Under the pieces are notes generated by a model. That model was not told where the DNA came from, did no database searches, and saw only the letters and a program-made list of their open reading frames with translations. Below, in pieces: positions 1 through 64,000 of a stretch of DNA of 64,000 nucleotides (positions are counted from its first letter, which is position 1; each line of letters begins with the position of its first letter). Where the stretch lies: the NCBI RefSeq assembly GCF_015291745.1, contig NZ_CP030059.1, positions 6,537,501-6,601,500 on the forward strand, read 5' to 3'. A program made the position numbers and the translations under genes. The stretch comes from Bradyrhizobium sp. CCBAU 53351. Lineage in GTDB: Bacteria; Pseudomonadota; Alphaproteobacteria; Rhizobiales; Xanthobacteraceae.

Positions 1-3000
1 CCCTGTCCCCCGCCAGCACGCGCTGCACCGAGACGAAGAACACCGGCACCATCAGCAGCGCCAGGATCACCACCGCGATCATGCCGCCCATCACGATGCT
101 GCCGAGCGCCTGCTGGCTGGCGCCGCCGGCGCCGTGGGCGATGGCCATCGGCAGCACGCCGCAGATGAAGGCAAGGCCCGTCATCAAAATGGGGCGGAAG
201 CGCAGGCGGCAGGCTTCGATGGTGGCTTCCACCAGGGGCTTGCCCTCTTTCCGCAGGTCTTTCGCGAATTCGATGATCAGGATCGCGTCCTTGGCCGCGA
301 GGCCGATGATGGTGATCAGGCCGACGGTGAAATAGACGTCATTGGGCAGGCCGCGCAGCATCGCCGCGGTCACCGCGCCGACGATGCCGAGCGGGACGGT
401 GAGCAGCACCGCGAGCGGAATGGTCCAGCTTTCATAGAGCGCGGCCAGACACAGGAACACCACGAACACCGAGAGCGCGAGCAGGAACGGCGCTTGCGAG
501 CCCGACAGCTTTTCCTGGAGCGACTGCCCGGTCCATTCATAGCCGAAGCCGCGCGGCAGTCTTCCCGCAAGCCGCTCCATCTCGGCAATCGCATCGCCCG
601 AGGTGAAGCCGGGCCTGGCTTCGCCGGAGATGCGCACCGCCGGATAATAGTTGAAGCCGGCGATCTGCGTCGGCCCGCGCGCCCATTCCACCGTGGCGAA
701 AGACGAGAACGGCACGAGCTGGCCGCGGCTGTTCTTGACGTTGTAATTAAGAATGTCCTCGGTCCGCATGCGGTCGCGGGCGTCGGCCTGCACCACGACG
801 CGCTGCATGCGGCCGCGGTTCGGGAAGTCGTTGATGTAGTTCGAGCCGAGATTGGTCGAGATCGTGTTGTTGATGTCCTCGAAGGTGACGCCGAAGGCGC
901 CGGCCTTCTCGCGGTCGATCACGAGATTGACGACGCCCGCCTCGGGCAGGCCCTCTACATAGACTTTCTGCAGCACCGGGCTCGCATTGGCCTCCGCGAT
1001 CAACTGGTCGGCGGCGCGCATCAATTGCTGATAGCCCTTCTGGCCGCGGTCCTGGAGGCGGAACGAGAAGCCCGAGGAGTTGCCGAGATTGTCGATCGGC
1101 GGCGGCTGCAGCGCCGCGATCTTCGCGTCTTTGATCGACGACAGATCGCGGTTGATGTCGTTGACGATCGCTGCGGCGGAATCCTTCGGCCCGCGCTCCG
1201 ACCAGTCCTTCAGAGTGATGAAGGCTTGCGCCGTATTCATGCCCTGACCTGAGAAGCTGAAGCCGGTGAGGAAGGTGACATCCTCGACGCCCGGCCGTGC
1301 TGCAAGATATTTTTCGACCTTCTCGATCACGGCCTCGGTGCGGGCGTAGGACGAATCCGATGGCGTCTGGACGTCGGTGGTGACGAAGCCCTGATCGTCG
1401 ATCGGCAGGAAGCCGCCGGGCAAGTTGACGAAAGCCCAGGACAATCCAACCAGAAGCGCGGCATAGACCAACATCAGGCGGCCGGTGCGCTTCAGCGAGA
1501 AGCCGACGGTGCGGGAATAACCTTCCTTGCCGCCTTCGAGCACGCGGTTGAACCAGCCGAACACGCCGCGCTTGGCATGGCCGTGGCCGGCTGCGACGGG
1601 CTTGAGCAAGGTCGCGCACAGCGCCGGCGTCAGCGACAGCGCAAGAAAGGCGGAGAAGCCGATCGCGGCGACCATGGTGACCGAGAATTGACGATAGATG
1701 ATGCCGACCGAGCCCGGGAAGAACGCCATCGGCACGAACACCGCCATCAGCACCAGCGTGATGCCGATGATGGCGCCCGAGATCTGCGACATCGCCTTTC
1801 GCGTCGCATCCTTCGGCGGCAGGCCCTCCTCGGCCATGATGCGCTCGACGTTCTCGACCACGACGATGGCGTCGTCAACGAGGATGCCGACCGCGAGCAC
1901 CATGCCGAACATCGAGAGCATGTTGATGGAATAGCCGGCCAGCAGCAGCGTGGTGCAGGCGCCCAGCAGCGCCACGGGCACCACGATGGTCGGAATGATG
2001 GTGTAGCGGATGTTCTGCAGGAACAGGAACATCACCACGAACACAAGCACCACGGCTTCGACCAGCGTCGACAGCACTTTCTCGATCGAGGCCTCGACCA
2101 CGGGCGTGATGTTGTAAGGGATCTGGTAGGTGATATTGGCCGGGAAGAAGCGTGACAGCTCCTTCATCTTCTCTTCGACCGCGCTCGCGGTCGCCAGCGC
2201 GTTGCCGGTCGGCGACATCAGCACGGAAAGACCGGCGGTCGGCTTGCCGTTCAGTCGCGTGTTGAACTGGTAGCTGAGACCGCCGACCTCGATGCGCGCA
2301 ACGTCGCGCAGGCGCACGGTGGAACCGTCGGCATTGGCGCGCAGGATGATGGAGCCGAACTCGTCCGGCGAAGAGAGCTGGCCCTTGACCAGCACCAGCG
2401 CGGATGTGCGCTGGCTCGACGTCGACGGCTCGGCACCGATGCTGCCCGAGGCGACCTGCGCGTTCTGCGCGGCGATGGCCTTGTTGACGTCGTCGGCGGT
2501 GAGCCCGTAGCCGACGAGCTTGGCCGGATCGACCCAGACGCGAAGCGAGCGCTCGGTCGAGTAGAGCGTAGCGCGGCCGACGCCGGGAATGCGGCGGATC
2601 TCGCCCAGCACGTTGCGGATCATGAAGTCGCCGAGACCGACCTCGTCCAGGCTGCCATCGGTCGAGCTGAGCGTGATGATCTGCAGCACCGCGCTGGACG
2701 CCTCCTCGACCAGGATGCCCTGCTGCATCACCGCGCGCGGCAGGCGTGCCTCGACGCGCTTGATGCGGTTCTGGACCTCGACCGAGGCGTCGTTGGTATT
2801 GGTGCCCGGCTGGAAGTTGGCAATGATCTCGACCTGGCCGAGCGAGTCGCTGGTCGATTCGAAATTGAGAATGCCGGAGGCGCCGTTGAGCTCCTCCTCG
2901 ATCAGCCGCGTGACGCTGTTGTAGAGGTTTTCCGGCGAGGCGCCGGGATAGCTGGTCGAGATCGAGATCGAGGGCGGCGCGATGATCGGATATTGCGCGA

Positions 3001-3094
3001 CCGGCAGCAGCGGCACGGCGATCGCGCCGATCAAGCAGATGAACAGCGCGACCACCCAGGCGAAGATCGGCCTGTCGATGAAGAAACTCGCCAT
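1..3094 (-). CDS. RND multidrug efflux permease (AcrB/MexB-like, HAE1 family), C-terminus cut by window edge
   Basis: This is an inner-membrane proton/drug antiporter of a tripartite efflux pump. The minus-strand frame opens with MASFFIDRPIFAWVVA, the classic HAE1 start. The TM4 stretch reads GMVLAVGILVDDAIVVVEN and so keeps the paired aspartates of the proton relay. AAKDAILIIEF in the second half keeps the relay lysine, and FLPIDDQGF matches the AcrB FLPDEDQG block. About 1031 codons are present. The frame runs off the window just after a VPVFFVSVQ segment, so only some 10-25 residues should be missing. The adaptor gene lies 6 bases upstream on the same strand, indicating one operon. An outer-membrane channel gene, if linked, would lie beyond position 1. 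The substrate cannot be told from sequence. Confidence 0.95.
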   Translation of the reverse strand, partial: MASFFIDRPIFAWVVALFICLIGAIAVPLLPVAQYPIIAPPSISISTSYPGASPENLYNSVTRLIEEELNGASGILNFESTSDSLGQVEIIANFQPGTNTNDASVEVQNRIKRVEARLPRAVMQQGILVEEASSAVLQIITLSSTDGSLDEVGLGDFMIRNVLGEIRRIPGVGRATLYSTERSLRVWVDPAKLVGYGLTADDVNKAIAAQNAQVASGSIGAEPSTSSQRTSALVLVKGQLSSPDEFGSIILRANADGSTVRLRDVARIEVGGLSYQFNTRLNGKPTAGLSVLMSPTGNALATASAVEEKMKELSRFFPANITYQIPYNITPVVEASIEKVLSTLVEAVVLVFVVMFLFLQNIRYTIIPTIVVPVALLGACTTLLLAGYSINMLSMFGMVLAVGILVDDAIVVVENVERIMAEEGLPPKDATRKAMSQISGAIIGITLVLMAVFVPMAFFPGSVGIIYRQFSVTMVAAIGFSAFLALSLTPALCATLLKPVAAGHGHAKRGVFGWFNRVLEGGKEGYSRTVGFSLKRTGRLMLVYAALLVGLSWAFVNLPGGFLPIDDQGFVTTDVQTPSDSSYARTEAVIEKVEKYLAARPGVEDVTFLTGFSFSGQGMNTAQAFITLKDWSERGPKDSAAAIVNDINRDLSSIKDAKIAALQPPPIDNLGNSSGFSFRLQDRGQKGYQQLMRAADQLIAEANASPVLQKVYVEGLPEAGVVNLVIDREKAGAFGVTFEDINNTISTNLGSNYINDFPNRGRMQRVVVQADARDRMRTEDILNYNVKNSRGQLVPFSSFATVEWARGPTQIAGFNYYPAVRISGEARPGFTSGDAIAEMERLAGRLPRGFGYEWTGQSLQEKLSGSQAPFLLALSVFVVFLCLAALYESWTIPLAVLLTVPLGIVGAVTAAMLRGLPNDVYFTVGLITIIGLAAKDAILIIEFAKDLRKEGKPLVEATIEACRLRFRPILMTGLAFICGVLPMAIAHGAGGASQQALGSIVMGGMIAVVILALLMVPVFFVSVQRVLAGDR

Positions 3095-3100
3095 GATGCC

Positions 3101-4312
3101 TTACTGCATCATCTGGGCGCGTTGACTTTCCACGATGGTCCCTGCCTCGGCCCAGGATTGCGGCTTGACCTTGTCGCCAGCCGCGAACTTCTGGAACCCT
3201 TCCACGACGACCTTGTCCCCGGCCTTCAGGCCCTCGGTGACAAACCAGACACCGTCCTGCACCGAGCCGGTGCGCACCGGCTGCACCGCAACGCGATGGT
3301 CGTCCTTGACGACGAAGACTTCGCTGCCACCGCCCCCGTTACGCTGGATCGCCTGCTGCGGCACCGCGATCGCGTCGGCGTCGATGCCCTGCTCGAGCCG
3401 CACGCGAACGTACATGCCGGGCAGCAGTTCACGATTCGCATTGGGAAACTCGCCGCGCAGGGTCACTTGTCCGGTATTGGCGTCGACCTTGGCATCGGAA
3501 AACAACAGCTTGCCGTTCAGCGGATAGATCGTGTTGTCGTCGAGCACGAGGCGCACCTTGGCCGCATCGGGTGCGATGCGCTCGAGGTCGCCGCTCTCGA
3601 AGGCGCGGCGCAACTGATTCAGCTCGTTCACCGATTGAGTGAAGTCGGCGTAGATCGGATCGAGCTGCTGAATGGTGGCGAGATTGGTTTCGTTTTGCAT
3701 CACGAGCGCGCCCTCGCTGACCAACGCTGCGCCGACGACGCCGTCAATCGGCGCCCTCACGGTGGCGTAGTCGAGGTGCAGCTTTGCCCGGGCAAGATCG
3801 GCCTTGCGGCCCTCGACCTCGGCATGCGCCTGACGCTCTGCCGCGATCGCCTTCTCGTTCTCGGCTTCAGGGGCGGCACGCTGGCTGGTCAGCATGGCGA
3901 TGCGGTGCGCCTGCTGTTTGGCCTGCATCAGCCCAGCTTCGGCCTTGGCGAGGGCCGCCTGGTTGGCTGACACTTCGACCTCGAACGGACGGGGATCGAT
4001 GCGGTAGAGCGGATCGCCCGCCTTTACTTCGCTGCCCTGGTGGAACAGGCGCTCCACCACGATGCCCGAAACCCGAGGCCGCACGTCGGAGACCCGGGTC
4101 GGCGCGACGCGGCCAGGAAGTTCCCGCACGATGGAGCGAGGCTGCGGCCTGACGGTGACGACGCTGACATCCGGTTCGGCCGGTTGTGCTTGGACTATGG
4201 CGGAGTTGGATTCCTCGCAGCCCGCAAGCAGCGGCGCTGCGACCGCGAGCATTATAGCCATGCAGGCGGATCGCACATGTAGCGCTGGCATAAAGGTAGT
4301 TGCCCCGTTCAT
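3101..4312 (-). CDS. RND efflux periplasmic adaptor (membrane fusion) lipoprotein, AcrA-like
   Basis: This protein bridges the RND permease and an outer-membrane channel. The N-terminus is a lipoprotein signal peptide ending in LLAGC. It is followed by the lipoyl half-motif (VRPRVSGIVVERLFHQGSEVK), an alpha-helical hairpin rich in Ala, Gln and Glu (residues about 105-165), a second lipoyl half (LDYATVRAPIDGVVG), and beta-barrel and membrane-proximal domains ending in GDKVVVEGFQKFAAGDKV. At about 403 residues it has the usual AcrA length. I use ATG 4312. A GTG one codon upstream (4315) is also possible. It is the first gene of the operon with the permease. No TetR or MarR repressor is adjacent, so its regulation is not visible. 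Confidence 0.93.
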   Translation of the reverse strand: MNGATTFMPALHVRSACMAIMLAVAAPLLAGCEESNSAIVQAQPAEPDVSVVTVRPQPRSIVRELPGRVAPTRVSDVRPRVSGIVVERLFHQGSEVKAGDPLYRIDPRPFEVEVSANQAALAKAEAGLMQAKQQAHRIAMLTSQRAAPEAENEKAIAAERQAHAEVEGRKADLARAKLHLDYATVRAPIDGVVGAALVSEGALVMQNETNLATIQQLDPIYADFTQSVNELNQLRRAFESGDLERIAPDAAKVRLVLDDNTIYPLNGKLLFSDAKVDANTGQVTLRGEFPNANRELLPGMYVRVRLEQGIDADAIAVPQQAIQRNGGGGSEVFVVKDDHRVAVQPVRTGSVQDGVWFVTEGLKAGDKVVVEGFQKFAAGDKVKPQSWAEAGTIVESQRAQMMQ

Positions 4313-4510
4313 CACATTGCTCTCAGGCTTCCAGAAAGGATCTGGACAGTCTGACGTGAAAAGGAAAATAGACGGTGTTTGCTGCGACGCAATGAGGGCG
4401 TGGGCGGCTCATTGTCACACGATCTAACTCGCTGAAAAAACGATCGATTTCGCGAGTCACCGGATCGTGAATCGAGTTCCCTTCCGGCGTGCTGCGACAG
4501 AAGTTCGCAA

Positions 4511-5530
4511 TTACCCGGCAGCTTTCAACCGATATTGGCTGACGCCCCATTCGGTTCCATCGGCGTAGCCGAACAGGCCCGATGTCGCGAGCAGGAACCA
4601 GCGCCAGCGCCGCAGCCAGAGCGCGGTCTCCTCGCCATAGACCTTGCGCAACGACGCCTCGATCGTGTCGCGATGCCTATCGCAATTGGCGAGCCAGTCG
4701 TTCGCGGTGCGCTGATAATGCGTGCCGCTCCAGCACCATTCCTTCTCGACCGTGAAGACGTCGTCGAATTGCCTGACGAGGTGATGGCTTGGCATCAGAC
4801 CGCCCGTGAAGACGTGCTGCGCAATCCAGTCGTCGCGATCGAGCCGGTCGAACAGCTGCGAGCCGGAGCGGTGGCTGACGATTTGCATGAAGAACCGCCC
4901 CTCGGGCGCGAGCCATGAGCGCAGGCGCGTCATCAGCTTGCGCCAGTTCATCATCTGCTCGAACATCTCGACCGAGACGATGCGGTCGAACTGGCCGTCG
5001 GGCGCGAACACGTTCATGTCCGCGGTGACGACGCGCAGGTTCAGCAAACCCCGCCGCTGCGCCTCCGCCTCGACATGAGCGCGCTGCGCCTGCGAGGTCG
5101 ACACGGCCGTCACCTTGGCGTGCGGAAACTGCCGCGCCATCCACAGCGACAGCGAGCCCCAGCCGCAGCCCAACTCGAGGATGGTCTGGCCGTCGGCGAG
5201 ACCGGCATGCTCGACGGTCTGGCGCAAGGCCTCCTCCTCCGCCTCCTGCAAGGTGCTCGAATCGGTCTTGTAGAAGCAGCAGGAATATTTGCGGCAGGGG
5301 CCGAGCACGTCGGCGAAGAACGAAGCGGGCACCTCGTCACGCCCGGCCTCGGAATCCTCGACGATCGGCCGCAGCATCATCCGGCCGGCGAAGGCGGCGT
5401 CGGTGGCCGCGTCATGGCTGGCGAGGCGCGTTGCAGTGCGGGAGCACAGGCGCTGGATCGCGGCGCGGATCACGAGGTCCGGCAGCGGCACGCGTTCGGC
5501 AGTCCCCATAATCGCGGAAACGACGCTCAT
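4511..5530 (-). CDS. SAM-dependent methyltransferase, cyclopropane-fatty-acyl-phospholipid synthase family
   Basis: This is a class I methyltransferase of the CFA synthase / coclaurine N-methyltransferase-like group, about 339 residues. The SAM motif is ILELGCGWGSLSLWMA (residues about 120-135). It is preceded by the family block RKYSCCFY, where CFA synthases have a similar YS..Y stretch, and followed by FDRIVSVEMFEQM and the late aromatic-rich region HVFTGGLMPSHH. It lacks the N-terminal lipid-binding domain of E. coli Cfa, so it is nearer the short eukaryote-type branch, and the acceptor may not be a phospholipid. I chose ATG 5530 (MSVVSAIMG) because the longer frame upstream reads like non-coding sequence. 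It stands alone, with the efflux operon about 200 bases downstream on the same strand. Confidence 0.85.
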   Translation of the reverse strand: MSVVSAIMGTAERVPLPDLVIRAAIQRLCSRTATRLASHDAATDAAFAGRMMLRPIVEDSEAGRDEVPASFFADVLGPCRKYSCCFYKTDSSTLQEAEEEALRQTVEHAGLADGQTILELGCGWGSLSLWMARQFPHAKVTAVSTSQAQRAHVEAEAQRRGLLNLRVVTADMNVFAPDGQFDRIVSVEMFEQMMNWRKLMTRLRSWLAPEGRFFMQIVSHRSGSQLFDRLDRDDWIAQHVFTGGLMPSHHLVRQFDDVFTVEKEWCWSGTHYQRTANDWLANCDRHRDTIEASLRKVYGEETALWLRRWRWFLLATSGLFGYADGTEWGVSQYRLKAAG

Positions 5531-5687
5531 GCGGCCCCCCGAATAGCGAACTTCTGCAGATACCTGTCTATCAAAGCGCCGCTTCCGGTCCGGGTTCCCA
5601 GCGCCGTCCCCGAAATCGGCGCATCCGGCGCTTTTTTTGGGCTGCCGCTGTGCCATAGTGCGCACCGCAAGCAAGTTTTCGTAACGG

Positions 5688-6716
5688 ATGATACCGGCCA
5701 TGCCGTCTGGCACTTCCCGCTCCACCATGGATATCGAGTACACAAAACTGTCCTCGCCCAGCGTCTTCCTGGTGCGGATGCTGGTCTTCCTGGTGCTGTG
5801 CACGCTGGTGGGCGTGGTGCTCTACAAGCAGATCATCCAGGCGTTCTTCGCCAATCCCGGGCTCAATGCCCTGATCGGCGGGGTGCTGTTCATCGGCATC
5901 ATCCTGGCCTTCCGGCAGGTCATCCGCCTCTACCCTGAGGTCTCCTGGGTCAACAATTTCCGCATCGCCGATCCCGGCCTGGCGCCGGCCCGGCACCCGA
6001 AACTGCTGGCGCCGATGGCGGCCATCCTCGGCGGCGAGCGCTCCGGCCGGATGTCGATCACCCAGACCACCATGCGGCATTTGCTCGATTCGATCGCGAC
6101 GCGCCTCGACGAAGCCCGCGACATCTCGCGCTACATGACCGGCCTTTTGGTCTTCCTCGGCCTGCTCGGCACCTTCTGGGGCCTGATCGAGACGGTCGGC
6201 TCGGTCGGCAAGGTGATCGACGGGCTCAAGGTCGGCGGCGATTCCGGCGCCCTGTTCGACACCCTGAAGGAGGGCCTCGCCGCCCCGCTCGGCGGCATGG
6301 GCATTTCGTTCTCGAGCTCCCTGTTCGGCCTCGCCGGCTCGCTGATCCTCGGCTTCCTCGATTTGCAGTCGAGCCAGGCGCAGAACCGCTTCTACACCGA
6401 CCTCGAGGACTGGCTCGCCACCACCGTGCGGGAATATGGCAGCGGCGACGTCGCGGTCGCGTCCGGCGGCGGCGGGGTCGCCAGCGGCGAACTGCAGGCC
6501 GCGGTCGAACGCTTGCGCTCCGTGCTCGAGGAAGGCGGCACCAGCCGCGGCACCACGGCGGCAATGGCGAGCCTTGCCGAAGCCATCCAGGCCCTGGTCT
6601 CGCACATGCGCACCGAGCAGCAGATGATCCGCGAATGGGCCGACGGCCAGGGCGAGCAGAACCGCGAGATCCGGCGCCTGCTGGAGCGCCTCGCCCGGCA
6701 GCCGGAGAAGAGCTGA
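5688..6716 (+). CDS. MotA/TolQ/ExbB-like proton channel protein
   Basis: This is an inner-membrane protein of 342 residues that probably forms the channel half of a proton-driven motor. Two hydrophobic segments lie near residues 28-50 and 58-78. A long cytoplasmic stretch follows, then the conserved block GLLGTFWGLIETVGSVG (about residues 162-178) and another long membrane region after GMGISFSSSLFGLAGS. These match the MotA/TolQ/ExbB proton-channel domain. The tail (about 245-342) is polar and helical. The MotB/OmpA-like gene starts 160 bases downstream on the same strand, so the two very likely work together. No flagellar, Tol or TonB genes are nearby. An orphan envelope motor is therefore more likely than a flagellar stator. 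A start at MDIEY (14 codons in) is possible. Confidence 0.85.
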   Translation: MIPAMPSGTSRSTMDIEYTKLSSPSVFLVRMLVFLVLCTLVGVVLYKQIIQAFFANPGLNALIGGVLFIGIILAFRQVIRLYPEVSWVNNFRIADPGLAPARHPKLLAPMAAILGGERSGRMSITQTTMRHLLDSIATRLDEARDISRYMTGLLVFLGLLGTFWGLIETVGSVGKVIDGLKVGGDSGALFDTLKEGLAAPLGGMGISFSSSLFGLAGSLILGFLDLQSSQAQNRFYTDLEDWLATTVREYGSGDVAVASGGGGVASGELQAAVERLRSVLEEGGTSRGTTAAMASLAEAIQALVSHMRTEQQMIREWADGQGEQNREIRRLLERLARQPEKS

Positions 6717-6730
6717 AGATCAAACGGAGG

Positions 6731-6860
6731 TCTCGTGCTCGGACGCGATGCAGCACGAAGTGATGCGTCGCCGAGCCGGGGCCCAGCACCTTCTGAATGA
6801 CAGATGGGTCCCGGCTCTGCGCAGCAGCGTTGCAGGCTGCAGCGCGTCCGGGACACGAGA
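6731..6860. repeat. Intergenic inverted repeat, family A copy 1
   Basis: The outer arms (TCTCGTG...GGACGCG and CGCGTCC...CACGAGA) are inverted copies. The inner blocks GAGCCGGGGCCCAG and TGGGTCCCGGCTCTGCG are shared with the copies at 12127-12285 and 23158-23290. This copy separates the MotA-like and OmpA-like genes of a likely operon. Confidence 0.75.
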
Positions 6861-6875
6861 GTGGAGATCGACGAT

Positions 6876-7904
6876 ATGGCACTGGCCCGCGGCCGCCGCA
6901 GCGACAGCTCCTTCAATTACTGGCCCGGCTTCGTCGACGCGCTGTCGACGCTGGTGCTGTCGATCGTGTTCCTGCTGTCGGTGTTCCTGGTGGTGCAGTT
7001 CTTCCTGTCCCAGGAGGTTACCGGCAAGGACAAGGCGCTGGAGCAGCTCAACGCCAAGATCGCGCAACTCAACGAGCTGTTGTCGCTGGAGAAGCTCGGC
7101 AAGCTCACGCTCGACGACCAGGTCTCGCAACTGAAGGCAGGCCTTGCCTCGGCCGAGGGCGAGCGCGACCGCATCAAGGGCCTCTATGACGGTCTCGCCG
7201 CCGCCGGCAACGACGCGCAAGGCAAGACCTCCGAGCTCGGCAAGGCGCTGGATTCGGAGAAGGCGGTCTCGGCGCGGGCGCTGGCGCAGATCGAGGTGCT
7301 GAACCAGCAGATCAGCGCTTTGCGCCGGCAGCTGGCCGCGCTGGAGGAGGCACTCGACGCCAGCGAGAAGCGCGACAAGGAATCGCAGAACCGCATTGCC
7401 GATCTCGGCTCCCGGTTGAACGTGGCGCTGGCGCAGCGCGTGCAGGAATTGTCGCGCTACCGCTCCGAGTTCTTCGGCCGCCTGCGCGCCATCCTCGGCA
7501 ACCGGCCCGACATCCGCATCGTCGGCGACCGCTTCGTGTTCCAGTCCGAAGTGTTCTTCGACACCGGACAGGCGATGCTGCTGCCCGAGGGCCGCGCCGA
7601 GCTCGACACGCTCGCGACCGCGCTGATCGAGCTCGACAAGAAGATCCCGAACGAGATTCCCTGGGTGCTGCGCGTCGACGGCCACACCGACATACGCCCG
7701 GTCAACGGCCCGAACTTCAAATCGAACTGGGACCTGTCCGCGGCACGCTCGATCTCGGTGGTGCAATATCTGGTCTCGCTCGGCGTGCCCGCGCAGCGCC
7801 TCGTCGCGGCCGGCTTCGGCGAATTCCAGCCGCTCGATCCCGGCAATACCGAGGAAGCCTACAAGCGCAACCGCCGCATCGAGCTGAAGCTGACGGAGCG
7901 GTAG
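6876..7904 (+). CDS. MotB-like, OmpA-domain peptidoglycan-binding protein with long coiled coil
   Basis: This is the likely stator partner of the upstream MotA/ExbB-like channel. There is one N-terminal membrane span (about residues 20-45). An aspartate at its start, in the context WPGFVDALSTLVLS, sits where MotB and ExbD carry their proton-binding Asp. Residues about 50-190 are Lys/Glu/Gln/Leu-rich and predicted coiled coil (repeated LxxQ and LxxEL patterns). The C-terminal 130 residues form an OmpA-like domain with VDGHTDIRPV, the N-W-DLSAARS block and NRRIELKL at the end, which binds peptidoglycan. I use ATG 6876. GTG 6861 would add five residues. Its stop overlaps the start of the acetyltransferase gene by one base, indicating translational coupling. 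Confidence 0.87.
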   Translation: MALARGRRSDSSFNYWPGFVDALSTLVLSIVFLLSVFLVVQFFLSQEVTGKDKALEQLNAKIAQLNELLSLEKLGKLTLDDQVSQLKAGLASAEGERDRIKGLYDGLAAAGNDAQGKTSELGKALDSEKAVSARALAQIEVLNQQISALRRQLAALEEALDASEKRDKESQNRIADLGSRLNVALAQRVQELSRYRSEFFGRLRAILGNRPDIRIVGDRFVFQSEVFFDTGQAMLLPEGRAELDTLATALIELDKKIPNEIPWVLRVDGHTDIRPVNGPNFKSNWDLSAARSISVVQYLVSLGVPAQRLVAAGFGEFQPLDPGNTEEAYKRNRRIELKLTER

Positions 7905-8350
7905 TGAGCGCGATCCACCTCCGCCCCTATCGGCCCGAGGACGAAGCCGCCTCGATCGACCTCTGGCATCGCAGCTGGCAGCAGGCCTATCCGCAGATCG
8001 ACTTCGCGGCGCGGCTGGAATGGTGGCGCGAGCGCTGGCGCAAGGATCTGGTGCCGAAGGCGCAGGTCGTGGTGGCCGAACAGGACGGCGCGCTGACCGG
8101 CTTCGTCACCATCGACGGCGAGGGCTATCTCGATCAGCTCGTGGTCGATCCTGATCACTGGGGCTCGGATGCCGCGCGGCTGCTCGTCGATGAAGCCAAG
8201 CGCCTGTCGCCCTCAGGCGTGACGCTGCTCGTCAACAAGGACAATTCCCGCGCCATCCGCTTCTACGAGCGCAACGGCTTTGCCCATGCCGGCGACGATG
8301 TGAACCCGACCTCGGGCCGGCCGGTGCTGAAGTTGGCGTGGAAGGCGTGA
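7904..8350 (+). CDS. GNAT family N-acetyltransferase
   Basis: This is an acetyl-CoA-dependent acyltransferase of 148 residues with unknown acceptor. The fold is recognisable from the N-terminal IHLRPYRPEDEAASIDLW, the central LDQLVVDPDHWGSDAARLLVDEAK (motif A, acetyl-CoA pyrophosphate binding; the usual Q/R-x-x-G-x-G/A appears here as HWGSDAA) and the C-terminal NKDNSRAIRFYERNGF (motif B). The start is GTG 7904, overlapping the stop of the OmpA-like gene by one base. It is therefore cotranslated with the motor pair, although no functional link is evident. Confidence 0.88.
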   Translation: MSAIHLRPYRPEDEAASIDLWHRSWQQAYPQIDFAARLEWWRERWRKDLVPKAQVVVAEQDGALTGFVTIDGEGYLDQLVVDPDHWGSDAARLLVDEAKRLSPSGVTLLVNKDNSRAIRFYERNGFAHAGDDVNPTSGRPVLKLAWKA

Positions 8351-8458
8351 TCCCGACGTAAGTAATTCCGGCGGGCGTGAGGCCCGTCACGCAGGGATCC
8401 AGGAACGTCTGCTAGTCGTTGATGCAGAGCAGCGATGACAAGCGGATGGAGACGAGCG

Positions 8459-8674
8459 ATGAAGCTGCGCGATTGGGCTCAAGGTTCCTCGGTCTTTCTG
8501 GCCGTCATCGTCGCCGGATATGTGTCGACGAGCTATGTCGACCAGCGCTTTGCATCGATCGGGACGCATGCTCCGGCGAACGGCCCTGCCCCGACGGCCT
8601 GCGTCGGCGAGGACGGCAGCTGGAAGAACTGGCCGTGGCCGAACGTGCCGACGCTCTCGCCGAAGTGCCGGTAA
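8459..8674 (+). CDS. Small membrane-anchored protein, unknown function
   Basis: This is a 71-residue protein that I do not recognise. A GGAG sits seven bases before ATG 8459, which supports translation from this codon rather than from the upstream ATG at 8435. Residues about 10-27 (SSVFLAVIVAGYVSTSY) form a single hydrophobic anchor. The rest is probably periplasmic and carries two cysteines, in PTACVGEDGSWKNWPWPN and at the penultimate-but-one position, which could form a disulfide. It lies alone between two repeat-containing gaps. A real gene is more likely than not because of the ribosome-binding site and membrane topology, but no family evidence is available. Confidence 0.5.
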   Translation: MKLRDWAQGSSVFLAVIVAGYVSTSYVDQRFASIGTHAPANGPAPTACVGEDGSWKNWPWPNVPTLSPKCR

Positions 8675-8709
8675 GTCGACTGAGGGGCGCCAGCCCTTGC
8701 GCCAAGCTC

Positions 8710-8820
8710 CGCTGTCATCACCCGCGAAGGCGGGTGATCCAGTACTCCGAGACAGTGAGGTTAGAACCGAGGCGCCGCGGCGTACTGGATTCCCCGCCTG
8801 CGCGGGGAATGACACTGTGG
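8710..8820. repeat. Intergenic inverted repeat, family B copy 1
   Basis: This element of about 110 bases has two small hairpins, CCCGCGAAGGCGGG near the left end and CCCCGCCTGCGCGGGG near the right. They flank an internal GATCCAGTACTCC/GCGTACTGGATTCC inverted pair. The same layout recurs at 26407-26520 and 45127-45239. Confidence 0.78.
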
Positions 8821-8842
8821 TTGTGGTGACGATCGAAGCCCC

Positions 8843-10693
8843 TTACGCCCCCTCGAACTGCAGCCGCGCCAGCCGCGCGTAAAGTCCGTTCGCGGCGACG
8901 AGCTCGGCATGGGTGCCCTGCTCGACGATCCGGCCCTGGTCCATCACCAGGATGCGGTCGCAGGACAGCACGGTGGCGAGGCGGTGCGCGATGACCAGCG
9001 TGGTGCGGTGGCGCATCAGCTCCTCCAGCGCGGTCTGCACCAGGGTCTCGCTCTCGGCATCGAGCGCGGACGTCGCTTCATCGAGCAGCAGCAGCGGCGC
9101 ATCGCGCAGGATGGCGCGCGCGATCGCGATGCGCTGGCGCTGGCCGCCTGACAGCGTCACGCCGCGCTCGCCGAGCGGAGTCTCGAAACCTTCCGGCAGG
9201 CGGCGGATGAACTCGGCGGCATGGGCGAGCTCGGCGGCGCGCTCGACTTCGGCATCGGTCGCATCGGGCCGGCCGAAGCGGATGTTCTCGCGGGCGCTCG
9301 CGGCGAACACGTTGGATTCCTGCGGCACCAGCGCGATGCGCGAGCGGAAATCGCTGGGATCGGCGGACTTGACCGGCACGCCGTCGAGCGAGATCGCGCC
9401 GCTGCGCGGATCGTAGAAGCGCAGCAGGAGGTGGAAGATCGTGCTCTTGCCGGCACCGGACGGACCTACGATCGCGACCTTCTCGCCGGGCCGCACGGTG
9501 AACGACACGGCATCGAGCACATTGACGTCGCGCCGCACCGGATAGGCGAAGCTGACCTGATCGAAGCCGACCTCGCCGCGTGCCGGCACAGGCAGCGCGC
9601 GCGGAGCCGCAGGGGCCTTGATCTCGGGCTTCACATGCAGGATCTCGAACAGGCGCTCGGCCGCGCCGGAGGCCGACGAGACCTCGCCCCAGACCTCGCT
9701 GAGCTGGCCGAGGCCCGCTGCCGCGAACACCGCATACAGCACGAACTGACCGAGCCGGCCCGGCGAAATCGCGCCCGTGAGGACGTCATGCGAGCCGATC
9801 CAGAGGATCGCGACCACGCTTGCGAACACGATGAAGATGATGATGGCCGTGAGCACGGCGCGCGCCTGGGTCGAGGTGCGCGCGGCCTCATAGGCCTGCT
9901 CGACCTCGCCGCCGAAACGCTTCTCGGCGAACCCTTCGCTGGTATAGGCCTGCACGGTGCGGATCGCGCCGACCAGTTCGCCCGCATAGGCGGAGGCCTC
10001 GGCGAGCGTGTCCTGCGCGTTGCGCGACAGCCGGCGCACCCAGCGCCCGAAGGCGACCAGCGGCAGCACGATCAAGGGAATGGCCAGCAGCACGAAACCC
10101 GACAGCTTCGGGCTCGTGATCACCATCATCGCGGTGGCGCCGAGGAACATCATCAGATTTCGCAGCGCGATCGAGACGGAGGCGCCGACGGCCGATTTGA
10201 GCTGGGTGGTGTCGGCGGTGAGCCGCGAGATCAATTCGCCGCTGCGCGCGGAATCGAAGAAGGCGGGAGACAGCGAGAGCAGATGCGCGAAGACGTCGCG
10301 CCTGAGGTCGGCGACGATGCGCTCGCCGATCGTCATCACCAGATAGTAGCGCGCGGCGCTGGCGAGTGCGAGCACGCCGACCACCGCGAGCATCACCGAG
10401 AAGTAGCTGTTGATCAGCTCGATGCCTTCAGGGGTCAGGCCGAAATCGATCATCCGGCGCACCGCGATCGGTACCAGCAGCGTGGTCAGGGCCGCGACCG
10501 TGAGCGCGACGAAGGCCAGCGCCGCCCGGCCGCGATAGCGGCTGACATAGGGCGCCAGCGCGAGCAGCGGCCGCAGCTTGGCACGGCCCTTGGCCGGCTC
10601 TTCGATCAGCTCGGCTTCGATCGAGGTTGTGTCCGCGGCGTTCATTCCGGGCTGATCGACATATTGGCCATCAAGCCGTTCCACTGCGCTCAT
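8843..10693 (-). CDS. ABC exporter, fused permease and ATPase (MsbA/multidrug-type)
   Basis: This is a half-size ABC exporter of about 616 residues that would act as a homodimer in the inner membrane. The N-terminal six-helix domain runs from about residue 35 to 330. The ATPase domain has Walker A GPSGAGKS, the Q-loop region LVPQESNVFAASARENIRFG, the signature LSGGQRQR, Walker B LLLLDEATSALD and the switch histidine in IAHRLATV, all intact. I use ATG 10693 (MSAVERLDG). MNAADTTS, 16 codons further in, could be the start. It is monocistronic here, divergent from rpmE. The substrate could be lipid or drug and cannot be told from sequence. Confidence 0.92.
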   Translation of the reverse strand: MSAVERLDGQYVDQPGMNAADTTSIEAELIEEPAKGRAKLRPLLALAPYVSRYRGRAALAFVALTVAALTTLLVPIAVRRMIDFGLTPEGIELINSYFSVMLAVVGVLALASAARYYLVMTIGERIVADLRRDVFAHLLSLSPAFFDSARSGELISRLTADTTQLKSAVGASVSIALRNLMMFLGATAMMVITSPKLSGFVLLAIPLIVLPLVAFGRWVRRLSRNAQDTLAEASAYAGELVGAIRTVQAYTSEGFAEKRFGGEVEQAYEAARTSTQARAVLTAIIIFIVFASVVAILWIGSHDVLTGAISPGRLGQFVLYAVFAAAGLGQLSEVWGEVSSASGAAERLFEILHVKPEIKAPAAPRALPVPARGEVGFDQVSFAYPVRRDVNVLDAVSFTVRPGEKVAIVGPSGAGKSTIFHLLLRFYDPRSGAISLDGVPVKSADPSDFRSRIALVPQESNVFAASARENIRFGRPDATDAEVERAAELAHAAEFIRRLPEGFETPLGERGVTLSGGQRQRIAIARAILRDAPLLLLDEATSALDAESETLVQTALEELMRHRTTLVIAHRLATVLSCDRILVMDQGRIVEQGTHAELVAANGLYARLARLQFEGA

Positions 10694-10890
10694 GAGATCC
10701 GACCCATTGCATTCGTTTGCTCCCAATAGGCCGGTGCAACAGTAGTGGCAAATCCGGGATGTCCCTTAGGGGCAAACCCGGTTCACCGCGCAAGCCCGGC
10801 TTGTTTTACGGGGTTTCGTGGGGTATAGAGCCGGCCAAATCCGTCATTCGCGAGCCACCAGAACAGGCGCCGGGCGCCGAGGAATTTGCC

Positions 10891-11118
10891 ATGAAAGCCG
10901 AAATTCATCCGAATTATCATACGATTAAGGTCGTGATGACCGACGGTACCGAGTACCTGACCCGCTCGACCTGGGGCAAGGAAGGCGACACGCTGAACCT
11001 CGACATCGACCCGAAGTCGCACCCGGCCTGGACCGGCGGCAACGCCCAGATGCTGGACCGCGGCGGCCGCGTCTCGCGCTTCCAGAAGAAGTTTTCGGGC
11101 TTCCTCAAAAAGGATTGA
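10891..11118 (+). CDS. rpmE: 50S ribosomal protein L31
   Basis: This is a large-subunit protein of 75 residues that contributes to the bridge with the small subunit. The sequence [19 protein letters not shown] is typical of alphaproteobacterial L31. It contains no cysteines, so it is the zinc-independent (C-minus) form. ATG 10891 starts the conserved sequence, and the in-frame extension upstream is not L31-like. A strong intrinsic terminator follows 24 bases after the stop. The gene is flanked by the ABC exporter (divergent) and rcdA (convergent). Confidence 0.97.
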
Positions 11119-11142
11119 TCCGGCCCGCAAGGCCGGAGACGG

Positions 11143-11173
11143 AAAACGCCCCCGGAGAGCCGGGGGCGTTTTT
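11143..11173 (+). terminator. Rho-independent terminator after rpmE
   Basis: A GC-rich hairpin with arms of CGCCCCCGG and its complement around AGAG is followed by a T run. It lies directly downstream of the rpmE stop. Confidence 0.9.
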
Positions 11174-11185
11174 GTGTTTTTGGGA

Positions 11186-11266
11186 CTGTCGTTCCGGGGC
11201 GATGCGTAGCATCGAACCCGTAACCTCGATTCCGGGTTCGGCTCTACGAGCCGCCCCGGAATGACA
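11186..11266. repeat. Intergenic inverted repeat, family E
   Basis: The outer arms GTCGTTCCGGGGCG and CGCCCCGGAATGAC are near-perfect inverted copies. Inside are CGAACCCGTAACC and TTCCGGGTTCG blocks and two small hairpins (GATGCGTAGCATC and GGCTCTACGAGCC). The element fills the gap between the convergent rpmE and rcdA genes. Confidence 0.65.
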
Positions 11267-11274
11267 ACGCGGCG

Positions 11275-11784
11275 TTACCTTTCGAACGCGGCCTTCAGCG
11301 CGTTGAGGTGCGGCACCAGCGGATTGCCGATCGCAATGTGCTCGGCCGGCGGGGTGTGGATGGTGGTGTCGAGGCGGCGCACGCGGGTCTGCAGGCTCAT
11401 CGAGCGATGGATCAGGTCCTGGAGCTGCGAGGGCAGCTTCTCGATGGTGTCGGTGGGGCCGGGATCGGCGGCGCTGAGCTTGACCTTGGTCTTCTCGCGA
11501 TTGGCCTGGCTCAGCGTCATCTCGCCTTCCTTCACCGCGCGGTGCAGCAGCAGCCAGGAGGCGAGCTGCATCAGGCGGGTGGTGAGGCGCATGCTCTCGG
11601 TTGCGTAGGTCAGGCTGACGGCACGGTCGAGCGCCTTGGCCTCGGTGCGGCCGGCACCGTCGAGATAGGCGGCGGTCTCTTCGACGAGATCCATGCCCTC
11701 GCGGAACAGGACGCCGAACGCCGCAGAATTGGTGAACCGCTCGCTGAGTTGAACGAGAGCGCCGTCGGCCTGCAAACGTTCCAT
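11275..11784 (-). CDS. rcdA: DUF1465 protein, RcdA-type adaptor for CtrA degradation
   Basis: In Caulobacter, RcdA helps deliver the cell-cycle regulator CtrA to the ClpXP protease together with CpdR and PopA. This 169-residue protein carries the family core LFREGMDLVEETAAYLDG followed by ATESMRLTTRLMQLASWLLLHRAVKEGEM, which I recognise from DUF1465/RcdA proteins. The remainder is a three-helix-bundle-like sequence with a polar C-terminal tail. The adjacency to a DUF1192 gene and a quinone oxidoreductase is a familiar arrangement in Rhizobiales. The family assignment is firm. The exact role in this organism is inferred from Caulobacter. Confidence 0.85.
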   Translation of the reverse strand: MERLQADGALVQLSERFTNSAAFGVLFREGMDLVEETAAYLDGAGRTEAKALDRAVSLTYATESMRLTTRLMQLASWLLLHRAVKEGEMTLSQANREKTKVKLSAADPGPTDTIEKLPSQLQDLIHRSMSLQTRVRRLDTTIHTPPAEHIAIGNPLVPHLNALKAAFER

Positions 11785-11943
11785 GGTTAACGCCTCTTAC
11801 GCAACTGTTTGACTGTCCGGCTTTGGCGCCGGCTTATGATGAACAAATCATTGCGCGGGCGGGACGCCGAGTCCAGTGACAAGCGCGGATATGGTTTCCG
11901 CGGGTCATTCCCAGGAATTCAACCGCAACGGGATGCAAAAAGC

Positions 11944-11974
11944 AAAAAAAGAGCCGCCGGAGACCGGCGGCTTT
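11944..11974 (-). terminator. Rho-independent terminator, minus strand
   Basis: The hairpin AGCCGCCGG-AGA-CCGGCGGCT is followed, reading the minus strand, by a run of seven T. It lies 315 bases beyond the stop of the DUF1192 gene, the nearest minus-strand gene upstream. Confidence 0.8.
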
Positions 11975-12105
11975 TGAAGTTGATAACAGGGAGGCGTCAA
12001 ACAGAGTGGACAGGAGCCACTCGGTGTCCAAACGAGGACAGTTCCAGTCATAAAGTGAAAAGCTTAATCCGGAGTAAACGAGCGAATTTTTTGAGAGTTC
12101 GTTAG
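11944..12105 (-). ncRNA. Possible small RNA or long 3' UTR in a 504-base gap
   Basis: The gap 11785-12288 has no convincing gene. Its right part is a family A repeat (12127-12285). The stretch 11975-12105 is noticeably more AT-rich than its surroundings, contains short inverted pairs such as GAGTGG...CCACTC, and ends in a strong minus-strand terminator. That pattern fits a free-standing small RNA or the trailing end of the DUF1192 transcript. I could not find a clear promoter. Open frames here have no family resemblance. Confidence 0.25.
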
Positions 12106-12126
12106 CCATGTCGGCCAGTGGCCGAG

Positions 12127-12285
12127 CGTGCCCCGGACGCGGTGCGGCACGAAGTGCTGCACGGCTGAGGCGGGGCCCAGTTCTTTGGCAGATGCATGGG
12201 GTGAGGCGTGGATCCCGGCTCTGCGGAGCGGCGCGCTGGACGATGCTTCGCATCGCCAGGGCCGCACCGCGTCCGGGACACGAGA
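12127..12285. repeat. Intergenic inverted repeat, family A copy 2
   Basis: Long arms (CGGACGCGGTGCGGC near the left end and GCCGCACCGCGTCCG near the right) form an almost perfect inverted pair. Internal GGGGCCCAG and GGATCCCGGCTCTGCGG blocks are shared with the other two family A copies. Confidence 0.82.
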
Positions 12286-12288
12286 TCG

Positions 12289-12480
12289 CTACTTCTTGAA
12301 GAAATGATCCGCCGCATCGCGCGAGGCGCGCTTCTTGGTGGCGGCTTCTTCCAGCCTGACGATCTCGGTCTTGAGCAGCGTGACGCGCTCGGTCAGTTCC
12401 TCCACCGACAAGAGTGAGAGATCCTGTCCGATTTCGTGCGTGATCTTCTTGCGCGGGCGGTCGTCGTCTTCCATCGCCAT
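12289..12480 (-). CDS. DUF1192 family small protein
   Basis: This is a 63-residue cytoplasmic protein of unknown function. It has the family layout of an acidic N-terminus (MAMEDDDRPRKK) and a central LSVEELTERVTLLKTEIVRLEEA helix, predicted coiled coil with leucines at heptad spacing. The charged tail ends in RDAADHFFKK. It is conserved next to DUF1465 (rcdA) in Rhizobiales, and here it is the minus-strand gene upstream of rcdA, separated by about 500 bases with a repeat. It is divergent from the quinone oxidoreductase across 116 bases. The conserved neighbourhood suggests a cell-cycle or envelope role, but nothing more can be said. Confidence 0.8.
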   Translation of the reverse strand: MAMEDDDRPRKKITHEIGQDLSLLSVEELTERVTLLKTEIVRLEEAATKKRASRDAADHFFKK

Positions 12481-12596
12481 CGTCGTTCCTCCTCTCGTCC
12501 GCGGACCGGACCCACGGCTGAAGCGGTTGCCAGCCCGGACCGCTCTGGCTAAGCAAAGGCCTCGTTTCCTCCCGCACCTTTGCTCAAGGACACATC

Positions 12597-13595
12597 ATGG
12601 ACAAGCTGCCCGCGCAAATGACCGTGGTCGCCATCTCCAAGCCCGGCGGACCGGAGGTGCTGATTCCTGAGCAGCGCAGCGTTCCGCAGCCCGGACCGGA
12701 CGAGATTTTGGTCAGGGTGCAGGCCGCCGGCGTGAACCGGCCCGACGTCGCGCAGCGCTCCGGCGCCTATCCGCCGCCGCCCGGCGCCAGCGACCTGCCC
12801 GGCCTGGAGATCGCCGGTGAAGTGGTCGCGGTCGGCAGCAACGCCAAGCGGCACAAGATCGGCGACAAGGTGATGTCGCTGGTCGCCGGCGGCGGCTATG
12901 CGCAGTACTGCATCGCCCAGGACGCCCAGGCGATGAGCGTGCCGCCGGCGCTGTCGATCAAGGAAGCCGGCGCGCTGCCGGAAACCCTGATGACCGTCTG
13001 GCACAATGTGTTCGAGCGCGGCGGCCTGAAAGCCGGCGAGACGCTGCTGATCCACGGCGGCTCCTCCGGCATCGGCACCATGGCGATCCAGCTCGCGAAG
13101 GCGTTCGGCGCGAAAGTGTTCGTCACCGTGGGATCGCAGGACAAGATCGACGCCTGCCTCAAGTTGGGCGCCGACCGCGCCATCAATTACAAGACGGAAG
13201 ACTTCGTCGCCGTGGTCAAGGAAGCGACCAACAAGGAAGGCGTCAATCTGATCCTCGACATGGTCGCCGGCGAGTATGTCGATCGCAATTATGATGCCGC
13301 CGCGGTGGACGGCCGCATCGTGCAGATCGCAACTCTCAACGGGCCCAAGGTCAGCGTCAACATCGCCAAGGTGATGGTCAAACGCCTCACCCATACCGGC
13401 TCGACCCTGCGCCCCCGTACTAATGCGGACAAGGCGGCGATGGTGGCCGCAATCGAAGCGAAAGTGATGCCGCTTTTGCGCGAAGGCCGCGTCAAACCGC
13501 TAATGGACAGCACTTTCCCGCTGGAAAAGGCAGCCGATGCGCATCGGCGCATGGAGACGAGCGCACATATTGGCAAAATTGTGTTGGAGGTCTAG
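12597..13595 (+). CDS. NAD(P)H-quinone oxidoreductase, zinc-free MDR family (PIG3-like)
   Basis: This is a 332-residue medium-chain reductase predicted to reduce quinones or enones with NADPH. The N-terminal catalytic domain has AAGVNRPDVAQRSG and PGLEIAGEVVAVG. The Rossmann domain has LIHGGSSGIGTMAIQLAKAFGAKVFVTVGS, the AxxGxG-type nucleotide site. The zinc-ligand cysteines of alcohol dehydrogenases are absent. The ending FPLEKAADAHRRMETSAHIGKIVLEV is typical of the PIG3/TP53I3 group. ATG 12597 is the first codon of the conserved sequence. It is transcribed away from the DUF1192 gene. Confidence 0.9.
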   Translation: MDKLPAQMTVVAISKPGGPEVLIPEQRSVPQPGPDEILVRVQAAGVNRPDVAQRSGAYPPPPGASDLPGLEIAGEVVAVGSNAKRHKIGDKVMSLVAGGGYAQYCIAQDAQAMSVPPALSIKEAGALPETLMTVWHNVFERGGLKAGETLLIHGGSSGIGTMAIQLAKAFGAKVFVTVGSQDKIDACLKLGADRAINYKTEDFVAVVKEATNKEGVNLILDMVAGEYVDRNYDAAAVDGRIVQIATLNGPKVSVNIAKVMVKRLTHTGSTLRPRTNADKAAMVAAIEAKVMPLLREGRVKPLMDSTFPLEKAADAHRRMETSAHIGKIVLEV

Positions 13596-13734
13596 GCCGC
13601 CGGCCCACAGGGCGAGGCGGAAACCCTTTGATTTTCCTCGCTTTCGTGGCATCTATCGCGACGCACCGAACCACTTTCGTTCGGTCTGAAATCGTCTTCA
13701 CCGAAGAGTTTGCGTCGAACGCGGAGAACTGACC

Positions 13735-16611
13735 TTGCGTCTGATCAGGTGCCTCGCGCCCATCGCGCTGGGCCTCATGATGCTCGTTGCCGCGTCCCCT
13801 GCACGCGCGCTCGACGCCGTCAGCGTTCGCAGTGACGCGCCCGCGATCGACCTCACCGGCGTGCTCGAGCATCAGCGCAGCGATGCCGATCGCATCCAGG
13901 TCTCCACCGCGCCCGGCACCGACGGCATCGTCCGCCGCATCGAGGTGCGCGCCCGCGAGGGCGGCCAGAACTGGGTGGTGTTCGCGCTCGCCAACAACAC
14001 CGACGACCAGCTCGACCGCCTGATCGTCGCCCCGCATTACCGCATCGTCTCCTCAGGGCTGTTGTGGCCCGACCTCGGCCTGTCGCGCATCGCCACCATC
14101 ACGCCCTCGACCGGCGACCGGCCGGAGCGGCAGGAAAGCCCGACCGCCGACGTCTTCCGAGTCACGCTCGACCCCGGCGCCGTCATCACCTTCGTCGCGG
14201 AGCTGCGCACCGACAAGCTGCCGCAACTCTATCTGTGGGAGCCGGAAGCCTACAAGGACAAGGTCAACTCGTTCACGCTGTACCAGGGCATCGTGATCGG
14301 CATCTCCGGCTTGCTCGCGTTGGTGCTGACCATTCTGTTCGTGGTGAAGGGCAGCATCATGTTCCCGGCCGCCGCGGCACTGGCCTGGGCGGTGCTGGTC
14401 TATATCGGCGTCGACTTCGGCTTCTGGGGCAAGGTGCTCGACATGTCGAACAACGCCGAGCGCATCTGGCGCGCGGCGGGCGAAGCGATATTGGCGGCGA
14501 CGCTCTTGGTGTTCCTGTTCGCCTATCTCAATCTCAGCCGCTGGCACGTGCGCTATTCGCACATCACGGTGGGCTGGCTCGCCTTCCTGGGATCGCTGGT
14601 CGCGCTCGCGCTGTTCGATCCGGCCGTCGCCTCCGGCATCGCGCGCATCTCGCTGGTGCTGATCGCCTTCGCGGGCTTCGCGCTGATCGTCTATCTCTCC
14701 ACCCACGGCTTCGACCGCGCCGTGCTGCTGATCCCGACCTGGTTCCTCCTCGTGGTCTGGGTGGTCGCGGCCGGCATGACGGTCGCCGGCTCCGTCACCA
14801 ACGACATCGTCGGCCCCGCCCTGCTCGGCGGCCTCGTGCTGATCGTGATGCTGATCGGCTTCACGGTGATGCAGCACGCCTTTGCCGGCGGCGGCGCCTC
14901 CACCGGCGTCGTCTCCGACATCGAGCGGCGCGCCCTGGCGCTGGCCGGCTCCGGCGACCTGATCTGGGACTGGGACGTTTCGGCCGACAAGGTTTTCACC
15001 AGCCCCGAAACGGAAGCCCTGCTCGGCCTCAAGCGCGGCACGCTGGAGGGGCCTGCGGCCTCCTGGCTCGAGGTACTGCATCCGCTGGATCAGGACCGTT
15101 TCCGCGCCGCGCTCGACAGCGTGCTCGACCAGCGCCGCGGCCGCCTGGTGCAGGACTTCCGGCTGCGTACCCCCGATGGCCACTTCATGTGGTTCGCGCT
15201 GAAGGCGCGGCCGGTGGTCGGCTCGGACGGCGAGGTCTCGCGCGTCGTCGGCACGCTCACCGACGTCACCGAGCTGCGCAACGCCGAGGAGCGCCTGCTG
15301 CACGATTCCGTGCACGACAACCTCACCGGCCTGCCCAACCGCAAGCTGTTCATGGACCGGCTCGGCGCGGTCGCGCATTTCGCCAAGACCATGCCGACGC
15401 TGCGGCCGACGCTGATGGTGATCGACCTCGACCGCTTCAAGCAGGTCAACGATTCCGTCGGGATCGCGGTCGGCGATTCCATCCTGCTGACGCTGGCCCG
15501 CCGCCTCACCCGCATCCTGAAGCCGCAGGACACGCTGGCCCGCATGGCCGGCGACCAGTTCGGCCTGATCCTGCTGTCGGAGCAGGACCCGGCCCGCATC
15601 ACCGCCTTCGCCGAGACCATCCGCAAGACCATCCGCGCGCCGATCGCCTTCAACGACCGCGAGATCTTCCTGACCGCGTCGATCGGCCTCGCGCTCTCCG
15701 ATCCGCAAACGCAGCTCACGGACGAGATCATCAAGGACGCCGAGCTTGCGATGTATCATTCCAAGCGCATCGGCGGCGACCGCATCGACGTCTACAAGCC
15801 GGCGATGCGGGCGCGGAAGACCGATCGCCTGACGCTGGAGAGCGAGCTGCGCCGTGCCATCGAGCGCCAGGAGCTGACGATCCTGTATCAGCCGATCGTG
15901 CGGCTCGAGGATCGCTCCGTCGCCGGCTTCGAAGCGCTGGTGCGCTGGGATCACCCCAAGCTCGGACGCATGGCGCCGTCGGAGTTCATCACCATCGCGG
16001 AAGAGACCGGCCTGATCGTCGATCTCGGCATGTTCGTGCTCGACCAGACCGCAAAGCAGCTTTCGGTGTGGCAGCGCGCGATGCGCTCGCGCGAGCCGAT
16101 CTTCGCCTCCGTCAACGTCTCGTCGCGGCAATTGCTGCGCCACGACCTGATCCACGACATCCGCACCGTGCTGTCGCGCTCCTCGGTGGCGCGCGGCACG
16201 CTGAAGCTGGAATTGACGGAATCGCTGGTGATGGAGAACCCGGAGCACGCGGCGCAGATGCTGACGCGGATCCGCGAGCTCGGCACCGGACTGTCGCTCG
16301 ACGATTTCGGTACCGGCCATTCCTCGCTGGCCTATCTGCAGCGCTTCCCGTTCGACACCATCAAGATCGACCAGTCCTTCGTGCGCACCACCAACCGCGG
16401 CACGCGGCCGGTGATCCTGAAGTCGATCATCGCGCTCGCCCACGATCTCGGCATGGACGTCGTCGCCGAGGGCGCCGAGACGGATTCGGACGCGGTCGAG
16501 CTCTACCAGATGGGCTGCGAATACGCCCAAGGCTTCGCCTTCGGCGAGCCGATGGATGCCGATGCCGCGATGCGGCTGCTGACGGAAGTGCGGCTGGAAG
16601 CGGCGAGCTGA
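13735..16611 (+). CDS. Membrane c-di-GMP phosphodiesterase: signal peptide, multi-TM sensor, PAS, degenerate GGDEF, EAL
   Basis: This is a 958-residue signalling protein that starts at TTG 13735, with GGAG eight bases before it. A signal peptide ends near ASPARA (residue 26). A periplasmic domain runs to about 175. Roughly seven membrane segments (about 180-390) give a 7TMR-DISM-like layout. A PAS domain follows (about 400-515). The GGDEF domain (about 525-690) has its catalytic motif altered to AGDQF (near residue 605), so cyclase activity is unlikely. The EAL domain keeps FEALVRW (about 731), ELTES, LDDFGTGHSSL (about 855) and VVAEGAET, so it should hydrolyse c-di-GMP. The degenerate GGDEF may instead bind GTP as an allosteric site. 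The gene appears to be monocistronic. Confidence 0.9.
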   Translation: MRLIRCLAPIALGLMMLVAASPARALDAVSVRSDAPAIDLTGVLEHQRSDADRIQVSTAPGTDGIVRRIEVRAREGGQNWVVFALANNTDDQLDRLIVAPHYRIVSSGLLWPDLGLSRIATITPSTGDRPERQESPTADVFRVTLDPGAVITFVAELRTDKLPQLYLWEPEAYKDKVNSFTLYQGIVIGISGLLALVLTILFVVKGSIMFPAAAALAWAVLVYIGVDFGFWGKVLDMSNNAERIWRAAGEAILAATLLVFLFAYLNLSRWHVRYSHITVGWLAFLGSLVALALFDPAVASGIARISLVLIAFAGFALIVYLSTHGFDRAVLLIPTWFLLVVWVVAAGMTVAGSVTNDIVGPALLGGLVLIVMLIGFTVMQHAFAGGGASTGVVSDIERRALALAGSGDLIWDWDVSADKVFTSPETEALLGLKRGTLEGPAASWLEVLHPLDQDRFRAALDSVLDQRRGRLVQDFRLRTPDGHFMWFALKARPVVGSDGEVSRVVGTLTDVTELRNAEERLLHDSVHDNLTGLPNRKLFMDRLGAVAHFAKTMPTLRPTLMVIDLDRFKQVNDSVGIAVGDSILLTLARRLTRILKPQDTLARMAGDQFGLILLSEQDPARITAFAETIRKTIRAPIAFNDREIFLTASIGLALSDPQTQLTDEIIKDAELAMYHSKRIGGDRIDVYKPAMRARKTDRLTLESELRRAIERQELTILYQPIVRLEDRSVAGFEALVRWDHPKLGRMAPSEFITIAEETGLIVDLGMFVLDQTAKQLSVWQRAMRSREPIFASVNVSSRQLLRHDLIHDIRTVLSRSSVARGTLKLELTESLVMENPEHAAQMLTRIRELGTGLSLDDFGTGHSSLAYLQRFPFDTIKIDQSFVRTTNRGTRPVILKSIIALAHDLGMDVVAEGAETDSDAVELYQMGCEYAQGFAFGEPMDADAAMRLLTEVRLEAAS

Positions 16612-16670
16612 TCTTCTTCTTTCTCCCGGGTTGTCTCCGCGAGTTCAACCGCAAGAGATTGGCTCGCGGA

Positions 16671-16735
16671 GAGAACCCCTCACCCGTCTCGCCGCTACGC
16701 GGCGAGCCACCCTCTCCCACAAGGGGAGAGGGGAA
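16671..16735. repeat. Intergenic inverted repeat, family C
   Basis: Blocks CCCCTCACCCG, a TCGCCGCTACGCGGCGAG hairpin and CCTCTCCCACAAGGGGAGAGG form two stem-loops in a 65-base element. It lies between the phosphodiesterase gene and the convergent small gene at 16751. This type of element is widespread in Rhizobiales genomes. Confidence 0.65.
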
Positions 16736-16750
16736 GAGTGTGCCACTGCG

Positions 16751-17014
16751 CTACCAGCGCCTCTGCGGCTTGCGCTTTGTGAACCGCACGCTCGTACCAT
16801 CGGGCATGCGCGTCGCGACGAAGCCCGCGGCGAGGCACGCTTCGCGCTGCGGCATCTGGATGTCGGGGCTGCGCAGGCTGTCCCACCACGAGGCACGATT
16901 GGCCGCGCGCGGCAGGGCCGCGCCGATGATCTCTTCGATCTGCTCGAAGCTCAGCACCAGCTCATCCTGCTTCTGCCGCATCAGATAGTCGCGCAACGCG
17001 TCGTAGTCGTTCAC
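16751..17014 (-). CDS. Small uncharacterised protein (DUF7662-like)
   Basis: This is an 87-residue protein. After a GTG start (17014, VNDYDALRDYL) comes a compact domain: a short helix, LVLSFEQIEEIIGAALPRAAN, then RASWWDSLRSPDIQMPQREACLAAGFVATRM. The pattern of F-xx-IE-xx-xG-xx-LP, WW, a Q and a following G-F/W is one I associate with the small DUF7662 domain found alone or fused in many bacteria, possibly DNA- or nucleotide-related. The start is uncertain. The ATG at 17125 would add 37 residues that do not look like protein. It is convergent with the phosphodiesterase and divergent from the cyclase gene. Confidence 0.6.
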   Translation of the reverse strand: MNDYDALRDYLMRQKQDELVLSFEQIEEIIGAALPRAANRASWWDSLRSPDIQMPQREACLAAGFVATRMPDGTSVRFTKRKPQRRW

Positions 17015-17168
17015 ATCAGTCCTCTTGTCCGAAACCGGGTCTGCCCACACCGGGCCTGCCCAAAACCGTGGGCTGCGTATACCGATTCTTAACTCACTAC
17101 GGCAGCTCCGTCCTGCCTTAAACACTGCTCAAGCTTTCGGGCGCATCCACTAATATCGGGAGCGAGCG

Positions 17169-18665
17169 ATGTTATCTGGATGGCGCGACGTCATGGCCCG
17201 CCGGCCGTGGCGGATTTCGGCGAAGCTGCTGATCATCTCGTCCGTGGTGACGGTGATCGGCTTTTCCGCCATTTGCGTCAACGTGATGCTCGACATGCGT
17301 CGCGGCGAGGAGGCGCTCGCCCGTCAGACGCTCGAGAACCTCGCGACGACCATCCAGTCCGACGTCAGCCGCAACGTCGAGATCTACGACCTCTCGCTGA
17401 AGGCGGTCGCCAGCAACATGCTGCTGCCCGAGCTGGCGACGGTGTCGAAGCCGGTCCGTCACCTGATCCTGTTCGATCACGCGACGACGGCGAGGCATTT
17501 CGGCGCCATCCAGGTGTTCGACCCCGAGGGCAGGCTGGCCATCGACGCCTCCACGCTCGATCCCCTCCCGGAGAACCGGAGCGAGGAAGACTATTTCAGG
17601 GTCCATCGCGACAATCCCGAGGCCGGGCTCTTCATCAGCCGCCCGATGCTGTTCCGCGGCGCTTACTCGATCGTGCTGAGCCGGCGCATCAGCGACACCG
17701 ACGGTGGATTCCTCGGCGTCGTCGCCGGCTCGATCCGCTTCAGCTATTTCCACGAATTGTTCGAGCGGCTGAACCTCGACCCCGAAGACACCATCACCGT
17801 CCTCAAGCGCGACCGCACCATCATGATGCGGCGGCCGTTCGATCTCGACATCATCGGCACGAACCTGAACGACCGCCGGGCCTGGAAGGCGGACAACCTC
17901 CCGGTCGGCGCCGCCTATTCCGGACAGGGCCCGGTCGATCCGACGCCGCGGCTCTATGTCCGCAGCGCCGACAGCGGACCGCTGTTCGTGGTGGCGGGCA
18001 AGCCTCTGGCCGCGGTTTTCGCGCTCTGGCAGAAAGAGGCGTTTCGCATCGGCGCCGTGGTGCTGGTGCTCGCGCTGTTCGTGCTGGGATCGACCCTGGT
18101 GCTGGCGCGGGAGATCGGCCGGCGCGCCGAGGCCGAGCGCAAGCTCGAGGAGATGGCGACGACGGACGCGCTCACCGGCCTGAAGAACCGCCGCAAGTTC
18201 GATTCCGTCATCGACGTCGAATGGCGGCGCGCCATGCGCCAGAAGGCGCCGGTCGCGCTGCTCATGATCGATGCCGATCACTTCAAGGCCTACAACGACA
18301 CGTTCGGCCATCAGGCCGGCGACCAGGTGCTGGTCGGCATCGCCATCTGCATTTCCGATTCGGTGAGCCGGGCCGGCGACTGTGCCGCGCGCTATGGCGG
18401 CGAGGAATTCGCCGTGCTGCTGCCGAACATCTCGGCCGCCGACGCCTTCAAGGTCGCCGAGGCGATCCGCACCAAGGTGCAGGGCTGGTCCGATGAGCAG
18501 GTGATCTTGACGGTGTCCTGCGGCGTCGCCAGCCTCATTCCCACCGCCGGCATGGACTGGTCGGTCCTGGTCGCCGCCGCCGACAAGGCGCTCTATGCGG
18601 CGAAAGCGGGCGGGCGCAATCAGTCGGTGGTGGCGAGCCTTCCGAAGCTGTCGCTGGTGGCGTGA
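17169..18665 (+). CDS. Membrane diguanylate cyclase with periplasmic dCache-type sensor
   Basis: This 498-residue protein makes c-di-GMP in response to a periplasmic signal. TM1 lies near residues 17-40. A large extracytoplasmic domain (about 41-285) has dCache features (DVSRNVEIYDLSLKA, IQVFDPEGRLAIDAS, YFRVHRDN, SRRISDTDGGFLGVVAGSI). TM2 is at about 290-315. The GGDEF domain (about 330-490) has DALTGLKNRRKFD and an intact YGGEEFAVLLP near residue 410. The first position of the GGDEF signature varies only in the allowed GGEEF form, so it should be active. It opposes the phosphodiesterase encoded just upstream, although the two are not cotranscribed in an obvious way. Confidence 0.92.
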   Translation: MLSGWRDVMARRPWRISAKLLIISSVVTVIGFSAICVNVMLDMRRGEEALARQTLENLATTIQSDVSRNVEIYDLSLKAVASNMLLPELATVSKPVRHLILFDHATTARHFGAIQVFDPEGRLAIDASTLDPLPENRSEEDYFRVHRDNPEAGLFISRPMLFRGAYSIVLSRRISDTDGGFLGVVAGSIRFSYFHELFERLNLDPEDTITVLKRDRTIMMRRPFDLDIIGTNLNDRRAWKADNLPVGAAYSGQGPVDPTPRLYVRSADSGPLFVVAGKPLAAVFALWQKEAFRIGAVVLVLALFVLGSTLVLAREIGRRAEAERKLEEMATTDALTGLKNRRKFDSVIDVEWRRAMRQKAPVALLMIDADHFKAYNDTFGHQAGDQVLVGIAICISDSVSRAGDCAARYGGEEFAVLLPNISAADAFKVAEAIRTKVQGWSDEQVILTVSCGVASLIPTAGMDWSVLVAAADKALYAAKAGGRNQSVVASLPKLSLVA

Positions 18666-18715
18666 GGCGCTACGCCGCCGTTATTGAACGCGACGCAATC
18701 CGCCACACCACCGGT

Positions 18716-18759
18716 GTCGTCCCTGCCTAGTGCGCAATTGCGCACTAGGCAGGGACGAC
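18716..18759. repeat. Perfect 44-bp palindrome between convergent genes
   Basis: Two 22-base arms, each beginning or ending in GTCGTCCCTGCC or its complement and meeting at GCGCAATTGCGC, are exact inverted copies with no loop. It lies between the cyclase gene and the convergent galU. It may act as a bidirectional terminator or be the core of a repeat element. Confidence 0.85.
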
Positions 18760-18770
18760 GGCGTGGGTGG

Positions 18771-19649
18771 CTATGACTGCCCCAGATACTTCTTCATCTC
18801 CGCGATCAACCCGTCGCGCAGCTCCGGCCGCTTCAGGCCGTAGGCGATGTTGGCGCGCAGGAAGCCGGGCTTGGAGCCGCAATCGTGGCGCTCGCCCTCG
18901 AACTCGACGCCGTAGAATTTCTGCGATTTGGCAAGGCCGATCATGGCGTCGGTGAGCTGGATCTCGCCGCCGGCGCCGCGCTCCTGCGTCTCCAGGATCT
19001 TGAAGATCTCGGGCTGCAGGATGTAGCGGCCGGTGATCGAGAGGTTGGAGGGCGCGGTGCCCTTGGCCGGCTTCTCGACCATGCCGTCGACCTCGAACAT
19101 CTTGCCGCTGCGCTTGCCGACGCCGCAGATGCCGTATTGATGAGTGAGATGGTCGGGCACCGCCTCGACGGCGACCAGATTGGATTTCTCGCCGAGCGAG
19201 GATGCCATCTCGATCATCTGCTTGAGGCAGCCCGGCGTGTTGAGCACGAGCTCGTCGGGCAGCACCACGGCGAACGGCTCGTTGCCGACGATGTCGCGCG
19301 CGCACCAGACCGCGTGACCGAGGCCGAGCGGCGCCTGCTGGCGGGTGAAGCTGACGGCGCCGGCTTCGGGCTGGTTCTGCGCCAGGATGTCCTGCTCGGC
19401 CTTCTTGCCGCGCGCCGCAAGCGTCGCGTCGAGCTCGAACATCCGGTCGAAATGATCTTCGATGACGTTCTTGTTGCGGCCGGTGACGAAGACGAAGTGC
19501 TCAATGCCGGCCTCCCTCGCCTCGTCATAGACGTACTGGATCAGCGGCTTGTCGACGATGGTCAGCATTTCCTTCGGCATCGCCTTGGTGGCGGGCAGGA
19601 CACGGGTGCCGAGGCCGGCGACGGGGAATACTGCTTTGCGAATTTTCAT
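18771..19649 (-). CDS. galU: UTP-glucose-1-phosphate uridylyltransferase
   Basis: This enzyme makes UDP-glucose from UTP and glucose-1-phosphate, the entry to exopolysaccharide, LPS core and periplasmic glucan synthesis. The 292-residue protein begins MKIRKAVFPVAGLGTRVLPATKAMPKEML, the nucleotidyltransferase signature with the catalytic Lys/Arg. It continues with FVVLPDELV-type (here AVVLPDELVL), PEIFKILETQERGAGGEIQLTDAM and a late LGLKP-like region. ATG 19649 is the conserved start. It is transcribed alone. OpgC at 54.5 kb and the flippase at 28.7 kb could use downstream products, but they are not linked. Confidence 0.95.
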   Translation of the reverse strand: MKIRKAVFPVAGLGTRVLPATKAMPKEMLTIVDKPLIQYVYDEAREAGIEHFVFVTGRNKNVIEDHFDRMFELDATLAARGKKAEQDILAQNQPEAGAVSFTRQQAPLGLGHAVWCARDIVGNEPFAVVLPDELVLNTPGCLKQMIEMASSLGEKSNLVAVEAVPDHLTHQYGICGVGKRSGKMFEVDGMVEKPAKGTAPSNLSITGRYILQPEIFKILETQERGAGGEIQLTDAMIGLAKSQKFYGVEFEGERHDCGSKPGFLRANIAYGLKRPELRDGLIAEMKKYLGQS

Positions 19650-19880
19650 GGGATTGTTCGAATACCTGGGGGCAGATGGAACGAAGCTGGAAGCGGAGCC
19701 AAGAATGGAGCAATGGCATCTTGCTAGCCTGTTTGCAGCCGCCAACAAAGGCGGATGTGGGGCCTCATCCGCGCAGAGTTAAGAAAAAGGCCGCCACCAA
19801 AATTTCACCTTTGTTAAGCTATTGGCAACCGTAACCAGGCCTCCTGATGGCGGATTTTTGAACAGCCCGACGGGTGGGAC

Positions 19881-21266
19881 ATGATGCGATCGGTGGCAGG
19901 GCAAGCAAGACGGGCGGTATCCGCAACGGGCGCAATGATGATTGCGGCCGTTCTGCTGCTGCCTGCCGGCGCGCATGCCCAGGCGCAGAACGGCCTGTCC
20001 AACCTGTTCGGCGGCATCTTCTCCGGCCCCAATCCTGCGCCGTCGCAAGCCCCGACGAGCTCCGGCGGCCCCCAGCCCTGGAGCGGCGAGGACGGCGCCT
20101 CCGGCCATCCCTTGATGGCGGCTACGGCGATCCGCGAGGCCGCCGGCAATTTCAATAATTGCGTCGCCGGGATGTGGCCCGATGCCGCACGACGCGGCGT
20201 CACGCAGGAAAACTTCCAGCGCTTCACGGCGGGCCTCAGCCCCGATCTGCGCATCATGGATCTCATGGATTCGCAGCCAGAGTTCACCAAATCGATCTGG
20301 GACTATCTCGACATCCTCGTGAACGACAACCGTCTCGCCAAGGGCCGCGAGGTGCTCGCCAAATACAAGGCGCAGTTCGACGCTACCGAGAAGGCCACCG
20401 GCGTCGACCGCTACATCATCGCCTCGATCTGGGGCATCGAGTCCAATTACTCGACACAGATGGGCGACCGCAGCGTGCTGCAATCGACCGCGACGCTCGC
20501 CTGCATCGGCCGCCGCCAGGCCTATTTCAAGGACGAGTTTCTCTCGGCGCTCGAGATCGTCAACCGCGGCGATCTCAGGCCGGAGCAGATGCGCGGCTCC
20601 TGGGCCGGCGCCTTCGGCCCGACCCAGTTCATGCCGACCGCGTTCAAGCGCTTTGCCGTCGATGGCGATGGTGACGGCCGCCGCGACGTCGTCGACAATC
20701 CCACCGATCTGATCGCCTCCACCGCCAACAATCTGAAGAAGGACGGCTGGCAGGCCGGCCAGACCTGGGGCTTCGAGGTCGTGGTGCCCCAGGGCTTCAA
20801 CTACATGCTGGCCGACCGCGCCAAGGCGATGCCGATCGCGCAATGGGAGAAGCTCGGGCTGAAGCGGGCGACCGGCCAGCCCTTCCCGCATCCGGCCGAG
20901 AAAGCCTATCTGCTGGCCCCGGCGGGCGCGCAGGGACCGGGCTTCCTGATGCTGCAGAACTACCGCGTCATCATGAAATACAACCCGGCCGAGGCCTATG
21001 CGCTGGCCATCGGCCATTTCGCCGACCGCCTGCGCGGCGGGCAGCCCTTCGTGCAGCCCTGGCCGCGCCAGGAGCGCGAGCTGTCGCGCACCGAGCGGCT
21101 GGAACTGCAGCAGCTGCTGGCCCAGCGCGGCTTCTACAAGGGCACCCCGGACGGCCAGTTCGGCGGCCAGACCCGGGAAGCCCTGCGTAACTTCCAGGCC
21201 TCGATCGGGGTGCCCGCCGACGGATTTGCCTCCTCCGACGTGCTGGACCGGCTGCGCGGGCGGTAA
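19881..21266 (+). CDS. Lytic murein transglycosylase, MltB family, with peptidoglycan-binding domain
   Basis: This is a 461-residue exported enzyme that cleaves the glycan strand of peptidoglycan non-hydrolytically. The signal peptide ends near GAHAQA. The catalytic domain (about residues 85-385) contains ASIWGIESNYSTQMGDRSVLQSTATLAC, where the Glu in WGIESN is the MltB/SLT general acid, and GSWAGAFGPTQFMPTAFKRFAVDGDGDGRRDV. A C-terminal PG_binding_1 domain (about 395-461) has LLAQRGFYKGTPDGQFGGQTREALRNFQ. The gene is followed at 170 bases by the DUF459 gene on the same strand, so the pair may form a cell-wall unit. Confidence 0.93.
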   Translation: MMRSVAGQARRAVSATGAMMIAAVLLLPAGAHAQAQNGLSNLFGGIFSGPNPAPSQAPTSSGGPQPWSGEDGASGHPLMAATAIREAAGNFNNCVAGMWPDAARRGVTQENFQRFTAGLSPDLRIMDLMDSQPEFTKSIWDYLDILVNDNRLAKGREVLAKYKAQFDATEKATGVDRYIIASIWGIESNYSTQMGDRSVLQSTATLACIGRRQAYFKDEFLSALEIVNRGDLRPEQMRGSWAGAFGPTQFMPTAFKRFAVDGDGDGRRDVVDNPTDLIASTANNLKKDGWQAGQTWGFEVVVPQGFNYMLADRAKAMPIAQWEKLGLKRATGQPFPHPAEKAYLLAPAGAQGPGFLMLQNYRVIMKYNPAEAYALAIGHFADRLRGGQPFVQPWPRQERELSRTERLELQQLLAQRGFYKGTPDGQFGGQTREALRNFQASIGVPADGFASSDVLDRLRGR

Positions 21267-21436
21267 AATCGTCCCGAAAATAACCCTGAACAGGGATTTC
21301 GCCCGCCGACCTTGACGGAGGCGGCTGTTCCCCGGTGTATGGGACAAGAATCTGCGATGGAATTTGCCCGTTTGGCGCCCGATTCCGTTACTATATTGAG
21401 CCAATCCCGATCCCCGTTGCGCGTGCCCGAGATCGC

Positions 21437-23140
21437 ATGTCGAAGAAGTCCCTGTTCAAGGCGCTGACCGAGACCGGCCCGCTGATCGCGCTGGGGACGG
21501 CGCTTGCGATTCTGGTGTCGGTTGCGGGGCCTGCCTCGGCACAGTTCTTCAACTTCCCTGGCTTCGGCGGTCCGCCGCAGCGCTCGGCGCCGCCGCCGCA
21601 ACGCGGCGGTGGTGGCGGCGGATGGTTCGGTGGCGACTTCTTTGCACCGTTCCAACAGCAACAACCGCAGGCACCGCGCCAGGATTTTTCGCGCGCGCCG
21701 GGGCCGGCCAAGCGCGACACGATCCCTGAGAAGAACGTGCTGGTGCTCGGCGACGCGATGGCCGACTGGCTCGCTTATGGCCTGGAAGACGCCTATGCCG
21801 AGCAGCCCGACATGGGCGTGATCCGCAAGCACAAGACCGTTTCAGGCCTGATCAAGTACCAGCCGAAGGGTGAGCCCTCGGACTGGGCGGCGGCGGCAAG
21901 GGGCATCCTGGAGACCGAAAAGCCCGACGTCATCGTCGTCATGCTCGGCCTCAACGACCGCGCCGCGATCCGCGAGCCGGCGGCGGAGAAGCCTGCGGAC
22001 AAGGACAAGAAGAGCGACAAGGGCGCGCGCGGCAAGCCACAGGGAAAAAGCGACGGAAAGCCCGGCGAGACGAAGCCCGGCCACGATACAGCCGCCAAGC
22101 CCGACGACAAGCCTGCCGATGCCGACCTGCCGCAGGATGACGCCGACAACGCCGACACGCCGGCGGCCGCCCCCGAAAAGACCGCCCGCAATCCGAACGG
22201 CCTCTACGAATTCCGCGACGAGCGCTGGATCGAGCTTTACGGCAAGAAGATCGAGGAGCTCGCGAACGTCCTCAAATCCAAGGGCGTGCCGGTGCTCTGG
22301 GTCGGCCTGCCCGCGGTTCGCGGACCCAAGGGCACCGCGGATACGCTGTTCCTTGACTCGCTCTATCGCGAGGGCGCGGCCAAGGCCGGCATCACCTATG
22401 TCGATGTCTGGGACGGTTTCGTCGACGAAGCCGGCCGCTTCCTGCAGAAGGGCCCGGACTTCGAAGGCCAGATCCGCCAGCTGCGCAGCTCTGACGGCGT
22501 CTATTTCACCAAGGCCGGCGCGCGCAAGCTCGCGCATTATGTCGAGCGCGAGATCACGCGCCTGTTGGCGGGACGCTCCGGCCCGATCGCGCTGCCGAGC
22601 GAGCCTGCGACCCCCGATACCAGCGCCGAGCCCGGCAAGCCCGCGCCGCGGCCGTTGGCGGGGCCGATCGTGCCGCTGGTTGCCGCCTCGATCTCGACCG
22701 ATCAATTGCTGGGCGGCCCGGGCTCGCGTCCCGCCGCCGTCGATGCGCTCGCAGCAAAAACGATGGTGAAGGGCGAGCCGCTGGCAGCTCCCGCCGGCCG
22801 CGCCGACGATTATGCCTGGCCGCGCCGCGAAGTCGGCCGCGAGCAGGCCAAGGGCGATACGCCTGTTGCCGCGACGACGCCTGACGGCAACGGCCCGAAT
22901 GCACCGGGGGCAGCCGCTGCGATCGCGCCGCCGAAGCTGGCGCCGAAGAAGCCGCCGGTCCCGCCGCAACAGCCGGCACAGGCGAGCCCATCCTTCCGGG
23001 ATTTCTTCGGCTTCGGCTCACCGCAGCCGGCACCGCCGCGTCAACTGACGCCCGCGCCCGGACCTCGCAATCCGAATCCCAATCCGGGGGTCCCGCGTCC
23101 GCCGGGTAACGTCGGACGTTCGGCGGAGATGTTCCGGTAA
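21437..23140 (+). CDS. Exported SGNH-hydrolase-like protein, DUF459 family
   Basis: This is a 567-residue protein with an N-terminal signal or anchor (LIALGTALAILVSVAGPASAQ) and a Gly/Pro/Gln-rich linker. An SGNH-like core follows: VLVLGDAMADWLAYGLEDAY (block I, with Asp-Ala where esterases have Asp-Ser), VIVVMLGLNDRA (block III), VPVLWVGLPAV and SSDGVYFTKAGARKLAHYVE (block V, with Gly-Val-Tyr-Phe before the position of the catalytic His). A charged insertion of about 65 residues (about 185-252) splits the core. The tail from about 375 is Pro/Ala-rich and probably disordered. Substitution of the block I serine suggests altered or no esterase activity. ATG 21437 is chosen because it starts the signal peptide. 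Confidence 0.82.
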   Translation: MSKKSLFKALTETGPLIALGTALAILVSVAGPASAQFFNFPGFGGPPQRSAPPPQRGGGGGGWFGGDFFAPFQQQQPQAPRQDFSRAPGPAKRDTIPEKNVLVLGDAMADWLAYGLEDAYAEQPDMGVIRKHKTVSGLIKYQPKGEPSDWAAAARGILETEKPDVIVVMLGLNDRAAIREPAAEKPADKDKKSDKGARGKPQGKSDGKPGETKPGHDTAAKPDDKPADADLPQDDADNADTPAAAPEKTARNPNGLYEFRDERWIELYGKKIEELANVLKSKGVPVLWVGLPAVRGPKGTADTLFLDSLYREGAAKAGITYVDVWDGFVDEAGRFLQKGPDFEGQIRQLRSSDGVYFTKAGARKLAHYVEREITRLLAGRSGPIALPSEPATPDTSAEPGKPAPRPLAGPIVPLVAASISTDQLLGGPGSRPAAVDALAAKTMVKGEPLAAPAGRADDYAWPRREVGREQAKGDTPVAATTPDGNGPNAPGAAAAIAPPKLAPKKPPVPPQQPAQASPSFRDFFGFGSPQPAPPRQLTPAPGPRNPNPNPGVPRPPGNVGRSAEMFR

Positions 23141-23157
23141 TTTCGGAACGGCGATCG

Positions 23158-23290
23158 CGTGTCCCGCACGCGCAGCAGCGTAGACGCTGCGCAGAGCCGG
23201 GATCCAATTCCTCTCACGGCCTTCGAAAAAGAACGTGCCCCGGCTCAGCAGCGCACCACTGCGTGGCGCGCTGCGTCCGGGGCACGAGAT
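23158..23290. repeat. Intergenic inverted repeat, family A copy 3
   Basis: The outer blocks CGTGTCCCGCACGC and GCGTCCGGGGCACGAGA are inverted partners. The internal GCTGCGCAGAGCCGGGATCC block is shared, in opposite orientation, with the copies at 6731 and 12127. Confidence 0.75.
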
Positions 23291-23310
23291 GCGTGCTTGT
23301 CGCTCAGCCC

Positions 23311-23682
23311 TCAGTAGCGCCAGCGCGACGGCGGGGGACGACGCGCGGGGCGCGACATCAGCAGCGCGAGCGCGAAGCCGATGCCGCCGGCCACCATCAG
23401 CGCACCGAGCGGATTGTCCTGCACCTTCTTCGACAGCGCCTGTGTGCCATCGCGGAAAGTGTCGCCGCTGTTGTCATAGGCGTCCTTGGCGTAGCTGGTC
23501 GCGGTGTCCGCGGCGTCACGCACGGCATCCTTGGCCTGGCCGTAGAGATTCTGCACGGTGCCCGCAGCCTCGCGTGCCTTGCCTGAGGCCTGCGTCTTGG
23601 AATCGCCTGCCATGTCTCCGATCGCGCTTTCCGCCTTACCTGCGTAGTCCTTGGCCGCGCCAACAATCCGATCCGTATCCAT
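23311..23682 (-). CDS. CsbD-like stress protein with C-terminal membrane anchor (DUF883-type)
   Basis: This is a 123-residue protein. The N-terminal 65 residues are a polar helix series with MDTDRIVGAAKDYAGKAESAIGDMAGDSKTQASGKAREAAG, the CsbD/YjbJ pattern of repeated G-x-A-K motifs. The C-terminus, KKVQDNPLGALMVAGGIGFALALLMSRPARR, matches the membrane-anchoring tail of DUF883/ElaB-type proteins (a 'P-L-x-A-x-x-x-A-G-x-G' helix then Arg-rich end). Such proteins accumulate under osmotic or stationary-phase stress. A ribosome-binding sequence (GAGGAGGAGC) lies just upstream of ATG 23682. It is monocistronic. Confidence 0.8.
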   Translation of the reverse strand: MDTDRIVGAAKDYAGKAESAIGDMAGDSKTQASGKAREAAGTVQNLYGQAKDAVRDAADTATSYAKDAYDNSGDTFRDGTQALSKKVQDNPLGALMVAGGIGFALALLMSRPARRPPPSRWRY

Positions 23683-23774
23683 GATGCTCCTCCTCGGGGG
23701 TCAGCCCAAGTAACCGATCAGGAGCAGCGCAGTTCCAAGCCATGACGAAAGTGTATGTGTGGCCCGGCAACAAA

Positions 23775-24512
23775 CTACAAAATCAGCCCGCCATCGACGA
23801 CCAACGTCTGGCCAATGATGTAGGACGACAGCGGCGAGGCCAGGAACAGGGCCGCGCCCGCCATATCGGCCGGCGTGCCCAATCGCCGCAGCGGGATGCG
23901 CGCGAGCGCGCCTTCGAGCCGCTTCGGGTTGTCGGTCGTCACCTTCGTCATCTTGGTGTCGACGAGCCCCGGCGCGATGCCGTTGACGCGGATGCCGTCC
24001 TCGGCCCAGGCCTCGCCCAGCGTCCGCGTCAATCCGGCCGCGCCGGTCTTCGAGGCGTTATAGGCGGGATTGCCCATGGTGGAATGATAGGCCGCGGTCG
24101 AGGACACCATGATCAGCGCGCCCTTCGCATCCCGCAACATGGGATGAAAACGCGTGGCGCAAGCCATCAGGCTCATGAGATTGACCTCCACCACCTTGCG
24201 GAATCCGGCCATCTCGAATTCGCCGCGACGATAGAGCACCGCGCCTTGCGCGAGCACCAGCACGTCCAGCCTGTCGAAGGACGGCTTGAACGCTTCGACC
24301 GCAGCGGGGTTGCTGACGTCGAGCTGCGCGTAGGAAAGACCCGTGAGATCGGAGCCCTCCTCCGCGGAATATTCCGTTGCGCGAGCACGCGTGCCGCAAA
24401 CCGCGACCTGCGCGCCCCGCGCGCGAAACGCCTGCGCGATACCGTTGCCGATCCCGCTCGAACCACCGACGACCAGCACCTGCTTGCCTGAGAAATCGAG
24501 CTCGTTCGCCAT
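23775..24512 (-). CDS. Short-chain dehydrogenase/reductase
   Basis: This is a 245-residue NAD(P)-dependent oxidoreductase. The cofactor site is VLVVGGSSGIGNGIAQAFRARGAQVAVCG. Catalytic residues are visible in MVSSTAAYHSTMGNPAYNASKTG (Ser, Tyr-xxx-Lys). The usual NNAG motif is altered to VLAQGA, a known variation. The substrate-loop region IAPGLVDTKMTKV and the tail GQTLVVDGGLIL are ordinary. It is divergent from a second SDR gene across 97 bases, so the two may share a regulator. Proximity to the TfdA-like dioxygenase suggests work on a related organic substrate, but this is inference only. Confidence 0.88.
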   Translation of the reverse strand: MANELDFSGKQVLVVGGSSGIGNGIAQAFRARGAQVAVCGTRARATEYSAEEGSDLTGLSYAQLDVSNPAAVEAFKPSFDRLDVLVLAQGAVLYRRGEFEMAGFRKVVEVNLMSLMACATRFHPMLRDAKGALIMVSSTAAYHSTMGNPAYNASKTGAAGLTRTLGEAWAEDGIRVNGIAPGLVDTKMTKVTTDNPKRLEGALARIPLRRLGTPADMAGAALFLASPLSSYIIGQTLVVDGGLIL

Positions 24513-24609
24513 CGCGGCCTCCCTTTTGTCTTGCTTGTTTGACCTGTCTGCGGATCGGTGCCAGCCTTGTCAATCATAACAAGAACAAGCGACTTCCCGA
24601 GGAAACAAC

Positions 24610-25389
24610 ATGTCCGAGTTCAAGGAGCTCAGCCGGTCCGTCAAGGGCCTGACCGTTCTCGTCACCGGCGCGGCGAGCGGGATAGGGCGCGCGACGGCGC
24701 GCGTGTTCGCCGCTGAAGGCGCGAACGTTGCCGTCACCGATTTCGACGCGCAAGGCGCGCAGGCGGTTGCCGGGGAGATCGCCGCGAGCGGCGGATCAGG
24801 AAAGGCATGGAAGCTCGACGTTGCCGACGGCGGCGAGATCAAGCGCGTCGTTGACGAGATCGCCGCGCATTTCGGTGGGCTCGACATCGTGGTCAACAAT
24901 GCCGGCATCTCCGTGCGGGTCGCGATCGACGACGAGGCCTATGAGGACGCTTGGGCCAGGGGCATCGCGGTGATGCTGACGGCGCATCCGCGCATCATCC
25001 GCGCCGCGCTGCCGCATTTGCGCAAGTCCAAGTGCGCGCGCATCGTCAACATCGCTTCGACCGAGGCGCTCGGCGCCACCGCATTGCACAGCCCCTATTC
25101 GGCAGCGAAGGGCGGCGTTGCCAGCCTCACCCGCTCGCTCGCCGTCGAGCTCGGCCGCGAAGGCATCACCGTCAACTGCATCTGCCCGGGCCCGATCCGC
25201 ACCGCGATCACCGACCGCATCTCGGAAGAGCACAAGACGATCTACGCCAAGCGCCGCACCGCGCTCGGACGCTACGGCGACCCCGAGGAGGTCGCGCACA
25301 TGACACTGAGCCTGTGCCTGCCGGCGGCGTCGTTCCTCACCGGCGCGGTGATTCCGGTGGATGGCGGGTTGATGGCGCGGAACGCGTGA
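24610..25389 (+). CDS. Short-chain dehydrogenase/reductase
   Basis: This is a 259-residue SDR with cofactor motif VLVTGAASGIGRATARVFAAEGANVAVTDFD. The Asp after the second strand favours NAD(H) over NADP(H). NNAGISVRV is the structural motif. IVNIASTEALGATALHSPYSAAKGG carries the catalytic Ser and Tyr-xxx-Lys, and LTGAVIPVDGGLMARNA closes the fold. It lies 98 bases upstream of the TfdA-like dioxygenase on the same strand and is probably cotranscribed. A role in oxidising an alcohol or hydroxyacid in the same pathway is plausible, though the substrate cannot be named. Confidence 0.88.
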   Translation: MSEFKELSRSVKGLTVLVTGAASGIGRATARVFAAEGANVAVTDFDAQGAQAVAGEIAASGGSGKAWKLDVADGGEIKRVVDEIAAHFGGLDIVVNNAGISVRVAIDDEAYEDAWARGIAVMLTAHPRIIRAALPHLRKSKCARIVNIASTEALGATALHSPYSAAKGGVASLTRSLAVELGREGITVNCICPGPIRTAITDRISEEHKTIYAKRRTALGRYGDPEEVAHMTLSLCLPAASFLTGAVIPVDGGLMARNA

Positions 25390-25487
25390 GAGCCATGCAT
25401 GCCGAGCGTTGACAACGCCGGGTCGGAGAGTAGCTTTTTCGCCGACAGAGCGGGACCAACCGCTCGCGACCCGCGGGAGAGAACGTC

Positions 25488-26375
25488 ATGACGATCGCCA
25501 TCCGGCAGCTTCAGAAGCATTTTGTCGGCGAGGTCTCCGGCCTCGATCTGCGAAAGCCTCTCACGGAGGCCGAAGCACGCGAGGTCGAGGCCGCCATGGA
25601 CAAATACGCGGTGCTGGTCTTCCACGACCAGGACATCACCGACGAGCAGCAGATGGCCTTTGCGCTCAATTTCGGCCAGCGCGAGGACGCCCGGGGCGGC
25701 AACATCACCAAGGCCGACGAATACCGCCTCAGCTCGGGCCTGAACGACGTCTCCAACCTCGGCAAGGACGGCAAGCCGCTGCCGAAGGACAGCCGCGCCA
25801 ATCTGTTCAACCTCGGCAATTGCCTGTGGCACTCCGACAGCTCGTTCCGCCCAATCCCGGCAAAATTCTCGCTGCTGTCGGCGCGCGTGGTGAACCCGAA
25901 GGGCGGCAACACCGAATTCGCCGACATGCGCGCCGCCTATGATGCGCTCGACGACGAGACCAAGGCGGAGATCGAGGATTTCATCTGCGAACATTCGCTG
26001 ATGTATTCGCGGGGATCGCTCGGCTTCACCGAATACACCGACGACGAGAAGCAGATGTTCAAGCCGGTGCTGCAACGGCTGGTGCGGACCCATCCCGTGC
26101 ATCGTCGCAAGTCGCTGTATCTGTCATCGCATGCGGGCAAGATCGTCGGCATGAGCGTGCCGGAGGGACGCCTCTTGCTGCGCGATCTCAACGAGCACGC
26201 GACGCAGGCGGAGTTCGTCTACGTCCACAAATGGAAGCTGCATGACCTCGTGATGTGGGACAACCGCCAGACCATGCACCGCGTCCGGCGCTACGACCAG
26301 TCGCAGCCGCGCGACATGCGCCGCGCCACGGTGGCAGGAACGGAGCCGACGGTGCAGCAGCAGGCGGCGGAGTAG
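25488..26375 (+). CDS. tfdA: Fe(II)/2-oxoglutarate-dependent dioxygenase, TfdA-alpha-like
   Basis: This 295-residue member of the TauD/TfdA family uses oxygen and 2-oxoglutarate to hydroxylate its substrate. TfdA itself cleaves the ether of 2,4-dichlorophenoxyacetate. The metal site is His115-x-Asp117 in LWHSDSSFRP plus His264 in QTMHRVRRYD, followed by the conserved Arg that binds 2-oxoglutarate (in RDMRRATV). The N-terminus MTIAIRQLQKHFVGEVSGLDLRKPL and the overall sequence closely resemble, from memory, the TfdA-alpha proteins described from Bradyrhizobium. No tfdB, tfdC or cad genes are adjacent. The native substrate may therefore be a plant phenoxy- or aryloxy-acid or a cinnamate-like compound rather than the herbicide. 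A GGGAGAG precedes ATG 25488. Confidence 0.85.
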   Translation: MTIAIRQLQKHFVGEVSGLDLRKPLTEAEAREVEAAMDKYAVLVFHDQDITDEQQMAFALNFGQREDARGGNITKADEYRLSSGLNDVSNLGKDGKPLPKDSRANLFNLGNCLWHSDSSFRPIPAKFSLLSARVVNPKGGNTEFADMRAAYDALDDETKAEIEDFICEHSLMYSRGSLGFTEYTDDEKQMFKPVLQRLVRTHPVHRRKSLYLSSHAGKIVGMSVPEGRLLLRDLNEHATQAEFVYVHKWKLHDLVMWDNRQTMHRVRRYDQSQPRDMRRATVAGTEPTVQQQAAE

Positions 26376-26406
26376 GAACGACCGGACGCAACGCTACTCA
26401 GCAATC

Positions 26407-26520
26407 GGTGTCATCGCCCGGCTTGACCGGGCGATCTAGCATTCCAGAGATGGCTGTGATCGAACCGAGAAGCTGCGGCGTACTGGGTCGCCCGGTCAAG
26501 CCGGGCGACGACAGCGGTGG
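26407..26520. repeat. Intergenic inverted repeat, family B copy 2
   Basis: The terminal hairpins CGCCCGGCTTGACCGGGCG (left) and CGCCCGGTCAAGCCGGGCG (right) are themselves inverted copies. The internal CCAGAGATGGC and GCTGCGGCGTACTGGG blocks match the other family B copies. Confidence 0.82.
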
Positions 26521-26563
26521 GTGGCGCAACACCGGAGTATGTCGCCACCGACAAACGCACCAG

Positions 26564-27208
26564 CTACGCGTGTCCGGCCTCGTTCGAGAGCATGCCGGGG
26601 TCGATGCCGATCTTGTGCAGGGCGCGGTTGTATTTGTCGTCGACGTCGTCGCCGAAGATCAGATCCGCATCCGCATCGCAATGCAGCCAGCCGTTGCTCT
26701 GGATTTCGGTCTCGAGCTGGCCCGGCGCCCAGCCGGCATAGCCGAGCGCCAGAATGGCGTGCTTGGGGCCCGAGCCGTTGGCGATGGCGCGCAGGATGTC
26801 GACGGTCGCCGTGAGGCAGACGCCGTCATCGATCCGCAGCGTCGCGTTCTCGATGTAGAAGTCGCTCGAATGCAGCACGAAGCCGCGGCCGGTATCGACC
26901 GGGCCGCCGCGCAGCACCTTCATGCTTTCGGCATTCTCAGGCAGCTTGATGTGCTCGCCCTTCTTGATGATGCCCAGTTGCTGCAAGAGCTCGGGGAAGT
27001 CGATGCTGCCGGCCGGGTGGTTGACGATGATGCCCATCGCTCCCTCCGCCGAATGGGCGCACAGATAGATCACCGAGCGCTCGAAGCGGGAATCGCCCAT
27101 GATGGGCATCGCGATCAACAGCCGGCCGTCGAGATAACCGGCCGAATTCGGGAGTCCGGAGCCCGCCCCGCGGGTGCTTTCGCCCGTCCTCTTGCCTGTG
27201 GGAGCCAT
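26564..27208 (-). CDS. YqgE/AlgH family protein (UPF0301)
   Basis: This is a 214-residue cytoplasmic protein of the AlgH family, whose biochemical role is unresolved although it affects alginate and virulence traits in Pseudomonas. The signature is clear: [43 protein letters not shown], then [19 protein letters not shown] and [25 protein letters not shown]. The length is slightly above the usual 185-190 because of a 20-residue N-terminal extension. A start near the YLDG block is not excluded. It is divergent from the DsbD-alpha-like gene across 142 bases, a neighbourhood often kept in Rhizobiales. Confidence 0.92.
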
Positions 27209-27350
27209 CGGTGAAGCACTCCGGTTTCAATTCCTATCCTGATGTCGGGCCGGGCCGCTGTCAAATCAAGGCTTGCAGGGATGCGATTCAAGTGCATCCA
27301 TCACAAGCAATTCAATGGTTTGCGCGAGGGCGACCCTGTAAAGACGTGCC

Positions 27351-28190
27351 ATGCTCACAAGAGTTCCCCTGCATGCGGCGATTGGCGTCGCGACAACCCT
27401 GCTTGCGTCGTCACTGGTCATCGCAGCCCACGCCGATGACGCTTCGCCGTGGCAGCGCGACGGACATTCCGCAGTGCGGCTATTGGCGGGATCCCGCAGC
27501 GGCGCCGTCCTGCTCGGCGGTATCGCCTTCCAGCTCCAGCAGGGGTGGAAAACCTATTGGCGCAGTCCCGGCGATTCTGGCGTTCCGCCGCGGTTCGACT
27601 TCTCGAAGTCGGACAATGTCGAGGCGGTGACGATCATGTGGCCGGCGCCGCTGAAATTCGACGATGGCGCCGGCGGCCATTCGATCGGCTATCATGACCA
27701 GATCGTGCTGCCCTTGCGCATCGTCGCCAAGGCGGCCGACAAGCCCGTGACCTTGCGTGCCGAGATCAATTACGCCGTGTGCGAGAAGCTCTGCATTCCG
27801 GTCGACGCCAAACTCGAGCTCGGCTTCAACAACGTTGCCTCCACCGAGGATGCCAATTTGCGCGCGGCGCTCGACGCTGTGCCCAAGCCAGCCAATATCG
27901 GCGATCCCAATCCGCTCACCATCCGCGACGTCAAGCGCGACGGTCCCAAGAACGTGGTGGTCGACGTCGTCGTGCCCGACAGCCGTAACGTCAATCTGTT
28001 CGTGGAAGGGCCGACGCCCGAATGGGCGTTGCCGATTCCGGAGCCGGTCAAGGAAAGCCCGGCCGGCGTGAAGCGCTTCTCGTTCGAACTCGACGGCCTG
28101 CCGCCGGGCGCCAAGCCCGACGGCGCAGCGCTGAAATTCACGCTGGTCGGACCGGAGAAGTCTTACGAGTTCAATACCAACCTGGAATAG
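27351..28190 (+). CDS. Periplasmic DsbD/ScsB N-terminal-domain-like protein
   Basis: This is a 279-residue exported protein. A signal peptide ends near AAHADD (about residue 28). The rest matches the thiol-disulfide interchange alpha domain (PF11412-type): VRLLAGSRSGAVLLGGIAFQLQQGWKTYWRSPGDSGVPPRFDFS, then INYAVCEKLCIPVDAKLEL, where the Cys-xxx-Cys-x-P pair is the likely redox centre. It ends after this domain and has neither the membrane-embedded DsbD-beta part nor the thioredoxin-like gamma part. A separate CcdA-like partner would be needed to reduce it and is not in this window. It is divergent from algH. Confidence 0.82.
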   Translation: MLTRVPLHAAIGVATTLLASSLVIAAHADDASPWQRDGHSAVRLLAGSRSGAVLLGGIAFQLQQGWKTYWRSPGDSGVPPRFDFSKSDNVEAVTIMWPAPLKFDDGAGGHSIGYHDQIVLPLRIVAKAADKPVTLRAEINYAVCEKLCIPVDAKLELGFNNVASTEDANLRAALDAVPKPANIGDPNPLTIRDVKRDGPKNVVVDVVVPDSRNVNLFVEGPTPEWALPIPEPVKESPAGVKRFSFELDGLPPGAKPDGAALKFTLVGPEKSYEFNTNLE

Positions 28191-28218
28191 CTCGTCGCGG
28201 ACGGAGCAACGAAGCCGA

Positions 28219-28428
28219 TCAGGATGCGGGGCAGACCTTCGAAGTCTGCTTTTCCTGCAGCTTCTTCGTGCAATATGTGCTGCAGCGCTGACCGCCGACC
28301 TTGGCGCAGTAAGCCAGGCACTTTTCGTAGGAACATCCCCAGGCGTCCGCCCGCGCGGGCGTCATGGAATAGAGATCGAAGCTGGCCATCGCGGCGAGCA
28401 CGGTCATGCACATCATGAATCGAGTCAT
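28219..28428 (-). CDS. Small secreted cysteine-rich peptide, unknown function
   Basis: This is a 69-residue protein with an ideal ribosome-binding site (AAGGAGCG seven bases before ATG 28428). A signal peptide (MTRFMMCMTVLAAMASFDLYSMTPARA) is followed by a mature part of about 40 residues with six cysteines: WGCSYEKCLAYCAKVGGQRCSTYC and a late VC. The C-x3-4-C and C-x3-C spacing suggests two or three disulfides. I do not recognise a family; it is not the DUF3551 pattern common in Bradyrhizobium. Its stop lies 28 bases from that of the convergent DsbD-alpha-like gene. That could be meaningful for disulfide formation but is only adjacency. Confidence 0.7.
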   Translation of the reverse strand: MTRFMMCMTVLAAMASFDLYSMTPARADAWGCSYEKCLAYCAKVGGQRCSTYCTKKLQEKQTSKVCPAS

Positions 28429-28737
28429 CAATCGCTCCTTCTGAAAAGGCCTGAAAATGGCGTCCCGTGCGCGACCAACCGGCCCGCACATATTCCAAAT
28501 GAATTCACTATGCGGCCAGCATAGTTCGAGGCGGCCCGGAAGGTCACGCGCTAAATTGGAGGGATTGCGGCAACGACGCCATCCGCGCCCCCGCGCCAAG
28601 CGAAATGACGTTCGCCTCCCTGCGCCGGCCTTCGGAGGAAGCCGCCGGAGGCGGTCCAACCGAATCTTAAGGAATGGTTGCTAAGTCCCGGGCCTGCCGC
28701 AGCACGCGGGACGCCCTGGGGACTCTTCGTGGCCGTG
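28429..28737. other. 309-base gap between the cysteine-rich peptide and the flippase
   Basis: No convincing gene is seen here. The first 80 bases, AT-richer than their surroundings, should hold the minus-strand promoter of the cysteine-rich peptide. The last 60 bases precede the flippase and include GGGGACT, a plausible ribosome-binding site for the GTG at 28729. Confidence 0.5.
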
Positions 28738-30096
28738 ATGGATGCAGAACCCGCAACGACCGGACCGGCCGGCCTGATCGCGCGGCTGCGGGCCAAGTTG
28801 ACGGGCGGCTCGAGCGAGGCCTCGCTGACGCGGCGGCTCGCCGGCACCATCTTCATCATCCGCGTCATCAGCGCTGGGCTCGCTTATTTTTCGCAGGTGC
28901 TGCTCGCACGCTGGATGGGCACGTCCGATTACGGCATCTATGTCTATGTCTGGACCTGGGTGCTGCTGCTCGGCAGCATGATGGATTTCGGCATCTCGGC
29001 CTCGGCGCAGAAAATCATTCCGGAGTATCGCGCCAGCGGTGAGCAGGCGCTGCTGCGCGGCTTCCTCTCCGGCAGCCGCTGGCTGACTTTTGCCGTGTCT
29101 GCGCTGGTGTCGCTCGCCCTTGCCGGCATCGTCAGGCTGCTGTCGCCCTGGATCGACCCGGCGGAGGAGCTGCCGCTCTATATCGGCTGCATGACGCTGC
29201 CCGCCTTCGTGGTCGCCAACACCCAGGACGGCATTGCGCGTTCGCATGACTGGATGCAGCTGGGCTTGATGCCGCAATTCATCATCCGCCAGGCGCTGAT
29301 CATCGGCATCACCGGCGCGGCCTTCCTGCTCGGCTATCATCTCGGTGCGGTCGCCGCGATGGTTGCGAGCGCCGGTGCCGTCTGGATTGCAATGAGCGGG
29401 CAGATGGTGGTGCTGAACCGTAAGCTCGCCAGTCACATCGCGCCCGGACCCAAGACCTACGACATCCGCGGCTGGCTCGCCGTCTCGCTGCCGATCCTCT
29501 TGGTCGAGAGCTTCTATCTGCTGCTGTCCTATACCGACGTGCTGGTGCTGCAACAGTTCCGTCCCTCCGACGAGGTCGGCGTCTACTTTGCGGTGGTGAA
29601 GACGCTGGCGCTGGTCTCGTTCATCCACTACGCGATGTCGGCGACGACGGCACATCGCTTCGCCGAATACAACGCAAGCGGCGACAAGGCACGGCTGTCG
29701 GCCTATGTGGCGCATGCGATCAACTGGACGTTCTGGCCGTCGCTTGCGGCGACCATCGTGCTGCTCGCGCTCGGCAAGCCGCTGCTCTGGCTGTTCGGGC
29801 CGCAATTCGTGATCGGTTACGACATCATGTTCGTTGCCGCGATCGGGCTCGTGGTGCGCTCGGCCATCGGGCCGGTCGAGCGGCTGCTCAACATGCTCGG
29901 TCAGCAGAAGATCTGCGCGCTCGCTTATGCGCTGGCCTTCGTGATGAACGTCGTGCTCTGCATCGCGCTGGTGCCGCGCTACGGCGGCCACGGCGCCGCG
30001 GCCGCGACCTCGATCTCCCTCAGCTTCGAGACGGTGCTCCTGTTCTGGATCGTGCGGCAGCGGCTCGGACTGCACGTGCTGGCGTTCGGTAAATAG
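28738..30096 (+). CDS. Polysaccharide flippase, Wzx/MATE-like (MOP superfamily)
   Basis: This is an inner-membrane protein of 452 residues with about 12-14 hydrophobic segments, spread from residue about 35 to 450. The N-terminal LAGTIFIIRVISAGLAYFSQVLLARWMGTSDYGIYVYVWTWV is the recognisable Wzx/polysaccharide_synt start (R-x-L-G-x-x-x-Y-G-x-Y pattern). The late GHGAAAATSISLSFETVLLF matches the end of the family. It should flip lipid-linked sugar units for exopolysaccharide or LPS. No glycosyltransferases are adjacent, so the cargo is unknown. I use ATG 28738. The in-frame GTG at 28729 has the better-spaced GGGGA and may be the true start. Confidence 0.87.
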   Translation: MDAEPATTGPAGLIARLRAKLTGGSSEASLTRRLAGTIFIIRVISAGLAYFSQVLLARWMGTSDYGIYVYVWTWVLLLGSMMDFGISASAQKIIPEYRASGEQALLRGFLSGSRWLTFAVSALVSLALAGIVRLLSPWIDPAEELPLYIGCMTLPAFVVANTQDGIARSHDWMQLGLMPQFIIRQALIIGITGAAFLLGYHLGAVAAMVASAGAVWIAMSGQMVVLNRKLASHIAPGPKTYDIRGWLAVSLPILLVESFYLLLSYTDVLVLQQFRPSDEVGVYFAVVKTLALVSFIHYAMSATTAHRFAEYNASGDKARLSAYVAHAINWTFWPSLAATIVLLALGKPLLWLFGPQFVIGYDIMFVAAIGLVVRSAIGPVERLLNMLGQQKICALAYALAFVMNVVLCIALVPRYGGHGAAAATSISLSFETVLLFWIVRQRLGLHVLAFGK

Positions 30097-30294
30097 GCGC
30101 TGCGCGCCTGCCCTGCTCGCTGCCTCCCCGGGGAACGGCTCTGTCAGAGCACGCGCGCGAACGAGGCAAAACGCCTCTCCTTCTCCAACCTGCAGCAAAA
30201 TTTTTCTTATTCTGTCCAAGCGGTTGCGCGTTGGGGGAACTTTATTCTACGTCGTATTGCCTAACCGACGAGATCAACCTAAGATTCCCCTGAT

Positions 30295-31119
30295 ATGTTC
30301 GATCCACTGTACGTCGCCTCTGGATTCGGCGTCGGCCTGCTTGTCGGAATGACCGGCGTGGGCGGCGGCTCGCTGATGACGCCGCTCTTGATCCTGCTGT
30401 TCGGCGTTCATCCCTCCACAGCGGTCGGGACCGACCTGCTCTATGCCGCCGCGACCAAGACCGGCGGCAGCGTGGTGCATGGCTGGTCGCGCAGCGTGCA
30501 CTGGCCGGCGGTGCTGCGGCTCGCCTGCGGCAGCCTTCCAGCGAGCGCGCTGACGCTGCTCGTGCTGTGGAAGCTCGACCTCAGGAGCGATGCCGAGCGC
30601 AGCCTGATCAATCTGGTGCTGTGCTTTGCGCTGCTGCTGACTGCGACGTCGCTGATCTTCCGCAAGTCGATCATGGAGCGCTATCGCAGCCGGCTGGAGG
30701 GCGTCGACGATCGCACCACCGCGATTGCGACCGTCGTGACCGGCGTCGTGCTCGGCGTGCTGGTCTCGATCTCGTCGGTCGGCGCGGGCGCGGTCGGCGT
30801 CACCGTGCTGCTGCTGCTCTATCCGCGCCTGCCGATGGTGACCATCGTCGGCTCCGATATCGCCCATGCGGTGCCGCTGACGCTGGTCGCCGGTATCGGG
30901 CACTGGGCGCTCGGCGACGTGGATTGGGCGCTGATGGGCGTCTTGCTGATGGGCTCGCTGCCCGGCATCATCGTCGGCAGCTACAGCGCGACGCGTGTGC
31001 CCGAGACAGTGTTGCGCCTGACGCTTGCCAGCGTGCTGTTCCTCGTCGCCGGCAAGATCATGTTTGCGGAGCTCCACCTGTCGTCGGCCTTCGTCACCGC
31101 GCTGGCCTGGGGGCACTAG
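30295..31119 (+). CDS. TauE/SafE family anion (sulfite/organosulfonate) exporter
   Basis: This is a 274-residue membrane protein with about eight helices in two repeats. The first repeat has FGVGLLVGMTGVGGGSLMTPLLILLFGVHPSTAVGTDLLYAAATK. The second has GVLVSISSVGAGAVGVTVLLLLYPRLPMVTIVGSDIAHAVPLTLVAG. These are the diagnostic GVGGG and GAG pore-loop motifs of the family. Members move sulfite, sulfoacetate or taurine-related anions. It lies about 2.8 kb from the sulfate uptake and reduction genes, which makes export of excess sulfite an attractive idea. It is not in their operon. Confidence 0.9.
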   Translation: MFDPLYVASGFGVGLLVGMTGVGGGSLMTPLLILLFGVHPSTAVGTDLLYAAATKTGGSVVHGWSRSVHWPAVLRLACGSLPASALTLLVLWKLDLRSDAERSLINLVLCFALLLTATSLIFRKSIMERYRSRLEGVDDRTTAIATVVTGVVLGVLVSISSVGAGAVGVTVLLLLYPRLPMVTIVGSDIAHAVPLTLVAGIGHWALGDVDWALMGVLLMGSLPGIIVGSYSATRVPETVLRLTLASVLFLVAGKIMFAELHLSSAFVTALAWGH

Positions 31120-31143
31120 GCAGCGACCGGACGACGGAATCGG

Positions 31144-31240
31144 CGGGTGGGCAAAGCGAAGCGTGCCCACCATTTTTCTCGATCGCGGACAAGTGGTGGG
31201 GATGGCGCAAGTGCGCCTTTGCCCACCGCTCACCCTACGG
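31144..31240. repeat. Intergenic inverted repeat, family D
   Basis: GGGTGGGCAAAGCG and CGCCTTTGCCCACCG-type arms form an imperfect inverted pair around a TGCCCACCATTTTTC...GTGGTGGG core. It fills the gap between the convergent TauE-like and hydroxybutyrate dehydrogenase genes. Confidence 0.65.
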
Positions 31241-31250
31241 CACCGTAGCC

Positions 31251-32039
31251 TTACGCTGCGGTCCAGCCGCCGTCGATCGAGAGGTTGGTGCCGGTGATCT
31301 GGGCGGCATCGTCGCTGCACAGGAACAGCGCGAGCGCTGCGACCTGCTCGGAGGTGACGAACTCCTTGGTCGGCTGCGCGGCGAGCAGCACGTCGTTGAT
31401 GACCTGCTCCCGCGTCAGGCTGCGCGCCTTCATCGTGTCGGGGATCTGCTTCTCGACCAGCGGCGTCCAGACATAGCCGGGGCTGATGCAGTTGCAGGTG
31501 ATCTTGTGGGTCGCGACCTCGAGCGCCACGGTCTTGGTGAGGCCGGCGATGCCGTGCTTGGCCGAGACATAGGCCGACTTGAAGGGCGAGGCGACCAGCG
31601 AGTGCGCGGACGCCGTGTTGATGATGCGGCCCCAGCCTTTCTTCTTCATGCCGGGCACCGCGGCGCGGATACCGTGGAAGGCGGAGGACAGATTGATCGC
31701 GATGATCTGGTCCCACTTCTCGATCGGAAACTCCTCGACCGGCGAGACGAACTGGATGCCGGCATTATTGACGAGGATGTCGACCGAGCCGAACGTCGTC
31801 TCGCCGAGCGCGATCATCCCGGCGATCTCAGCGGGCTTGCTCATGTCGGCCGGCGAATAGATCGCCTTCACCTTGAACTCGGACTCGATCTTGGCACGTT
31901 CCTTCTCGATGTCATCCGGCGCACCGAAGCCGTTGATGACGACGTTGGCACCGGCGCCGGCGAACGCACGCGCATAGGCGAGCCCGATGCCGCTGGTCGA
32001 CCCGGTCACGACGGCGTTCTTGCCTGACAGACTACCCAT
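31251..32039 (-). CDS. bdhA: D-3-hydroxybutyrate dehydrogenase
   Basis: This enzyme interconverts 3-hydroxybutyrate and acetoacetate with NAD, the step that feeds polyhydroxybutyrate carbon back to acetyl-CoA. The 262-residue SDR has VVTGSTSGIGLAYARAFAGAGANVVINGFG at the cofactor site, NNAGIQFVSPVEEFP, and the catalytic NTASAHSLVASPFKSAYVSAKHG (Ser, Tyr-xxx-Lys). ISPGYVWTPLVEKQIPD follows, where Gln and the preceding Leu/Val belong to the hydroxybutyrate-specific loop. It starts one base after the stop of the patatin gene, so the two are cotranscribed and probably translationally coupled. Confidence 0.93.
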   Translation of the reverse strand: MGSLSGKNAVVTGSTSGIGLAYARAFAGAGANVVINGFGAPDDIEKERAKIESEFKVKAIYSPADMSKPAEIAGMIALGETTFGSVDILVNNAGIQFVSPVEEFPIEKWDQIIAINLSSAFHGIRAAVPGMKKKGWGRIINTASAHSLVASPFKSAYVSAKHGIAGLTKTVALEVATHKITCNCISPGYVWTPLVEKQIPDTMKARSLTREQVINDVLLAAQPTKEFVTSEQVAALALFLCSDDAAQITGTNLSIDGGWTAA

Positions 32040-32040
32040 T

Positions 32041-33216
32041 CTATTCGCTCCTTTTTGCCGGGGGCGCAGAGACGTCCCCCGTGAGATCGTAAGTCACCAT
32101 GGTCTCGCCGGACTGTGGCCGCTCGAGCCAATCCTTGTGGCGCATCGACAGGTGCACGTCGTTCACGCCGGCCTCCCAATGCTCGACCATCGCGACATGC
32201 GAGAAATCGTAATCCTTGGACGAGGATTCATAGTTCTTGCTGCGGTAGATCAGATGCACCACGGTGACGGTGCTTTCGCGCGACACTTTCGCCAGGAATT
32301 CGACGGAAGGGTCGTTCTTCAGATAATCCGGCAATTTGCCGATTAGGTCGCGCATCGCCCTGCGGGCGTTGTGCAACTGCTTGTTCTTGTCGGTGTTCAT
32401 CCGCGTGCGGCTGGAATAGCGGATGTCCTTCTCGCGCTCGGCAGCCTCCAGCAGCGAGGTCGGCAGATCGCCGCGCGCGGAAAACAGGTCGACCTGGAAG
32501 ATCAGCATGTCGCGGTCGACCTCGGCATCGAGCACATAGTCGAGCGGAGTGTTGGAGGCGATGCCGCCGTCCCAATAATGCTCGCCGTCGATGATCACGG
32601 AGGGAAAGCCGGGCGGCAGCGCGCCGGAGGCCATGATGTGCTCGGGGCCGATCTTCTTGCCGAGCTTCTTGAACTCGTAATTGTCGAAATATTTGAAATT
32701 GCCGGAGGTGACGCCGACCGCACCGACCGACAGGCGGGTCTTCAGGTCGTTGATGCGGTCGAAATCGACGAGACGCTCCAGCGTCTTCTTCAGCGGTGCG
32801 GTGTCGTAATAGCTCTCCGCCTGCGGGCTGCCGGGCGGCCAGAGCGGCGCCGGCGGGACGCGCGGGACGAAGAAGCCGGGCACGCCGAAGGTGGCGATCA
32901 GCGCGGCACTGGTCGAGTTGAACAATTCGCGGCTGTGATCGCTCTTGCCGATCGGCTTCCACGGCACCGGCGCGGAGACCATCTCCCAGAATTCCTTGAG
33001 CCGCTTGACGCGGGTTTGCCCTTCATTGCCGGCGATGATCGCGGCGTTGACCGCGCCGATCGAGATGCCGGCGACCCATTCCGGCTCGAAGCCTGCGCCG
33101 CACAGCGCCTGATAGGCGCCGGCCTGGTAGGAGCCGAGCGCACCGCCGCCCTGCAGGACCAGGACGCGTTGCGCATTCGCGGGGATGCTGGCGGATTCCG
33201 GGCTACGATCTGTCAT
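32041..33216 (-). CDS. Patatin-like phospholipase with C-terminal DUF3734-type region
   Basis: This is a 391-residue predicted serine lipid acyl hydrolase. The oxyanion-hole motif is VLQGGGALGSYQAGAYQAL. The nucleophile elbow is WVAGISIGAVNAAIIAGN (G-x-S-x-G), and the partner aspartate is in YWDGGIASNTPLDYVL (D-G-G). The C-terminal 100 residues (MRDLIGKLPDYLKNDPSVEFL onward) are the DUF3734-type extension seen in alphaproteobacterial patatins. It lies immediately upstream of bdhA, a pairing I know from related genomes, which suggests a role in storage-polymer or membrane lipid turnover. ATG 33216 (MTDRSPES) is preferred over the upstream frame. Confidence 0.9.
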   Translation of the reverse strand: MTDRSPESASIPANAQRVLVLQGGGALGSYQAGAYQALCGAGFEPEWVAGISIGAVNAAIIAGNEGQTRVKRLKEFWEMVSAPVPWKPIGKSDHSRELFNSTSAALIATFGVPGFFVPRVPPAPLWPPGSPQAESYYDTAPLKKTLERLVDFDRINDLKTRLSVGAVGVTSGNFKYFDNYEFKKLGKKIGPEHIMASGALPPGFPSVIIDGEHYWDGGIASNTPLDYVLDAEVDRDMLIFQVDLFSARGDLPTSLLEAAEREKDIRYSSRTRMNTDKNKQLHNARRAMRDLIGKLPDYLKNDPSVEFLAKVSRESTVTVVHLIYRSKNYESSSKDYDFSHVAMVEHWEAGVNDVHLSMRHKDWLERPQSGETMVTYDLTGDVSAPPAKRSE

Positions 33217-33292
33217 CGGGGAACAATAGCAATGGCGCGCCACCGTGGCGACACTCCGCGGCGGCGTCAATGCATGCCGGATCAAGTCTGGC

Positions 33293-33796
33293 TTATCGGG
33301 GCTCCGTCGAGGCCAGGATCATGGTCCAGAACACCTTGTATTTGGTGCCGGGAGCATAACTCGCCGCGATGCCCAATTTTGTGACACCGCCCTTGAGCAT
33401 GTTGGCGCGGTGCGGAGGCGAGTCGCGCCAGCCGGAAAACGCTTCCGCCAGCGTATGATAGCCGGCCGAGATGTTCTCGACGGCCACGGTCGCGGGATAG
33501 CCGCCGGCGGCGAGGCGCTTGGCCAGGGGCGCACGGACGTCATGGTCCATCTTGTTGGCCGCGGCCATCGCATTGGACTGGGATTCGGCGAGCCGCATCA
33601 GATCGGGGTCGATCACGACGGTGCCGAGAGCGTTGTTCTGGCGGTATTGCGAGATCATGATCGCGGCGGCCTGCGCATCGAGCTTGGAGCCCGGGACCGC
33701 CATGTCTGCATACATGGACGGCTGCTGGACCGGTGCTTCGTTGCCGGCACAGCCGGCGAGCAGCAAAGAAATGAGTATCGCGGCCGCAGCGCGCAT
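33293..33796 (-). CDS. CAP-domain (SCP/PR1-like) lipoprotein
   Basis: This is a 167-residue exported protein with a lipobox (SLLLAGC, cysteine about residue 16). The CAP fold is indicated by ALGTVVIDPDLMRLAESQSNAMAAANKMDHDV, the His-containing first motif. It continues with AVENISAGYHTLAEAFSGWRDSPPHRANML, carrying the Glu and the second His of the family, and a final KYKVFWTMILAS strand. Bacterial CAP proteins are poorly characterised; envelope or secreted roles are common. It lies 76 bases downstream of the patatin start region on the same strand but is upstream of it in transcription order, so it may share the transcript. Confidence 0.88.
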   Translation of the reverse strand: MRAAAAILISLLLAGCAGNEAPVQQPSMYADMAVPGSKLDAQAAAIMISQYRQNNALGTVVIDPDLMRLAESQSNAMAAANKMDHDVRAPLAKRLAAGGYPATVAVENISAGYHTLAEAFSGWRDSPPHRANMLKGGVTKLGIAASYAPGTKYKVFWTMILASTEPR

Positions 33797-33886
33797 GAAT
33801 CGGGGCCCCCAATGAAGGGCCGTTGTTGCATACCAACCGTGGCTGAAAGGTGAATTTTGAGGAAAATTCGACCTGTCGGCCCCCGC

Positions 33887-34913
<1,027 letters not shown>

Positions 34914-34924
<11 letters not shown>

Positions 34925-35849
34925 TGGCGTCGTGTCCCTCGTCCAGATGACGTTCCAGAACGGTCTTCGCGATCAGCGTGATCAGCGCCAGCATCGCCAG
35001 CAGCGAGGCAATCGCGAAAGCGGCGACAAACTGGTACTCGTTGTAGAGAATCTCGACCAAGAGCGGCATCGTGTTGGTCTCGCCGCGGATATGGCCGGAG
35101 ACGACGGAGACCGCGCCGAATTCGCCCATCGCGCGCGCGTTGCAGAGCAGCACCCCGTAAAGCACGCCCCATTTGATGTTGGGCAGCGTGACGCGGAAGA
35201 AGGTTTGCAGGCCCGAGGCGCCGAGCGAGACCGCGGCCTCCTCCTCCTGCGTGCCCTGCTCCTGCATCAGGGGGATCAGTGCACGCGCCACGAACGGGAA
35301 GGTCACGAAGGTGGTGGCGAGCGCGATGCCCGGCACCGCGAACAGGATCTGGATGTCGTGATCCCTCAACCAGCTACCGAAATAGCCTTGCGCGCCGAAC
35401 AGCAGCACGAAAACGAGACCCGAGATCACCGGGCTCACCGAGAACGGCAGGTCGATCAGCGTGATCAGAAAGGTCTTGCCGGGAAAGTCGAATTTGGCGA
35501 TTGCCCAGGCCGCGACAAGGCCGAACACGAGGTTGAGGCCGACGGAAATCGCCGCGACGATCAACGTCAGCTTGATGGCAGCCAGCGCCTCCGGCTCGGC
35601 GAGCGCGGCGAAATAGGCGAAGATCCCCTTGGAGAAGGCCTGCGCGAACACGACCACCAGCGGCAGCACCACGAAGACCGACAGAAAGATCATCGCCAGC
35701 GCGATGATGACGATGCGCACCGCGCGCGGCTCGGTGCGCAGGCTGTCGCGCGCGGCCGCCGCATGCGCGCGCGCCTTTGCACGCGCCTTGGCACGCACCT
35801 TGGCATCGGGAGCCGAAGGCGAAACGGACTCTGCGATCTGCATCGTCAT
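34914..35849 (-). CDS. cysW: Sulfate ABC transporter permease CysW
   Basis: This is a 311-residue inner-membrane permease with six predicted helices. The N-terminal 40 residues form an Ala/Lys/Arg-rich cytoplasmic tail ([20 protein letters not shown]), unusually long and low-complexity. The EAA loop appears as [51 protein letters not shown], which contacts Cys[23 protein letters not shown] is CysW-specific and separates it from CysT. It overlaps cysA by 11 bases and starts nine bases after the cysT stop. Confidence 0.93.
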
Positions 35850-35858
35850 GGTCCGCCC

Positions 35859-36695
35859 TCACCGTTCCGGAATCCGGCTCTGCGCCCAGCGCTGGAGCCG
35901 GTTGACGGCGAAGATGATGACAAAGGACACCACGAGCATGACCACCGCAATGGCGGTCGCGTCGGCGTAGCGGAATTCGGAGAGCCGGATCACGATCAAG
36001 AGCGGCGCGATCTCGGAGACGTTGGGCAGATTGCCGGCGATGAAGATCACCGAGCCGTATTCGCCGACCGCGCGGGCGAAGGCGAGCGCGAGCCCGGTGA
36101 GCAGCGCCGGGGCCAGCGAGGGCAGGATCACGCGGATGATGGTCTGCCAGCGGCTGGCGCCCAGACTGCCCGCGGCCTCCTCGATCTCGGGATCGAGATC
36201 CTGCAGCACCGGTTGCACCGTGCGCACCACAAAGGGGATGCCGATGAAGATCATGGCGACGAAGATGCCGACCGGCGTGAACGCCACCTTGATGCCGAGC
36301 GCCGCAAGCGGCGCGCCCAGCCAGCCCTTCTCGGCGAACAGCGCGGTCAAAGCCACGCCCGCGACCGCCGTCGGCAGCGCGAAGGGCACATCGACGATGG
36401 CATCGAACAGCCGGCGGCCGGGAAAGCGGTAGCGCACCAGCGCCCAGACGATGATGCTGCCCATGACGAGATTGACGCAGGCCGCCGCGAAGGCGAGGCC
36501 GAAGGAGACGCGCAAGGCATTCAGGGTGCGGCGGCTGGAGAGGATATTCCAGAACTGTTCGGGGCTGAGCTCGAGCGATTTCAGGAACAGCCCGGCGAGC
36601 GGAATGAGAATAATGACGGACAGCCAAGACAGCGTCAGTCCCATCGTGAGACCGAAGCCCGGCAATGTCCGGCGTCGTGCTGCGATTGCGCTCAC
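35859..36695 (-). CDS. cysT: Sulfate ABC transporter permease CysT
   Basis: This is a 278-residue permease with six helices. The start LPGFGLTMGLTLSWLSVIILIPLAGLFLKS is typical for CysT (CysU). The EAA motif is IEEAAGSLGASRWQTIIRVILPSLAPALLTGLALAFARAVGEYGSVIFIAGN, including the family-typical EYGSVIFIAGN. It pairs with CysW to form the sulfate channel. It is 33 bases downstream of the sulfate-binding protein gene and nine bases ahead of cysW, within a single operon. Confidence 0.94.
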   Translation of the reverse strand: MSAIAARRRTLPGFGLTMGLTLSWLSVIILIPLAGLFLKSLELSPEQFWNILSSRRTLNALRVSFGLAFAAACVNLVMGSIIVWALVRYRFPGRRLFDAIVDVPFALPTAVAGVALTALFAEKGWLGAPLAALGIKVAFTPVGIFVAMIFIGIPFVVRTVQPVLQDLDPEIEEAAGSLGASRWQTIIRVILPSLAPALLTGLALAFARAVGEYGSVIFIAGNLPNVSEIAPLLIVIRLSEFRYADATAIAVVMLVVSFVIIFAVNRLQRWAQSRIPER

Positions 36696-36728
36696 CAGGC
36701 CACCTGTTACCGCTGCGACAGCGCCCGA

Positions 36729-37730
36729 TCAGTTCTTGTAGATCTGGTCGAAGATTCCGCCGTCGGCGAAATGTTCCTTCTGTGCCTTGGTCCAACCACC
36801 GGAAACTTCGTCGATCGTAAACAGTTCGACCTTGGCGAAAGCGTTTTCATATTTCTTGGCGATCTCGGCATCGCGCGGACGGTAGAAGTTGCGCGCGGCG
36901 ATCTCCTGCCCCTCCTTGGTGTACCAGTACTGGAGATAGGCGTCGGCGGCGTTGCGAGTGCCTTTCTTATCGGCGACTTTGTCGACGATCGCGACCGGCG
37001 GCTCGGCGAGGATGGATCGCGGCGGCGCCACGATCTCGAATTTTTCCCGGCCGAACTCCTTCAGCGCGAGAAACGCCTCGTTCTCCCAGGCCAGCAGCAC
37101 GTCGCCGACGCCGCGCTCGACGAAGGTCACGGTGGCGCCGCGCGCACCGGTATCGAGCACCGGCACCTGCTGATAGAGCTTTCCGATGAAATCCTTGGCC
37201 TTGTCGGCCGAGCCGAGCTTCGTCTGCGCAAAACCCCAGGCCGCCAGATAATTCCAGCGCGCGCCGCCCGAGGTCTTGGGGTTCGGCGTGATCACGGCAA
37301 CACCCGGCTTGATCAGGTCGTCCCAATCCTTGACGGCCTTGGGATTGCCCTTGCGGACGAGGAATACGATCGTCGAGGTGTAGGGTGATGAATTTTGCGG
37401 CAGCCGCTTCTGCCAATCGGCTGTGGTGAGGCCCTTGGCGGCGATGGCATCGATGTCATAGGCCAGCGCGAGCGTGACGACATCGGCCTGCAAGCCGTCG
37501 ATCACCGCGCGCGCCTGCGAACCGCTGCCGCCATGCGACTGCTTGATCTCGACGCTCTTGCCGGTCTCCTTCTGATAGGCATTCGCAAATGCCTTGTTGA
37601 ACTCGGCATAGAGCTCTCGCGTCGGATCGTACGACACGTTCAGCAGGTTGATGTCAGCGGCGAGAGCCGAGCTTGCCAAGAAACCCGTCAAGACCAGGCC
37701 TGCAGCGAGCGGAACGATACGGCGCATCAT
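36729..37730 (-). CDS. Periplasmic sulfate-binding protein
   Basis: This is a 333-residue solute-binding protein that delivers sulfate to CysTWA. The signal peptide [24 protein letters not shown] is followed by [28 protein letters not shown], the hallmark start of the Sbp/CysP family. It continues with [33 protein letters not shown] (ligand-binding loop) and [21 protein letters not shown] choose ATG 37730 because GGAG sits six bases before it; ATG 37742 is also possible. It is the first gene of the uptake operon. cysH ends 112 bases upstream on the same strand, so read-through is possible. Confidence 0.94.
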
Positions 37731-37750
37731 GTCCATCTCCATTCACTTCA

Positions 37751-37766
37751 CTGACGTCGGTGTCAG
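37751..37766. promoter_or_regulatory. Candidate operator: 5-bp inverted repeat ahead of the sulfate-binding protein gene
   Basis: CTGAC-GTCGGT-GTCAG is a short dyad placed about 20 bases before the preferred start codon. Its position in the leader of a sulfur-regulated operon fits a repressor site or an mRNA hairpin. It may also be chance. Confidence 0.25.
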
Positions 37767-37854
37767 CGAAGACATGCAGGCGAAACTCGCGGCGAAACGC
37801 GCCTAAGTCAACGAAACCGGATTTTCTTGTTCGCAGCGTGGCGACGTGGCTGTG

Positions 37855-38586
37855 CTACGAAGTCTTCATCGTGTGGATGCCGCATTCTGTCTTGGCTCGG
37901 CCGCGCCAACGACCGGCGCGTTCATCCTCGTCCTCGGCCGTTCTGCTCGTGCAAGGCATACACCCAACCGACCGGAAACCGGACGCGACCAGGGGGTGAC
38001 GCGGCAATTTGGCGCGGACGAATATCGCCTCGAGTTCCTCGCGCGAAACGTTGGCGAAGGGATTGAACTTCAACCGCACACCGTCGTCCTCGACGACGGG
38101 AATGTCGGTGCGCGCATTGCCCTGGAAGCGCTTGCGGCCGTTGAGCCAGGCATCAAAGGGCTTCAACGCGCGCGCCAGCGGCTCCACCTTGCGGATGCGG
38201 CAGCAGGCGTCGGGATCGGAGAACCAGAGGTCGCGGTCGGGATCCTCGCGCGACAGGGTCTCCTCGGCCGGCTTGATCGAGCGGACATCCTTCAGCCCGA
38301 GCGACGCGATCAGCGTGTCGCGATAGGCGAGCGTCTCCTCGAACAACCAGCCGGTATCGAGGAAGATCACGGGGATCGCCGGGTCGACGTCCGCCGCGAC
38401 CTTCAGCAGCGTCGCCGATTCCGTGCCAAAGGACGACACCAGTGCCAGCTTCTCGCGCCCGACCGTCTTCAGCGCGGCAGCGATGACTTCCGCGGGCGAG
38501 GCGGTGCGCAAGCTCCGATCGAGCTCCTCCGCTGAAGGGAGCGTAGAGACAGAGACCGGAGTGAGCTGGGACGCAACGACGTTCAC
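37855..38586 (-). CDS. cysH: Adenylyl-sulfate (APS) reductase, assimilatory CysH family
   Basis: This enzyme reduces activated sulfate to sulfite using thioredoxin. The 243-residue protein has the PP-loop-type LALVSSFGTESATLLKVAADVDPAIPVIFLDTGWLFEETLAYRD and the C-terminal ECGIH with the catalytic cysteine. It also has the paired cysteines DACCRIRKVEPL and GCMPCTSR, which bind a 4Fe-4S cluster. This Cys set marks an APS reductase rather than the cluster-free PAPS reductase of E. coli. Its start overlaps the DUF934 stop by four bases (38583-38586). Confidence 0.93.
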   Translation of the reverse strand: MNVVASQLTPVSVSTLPSAEELDRSLRTASPAEVIAAALKTVGREKLALVSSFGTESATLLKVAADVDPAIPVIFLDTGWLFEETLAYRDTLIASLGLKDVRSIKPAEETLSREDPDRDLWFSDPDACCRIRKVEPLARALKPFDAWLNGRKRFQGNARTDIPVVEDDGVRLKFNPFANVSREELEAIFVRAKLPRHPLVASGFRSVGCMPCTSRTAEDEDERAGRWRGRAKTECGIHTMKTS

Positions 38587-39098
38587 GTGCCGACACCCTC
38601 GGAATGACGCAGCTGCATGCGCCGGTGCAAAGCCGTGATGCGGCCGTCGCCGGTCGGCTGGTAGAACACCGAGTAGCGCTTTGCGGTCTGCATGAAGGCT
38701 TCCGCGTCGGCCTGCTTCTTGACCTCGAACGAATCGAAGCCGGCGCGCAGCATGAACACGAACTGATCGCGCAGCACCTGGCCGGTGGCGCGCAAATCGC
38801 CGCGATAATTGTAACGCTCGCGCAACAGGCGGGCCTGGCTGTAGGCACGGCCGTCGCGGAAGGTGGGGAACACCAGCGCGACGACGGCGATCTTGCCGAG
38901 ATAGGGCACCAGCTCGCTGATATCGCGGTTGTTGGGCCAGATCACGCCGACCTTGCCCGAACGATTGAGCAACGTGTCGGCCTCGCCCAGGAAGCGTTCG
39001 GCCGGAACCAGGATGTCGCCGCCCTCGGGCAGCGGCGTGTCGACGGCGAGCTTGACGAAGCTGTCGTCCGTGATCTTTCCGCCGTTAACGAGTGGCAT
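38583..39098 (-). CDS. DUF934 protein of assimilatory sulfate reduction
   Basis: This is a 171-residue soluble protein of the DUF934 family, constantly found between cysI and cysH in alphaproteobacteria and probably assisting sulfite reductase or electron supply. The signature is present: VGVIWPNNRDISELVPYLGKIAVVALVFPTFRDGRAYSQARLLRERYNYRGDLRATGQVLRDQFVFMLRAGFDSFEV. It overlaps cysI by 14 bases and cysH by four, so translation is coupled on both sides. No cofactor motif is evident, and its molecular role is not established. Confidence 0.9.
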   Translation of the reverse strand: MPLVNGGKITDDSFVKLAVDTPLPEGGDILVPAERFLGEADTLLNRSGKVGVIWPNNRDISELVPYLGKIAVVALVFPTFRDGRAYSQARLLRERYNYRGDLRATGQVLRDQFVFMLRAGFDSFEVKKQADAEAFMQTAKRYSVFYQPTGDGRITALHRRMQLRHSEGVGT

Positions 39099-40740
39099 AG
39101 ACGCGCTCCTTGAAGGGTTCGACGCCGAGGCGCTTCACGGTGTCCATGAACAGCTCTTCGGGCCGCTCGCGCAGCGCCAGATAGGCTTCCACGACGTCCT
39201 CGATGACGTCGGCGACCTCGTCGAACTTGACGCCCGGCCCGATCAGGGTACCGAGCGCGGCGTTCTCGTCGGCACGACCGCCGATGGTGATCTGGTAGAC
39301 TTCCTCGCCGTTCTTCTCGACGCCGAGAATGCCGATATGGCCGACATGGTGATGGCCGCAGGCGTTGATGCAGCCGGAGATGTTGATGTGGAGCCGGCCG
39401 ATCAGATTGGCGAGCTCGTGATTGGCGAAGCGACGCGTCAATTCCTGCGCGATCGGGATCGAGCGCGCATTCGCCAGCGAGCAATAATCGAGACCCGGGC
39501 AGGCGATGATGTCGGAGATCAGATTGACGTTCGGGGTTGCGAGCCCGAGCTTGTCGAGCGCCTTCCACAGCGCCGGCAGGTCGCGCTTGGCGACATGCGG
39601 CAGCGCGAGGTTCTGCTCGTGGCCGACGCGGATCTCGCCGAATGAATATTTGTCGGCGAGATCGGCCAGCGCGTCCATCTGCTCGGCGGTGGCATCGCCC
39701 GGAGGCGCGCCGATCGGCTTCAGCGAGATCGTGACGATGGAATAGCCCTGCACCTTGTGCGGGGCCACCGAGTTCTTGCGCCACGCCTCGAAATCGGGAT
39801 CAGCCGCGGCCTGACGCAGCTCGTCCGGCATGTGGGGCAGCTTCTCGTAAGCGGGGTAGGTGAACCGCGAGCGGATGTCCTCGATCACCTCGTCGTCGAT
39901 CTGGAGCGAGGAGTTGCGGATATGCTGCCACTCCTCCTCGACCTCGCGGGAGAATTTCTCGATGCCGAGCTCGTGCACCAGGATCTTGATGCGCGCCTTG
40001 TAGATATTGTCGCGGCGGCCGTATTGGTTGTAGACGCGCAGGATCGCCTCGATGTAGCTCAGGATATCGCGGCCATGCACGAAATGCTTGATGGTCTTGG
40101 CGATGAACGGCGTGCGGCCGAGGCCGCCGCCGACCAGCACCTCGAAGCCGGTCTCGCCCTTCTCGTTCTTGATCAGGCGGAGACCGATGTCGTGGATCTT
40201 GATCGCCGCGCGGTCGTGGTCCGAGGCGGTGATCGCGATCTTGAACTTGCGCGGCAGGAACGAGAATTCCGGATGCAGCGTGGTGTGCTGGCGGATCAGT
40301 TCCGACCAGATGCGCGGATCCTCGATCTCGCCCGGCGCGACGCCGGCCCACTGGTCCGAGGTGACGTTGCGCATGTTGTTGCCGGAGGTCTGCATCGCAT
40401 GGATGCCGACCTTGGAAAGATCTTCCAGCGCGTCCGGAAGCTCGGCGAGCTTGATCCAGTTGAACTGGATGTTCTGCCGCGTGGTGAAATGGCCGTAGCC
40501 GCGGTCGTATTTCCGCGCGACATGGGCGAGCGCCCGCAGCTGGTTCGTCGCCAGCGTGCCATAGGGGATCGCGACACGGAACATGTAGGCGTGCAGCTGC
40601 AGATAGACGCCGTTCTGCAGGCGCAGGATCTTGAACTCGTCCTCGGTGAGCTCGCCGGAGAGGCGTCGCTTCACCTGGTCGCGGAACTCCGAGACGCGCT
40701 CGTTGACGAGCGTGCGGTCGATTTCATCGTAAGCATACAT
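39085..40740 (-). CDS. cysI: Ferredoxin-type sulfite (nitrite/sulfite) reductase
   Basis: This is a 551-residue siroheme/4Fe-4S enzyme that reduces sulfite to sulfide by six electrons. Cluster and siroheme ligands are seen in IACPGLDYCSLANAR (C-x5-C) and ISGCINACGHHHVGHIGI (C-x3-C). The N-terminal ferrite-reductase-like domain has FTTRQNIQFNWIKL and MQTSGNNMRNVTSDQ. No cysJ flavoprotein gene is nearby, so electrons probably come from ferredoxin, perhaps helped by DUF934. The gene context (cysG, cysH, cysDNC) makes sulfite the likely substrate rather than nitrite. It is 11 bases downstream of the DUF2849 gene. Confidence 0.93.
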   Translation of the reverse strand: MYAYDEIDRTLVNERVSEFRDQVKRRLSGELTEDEFKILRLQNGVYLQLHAYMFRVAIPYGTLATNQLRALAHVARKYDRGYGHFTTRQNIQFNWIKLAELPDALEDLSKVGIHAMQTSGNNMRNVTSDQWAGVAPGEIEDPRIWSELIRQHTTLHPEFSFLPRKFKIAITASDHDRAAIKIHDIGLRLIKNEKGETGFEVLVGGGLGRTPFIAKTIKHFVHGRDILSYIEAILRVYNQYGRRDNIYKARIKILVHELGIEKFSREVEEEWQHIRNSSLQIDDEVIEDIRSRFTYPAYEKLPHMPDELRQAAADPDFEAWRKNSVAPHKVQGYSIVTISLKPIGAPPGDATAEQMDALADLADKYSFGEIRVGHEQNLALPHVAKRDLPALWKALDKLGLATPNVNLISDIIACPGLDYCSLANARSIPIAQELTRRFANHELANLIGRLHINISGCINACGHHHVGHIGILGVEKNGEEVYQITIGGRADENAALGTLIGPGVKFDEVADVIEDVVEAYLALRERPEELFMDTVKRLGVEPFKERVYATR

Positions 40741-40751
40741 AAGAAGATGCC

Positions 40752-41069
40752 TTAAGCCTGGGCCGACTGTCCGATGGTCACACCGGTGCGGCGGATCTGT
40801 TCGCGCAGATTGCCGGGTTCGATCTTGCCGTCCGCGCCGACCTGCACGGGAGCGATATAGGGTCCGATCGCGCCGACGTCATCGGCAACGGACTCCGCAA
40901 GCAACGCCTTGGCCTCGTCGGAGTTGCGCACGATCGCAGCTTCCGACAGGTCCGCGGACCAGCTCTTGGCGGCGGTGCGGTAAACCACGATGCCGTCCCA
41001 GGTCCGGTTGGCGGTCACGATCGAGGGGCCGGCGATCTTGATCTTCTTCTGTTCAAGCGGAGAGGTCAT
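40752..41069 (-). CDS. DUF2849 protein of the sulfate reduction operon
   Basis: This is a 105-residue protein with the family pattern KIAGPSIVTANRTWDGIVVYRTAAKSWSADLSEAAIVRNSDEAKALLAES, a small beta-rich domain, followed by a Gly/Pro tail. DUF2849 genes sit between cysG and cysI in alphaproteobacteria, and their role is unknown. The start codon overlaps the end of cysG (41066-41069), so translation is coupled. No cysteine or metal-binding motif is visible. Confidence 0.88.
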   Translation of the reverse strand: MTSPLEQKKIKIAGPSIVTANRTWDGIVVYRTAAKSWSADLSEAAIVRNSDEAKALLAESVADDVGAIGPYIAPVQVGADGKIEPGNLREQIRRTGVTIGQSAQA

Positions 41070-42133
41070 TCGGCTGCATCCAATAGGTCAGAGATGATGG
41101 GGTTGGGTGTCTCGAGATCAGCGGCGCCGCCGAGTCCTGCGGTAACGCCGGGAATGATCGAATAAGCGACGCCGGCGGCGCGCAGGGCTGCCACGTCTTC
41201 TCCGCCGCGCCCGAACACGAAGGAATCGCCGACCCTCAGCCGCACCACCCGCTGGCCGGCTTGCGCGGCCTCGATCATGCGCTGGTTGATGGCATCCTCG
41301 CCGGTGCCGGGCTTGCCGACGGTAACGCGCGTGGTGTCGCGGCGGATACGGTCGAGGATTTCGCCAGAGACCCACTCGTCATGGAAGACGATGTCGGCGT
41401 CTTGCAATGTGCGCAGCGCCTTGATGGTGAGAAGATCAGGGTCGCCGGGACCGGCGCCGACCAGCGCGACCGAGCCTTCCGGCTTGTCGGCACGCGCGAA
41501 GGCGGAGGGATCGGAAATCGCCTTCAGCGCGACGTCCGCCTCGCTCTTGCGACCAGCGAGCACGGCGGCACCGATCGGACCGTCGATCACCCGCTCCCAG
41601 AAGCGGCGGCGCAGCGGAAACTCGGCGATGCGCTCGTTGATGGATTTGCGGAAGCCGCCGATGAACTCGACGAGTTCGCCGATGCGCGCCGGAAGCAGCG
41701 CCTCGATCTTCTCGCGTACGCGCCGCGCTACCACCGGCGATGTACCGCCGGTGCCGACCGCGACCACGACATCGCCGCGATCGACGATCGCAGGAAAGAT
41801 GAAGCTCGAATGCTCGAGATCGTCCATGACGTTGACGGGCAGGCCGAGCGCCTTGGCCCGAGCCGACATCGCCACGCCGACATCGCCTGCGCCGGCGCAG
41901 ACGACGGCGATGACGCCCGCGAGATCGGCGGTGAGCGGATCGCCCGTCAGGATGTCGACGCGCGCCGCGTCTTCCACGCTGAGGCCGAGATCATTGTTGC
42001 CGTCGATCGCGTGCACGCGGATGCGCGCGCCGGCGGCGGCGAGCACGCGCAGCTTGGCGCGCAAAAGCTCGCCCGCGCCGATGAGAGCCACCGGACCGGC
42101 CTTGAGATCGAGGAACACCGGCAAGAACCGCAT
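41066..42133 (-). CDS. cysG: Siroheme synthase CysG with truncated methyltransferase half
   Basis: The full enzyme methylates uroporphyrinogen III, then oxidises and chelates iron to form siroheme for CysI. This 355-residue version has a complete N-terminal precorrin-2 dehydrogenase/ferrochelatase part: ALIGAGELLRAKLRVLAAAGARI, VVVAVGTGGTSPVVARRVREKIE, and a dimer region to about 205. The SUMT part starts normally (SVALVGAGPGDPDLLTIKALRTLQDADIVFHDEWV, then GDSFVFGRGGEDVAAL). It stops soon after IIPGVTAG, about 110 residues short of the usual end near 460-480. The next 20 residues do not match the family. DUF2849 starts at the stop, so no fragment of the missing half follows. Methylation probably requires another SUMT elsewhere. 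Confidence 0.85.
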   Translation of the reverse strand: MRFLPVFLDLKAGPVALIGAGELLRAKLRVLAAAGARIRVHAIDGNNDLGLSVEDAARVDILTGDPLTADLAGVIAVVCAGAGDVGVAMSARAKALGLPVNVMDDLEHSSFIFPAIVDRGDVVVAVGTGGTSPVVARRVREKIEALLPARIGELVEFIGGFRKSINERIAEFPLRRRFWERVIDGPIGAAVLAGRKSEADVALKAISDPSAFARADKPEGSVALVGAGPGDPDLLTIKALRTLQDADIVFHDEWVSGEILDRIRRDTTRVTVGKPGTGEDAINQRMIEAAQAGQRVVRLRVGDSFVFGRGGEDVAALRAAGVAYSIIPGVTAGLGGAADLETPNPIISDLLDAAE

Positions 42134-42205
42134 ACGATACTCGCTTCCCCCACATCCGGGGTTGACTGGAATTATTTTCTATATATGTGTCGTTTCAAGC
42201 TCGCA

Positions 42206-42227
42206 AAGAGAAATTTTTTCTTCTCTT
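42206..42227. promoter_or_regulatory. Inverted repeat in the divergent cysG-cysD promoter region
   Basis: The 142-base gap 42134-42275 separates cysG (minus) from cysD (plus) and is markedly AT-rich for this genome. It contains AAGAGAA-N8-TTCTCTT as a dyad, plus TATATATG to its left and TATAGAAT to its right as possible -10 elements. It is a plausible site for a CysB-like or other sulfur regulator controlling both directions. Confidence 0.4.
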
Positions 42228-42275
42228 CTGCGCCGCGACTATAGAATTTTCGCCTCCAAACGCAAAGTGGCAGAG

Positions 42276-43172
42276 ATGCATCTTCTCAAGGACGATTCCG
42301 CAGCTGTCGGAGTGAGCAGCCAAGTCCCCGTCGCACGCTCGGGCTCACAAGAATTTTCTGCCGATGTTGCGCCGAGCATGGACCATCTCGACCAGCTCGA
42401 GGCGCAGAGCATCTACATCTTCCGTGAGGCCTTCGCCCGGCTGAAGAAGATCGCCCTGCTGTGGTCGCTCGGCAAGGACTCCAACGTCATGATCTGGCTG
42501 GCGCGGAAAGCGTTCTTCGGCAAGATGCCGTTCCCGGCCCTTCATGTCGACACCGGCAAGAAGTTTCCGGAGATGTACCGCTTCCGGGATCATTACGGCA
42601 AAGAGTGGGATCTCGATCTGCGCGTCGAGCCCTGCCCGCCCATCGATGCCGTCGACCCGACGCTGCCACCGGCCGCCCGCTCCGCCGCGCGCAAGACCGA
42701 AGGTCTCAAGATGGCGCTCGGCAAATACGGCTTCGACGGCCTGATCGCCGGCATCCGCCGCGACGAGGAAGCGACCCGCGCCAAGGAGCGCGTGTTCTCG
42801 CCGCGCGGCCTCGAAGGCAATTGGGACGTGCGCGACCAGCCGCCGGAGTTCTGGGATCACTTCAACGCCTCGCCGCCGCAAGGCGCGCATTTGCGCATCC
42901 ATCCGATCCTGCATTGGACCGAGGCCGATATCTGGGCTTACACCAAGCGCGAGAACATCCCGATCATCCCGCTCTATCTGTCGCAGAACGGCAAGCGCTA
43001 CCGCTCGCTGGGCGATCAGGACATCACCAATCCGGTCAATTCGACGGCGTCGAATATCGACGAGATCCTGATCGAGCTCGAGCAGACCAAGGTGCCGGAG
43101 CGCGCCGGCCGCGCGCTCGACCACGAGACCGAGGACGCCTTCGAGCGCCTGCGCGTCGCCGGCTATCTCTGA
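42276..43172 (+). CDS. cysD: Sulfate adenylyltransferase subunit 2
   Basis: With CysN, this subunit activates sulfate to adenylyl-sulfate. It is a PP-loop ATP pyrophosphatase of about 298 residues. [22 protein letters not shown] is the PP-loop. [28 protein letters not shown] and [24 protein letters not shown], then [25 protein letters not shown], are the family core. ATG 42276 gives the full length. ATG 42378 ([17 protein letters not shown]) aligns better with E. coli CysD and could be the real start. The cysNC start is 19 bases downstream. Confidence 0.94.
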
Positions 43173-43191
43173 TCAAGGACGCGAGCGCGAT

Positions 43192-45108
43192 ATGAACATG
43201 ATCGTCACCCCGACTTCGCCCGCCACGCCGAACGGCACCACCCGCCCGCAAGTGCGCATCGTCATCGTCGGCCATGTCGACCACGGCAAGTCGACGCTGG
43301 TTGGCCGCCTGCTGCACGAGACCGGCAGCCTGCCCGACGGCAAGCTCGAGATGCTCAAGGCCGTGAGCGCACGGCGCGGCATGCCGTTCGAATGGTCGTT
43401 CCTGCTCGATGCGCTGCAGACCGAGCGCGACCAGGGCATCACCATCGACACCACGCAGATCCGCTTCCGCACCAATTCGCGCGACATCGTGCTGATCGAC
43501 GCGCCCGGTCACGCCGAATTTTTGCGTAACATGATCACCGGCGCCTCGCAGGCCGACGGTGCGGTGCTGATCATCGACGCGCTGGAAGGCGTGCGCGACC
43601 AGACACGGCGGCACGGCTATCTCTTGCATCTGCTCGGCGTGAAGCAGGTCGCGATCGTCGTCAACAAGATGGACCGCGTCGACTTCTCCGCCGATCGCTT
43701 CAAGGACATCAGCGACGAGATCTCGGCACATCTGAACGGCCTCGGCGTGAAGCCCACGGCCGTGATCCCGATTTCCGCCCGTGACGGCGACGGCGTCGCG
43801 GAGCACACCGATCGGATCGGCTGGTACAAGGGACCGACGGTGGTCGAGGCGCTCGACGCCCTCGAGCCGGCGCGGCCGCTGGAAACGCTGGCGCTGCGGC
43901 TGCCGGTGCAGGCGATCTACAAGTTCGACGACCGCCGCATCGTGGCCGGCCGCATCGAGTCCGGCAGCCTCATTGCCGGCGACGAGATCGTGATCATGCC
44001 CGCCGGCAAGATCGCCAGGATCAAGACCGTCGAGAGCTGGCCGATGACGCCGGTCGCGGGGCGGCAGGGCGCGGGCCGCTCGGTCGGCATCACGCTCGAC
44101 CGCGAATTGTTCATCGAGCGCGGCGACATCGTCGCGCATGCCGGCAGTGCCCCGCGCGAGACGCGCCGGCTGCGCGCCCGCATCTTCTGGCTGCACGACA
44201 AGCCGCTCGCCAAGGGCGACCAGCTGCTGGTTCGCTGCGGGCCGAAGGAAAGCCGCGCCACCGTGGTTGCGATCGAGAAGGCGGTCGATCCGGGCGAGCT
44301 GTCGAGCACCGAGAACAAGGCGATCGGCCGCAACCATGTCGGCGAGATCGACATTTCTCTCTCGAATCCGATTGCCACCGATCCCTACACCGAGAACCCG
44401 CGCACCGGACGTCTCGTGATCGAGGTCGCGGGGCGCATCGCCGGCGGCGGCCTCGTGCTGTCGGTCGATGCCGGCCAGCGCGCCCTGCCCGTCGACATCG
44501 TGCCGGTGGAATCGGCCCTGCGTCCTGACGAACGCTCCGCGCGCTATCAGCACAACGGTGCCGTGGTCTGGCTCACCGGCCTGCCCGCGTCCGGCAAGTC
44601 GACGCTCGCCAAGGCACTGGAGCGGCGTCTCTTCACCAATGGCGGCTCGCCGATCCTGCTCGACGGCGACACGCTGCGCGCCGGCCTCAACAGCGATCTC
44701 GGCTTCTCTGCCGCGGACCGCAGCGAGAACATCCGCCGCCTCGCGGAGGTCGCGACGCATCTGGCGCGTAACGGCCACATCGCCATCGTCGCCGCCGTCT
44801 CGCCGGCCCGCGAGGACCGCGCCACCGCGCGCCGCATCGCCGACACAGCGTTCCGCGAGATCCACGTCGCGACGCCTGCCGAGGTGTGCGAGGGGCGCGA
44901 TCCCAAGGGCCATTACAAGAAAGCGCGCGCCGGCGCCCTGGCATCGTTCACCGGCATCGGCAACGACTACGAAGCGCCGCGGGCAGCCGAGCTCGTGATC
45001 GACACCTCGACACGGACCGTCGCCGAGGCGGCCGACGAGATCGAGCAGATGCTGAAGACGACGGGCGTGCTGTTCGACGAAGCCGTGGACCTCGCCGCGA
45101 ATATTTGA
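43192..45108 (+). CDS. cysNC: Bifunctional sulfate adenylyltransferase subunit 1 / adenylyl-sulfate kinase
   Basis: This is a 638-residue fusion. Residues about 1-435 are CysN, a GTPase of the EF-Tu type: [16 protein letters not shown] (G1), [18 protein letters not shown] (G3) and VNKMD (G4), then beta-barrel domains with [31 protein letters not shown]. Residues about 455-638 are CysC, with Walker [51 protein letters not shown] and [10 protein letters not shown]. It thus makes both APS and PAPS. As CysH looks like an APS reductase, PAPS may serve sulfation rather than reduction. The fusion is common in rhizobia (NodQ is the nodulation paralogue). Confidence 0.95.
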
Positions 45109-45126
45109 GGACGCGCCCCAATCCCC

Positions 45127-45239
45127 GCTGTCGTCGCCCGGCTTGACCGGGCGACCCAGTATTCCAGAGACAGCGTTGGTATGCGGAAAAGCCGCAGCGT
45201 ACTGGATTCCCCGCCTTCGCGGGGAATGACAGCGGTGGG
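45127..45239. repeat. Intergenic inverted repeat, family B copy 3
   Basis: The left hairpin CGCCCGGCTTGACCGGGCG matches copy 2, while the right hairpin CCCCGCCTTCGCGGGG matches copy 1. The element therefore looks like a hybrid of the two, with the internal ATTCCAGAGACAGCG and GCGTACTGGATTCC blocks kept. Confidence 0.82.
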
Positions 45240-45401
45240 CTGGCCCCACCTTTCCTTGACATTTTGACAAGCCCCCGGGGGTCTTCTCACCGCCCCTTTT
45301 TTGGGGCTAATAGGCCCCCGAAAGCCGCCCCTGGGGGCGCATTTTGCTGCTATCGGGTCAAAAGCAGCCAAAAACAGCCATTTCCAACAAGAAAGCCCAT
45401 C

Positions 45402-47567
45402 ATGAAACGCGTCGATGCCCACGGATTGAAGATCGCCCCTGTCCTGTTTGACTTCATCGCCAAGGAAGCGGCCCCGAAAACGGGCATCGCGCCGGACGCG
45501 TTCTGGGCCGGGGTTGCCGCCATCATCAAGGACCTGGGGCCGAAGAACCGCGCGCTGCTGGCGGTGCGCGACACGCTGCAGGCCAAAATCGACGACTGGC
45601 ACCGCGCCAACAAGGGCAAGGCCTTCGACCTCAACGCCTATACCGCCTTCCTGAAGGAGATCGGCTATCTCGTTCCGGAGCCGGCGACCCAGAAAGTCGA
45701 GACCGCCAATGTCGACGACGAAATCGGCAAGATCTGCGGCCCGCAGCTCGTCGTGCCCCTCACCAATGCGCGCTACGCGCTGAACGCGGCCAACGCGCGC
45801 TGGGGCTCGCTCTATGATGCCTTCTACGGCACCGACGCGATCCCGCATGATCCCACGGAGAGCGGCAAGGGCTACAACAAGGCGCGCGGCGACAAGGTGA
45901 TCGCCAAGGCCAAGGCGTTCCTCGATGCCGCCGTGCCGCTCGCGACCGGCAGCCACACCGATGTCACCGCCTACAGCGTCGTCGCGGGCCAGCTCGCAGT
46001 GAAGCTGAAGAGCGGCAACGCCACCGCACTGAAGAACGCTGCGCAGTTCGCCGGCTTCCAGGGTGATGCGGCTGCGCCCTCGGCCGTGCTGCTCGCCAAC
46101 AACGGCCTGCATGTCGAGGTCAAGATTGACCGCAACAGCGCGATCGGCAAGGACGATCCGGCCGGTGTCGCCGACATGATCATGGAGTCCGCGGTCTCCA
46201 CCATCCTCGACATGGAAGACTCGGTTGCCGCTGTCGATGCCGAGGACAAGGTGCTGGTCTACCGCAACACGCTGGGCCTGATGAACGGCACGCTGTCGGC
46301 CGATTTCGAGAAGGGCGGAAAGACGCTGACGCGCTCGCTCAACGCCGACCGCAGCTACAAGACTCCCGACGGCAAGGGCGAGATCAAGCTGCACGGCCGC
46401 AGCCTGCTGTTGATGCGCAATTGCGGTCACCACATGTTCACCGACGCGGTGCTGGACGAGAAAGGCGAGGAGGTTCCGGAAGGCCTGCTCGATGCCGCCG
46501 TCTCCGGGCTTCTTGCCATTCATGACCTGAAAGGCAACTCCAAGGTCAAGAACAGCCGCACGGGATCTGCCTATATCGTCAAGCCGAAGATGCACGGCCC
46601 GGACGAGGTGTCGCTGACCTGCGAGATCTTCGGCCGTGTCGAGCAGATGCTGGGCCTGCCCGAGAACACGCTCAAGGTCGGCATCATGGACGAGGAGCGG
46701 CGCACCACCGTCAACCTCAAGGCCTGCATCCAGCGCGCCTCCAAGCGCATCATGTTCATCAACACCGGCTTCCTCGACCGCACCGGCGACGAGATCCACA
46801 CCTCGATGGAAGCGGGCCCGATGATCCGCAAGAACGAGATGAAGGCGCAGCCCTGGATCAAGTCCTATGAGGACTGGAACGTCGACATGGGCCTGACCTG
46901 TGGCCTGCCCGGCCATGCCCAGATCGGCAAGGGCATGTGGGCCGCGCCCGACAAGATGGCCGACATGCTTCAACAGAAGCTGGGCCATCCGCAGGCCGGC
47001 GCCACCACCGCCTGGGTGCCCTCGCCGACCGCCGCGACGCTGCATGCGCTGCACTATCACCAGGTCAACGTCACCGCGCGGCAGGAGGAGCTGGCCAAGG
47101 GCGGACCGCGCGCAAAGCTCTCGGACATCCTCACCATTCCGGTGTCGAAGTCGAACTGGGCGCCTGACGACGTCAAGCAGGAGATCGACAACAACTGCCA
47201 GGGCATTTTGGGCTATGTCGTGCGCTGGATCGACCAGGGCGTCGGCTGCTCCAAGGTGCCCGACATCCACGATGTCGGCCTGATGGAAGACCGCGCCACG
47301 CTGCGCATCTCCAGCCAGCACCTCGCCAACTGGCTGCACCAGGGCGTGATCACCGAGGCGCAGGTGATGGAATCGCTGAAGCGCATGGCCGTCGTCGTCG
47401 ACAAGCAGAACGCCGGCGATGCCATCTACAAGCCGATGGCGCCCGCCTTCGACGGCGTCGCCTTCAAGGCCGCGTGCGACCTCATCTTCAAGGGGCGTGA
47501 GCAGCCGAACGGTTACACCGAATACATCCTCACCGCGCGCCGCCGCGAGGCCAAGGCGGCCGGCTGA
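45402..47567 (+). CDS. glcB: Malate synthase G
   Basis: This enzyme condenses glyoxylate and acetyl-CoA to malate, the second step of the glyoxylate cycle. The 721-residue protein has the full length of form G. It starts [19 protein letters not shown], has the small insert domain (about 130-300) and [29 protein letters not shown], where the Glu/Asp bind Mg. It also carries [61 protein letters not shown], and the late [21 protein letters not shown] 45402 is the conserved start. The upstream gap holds a family B repeat and short GC hairpins. A terminator follows the stop. Confidence 0.96.
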
Positions 47568-47583
47568 GCCCTGTCACTGGATC

Positions 47584-47612
47584 AAAGCCCCGGCACCCGC
47601 CGGGGCTTTTTT
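47584..47612 (+). terminator. Rho-independent terminator after glcB
   Basis: The hairpin AAAGCCCCGGC-ACCC-GCCGGGGCTTT continues into further T residues, 16 bases after the glcB stop. Confidence 0.92.
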
Positions 47613-47694
47613 GTTGGACGAAAGGTCGCGCTACGCCTCGGAACGGGCCGCGTGCGCCTCGCGTTATCGGGCCATCAAACCACGGGAGATGGTC

Positions 47695-47895
47695 ATGGAC
47701 TGGAATCGAATCGAAGGAAACTGGAAGCAGTTCAAGGGCTCGGCCAAGGAGAAATGGGGCAAGCTCACTGACGACGATCTCAGCTTGATCGAGGGACGCC
47801 GCGAGCAGCTCGAGGGCCGGCTTCAGGAACGTTACGGCAAGGCCAAGGACCAGGTTCGTCAGGACGTCGACGACTGGCTGAAATCGCTGCACTGA
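47695..47895 (+). CDS. CsbD family stress protein
   Basis: This is a 66-residue soluble protein of the CsbD/YjbJ family (general-stress proteins of unknown biochemistry). MDWNRIEGNWKQFKGSAKEKWGKLTDDDLSLIEGRREQLEGRLQERYG is an exact family pattern (N-W-xx-F-K-G-x-x-K-E-x-W-G-K-L-T-D-D-D). GGGAG sits seven bases before ATG 47695. It has its own terminator. It is distinct from the anchored CsbD-like protein at 23311, which lacks this N-terminal W-N-x-I-E-G block. Confidence 0.93.
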   Translation: MDWNRIEGNWKQFKGSAKEKWGKLTDDDLSLIEGRREQLEGRLQERYGKAKDQVRQDVDDWLKSLH

Positions 47896-47908
47896 AGCAG
47901 CACGAACG

Positions 47909-47935
47909 AAGCCCCGGCGAAAGCCGGGGCTTTTT
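47909..47935 (+). terminator. Rho-independent terminator after the CsbD gene
   Basis: The hairpin AAGCCCCGGC-GAAA-GCCGGGGCTT is followed by T residues, 13 bases after the stop. The stable GAAA loop resembles the glcB terminator stem. Confidence 0.92.
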
Positions 47936-47953
47936 GTTGAACATAGCCCCTCG

Positions 47954-48109
47954 CTAGAACACCGCGAGATATTTCAACAAAGACACGATGCCGATGATGA
48001 TGACGATCACGCGCGCGATCTGCTTGGCGCGGCCGTCCATCGGCAGCATGTTGATGAGATAGAGGACGAGAATAACGACGAGAAAAGTGACGAGCACGCC
48101 CACCAGCAT
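47954..48109 (-). CDS. Small membrane protein, Thivi_2564-like
   Basis: This is a 51-residue protein of two hydrophobic segments. The first is MLVGVLVTFLVVILVLYLINMLPMDGRAKQ and the second is IARVIVIIIGIVSLLKYLAVF. The layout of first helix, the loop 'LP-MD-x-x-x-K', second helix is that of the small Thivi_2564 family found beside stress genes. ATG 48109 is preferred over the upstream in-frame ATG at 48181, whose extension is polar and not conserved-looking. It is convergent with the CsbD gene and shares its terminator region. Confidence 0.75.
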   Translation of the reverse strand: MLVGVLVTFLVVILVLYLINMLPMDGRAKQIARVIVIIIGIVSLLKYLAVF

Positions 48110-48378
48110 CGCGAGACCCCCTTCAGGCAAATTGCGACGCTGTTCTAACGCCCGTCGCCCGCCTCGGTTCCATCTCGGCAACCCATTGCAACTTCTAGTA
48201 AATCCGTAGTTCTACCATCGTCCGGCCTGCCTAAAATTTTACCCTTTGCCTTTCAGATGCGACGACCGTTTGCGCTCTGAGCCGCAAACGGCATGCGATT
48301 GCCGATCTGCCACGCCCACGTTTGTCGATGTTGCCGGGCGTTCGTTTGAGCTTTGCACTTGGGAATTGGGGGACTTCG

Positions 48379-50472
48379 ATGTTCAATCGTCTGACCGTGT
48401 CCGCGCTGCTGAAGGCGGTGATCGCGATCACATCGGCCTGTGTGGTGATTGCGCTCTCGCTCACCGCCTACGAGTCCTGGGATCGCCTCAAGACCGCCCA
48501 ACGCATCTCGCAGATCGCCGACGCGTCCGCCGATCTGTTCAAGGCGATGCACAATCTGCGCACCGACCGCTCGACCACCAATCGGTTGCTCAACGCGACC
48601 GAGCCGATGGACGCGGAGATCGAGAAATATCTCCGCGGGATCCGGGACGCCGAGATGCCCGCCATGACCCATGCGCTGGAGCTGCTGCCGGCGATGGACT
48701 TCCTGCAATCGGGTACGATGGTGCCGGAGCTCGCGCGCCTCCACAAGCAGCTGACCGAACAGCAGAAGCAGTTCTGGGAGGATGTCGCCAAACCGAAGGA
48801 CCAGCGCCGCGCCGGCCTGCCGAAGGCCTATATGGAGACGACGCAGGGCCTGCTCGATACGCTCGACAAGCTCTCGAACGCCCTGGCTGCCACCGTCAAT
48901 CACCAGGACGCCGCGATCGATCAATTGCTGTCGATCAAGCAGAACGCCTGGCTGCTCCGCAACACCGGCGGCGAAGCCTCGCTGGTCGTCTCGACCGGAC
49001 TGAACGCCGGCCGCGTCACGCCCGAGGCCCGCCTCGCCTACACCCAATATGTCGGCGGGACAGCCGCGATGTGGAAGGCGCTGGAATTGTCCACCTCGGG
49101 CATGCAACTGCCGCCGGCCTTGTCATCCGCCATGGCGGCGGCCAAGACCGGATATTTCGATCCGCAATATCTGACCCTGCGCGACCGCCTGGTGGCCGCG
49201 CTCGCCGCGGGCGAAAAGGCCGAGATGACCGCGAACCAGTGGACTCCCGTGACGGTCGGCCGCCTGTCCAGCGCCGTTGCCGTCGCCGAGACCGCGCTTG
49301 ACGCGGCCAAGAACCACACGCTGGAGCAGCGCTCCGCAGCGCAACGCGCGCTGATCATGCAGCTTGGACTGCTCGCGCTCGCCATCGGTCTCGCCGCAGC
49401 GGCGATCATGCTGGTCAGCCGCCGCGTCATCACCCCGCTCAACACCATCCGCGACGCCATGCTGAAGGTCGCCGGCGGCGACCTTGCCGTCGACAGCGGC
49501 TATCTCGACCGCCAGGACGAGATCGGCGCGCTTGCCGGAGCGCTGGAAACCTTCAAGCAGCAGGCCACCGACAAGCTCAAGATCGAACAGCAGGAGAGCG
49601 AGCGCAATGCGGGCGCTGCCGCACGCCAGCGCGCCGTCGAGGCCTATGTCGGCGAATTCGAGGGCGCGGTGCGCAAGACGCTGGGCGAATTGAGCGAGGC
49701 CTCCGGGGAGATGCGCAAGACCTCGGGTGACCTCTCCGCCGTGTCGCGCCAGACCAACGACCGCGTGCAGGTCGCCGGCAAGGCCTCCAACGACGCCTCG
49801 ATGAGCGTCGACAGCGTGGCCGCGGCCGCCGAGGAGCTTTCAGCCTCGATCAACGACATCAGCCAGCAGGCCTCCCACGCCGCCGGCATCGCCAGCCGGG
49901 CCGTCAATCAGGCGCGCGAAACCGACAGCACCGTTCAGGGGTTGGCGCAGTCGGCGGGACGCATCGGCGAGGTCATCGGCCTGATCAACACCATCGCGGC
50001 GCAGACCAATCTGCTCGCGCTCAACGCCACGATCGAGGCTGCGCGCGCCGGCGAGGCCGGCCGCGGCTTTGCCGTCGTCGCCTCCGAGGTGAAGTCGCTG
50101 GCGAGCCAGACCGCCAAGGCGACCGAGGAAATCTCCGAGCAGATCGCCGACATCCAGAAGGTCGCGGGTGACGCCATCAACGCGATCCAGGCGATCGGCG
50201 GCATCATCGGCGAAGTCAACGAAGTGGCGACCGCGATTGCCGCCGCCGTGCAGGAGCAGGGCGCGGCGACCCAAGAGATCACCCGCAGCACGCAATATGC
50301 GGCCCAGGGCACCAAGAACGTCTCGGATAATATTACCGGCGTCAAAGCCGATGCGGACGCTGCCGCTGCAGCCGCCGACAATGTGAAGCAGGCGTCCGAG
50401 ATGCTGGAGACGCAGAGCCGCCAGCTCGGTCAGGAGGTCAGCGACTTCCTCGGCAAGATCCGCGCGGCGTAG
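48379..50472 (+). CDS. Methyl-accepting chemotaxis protein
   Basis: This is a 697-residue transmembrane chemoreceptor. TM1 lies near residues 10-32. A periplasmic helical domain (about 33-320) is without a recognised ligand motif. TM2 (about 322-343, [19 protein letters not shown]) is followed by HAMP ([25 protein letters not shown], with [16 protein letters not shown]). The signalling domain has the hairpin tip [53 protein letters not shown], with the conserved E-A-A-R-A-G-E core. No CheB/CheR docking pentapeptide is obvious at the C-terminus. It is divergent from the small membrane protein gene across 269 bases. Confidence 0.93.
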
Positions 50473-50570
50473 GGCACGACGGCGCCGCACGCTCACTGTC
50501 GTCCCTGCGAACGCAGGAACAATAGCTCGATGTGGCGAGACAGCGCCGCGCCAAATTTATAATCTTGCCG

Positions 50571-51224
50571 CTACTCCTTCGCGACCACCGGCACCTGGCG
50601 GAATTTGGCGCGCACTGACTCCGGCAGCGGCGAGAAATTCATCGCGACGCCGCGGCGATCGCCGGCGTTGCGACTGGCGACAACGAGACCGTCAGTGCCG
50701 GCAACGATATCGCCCTTGCGCAGCGTGGGATCGTCCTCGACCTTGACCTGCGCGAGCCCGACAGGGTCCTTGCCGTTACAGGTGCAGCCCGCAACGATCT
50801 CGTTGCGATAGCGGTACGCGTTGGGCAAGTCGGAATAGGATTTGCCTTTGTCAGTCGTGGCGTCGTCGATGTTGCCGCCATAAACCAGCGAGGTCTCCGA
50901 CGACGGACAGAAGCTCTTGCACGATTGCGCCTTGCTCTCCGCGTCGTTGCCTTGCGCCGGGAAGTAGCGGCCATCGCAGCCGCGGACGCAATAGGCGGTG
51001 CCGCCGCCATAGGAGGCGCGCTGGCGCGGCCCTTCATAGCGGGGCATGTCGTCGTTCGGGAACGGCGTTCGGATCTCCGGCGGTGGCCGCATCCGAAAGC
51101 CGCCGAACAGCGCCGAGAAGAAATCTTCCGCATGCGCCGACGGCGCCAGTGCCAGACCGGAGGCGGCGACGGCGAGCAGTGCCGCTGTGCCAACGGCCAG
51201 TTTGCGGATTGATCGTTTACTCAT
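50571..51224 (-). CDS. DUF2865 exported protein
   Basis: This is a 217-residue protein with a signal peptide (LAVGTAALLAVAASGLALAPSAHA). The mature part holds six to eight cysteines, including YCVRGCDGRYFPAQGNDAESKAQSCKSFCPSSETSLVYGGNIDDATTDKGKSYSDL and IVAGCTCNGKDPVGLAQV, the conserved core of DUF2865. Families of this type are largely restricted to Rhizobiales, and their role is unknown. It begins 16 bases after the stop of the L,D-transpeptidase gene on the same strand, so both are probably one transcript and may concern the cell wall or envelope. Confidence 0.85.
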   Translation of the reverse strand: MSKRSIRKLAVGTAALLAVAASGLALAPSAHAEDFFSALFGGFRMRPPPEIRTPFPNDDMPRYEGPRQRASYGGGTAYCVRGCDGRYFPAQGNDAESKAQSCKSFCPSSETSLVYGGNIDDATTDKGKSYSDLPNAYRYRNEIVAGCTCNGKDPVGLAQVKVEDDPTLRKGDIVAGTDGLVVASRNAGDRRGVAMNFSPLPESVRAKFRQVPVVAKE

Positions 51225-51240
51225 GTGACCTCACGGAACT

Positions 51241-52017
51241 CTAGTTCACGGCCGACGACGCCGGGATATTCAGCGCCTGCCGACCCGAGGGGAGCGTTGT
51301 CACGGCCGGACGCTTGCGCACCGGGTCGCCGCCCTTGGCCATCAGCGGAGCATTCTTCGGCAACACCACGACCTTCGCACCGACATTGACGCGACCGAAC
51401 AGGTCGGTGACGTCCTCGTTGGTCATGCGGATGCAGCCGGAGGAGACGAACTTGCCGATCGTGGAGGGATCGTTGGTGCCGTGGATGCGGTATTCGCTTG
51501 AGCCGAGATACATCGCACGCGCGCCGAGCGGGTTACCGGGGCCGCCGGCGACGAAGCGCGGCAGATACGGCTGACGCGCGATCATCTCTGCAGGCGGATG
51601 CCAATCCGGCCACTCCGCCTTGCGGCTGACGCTCTGCACGCCGGACCAGGTGAAACCTTCGCGGCCGACGCCGACGCCATAGCGGATCGCACGGCCGTTG
51701 CCGAGCACGTAGTAAAGATAGGTGTTGTTGGTATCGATCACGATGGTGCCGGCCGGCTCGCTGCGATCAAAGCCGACGATCTGCTTGCGCAGGCGATCGG
51801 GCAGCTGGGCATCCTCGTCGGTTGCCTGCGGCGTTTCGTTCACGGAGCCCTGCGCGTAGCCCTGGTCCTGCGGGTACGCTTGCGGCTGCATCGGCGAATA
51901 ACCGAAGGTCTGCGCGCTCGCGGCGCCGAGGGGGACCACGAGCAGAGTGGTTGCGAAGGCGAACGCGGTGACCGCGCGCGGCGAGAAGCTGCGACGGACT
52001 GCAGAGAACTTTGTCAT
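51241..52017 (-). CDS. L,D-transpeptidase (YkuD domain)
   Basis: This is a 258-residue exported enzyme that makes 3-3 peptidoglycan cross-links or attaches proteins to the wall. A signal peptide ends about residue 36 (GAASAQT). The YkuD domain (about 88-225) has GTIVIDTNNTYLYYVLGNGRAIRYGVGVGREGF and the catalytic motif YRIHGTNDPSTIGKFVSSGCIRMTNEDVTDLFGRV (His, then Ser-x-GC-xR with the nucleophile Cys). The C-terminal Lys/Pro-rich tail is short. It is followed closely by the DUF2865 gene and is divergent from the AI-2E-type permease across 208 bases. Confidence 0.94.
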   Translation of the reverse strand: MTKFSAVRRSFSPRAVTAFAFATTLLVVPLGAASAQTFGYSPMQPQAYPQDQGYAQGSVNETPQATDEDAQLPDRLRKQIVGFDRSEPAGTIVIDTNNTYLYYVLGNGRAIRYGVGVGREGFTWSGVQSVSRKAEWPDWHPPAEMIARQPYLPRFVAGGPGNPLGARAMYLGSSEYRIHGTNDPSTIGKFVSSGCIRMTNEDVTDLFGRVNVGAKVVVLPKNAPLMAKGGDPVRKRPAVTTLPSGRQALNIPASSAVN

Positions 52018-52225
52018 GTGCTGCCCCGTTGGATGCGTGCATCAGGGTGATGCGCTTCCCGTAGAACGCCGCGGGGGCGACCCAAGTTCCGGCGCAACGC
52101 GCGGCAGGCTTGTCACAGTCAAGCGAGCACATCTTCACGAAGCCGCGATGGAACCAGCTTAAGCCTCGCGCATTATCCGTTACCAATGGGCGCGCGGTGC
52201 GAGGCTTCCGTGCGGGAGAGAGATT

Positions 52226-53338
52226 GTGCGCGTCCTTCCGAGTGAACGTCCGATTCCCGGCAATAGCGAAGGCGCTCCGCTTCCCGACAGCCATGTCGAG
52301 CTGCCGCCGGTCATCCGCCGCACCGAATTCGTCGCTTTTGCGCTCGCAGGCCTGCTGCTGATTGCCGTCGTGACCGTGCTCTACGTCGGAAGGGCATTCT
52401 TCCTGCCTGTGGTGATGGCTTTTGTCGTCGGCACCATGCTGTCGCCCGCGGCCGGCTTTCTGGAGCGGTATAAGGTCCCGCGCGCAGTCGGTGCCGTTCT
52501 GATCGTGCTCGCAGGAACCACCGTGGTCGCTTTCGTTGTGGCGTTGATCGCCTCCCCGGTGATGGAGTGGAGCACGCGCCTGCCGGAGCTCGGCGCACAA
52601 CTGAAGGACAAGCTGCACGTGTTCGACCGGCCGCTGTCGCTGTGGCGGGAGACGCAAGCCATGATCGGCGGCTCCGAAGGGTTGCCGAGCTTCCAGATGC
52701 CGAAAGTCGAGTGGGTGCAACCGACGCTGGAATTCCTGTCACCGACCTTCACCGAATTCCTGCTGTTCTTCGTCACCTTGATCCTGTTCGTCGCCAGCTG
52801 GCGCGACCTCAGGCGCGCCATGATCATGAACTTCGGCGATCGTGACGCGCGGCTTCGCACGCTCCGGATTCTCAACGAGATCGAGGAGCATCTCGGCAAT
52901 TATCTCCTGACCGTCACCCTCATCAACGTCGGCGTCGGCATCGGCACCGGCCTCATTTGTGCGCTGACCGGCATGCCCAATCCAGCCGGGCTCGGCGCGC
53001 TCGCGGCGACGCTCAACTTCATCCCGATCATCGGGCCGGTTGCGATGTTCGCGGTGCTGGTCGTTGTGGGGCTGGTTGCCTTTCCGACCATCAGCGGCGG
53101 CCTGATGGCGGCACTCGCCTTCGGCGGTCTAACCTTCCTGGAAGGGCACTTCATCACCCCCACTATCATCGGCAGGCGGCTGGCGCTGAATGCACTTGCA
53201 GTCCTGCTTGCGCTGGCATTCTGGACCTGGATGTGGGGCCCGATGGGCGCCTTCCTGTCGTCGCCGCTCCTGATCGTCGCTCTGATCCTCAAGGAGCATC
53301 TCATGCCGGTGGATGCACCGCAGCTTCCGCAGGGCTGA
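52226..53338 (+). CDS. AI-2E/TqsA family membrane transporter
   Basis: This is a 370-residue permease with about eight membrane helices. The N-terminal two follow a polar tail of about 35 residues. A soluble loop (about 110-165) precedes the core, which has LLFFVTLILFVASWRDLRRAMI, then NEIEEHLGNYLLTVTLINVGVGIGTGLICALTGMPNPAGLGALAATLNFIPIIGPVAM (the family signature N-F-I-P-x-I-G-x) and LEGHFITPTIIGRRLALNALAVLLALAFWTWMWGPMGAFLSSPLLI. The start is GTG 52226 with GGGAGAG just ahead. Substrates in this family vary from AI-2 to ions, and nothing here decides it. Confidence 0.9.
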   Translation: MRVLPSERPIPGNSEGAPLPDSHVELPPVIRRTEFVAFALAGLLLIAVVTVLYVGRAFFLPVVMAFVVGTMLSPAAGFLERYKVPRAVGAVLIVLAGTTVVAFVVALIASPVMEWSTRLPELGAQLKDKLHVFDRPLSLWRETQAMIGGSEGLPSFQMPKVEWVQPTLEFLSPTFTEFLLFFVTLILFVASWRDLRRAMIMNFGDRDARLRTLRILNEIEEHLGNYLLTVTLINVGVGIGTGLICALTGMPNPAGLGALAATLNFIPIIGPVAMFAVLVVVGLVAFPTISGGLMAALAFGGLTFLEGHFITPTIIGRRLALNALAVLLALAFWTWMWGPMGAFLSSPLLIVALILKEHLMPVDAPQLPQG

Positions 53339-53416
53339 CCGGTTTCCACGAACGGAACTTCCCGGGTGACGAAACGTTTTCCGGCTATCTCAGCCGCCAA
53401 CAGTTCGGAGCTCCCG

Positions 53417-53788
53417 ATGTCCACGCCCAACGCCGAAGCCGGGATGAGAGATTGGACCGACAAAGCCACCAGAGAACGCCTCGAGAAGGATGTAGCAGCC
53501 GTGAAAAGCGATATCGCCGCCCTCACCGACCAGATCACCGACGCGCTCAACACCTTTGCCAATTCCACCAGCAAGCAGGCTCGCCGCGGTTACCGCCAGG
53601 CGCGCGATAACATGGACACCGCCATGGACGACATGTCGGAGCGCGGCAGCGCAATGATGGACGCCGCCCAGGAGGCCTACGGATCGATCGAGGAGACGCT
53701 CGAAGACGCGATCACCCAGCGGCCGCTCGCGACCGTCGGGCTCGCGCTCGGCATCGGCTTCCTGATCGGGGCCGCGTGGCGGCGGTAG
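53417..53788 (+). CDS. DUF883 family (ElaB/YqjD-like) membrane-anchored protein
   Basis: This is a 123-residue protein. The soluble N-terminal part is a helical array (ERLEKDVAAVKSDIAALTDQITDALNTFANSTSKQARRGYRQARDNMDTAMDDMSERGS). The C-terminus is ITQRPLATVGLALGIGFLIGAAWRR, a single membrane anchor followed by arginines, as in ElaB/YqjD, which tether ribosomes to the membrane in stationary phase. ATG 53417 (MSTPNAE) has GGAG nine bases upstream and is preferred over the ATG at 53366. It is followed at 93 bases by a small integral membrane gene, a pairing common in alphaproteobacteria. Confidence 0.88.
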   Translation: MSTPNAEAGMRDWTDKATRERLEKDVAAVKSDIAALTDQITDALNTFANSTSKQARRGYRQARDNMDTAMDDMSERGSAMMDAAQEAYGSIEETLEDAITQRPLATVGLALGIGFLIGAAWRR

Positions 53789-53881
53789 GAAGCGTAAAGG
53801 AACATGAGAACGGCGGCGCTACCGCGCCGCCGATGCTGGCTTGTGGACGAATAGGCTTGTGGGGATCTGAGGAGCAAGGCC

Positions 53882-54337
53882 ATGTTTCAGCGCATTATCG
53901 ACGGGATCAGCGCATCCACGGGTACGACTGTGCGGCTGACCTCCCTGGCCGCAGGCGCGGCTTTCGCGCTGTTCATCACCACCTGCTTCCTGTGTGCGGC
54001 GGCATTCATTTCCGTGCTCAACAAATATGGTCCGGTGCAGGCCTGCCTCGCGGGCGCCGGTGTCTTTTTTCTGCTGACCCTGGCCGCCGCAGTGAGCTAC
54101 TGGGCTTACAAGCGAGAGCTGCGTAAGCAAGCCCAGATCGCGGCCGAGCGTGCCGCTAAATCGGCGTCGCAGAGCATGCTCGCGGACCCCATGCTGCTCG
54201 CGACCGGGCTCCAGATCGTTCGGGCCATCGGGGTCAAGCGGCTGTTGCCGATCCTGGCGATCGGTGGCGTCGCACTGGGCATCATGGCGAGCCGCGCCGG
54301 CGTGTCCGACGAGGTATCGGCCGAACCGGCTGAGTAA
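53882..54337 (+). CDS. Small membrane protein, phage-holin-like (PF07332-like)
   Basis: This is a 151-residue protein with two strong hydrophobic helices (about 22-45 and 52-78), a charged basic loop KRELRKQAQIAAERAAKS, and a third hydrophobic stretch near 118-138 (LLPILAIGGVALGIMA). This layout is typical of the 'phage holin family' proteins found downstream of DUF883 genes. They are not phage-encoded and are likely membrane stress proteins. GGAGCAAGGCC lies just before ATG 53882. The exact family is uncertain. Confidence 0.7.
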   Translation: MFQRIIDGISASTGTTVRLTSLAAGAAFALFITTCFLCAAAFISVLNKYGPVQACLAGAGVFFLLTLAAAVSYWAYKRELRKQAQIAAERAAKSASQSMLADPMLLATGLQIVRAIGVKRLLPILAIGGVALGIMASRAGVSDEVSAEPAE

Positions 54338-54515
54338 GGACCGGACCACGTTAAGAAAATTTCGCCGCAAGACGGACGGCGGGTACGCGGCGGAATTTAT
54401 CGGCCGGTTTTGCGCAATTTTAAGCGGATGATCGTTACCTCACGCAAACGCTACTCGGATGGGCAGGCGGTTGCCGGTAAAAGCGTCATCCTGATTCCCA
54501 AAGCTATTTTACTCA

Positions 54516-55658
54516 ATGAACCCGTCCGTCAAGGCGAACCTCGCCGCATTCCACCACGACGCCAGGCTGTATTTGACGCTCGGTATCGCCAATTGGTCGG
54601 TTTTCGTCGACCACATCCCCAATAACGTCGTCAACCTGCTGACGCTGCGCAACTTCGGCTTCAGCGGCGCTGCCGATCTGTTCGTGTTCGTGGTGGGTTA
54701 TGGCGTCGCCATCATCCACGGCCGGATTGCGCTGGAGCGCGGCTATTTCGTCGCCGCAACGCGCATTTTCCGGCGCGTCTGGCGGCTCTATGCCGCCTAT
54801 GTCGTGCTGTTCGTGATCTACATCGACACCATCGCCTATGTCGCCTCGCAGTCGATGGCTCCGGAAATCATCCACGAATACAACATTTCGGGGATTCTCG
54901 AGCACCCGCTGCGCATCCTGGTCCGCGGCCTCGTGCTGCAGGAGGAGCCGCTCAATCTCGATCTGCTGCAATTGATGATCCCGCTGATGGCGTTTTTTCC
55001 GCTCGCGCTGTGGGGCCTGTTGCGGCGGCCGAACCTGACGCTGGCGGCATCGGTCGCGCTGTACCTTGCCGCACGCTGGTTCGACTGGAATTTCCGGGTC
55101 TATCCGGACCAGGAATGGACCTTTAATCCGCTGTGCTGGCAGATGCTGATGGTGCTTGGCGGCTGGTTCGCCGTGACAGGCGCGCCGGGGCGCGCGCTCC
55201 GCGACATGCCCTGGCTGCGGATACTCGCCGGGGCCTATCTCATATTCGCGATGGCCGTCACCATGCTGCGCCATTCTCCGCAATTGTCTGGCTACTTGCC
55301 GGACGTTCTCCTCGACAGCATCGCGCCGACCGACAAGGAAAACCTCGCGCCCTATCGCGTGGTCCACTTCCTCGCCCTCGCTTTGCTGGTGACTCACCTT
55401 ATTCCCGCCGATCACCCCGGACTGCGGCTGAAGCCGCTCCAGGCGGTCATCCGATGCGGCGAGGAATGGCTTGCCGTGTTCTGCGTCGGAGTGTTCCTGT
55501 CTTTCGCCGGCCATCTCATCCTGATCACCAGCGCCAATCTGGTCGTGATGCAGATCGTGGTGAGCCTCGCCGGATTCGCCGCGATGACCGCGGTGGCCTA
55601 TTACGTCGCCTGGTCGAAATGGCAGGACCTGCCCAAGGCCTTGCGGCAGCAGGCCTGA
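54516..55658 (+). CDS. opgC: OpgC-family integral membrane succinyl/acyltransferase
   Basis: OpgC adds succinyl groups to osmoregulated periplasmic glucans. The 380-residue protein has about ten hydrophobic segments and the family's N-terminal block DARLYLTLGIANWSVFVDHIPNNVVNLLTLRNFGFSGAADLFVFVVGYGVAIIHGR, where the His-Ile-Pro-Asn motif is diagnostic. YSHPLRILVRGLVLQEEPLNLDLLQLMIPLM-type sequence (here ILEHPLRILVRG) follows. It is monocistronic and no glucan synthase is adjacent. Some OpgC-family proteins in rhizobia may act on other glycans, so the exact substrate is inferred. Confidence 0.88.
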   Translation: MNPSVKANLAAFHHDARLYLTLGIANWSVFVDHIPNNVVNLLTLRNFGFSGAADLFVFVVGYGVAIIHGRIALERGYFVAATRIFRRVWRLYAAYVVLFVIYIDTIAYVASQSMAPEIIHEYNISGILEHPLRILVRGLVLQEEPLNLDLLQLMIPLMAFFPLALWGLLRRPNLTLAASVALYLAARWFDWNFRVYPDQEWTFNPLCWQMLMVLGGWFAVTGAPGRALRDMPWLRILAGAYLIFAMAVTMLRHSPQLSGYLPDVLLDSIAPTDKENLAPYRVVHFLALALLVTHLIPADHPGLRLKPLQAVIRCGEEWLAVFCVGVFLSFAGHLILITSANLVVMQIVVSLAGFAAMTAVAYYVAWSKWQDLPKALRQQA

Positions 55659-55733
55659 AGCGCGATTCCGCTAGGTTGACCGCCGCCGCTGCGCTATCCC
55701 GGTAAAGGAGCGGGTTGCGCGGGGAGACCGGAC

Positions 55734-56348
55734 GTGGTGACGGCGAATGGCGGGGATGACGGGGCCGACAGCGCCCCCCGGCGCGGCCGGCCGCGATCGA
55801 TCGAGACCAGCAACGCCATTCTCGAAAGCGCCTATGTGCTGATGGCGTCCACCGGCCTTGCCGCCACCACCATCGACGCGGTCGCCCGCCACTCCGGCGT
55901 CTCCAAGATGACGATCTACAAATGGTGGCCGTCTCGCGAGGCGCTTCTGATCGACGCCTTCCTTCAACATGCCGCGCAGATGCTGCCACTTCCCCCGGTG
56001 AGCTCCGGCAGTCCCGCGGCCCGCGCGCGCCGTCATGCCGCGGCCTATGCCGAGGCGCTCCAGGGCGAGTTCGGCAAGGTGCAGCTCGCCGTCATCTCCG
56101 AATGCATTTCCAGGACCGGCTCTGCCGAGCTGTTCTACGCCCGCTATCTGCAGTTCCGCCGCGACGCGCTGGTGGAGATGATTGCGGCAGGCCAGCAGGA
56201 CGGCAGCATCCTGGCCGCAGGGCCGGCCGAGGATCTCTACGACGCGATCTACGGCGGCCTGTTCTACCGCTACGTCTTCGGCATCGCGCCGATCACGCCG
56301 GCCTATGCGCGCAATCTGGTCGATCTGATCTTGCGGCCGAAAGCCTAG
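55734..56348 (+). CDS. TetR/AcrR family transcriptional regulator
   Basis: This is a 204-residue DNA-binding repressor. The HTH domain (about 22-75) reads NAILESAYVLMASTGLAATTIDAVARHSGVSKMTIYKWWPSREALLIDAFLQ, the TetR signature. It is preceded by a PRRGRPRS basic arm. The ligand domain carries a TetR_C_11-like ending with YDAIYGGLFYRYVFGIAPITPAYARNLVDLIL. The start is GTG 55734 with GGGGAGA upstream; the next GTG one codon on is an alternative. It converges with the sensor kinase gene and overlaps it by four bases. No efflux or metabolic gene is divergently adjacent, so its target is unknown. Confidence 0.92.
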   Translation: MVTANGGDDGADSAPRRGRPRSIETSNAILESAYVLMASTGLAATTIDAVARHSGVSKMTIYKWWPSREALLIDAFLQHAAQMLPLPPVSSGSPAARARRHAAAYAEALQGEFGKVQLAVISECISRTGSAELFYARYLQFRRDALVEMIAAGQQDGSILAAGPAEDLYDAIYGGLFYRYVFGIAPITPAYARNLVDLILRPKA

Positions 56349-58039
56349 CCGCGCGCAGGCCGCACCGGAGCCGAGATCTTGTCCGTGCGATCGCGTTCGG
56401 TCATGTCGACCACGGTCTCCATGGGAGCGGTCAGCTCATAGACGTAGGAGGCCTCGGTGAAATAGCGCTTGGCGGTGCCGCCGAGCGCCTCGGGGGCGAC
56501 ACGGTCGAGCAGGATCAGGCCGAAATCGGAATCCGGGCGGCGCGTCGCCTCGCTGGTGTTGAACTCCTCCCAGCGGAAACTGAAGATCTCTTCGGTCCCC
56601 TCGCCCGTCACGGTCCAATTAGCCGTGATGTGCGGATGCTTGCCAACCAGCGACAGGCCCTCGTCCGAATGCGAGGCGAGTTCGAAGAACAGCAGCGAGA
56701 GGCTCTGCGCCGCGCGTGCGCTGACCGCAATATCCGGACCGGTGACGGCGATGCGGTCGGCATGCGGGATGGCTCGCGCCTCGAACAGGCCCTTCAACTT
56801 GACGCCCTGCCATTGGCTCTCGCTGAGCAGCGAGACCACGTTGGACATGGCATGGATTCGCCCGATCAGGAGCTCGCGGGCGACGTCGATGTCCGAGCCG
56901 TGGCGCAAGGTGCGCGTCACGATCGACTGGATCACCGCAAGGATATTCTTGACCCGATGGTTGAGCTCGTCGATGACCGCGGTCAGCCGGCGCTCGAAGC
57001 CGATCCGGACCTGGATTTCCCGGCTGAGCCGCAGATTGTTGTAGGCGACATAGCCAAACAGACCGCACACCATCGCAGTGATCGCAAAGCCGATCGCCGC
57101 CACGATGATCGCAGTCTGCTCGGCACGCCGCACCGAGTTGGTCTTCGCGTAATAGCCGAGTTGCCAATCACGGCCACCGAAGCTCACCGTACGCGTCGCC
57201 GACGGCGCCGCTCCGTCCGCCGCCACGCTGCGCGTCGAGACCACGCCCTGGTCGTTGGCGATCAGCTCGCCGCCCTCCTTGCGCGGATCCCTGAGCGCGA
57301 CCGAGAACAACGACATGTCGTCATTGGTCAGCATCAGCGACGCCAGCTCGTAGGAAAACGTGACGAACCCAGCCGGCTCGGTTGCCCCCTCGGGAATGAC
57401 GGGCGCAGCCACGATGACGCCGACCGGCCCGTTTGCGCGCAGCAGCGGAACCGGGTCCGAAGCCACTGACCTCTTCTCGATCCGCGCACGCGTCAGCATG
57501 GCGCTGCGAACCTGGTCCTGATCGTAACTGCGGCCCGGCAGGGCCTTGGTCTCGTCGCTGCGCGGCTCGAGATCCAGCAGCACGTCGATCGGCTGGGTAA
57601 TCTCGGCAGGATTGATCGGCTTGTCGTCATAGTTGCGGATCGTCGGATTCGGGAAGCCGGCGCCCCCAATGGCGGCCTGCGCCGCCGTCAACTCGTTCGG
57701 CTTCAACCGGGCGATCCAGCCGGCCACCACGAAATCCGTCTTGAAGGCGTAGATGGCCGAGCGCAGCGGCTCCAGCATGTTCGGCTTGATCACGGACGGC
57801 GTGCGGAACAGGCCTGAGGCGACACGCGCAAGCAATTCGCGCTCGGTGAGCCGGTCCTGAACCAGGCTGGCATGCACGTCGATCGCACGCGCGAGCGCGA
57901 TCCGGTCCAGTGCCAGCTCCTGATCGTGGACGCGATAGGCCGCAAGCCCGGAGAGCAAGGCTCCGAGCAGAGCAATGAAACCGATGATGAAACCCAGCCG
58001 GACCACGCGACTACTCAGGCGAAAGCAGGAGGTCGGCAA
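56345..58039 (-). CDS. CHASE-domain HWE-type sensor histidine kinase with degenerate ATP-binding site
   Basis: This is a 564-residue membrane protein. TM1 lies near residues 14-34. A CHASE periplasmic domain (about 60-270) has VVAGWIARLKPNEL and GVIVAAPVIP. TM2 is at about 305-330. The kinase core has the phospho-acceptor ELNHRVKNILAVIQSIVTRTLR (His about 359), which places it in the HWE/HisKA_2 group. In the ATP domain the normal H-E-L-x-x-N-A-x-K-Y-G N box reads LFFELASHSDEG, so the Mg-binding Asn is gone. The G-box DFGLILLDRVAPEALGGTAKRYF is recognisable. Activity may be lost or altered. The start is TTG 58039, or GTG 58006; no ATG fits. The partner regulator is not adjacent. Confidence 0.87.
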   Translation of the reverse strand: MPTSCFRLSSRVVRLGFIIGFIALLGALLSGLAAYRVHDQELALDRIALARAIDVHASLVQDRLTERELLARVASGLFRTPSVIKPNMLEPLRSAIYAFKTDFVVAGWIARLKPNELTAAQAAIGGAGFPNPTIRNYDDKPINPAEITQPIDVLLDLEPRSDETKALPGRSYDQDQVRSAMLTRARIEKRSVASDPVPLLRANGPVGVIVAAPVIPEGATEPAGFVTFSYELASLMLTNDDMSLFSVALRDPRKEGGELIANDQGVVSTRSVAADGAAPSATRTVSFGGRDWQLGYYAKTNSVRRAEQTAIIVAAIGFAITAMVCGLFGYVAYNNLRLSREIQVRIGFERRLTAVIDELNHRVKNILAVIQSIVTRTLRHGSDIDVARELLIGRIHAMSNVVSLLSESQWQGVKLKGLFEARAIPHADRIAVTGPDIAVSARAAQSLSLLFFELASHSDEGLSLVGKHPHITANWTVTGEGTEEIFSFRWEEFNTSEATRRPDSDFGLILLDRVAPEALGGTAKRYFTEASYVYELTAPMETVVDMTERDRTDKISAPVRPARG

Positions 58040-58301
58040 TAAACAAGGAGCATATGAACGCCGCTCGAACGGCCATGTGCCGAAACAGGGTGAACCCCGG
58101 TGGCAGAGATAATGGAGGAGGAGACATCGGTACGCAACGTAGGTCGCCTGAAAAGCTTAATCCGCCCGGCCGATGGTCTGGCCAGGATGGATCGCCCGGG
58201 CACCGGAGGTAATCAATCGCCGTGTCCGAAATTTGTTCCGCCGTTGCGGCCCGGCCGCCAAGGTTAACGGCGAAAAACGCGTGCGCCAAGTCGTCGCGCC
58301 G

Positions 58302-58925
58302 TCAGCCCGCCCGTTTCAGGCCGCCTTTGGCCTCAATGAAGCCGATGATCCGGTCGAGCCCTTCGCTCTTCTTCAGGTTGGTCATGACGAAGGGACGCTC
58401 GCCGCGCATGCGCCTGGCGTCCGTGTCCATCTTCTCCAGGGAGGCGCCGACATGGGGAGCAAGGTCGATCTTGTTGATGACCAGGAGATCGGACCGGGTG
58501 ATGCCTGGCCCCCCCTTGGACGGGATCTTGTCGCCGGCGGCGACGTCGATCACGTAGATGGTGAGGTCGGCCAATTCAGGGGAAAAAGTGGCAGCGAGAT
58601 TGTCGCCGCCGGATTCGATCAGCACGAGATCGAGCCCGGGAAACTTGGCGCGCATGTCCGCGACCGCAGCCAGATTCATCGAGGCATCCTCGCGGATCGC
58701 GGTGTGCGGACAGCCGCCGGTTTCGACGCCGGCAATGCGGTCCGGCGTCAGCGAGCCCGACCGCACCAGGAACTCCGCATCCCATTTGGTGTAGATGTCG
58801 TTGGTGATGGCGGCGATGTCATAGCGTTCGCGCATGGCCTTGCAGAGCAGGTCCATCAGCTGGGTCTTGCCCGATCCGACCGGACCGCCGACGCCGACAC
58901 GCAAAGGGCCGTGAGATTTCGACAT
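58302..58925 (-). CDS. ureG: Urease accessory GTPase UreG
   Basis: UreG hydrolyses GTP to drive nickel insertion into urease. The 207-residue protein has the P-loop [39 protein letters not shown], the nickel-relay motif [18 protein letters not shown] (Cys-Pro-His), [22 protein letters not shown] and [22 protein letters not shown]. It lacks the His-rich N-terminal extension of some UreG proteins, the His tail here being on UreE. ATG 58925 lies 40 bases beyond the ureF stop. It is the last gene of the operon. Confidence 0.97.
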
Positions 58926-58965
58926 GTCGTTCGCTTTCTCCCGATGGGTTGAAGGCGCGGCGCCC

Positions 58966-59688
58966 TCACGAGCGGAACAGCCGCGTATATTGGGTCTCGT
59001 GCCGCAGGCTGGCGAGATCGGCGCGGAAGGTCGCGCCGCCGAGATCGTCCAATGTCGCATTCAGCGCACGAAGCGCGGTCGCGGCCACGGCGGCTTCCAG
59101 CCTCACCAGCACGCGCTGGCTGTCGGTCTGGCCGAGTGGAACGAGGCGGCTGGCCGCAGAAATCCAGTTCGAGACCAGCGCATGCAGGAAGGCGTGCAGC
59201 GTCGACCCCAGCGGCACGCCGTGCACGGCTGCGACCACACCGACCGCGACCGGATAGACCGGCGGCGTGTGGCACGCCGCAACCATGGCATCCAGCCCGT
59301 CGGCATCCCACGCCGCACGCGCGATGTCGATGAAGGCGCGGCCTTGCGAGCTCGTCTCCAGCTGCCGCTCGCGCGAAGGCACGAAGGCCGCGGCAAGCTC
59401 GGCGATCTCGTTCAACGAGACCTTCTCGCCCGCCTCTGCGGCGCGATAGGCGTGGACCAGAAACGTCGCATCGCAAAAGCCGGAGCCGTCGCTGAGCATC
59501 GCGTCGAGCCAGTCGTCCAGCGTTGCAACATCGACGATGTCCCCCGCCTCGACCGCCCATTCGATGCCGCTGGAATAGGAGAAGCCGCCGACCGGGAAGG
59601 CCGGCGACAGCCAGGTCATCAGCCGATACAGCGCCGCCGCCTCGCTTTCGTCGAGGCCGCCGGCGCCGACCCGCTCATTTGTGGTCAT
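58966..59688 (-). CDS. ureF: Urease accessory protein UreF
   Basis: UreF acts as a GTPase-modulating partner of UreG in the UreDFG activation complex. The 240-residue protein begins [49 protein letters not shown], the recognised family start ([12 protein letters not shown]). It continues with [27 protein letters not shown] and [25 protein letters not shown] near the C-terminus. ATG 59688 overlaps the 3' end of ureE by 14 bases. The longer in-frame extension upstream is a Met/Thr/Ile-rich shadow of the UreE His tail and is not part of the protein. Confidence 0.96.
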
Positions 59689-60310
59689 GAGCATGCTTGT
59701 GGCCGTGGTGATGGTCCGGATGGTCGCAATGCTCGTCATGGTGATGATCGTGGCCGTGGTCATGCGCGGCATGACCATGCTGGTGATCATGTCCGTGGTG
59801 ATCATGGTGATCGTGACCATGATCATGATGATGGCCATGATCGTGATGCGCGTGGTCGTCATGTCCATGCGCGTTGCCGGCATCGGCATAGGCGCCGCCT
59901 TCGGGATCAAACGGCGCCTCGATCTCGATCACGCGCGCGCCGAGGCCCATCACCATGGCCTCGATGACGTGATCGCGGCGGATGCGCAAGGCCTTCGCCA
60001 TGATCTGGGTCGGCAGATGACGGTTGCCGAGATGCCAGCCGACGCGGATGAGGTGATGGGGATCGCGGCCGCGGATTTCCAGCAGCGGCTCGGGTGCCGC
60101 CACCACTTCGACCAGGCGACCGTCCTCGAGCACCAGCGCATCGCCGCCGCGGAGTGCTGTGGCGTGCTCGAGGTCGAGCAGGAATTCGAGCCCCCGCGTG
60201 CCCGTCATCGCCATGCGGCGGCGGTGCCGATCGTCGAAATCGAGCACAACCGTGTCCGCCGGCGTTTCCGCGAAGCGGTGCTGTCCCTTGACCTGCGTCG
60301 CCCGGATCAT
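59675..60310 (-). CDS. ureE: Urease nickel chaperone UreE with very long His-rich tail
   Basis: UreE delivers nickel to the urease apoprotein. The 211-residue protein has the N-terminal substrate-binding-like domain ([37 protein letters not shown]) and the central metal-binding domain with [17 protein letters not shown] (the His that binds Ni at the dimer interface) and [29 protein letters not shown]. From about residue 148 the tail is almost only His, Asp and Gly: 34 His in 64 residues, including one Cys. That is far longer than the 10-15 His tail of Klebsiella UreE. It may buffer nickel. ureF overlaps its end. Confidence 0.96.
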
Positions 60311-60322
60311 GCTTTTACCCCG

Positions 60323-60622
60323 TTACCGTGTCTCGACCTTCTCGGGCGTGATCACTTCGATCTTCGGCGGCGCCGTGAAGCATTTCACCGCGACGCGGCC
60401 GAACGTCTTCATATGCTCCATGCCACGATGCGGCACCAGCGCCTCGGCGTTCTCCCACTGCTCGACGAACACCATCTTGGCAGGGTCGGTGACGCTCTCG
60501 TGCAGATCATAGGCGATATTGCCGGGCTCTTTCCGGGTCTCCTTGATGCAGGCGGTGGCGGCCGCAATGAATTCGGCGCGCGTTTCGGGCTTGATGGTCA
60601 GGGTGGCGACGACATAGATCAC
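60323..60622 (-). CDS. Antibiotic biosynthesis monooxygenase (ABM) domain protein in the urease operon
   Basis: This is a 99-residue ferredoxin-like alpha+beta protein. After GTG 60622 (GGGAGG eight bases ahead) comes YVVATLTIKPETRAEFIAAATACIKETRKEPGNIAYDLHES, then MVFVEQWENAEALVPHRGMEHMKTFGRV, the ABM/YgiN pattern with the H-x-x-x-x-H pair. Such proteins dimerise and act on quinones or related compounds, or have stress roles. Placement between ureC and ureE without an obvious link to nickel or urea is odd. It is 12 bases ahead of ureE and 127 bases after ureC, which leaves room for an internal promoter. Confidence 0.88.
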   Translation of the reverse strand: MIYVVATLTIKPETRAEFIAAATACIKETRKEPGNIAYDLHESVTDPAKMVFVEQWENAEALVPHRGMEHMKTFGRVAVKCFTAPPKIEVITPEKVETR

Positions 60623-60749
60623 GAGAAATCCTCCCGGCTTTTCTTCTGGGTTCAATACCGGGCGGGACATTAGACCAGGCGGGATCGAACGCAAAATCGC
60701 AAGAAACCGTCCCCGGATACAAGCCGGGGACATGCGTTGAGGCGCTATT

Positions 60750-62465
<1,716 letters not shown>

Positions 62466-62499
62466 CACAAGCCCCGTTTGCGGTTGAACGTTTGGTGGA

Positions 62500-63039
62500 T
62501 CACAGCAAGGCCTTCGCTGCTTTCACGGCATCATCGAATTTCGCCTCGAGCCACGCATTACCGCCGCGGCAGCCCGCAACGACTTGCGTGGCCCATCCAC
62601 TGTAGTCGGCGAGGTCGTCAAGCTCCTCGGTGGTCGGATCCGTATGAAGGCGTGCCCCTATATTGCTGATCTTGTCGGCGATCTTGATCAGCTTCGCGCC
62701 GGGCGATTTGTGCAGAGCGTCCTCGATCTGCTTCCGCCGCCGCTCGGCCTTCGGCAGATTCATGTCGTCCGTGCACTCAACGACCAGGGCGGCGACTCGC
62801 TCTGAGAACGTCTGCGCAAGCTCCTCGCGCGTGGTGTCGGTGTCCTCGATCGCATCGTGCAGCCAGCCGGCCGCGACCAGCTCGGCATCGGCGCCGTCGG
62901 TCGCGGTCGCAAGCAGGTTCGCAACCTCGGCGAGATGATTGATATAGGGCTCGCTGCCGCGCCCCTTGCGTGCCATGCCGTTGTGGCGCTGTGCGGCGAG
63001 CTCGGCAGCTTCAGATATGAGACGGATGGGGGAGAGCAT
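62500..63039 (-). CDS. HD-domain small alarmone hydrolase (MESH1-like) inside the urease operon
   Basis: This is a 179-residue metal-dependent phosphohydrolase of the RelA/SpoT HD type. Metal and catalytic motifs are all present: AAQRHNG, PYINHL (first His), [13 protein letters not shown] (HD plus ED), and [11 protein letters not shown] (Asp and Asn). The stretches [29 protein letters not shown] and [20 protein letters not shown] align with human and bacterial MESH1. That enzyme removes pyrophosphate from ppGpp and can act on NADPH. There is no synthetase domain. GGAGGT sits eight bases before ATG 63039, which decides this start over the ATG at 63054. It lies between ureB (57 bases before it) and ureC (34 bases after). 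Confidence 0.92.
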
Positions 63040-63096
63040 GGCAAGGACCTCCATTCTCGCCTCAACCGTGCCGTGCCGCGCTCGTTCCTGCGACGC

Positions 63097-63402
63097 TCAC
63101 AGCTTCCCCATTACATCGCCGCGGAAACCGTAGATCGTCTTCTTGCCCGCCATCGCCACCAGCTGCACATCGCGGGTCTGGCCAGGTTCGAAACGCACCG
63201 CGGTGCCGGCGGCGATGTCGAGGCGCATGCCGCGGGACTTCTTGCGGTCGAATTTCAGCGCCGGGTTGGTCTCGAAGAAATGGTAGTGCGAGCCGACCTG
63301 GATGGGGCGGTCGCCGGTGTTGGCCACCGTCAGCGTCACAGTCTTGCGGCCCGCATTGAGCTCGATCTCGCCGTCCTGGATGAAGAGTTCGCCGGGGATC
63401 AT
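63097..63402 (-). CDS. ureB: Urease beta subunit
   Basis: This is a structural subunit of urease, 101 residues. It begins [53 protein letters not shown] and continues with [44 protein letters not shown], both universal in UreB. It starts nine bases after the ureA stop. In this operon ureB is separated from ureC by the HD-domain gene. Confidence 0.97.
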
Positions 63403-63411
63403 GCTGCCCTC

Positions 63412-63714
63412 CTACCTGATCGGCTCGTGCACGGTGACGAGCTTGGTGCCGTCCGGAAACGTCGCCTCGACCTGGATGTCGTGGATCATCTCGGGGATTC
63501 CAGGCATCACCTGGTCGCGGGTCAAGACCTGCGCGCCGGATTGCATCAGTTCGGCGACGGTGCGGCCGTCGCGCGCGCCTTCGAGGATGAAATCGGAGAT
63601 GATCGCGATGGCCTCGGGGTGGTTGAGCTTGACGCCGCGGTCCAGCCGGCGGCGGGCCACGATCGCGGCCATCGAGATCAAGAGCTTGTCCTTTTCGCGG
63701 GGAGACAGGTTCAT
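63412..63714 (-). CDS. ureA: Urease gamma subunit
   Basis: This is the small structural subunit of urease, 100 residues. [99 protein letters not shown] is a textbook UreA. ATG 63714 follows the ureD stop by 24 bases, so it is read from the same transcript. It is unfused to ureB, as is usual in rhizobia. Confidence 0.97.
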
Positions 63715-63738
63715 GCGAAATCTCTTCCGTTCAACACT

Positions 63739-64000
63739 TCAATTCAGCCAGAGCCGCGGCAGGGCCACGCCGGTGCGCGCCAGCACGGCCATCATGTCGG
63801 CGCGCAAACGCGCCGCATCTTGGGCACAGAACCGCGCCATTGCAAAGCCATTCCAGGCCGAGATTCCGACCTCCCCTGAGAACGAGTCCGAGGCCTCGCG
63901 GATGCGCTCGACCAGAGCCTCGTCACCGGGGACGATCAGGGCCGTGCCGATCGCCGCCCCGCCCCTGGCAACTGCCGATCGCGCGAGCTTTGCGCCGATA
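63739..64000 (-). CDS. ureD: Urease accessory protein UreD, C-terminal part (5' end beyond the window)
   Basis: UreD binds apo-urease and recruits UreF-UreG. Only the last 86 codons are in the window. The minus-strand frame reads RARLRADMMAVLARTGVALPRLWLN-like sequence at the end and GEALVERIREASDSFSGEVGISAWNGFAMARF before it, the UreD/UreH C-terminal pattern (...LPR-x-W). It is the first urease gene in the visible part of the operon, and the promoter should lie beyond position 64000. Confidence 0.9.
   Translation of the reverse strand, partial: IGAKLARSAVARGGAAIGTALIVPGDEALVERIREASDSFSGEVGISAWNGFAMARFCAQDAARLRADMMAVLARTGVALPRLWLN

Follow-up and report, generated by a model that had tools for sequence, protein, structure and literature searches.

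A stand-alone Mesh1-type alarmone hydrolase homologue of a recurrently urease-linked lineage in the urease operon of Bradyrhizobium

The urease operon of Bradyrhizobium sp. CCBAU 53351 carries, between ureB and ureC, a gene for a stand-alone homologue of the Mesh1-type alarmone hydrolases with an intact set of catalytic residues. The association of this small alarmone hydrolase (SAH) with urease is a recurring one, of a single SAH lineage, with either one origin followed by losses or more than one. We infer the enzyme activity, substrate and physiological role of the Bradyrhizobium protein, and weigh below the readings that its relatives, position and promoter suggest.

The urease operon and the SAH gene

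The window, the whole stretch of 64,000 nucleotides analyzed here, sits on the 7.36-Mb contig of an 8.34-Mb genome consisting of two contigs. The following features were assigned:

63739..64000, minus strand: ureD, 3′ part, running past the window edge (UreD in L162:1240-2070, on the own-genome stretch L162)
63412..63714, minus strand: ureA, urease gamma subunit
63097..63402, minus strand: ureB, urease beta subunit
63047..63052, minus strand: GGAGGT, ribosome-binding-site-like, 7 nt 5′ of the ATG of the 179-aa frame
62500..63039, minus strand: SAH gene, Mesh1-type homologue, HD-domain, 179 aa (open reading frame, Pfam, PDB relatives, predicted model)
60750..62468, minus strand: ureC, urease alpha subunit, ATG at 62465
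60323..60619, minus strand: small ABM-domain protein (Pfam PF03992, antibiotic biosynthesis monooxygenase) after ureC, conserved
59675..60310, minus strand: ureE, histidine-rich tail
58966..59760, minus strand: ureF, start uncertain
58302..58931, minus strand: ureG

Beyond the window, the same-strand run continues upstream as ureD, urtE, urtD, urtC, urtB and urtA. The original prediction, made from the window alone, described a 179-residue HD protein between ureB and ureC that lacks a synthetase domain, has its own GGAGGT and lies 57 and 34 bases from its neighbors, and all of this was borne out. We measured 57 bp to ureB and 34 bp to the ureC ATG (31 bp to the listed GTG). An alternative in-frame ATG upstream would extend the protein to 184 aa; we prefer the 179-aa start because the GGAGGT lies 7 nt before its ATG. 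The gene is very probably cotranscribed with urease, as had also been proposed, and it is conserved in place.

The ABM-domain ORF lies between ureC and ureE in all 80 of the named loci compared below, and a second ABM-like match adjoins it in several other genomes.

The SAH protein retains the catalytic residue set

The protein consists of a single HD_4 domain (61.3 bits, cut-off 27.2; general HD model, 26.4), and a Pfam search of its 179 residues returned no synthetase, TGS or ACT domain. Its closest solved structure is human MESH1 (3nr1, E 3e-34), Drosophila Mesh1 is also among its PDB relatives, and the predicted model shows the SAH fold. Aligned with human MESH1, whose numbering is used throughout, the protein has R24, K25, Y32, H35, H61, D62, E65, D66, D91, D122, N126 and Y146. 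Among these are H35, H61, D62, E65, D66, D122 and N126, together with R24, K25 and Y32, which we take to be the metal-binding and catalytic residues of MESH1. The expectation that every MESH1 motif is kept thus holds for the catalytic set and fails at four other aligned positions, where W138 is replaced by E, R142 by D, R128 by G and K93 by M. W138 is kept in 46 of 49 and R142 in 41 of 49 other SAHs. The Bradyrhizobium copies have replaced both, with E, D, A or G at 138 and D or E at 142, whereas all 20 Methylobacterium-type linked proteins retain the pair. The gene is under purifying selection (median dN/dS 0.15, from 150 random, non-independent pairs per gene drawn from at most 81 loci).

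The whole genome contains two HD_4 matches, the SAH gene and a 765-aa frame that is a Rel. This Rel also holds the sole RelA_SpoT synthetase match in the genome, 3.4 Mb from the SAH gene.

Conservation within Bradyrhizobium

A comparison of urease loci, suggested by the original prediction, shows that the gene is not peculiar to one isolate: a close copy occurs in 101 of 146 Bradyrhizobium-genus genomes, and relatives occur in Rhodopseudomonas, other genera and apparent Methylobacterium. All but one of the 101 close copies share contig and strand with ureC, the exception (G074) having the two on different contigs; the SAH gene lies 2-70 bp upstream of ureC in 96 genomes and is separated from it by 562-580 bp in 4. 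One copy (G003) is split over contigs and was counted by one of its two fragments. At E 1e-8 a match is found in 143 of the 146 genomes, many of these being the long Rel only.

A close copy is absent from 40 of 141 ureC-bearing genomes, some of them incomplete (142 carry ureC in all, and G045 is left out of the count), so the SAH gene is dispensable. These genomes, and likewise most Methylobacterium-type genomes with ureC, rule out a urease accessory protein needed wherever urease occurs. Twelve of the 40 were examined, and none has an SAH gene between ureB and ureC: the two urease genes are −4 to 131 bp apart in 7 genomes, a DUF559-like ORF separates them in 4, and a different small ORF does so in 1.

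Among the best 80 named loci, the SAH gene precedes ureC in every one, and ureA and ureB lie upstream in 78. The two exceptions are the contig-end locus L039 and L011 of Bradyrhizobium cajani, which reads SAH-ureC-ABM-ureE-ureF-ureG yet has no ureA or ureB match in the 5 kb upstream. All 80 are titled Bradyrhizobium except L071, "Frankia sp. RB7"; this record is probably mislabelled, given its Bradyrhizobium-like SAH/urease locus and the placement of its ureC among those of Bradyrhizobium.

A ureC tree, built by a quick method from additional rows and 45 of the named loci (80 in all), requires 6 presence changes for SAH among 61 Bradyrhizobium rows, 4 of them forced by starred branches, so the gene has been lost or gained several times. 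Four Bradyrhizobium genomes (G012, G025, G053 and G039; loci L152, L154, L155 and L157) have extra SAH copies, ~50% identical, away from the urease genes. The extra copy of G025 carries two stops, and the three intact ones fall in an unlinked group of the SAH tree.

Spread beyond the genus

In genomes drawn from the family, an SAH match at 1e-14 was found in 25 of 149 and ureC in 118 of 149. Twenty of the matching genomes lie outside Bradyrhizobium: 7 are urease-linked (G172, G249, G210, G162, G211, G155 and G252, from five genera including Rhodopseudomonas), 12 are unlinked in the stretches read, and the last is G231. The SAH stop and apparent ureC start overlap as GTGA in three loci of the Rhodopseudomonas genus. 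The gene occupies the ureA-ureB slot instead of the ureB-ureC slot in G211 (L089), G155 and G252, and in L089 it overlaps its neighbor at ureA. One Bradyrhizobium genome (G109, L156) reads ureA-SAH-ureB-SAH-ureC, with two SAHs from different subclades. G231, of the Rhodopseudomonas genus, has no ureC match and an intact SAH gene beside a histidine-rich ureE (L087), which makes it a natural test of urease-independent SAH function.

Wider draws gave matches in 32 of 249 genomes of the order and 15 of 289 of the class. We examined 35 of these loci, namely 21 of the 27 order-level genomes matching outside the family and all 14 further class-level places; the six order-level genomes left out had weak matches (E 1e-15 to 1e-14), which in five cases lie within long Rel-like frames. 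Urease genes were seen at one of the 35, L103 (G401), which belongs to the same lineage; several others end near the gene, with urease possibly cut off. The genus of G401 appears to be Methylobacterium, because the copies in G1055 and G993 share 96% and 92% identity with the Methylorubrum extorquens protein P0212. In this Methylobacterium-type genus an SAH match is present in 21 of 111 genomes and ureC in 107, and the order ureA-ureB-SAH-ureC holds at 20 of the 21 SAH loci. In the wider family of G401, 4 of 13 SAH-like loci examined are urease-linked.

Two of these 4 linked proteins, from genus g384 (L185 and L186, from G821 and G937), carry D66K, N126G, Y146W and Y32F and are probable pseudoenzymes, apparently without catalytic activity. 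The D66K exchange also appears in the title of a crystal structure of human MESH1 with PAPS. In PLSDB, 27 plasmid records match the SAH at 33-44% identity.

Urease-linked SAHs form one group

In the SAH tree, all 30 urease-linked rows and P0212 fall in one group of 37 rows (97/91, starred). The 6 other rows of this group, G231 among them, are not urease-linked, and for five of the 6 the stretches examined contain neither urease nor urt genes. None of the remaining 41 rows, among them human MESH1, is urease-linked. The urease-link label changes 4 times on the tree, against ~24 times for shuffled labels. Copies in the ureA-ureB slot form a starred clade (96/88), and the clade of ureB-ureC-slot copies from the window's family is not starred (91/90). 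Because the linked rows share one group, we see here a single SAH lineage that is repeatedly associated with urease.

This tree takes a subsample of the Bradyrhizobium and Methylobacterium-type rows and leaves out fragments and broken rows (L154, L158, L159 and two of L137), the near-copy L160, Drosophila Mesh1 and 11 rows that were remote or on long branches (L101, L115, L120-L122, L130, L133-L136 and L140). A fuller tree, made without the later-added Methylobacterium rows, also gives 4 label changes, and its group with all linked rows is not starred (81/96). Both trees include metazoan Mesh1 and no reference Mesh1-L.

A σ54-type site ahead of urtA

A σ54-like box, TGGCA[C/T][G/A][G/C]TTCTTGCG, lies ahead of urtA in 21 of 21 loci examined, which include two of the Rhodopseudomonas genus and two from Bradyrhizobium without SAH. 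Counted from codon 61 of the urtA frame as listed, it lies 158-171 bp upstream; counted from the likely ATG (codon 35), ~80-95 bp. The box of the genome studied here (L162:7827-7842, minus strand) has 1 mismatch to the pattern. Chance alone would give 2.5 matches at up to 2 mismatches in that L162 stretch, so the weight of the box rests on its conserved place. Within the window no σ54 site was found at up to 1 mismatch, and positions 58000-64000 gave no internal σ70-type promoter. The operon appears to begin at urtA behind a σ54-type site, which points to control by nitrogen limitation as the probable mode. The original prediction had the hydrolase made only when urea is used, which this promoter does not support.

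Work in Bradyrhizobium DOA9 bears on this promoter. In the accessible text of that study (PMC13207237, from 2026), ureA-D and urtA-D fall in rpoN mutants, and RpoN-site candidates were cross-referenced with RpoN-responsive genes. Its Table 1 assigns the RpoN site of urtABC also to hddc3 (BRADOA9_v1_40434; annotation MESH1), for which the position column is blank; the names of the gel-shift fragments given in that text include "ABC-transporter" and not the urtA promoter. This hddc3 is probably the orthologue of the SAH gene, since it lies 8 locus tags after urtA, which fits the order urtABCDE-ureD-ureA-ureB-SAH, and shares the urtABC site. In the main text of PMC13207237 "hddc3" and "MESH1" occur once each, in the table, "ppGpp" does not occur, and no alarmone-urea link was found; the paper uses "urea" and never the word "urease".

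Proposed function and alternatives

We propose that the protein is a Mn-dependent SAH of the urease-operon lineage, under nitrogen control, that clears an alarmone for growth on urea-nitrogen; taken whole, the case for and against this proposal seems to us evenly balanced. Nitrogen shortage would activate the σ54 promoter upstream of urtA, from which urea importer, urease and SAH would be made together. As a Mn-dependent 3′-pyrophosphohydrolase of the Mesh1-type family, the SAH would remove the 3′-pyrophosphate of alarmones, most likely (p)ppApp first and possibly (p)ppGpp, and cells switched to urea-nitrogen would hold the alarmone down and resume growth on urea-derived ammonium. More tentatively, and with considerable doubt, we suggest a nitrogen-regulated off-switch, in which the σ54-wired SAH lineage would erase the starvation alarmone (mainly pppApp) as the operon brings in nitrogen. 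In E. coli, NtrC activates relA (accessible part of PMC4066584), and such an off-switch would mirror that circuit as its opposite arm.

Alternatively, the SAH gene could be a cassette lodged in permissive ureA/B/C spacing, using the operon promoter for housekeeping nucleotide scavenging unrelated to urea, which we judge possible though unlikely. This reading arises because the ureB-ureC gap is open to further genes: at least 20 of the 80 named loci have DUF559-like ORFs there and at least 4 of 80 patatin-like ones (one of each checked by Pfam), and small ORFs occur there as well, the tested member of which has no Pfam match. The repeated loss or gain of SAH and its survival in G231 in the absence of a ureC match also agree with it. 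A mere passenger is harder to reconcile with SAH being the commonest insert among the loci examined, usually directly abutting ureC, or with its presence in two different slots of related lineages, both of them filled in G109. Its overlaps with neighboring genes, seen in the Rhodopseudomonas genus and, at ureA, also in L089, weigh the same way, as does the finding that only L103 of the 35 order- and class-level loci showed urease genes, and belongs to the same lineage.

For the preferred reading, of an alarmone hydrolase under nitrogen control, the closest biochemistry is that of SAHMex (MexAM1_META1p3226) from M. extorquens, which in vitro hydrolyzes pppApp and ppApp and neither (p)ppGpp nor NADPH (accessible text of PMC7644958). 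This organism contains pppApp and has a single SAH, according to the available part of PMC6491832. On the organism name and that single-SAH statement we take P0212 to be SAHMex; P0212 is 57% identical to the window protein, belongs to the same tree group, and has its near orthologues, the 96% and 92% identical proteins mentioned above, between ureB and ureC. From these nearest orthologues we infer that the SAHMex gene of strain AM1 lies between ureB and ureC. The action on (p)ppApp of a protein that probably belongs to the urease-linked lineage shifts the favored substrate, and (p)ppApp may by analogy be the main one. The exchange of W138 and R142 in Bradyrhizobium, which the Methylobacterium-type linked proteins keep, means that the window protein may differ from SAHMex in specificity. 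Few contexts of pppApp are known, and an SAH lineage in the urease operon behind a nitrogen-type promoter would supply one; it may also tie the published SAHMex biochemistry to a pathway. Given this place and promoter, it can be tested in tractable laboratory strains (M. extorquens, Rhodopseudomonas, Bradyrhizobium) whether nitrogen scavenging is tied to alarmone turnover.

Our search of the available literature found no paper joining small alarmone hydrolase, MESH1 or pppApp with urease. It likewise found no urease link of SAHMex, no urease-HD domain link in the Methylobacterium ureC context and no role for W138, R142 or Y146 in MESH1; "urease" does not occur in the accessible text of PMC3153485.

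A quite unlikely alternative is a 2′- or 3′-phosphorylated nucleotide substrate (NADPH, PAPS/PAP), through which the enzyme would tune cofactor or sulfur metabolism during nitrogen scavenging. Human MESH1 structures with NADPH and with PAPS exist, by their entry titles; human and Drosophila MESH1 (HDDC3) differ from the window protein, which has W138, R142, R128 and K93 replaced and is encoded in a bacterial operon. If W138 and R142 line the pocket, their replacement in Bradyrhizobium suggests a changed one. In the accessible text of PMC9765508, the orphan XccSAH of Xanthomonas campestris hydrolyzes every alarmone assayed, shows weak activity toward NADPH and has an effect on NADH in vivo. Its kcat/Km for alarmones, computed from Table 3 of the same paper, is ~240 to 2900 times that for NADPH, and SAHMex, probably of the same lineage as the window protein, does not hydrolyze NADPH (PMC7644958, accessible text), both of which speak against this alternative. 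XccSAH resembles the window protein in being a stand-alone SAH without a cognate toxic synthetase, a likeness drawn from its description; it belongs to the Mesh1-L subgroup, and the accessible text of PMC9765508 mentions no urease link.

The same text calls the roles of bacterial SAHs other than antitoxins poorly characterized and describes them as often self-protective, with XccSAH aiding survival against competitors. An antidote to toxic (p)ppApp synthetases from competitors, carried in an operon expressed in soil, would agree with this and with the (p)ppApp preference of SAHMex (PMC7644958, accessible text). We consider it very improbable: the genome has no synthetase domain besides that of Rel, σ54 control fits nutrition better, and the idea gives no reason for urease linkage. 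A toxSAS antitoxin is ruled out, as the genome has no second synthetase match and the sole one, in Rel, is 3.4 Mb away.

Other genes in the ureB-ureC gap

The DUF559-like ORFs (e.g. L041:4458-4997) often have ends resembling PPPLRGRVGERG and LPRKGGGN, as though a repeated element bordered them, and they occupy the ureB-ureC gap also in loci without SAH. A patatin-like phospholipase gene is found in the urease operon at L034, L046, L049 and L075, in the ureB-ureC gap, and at L090; the Pfam match was checked for L034.
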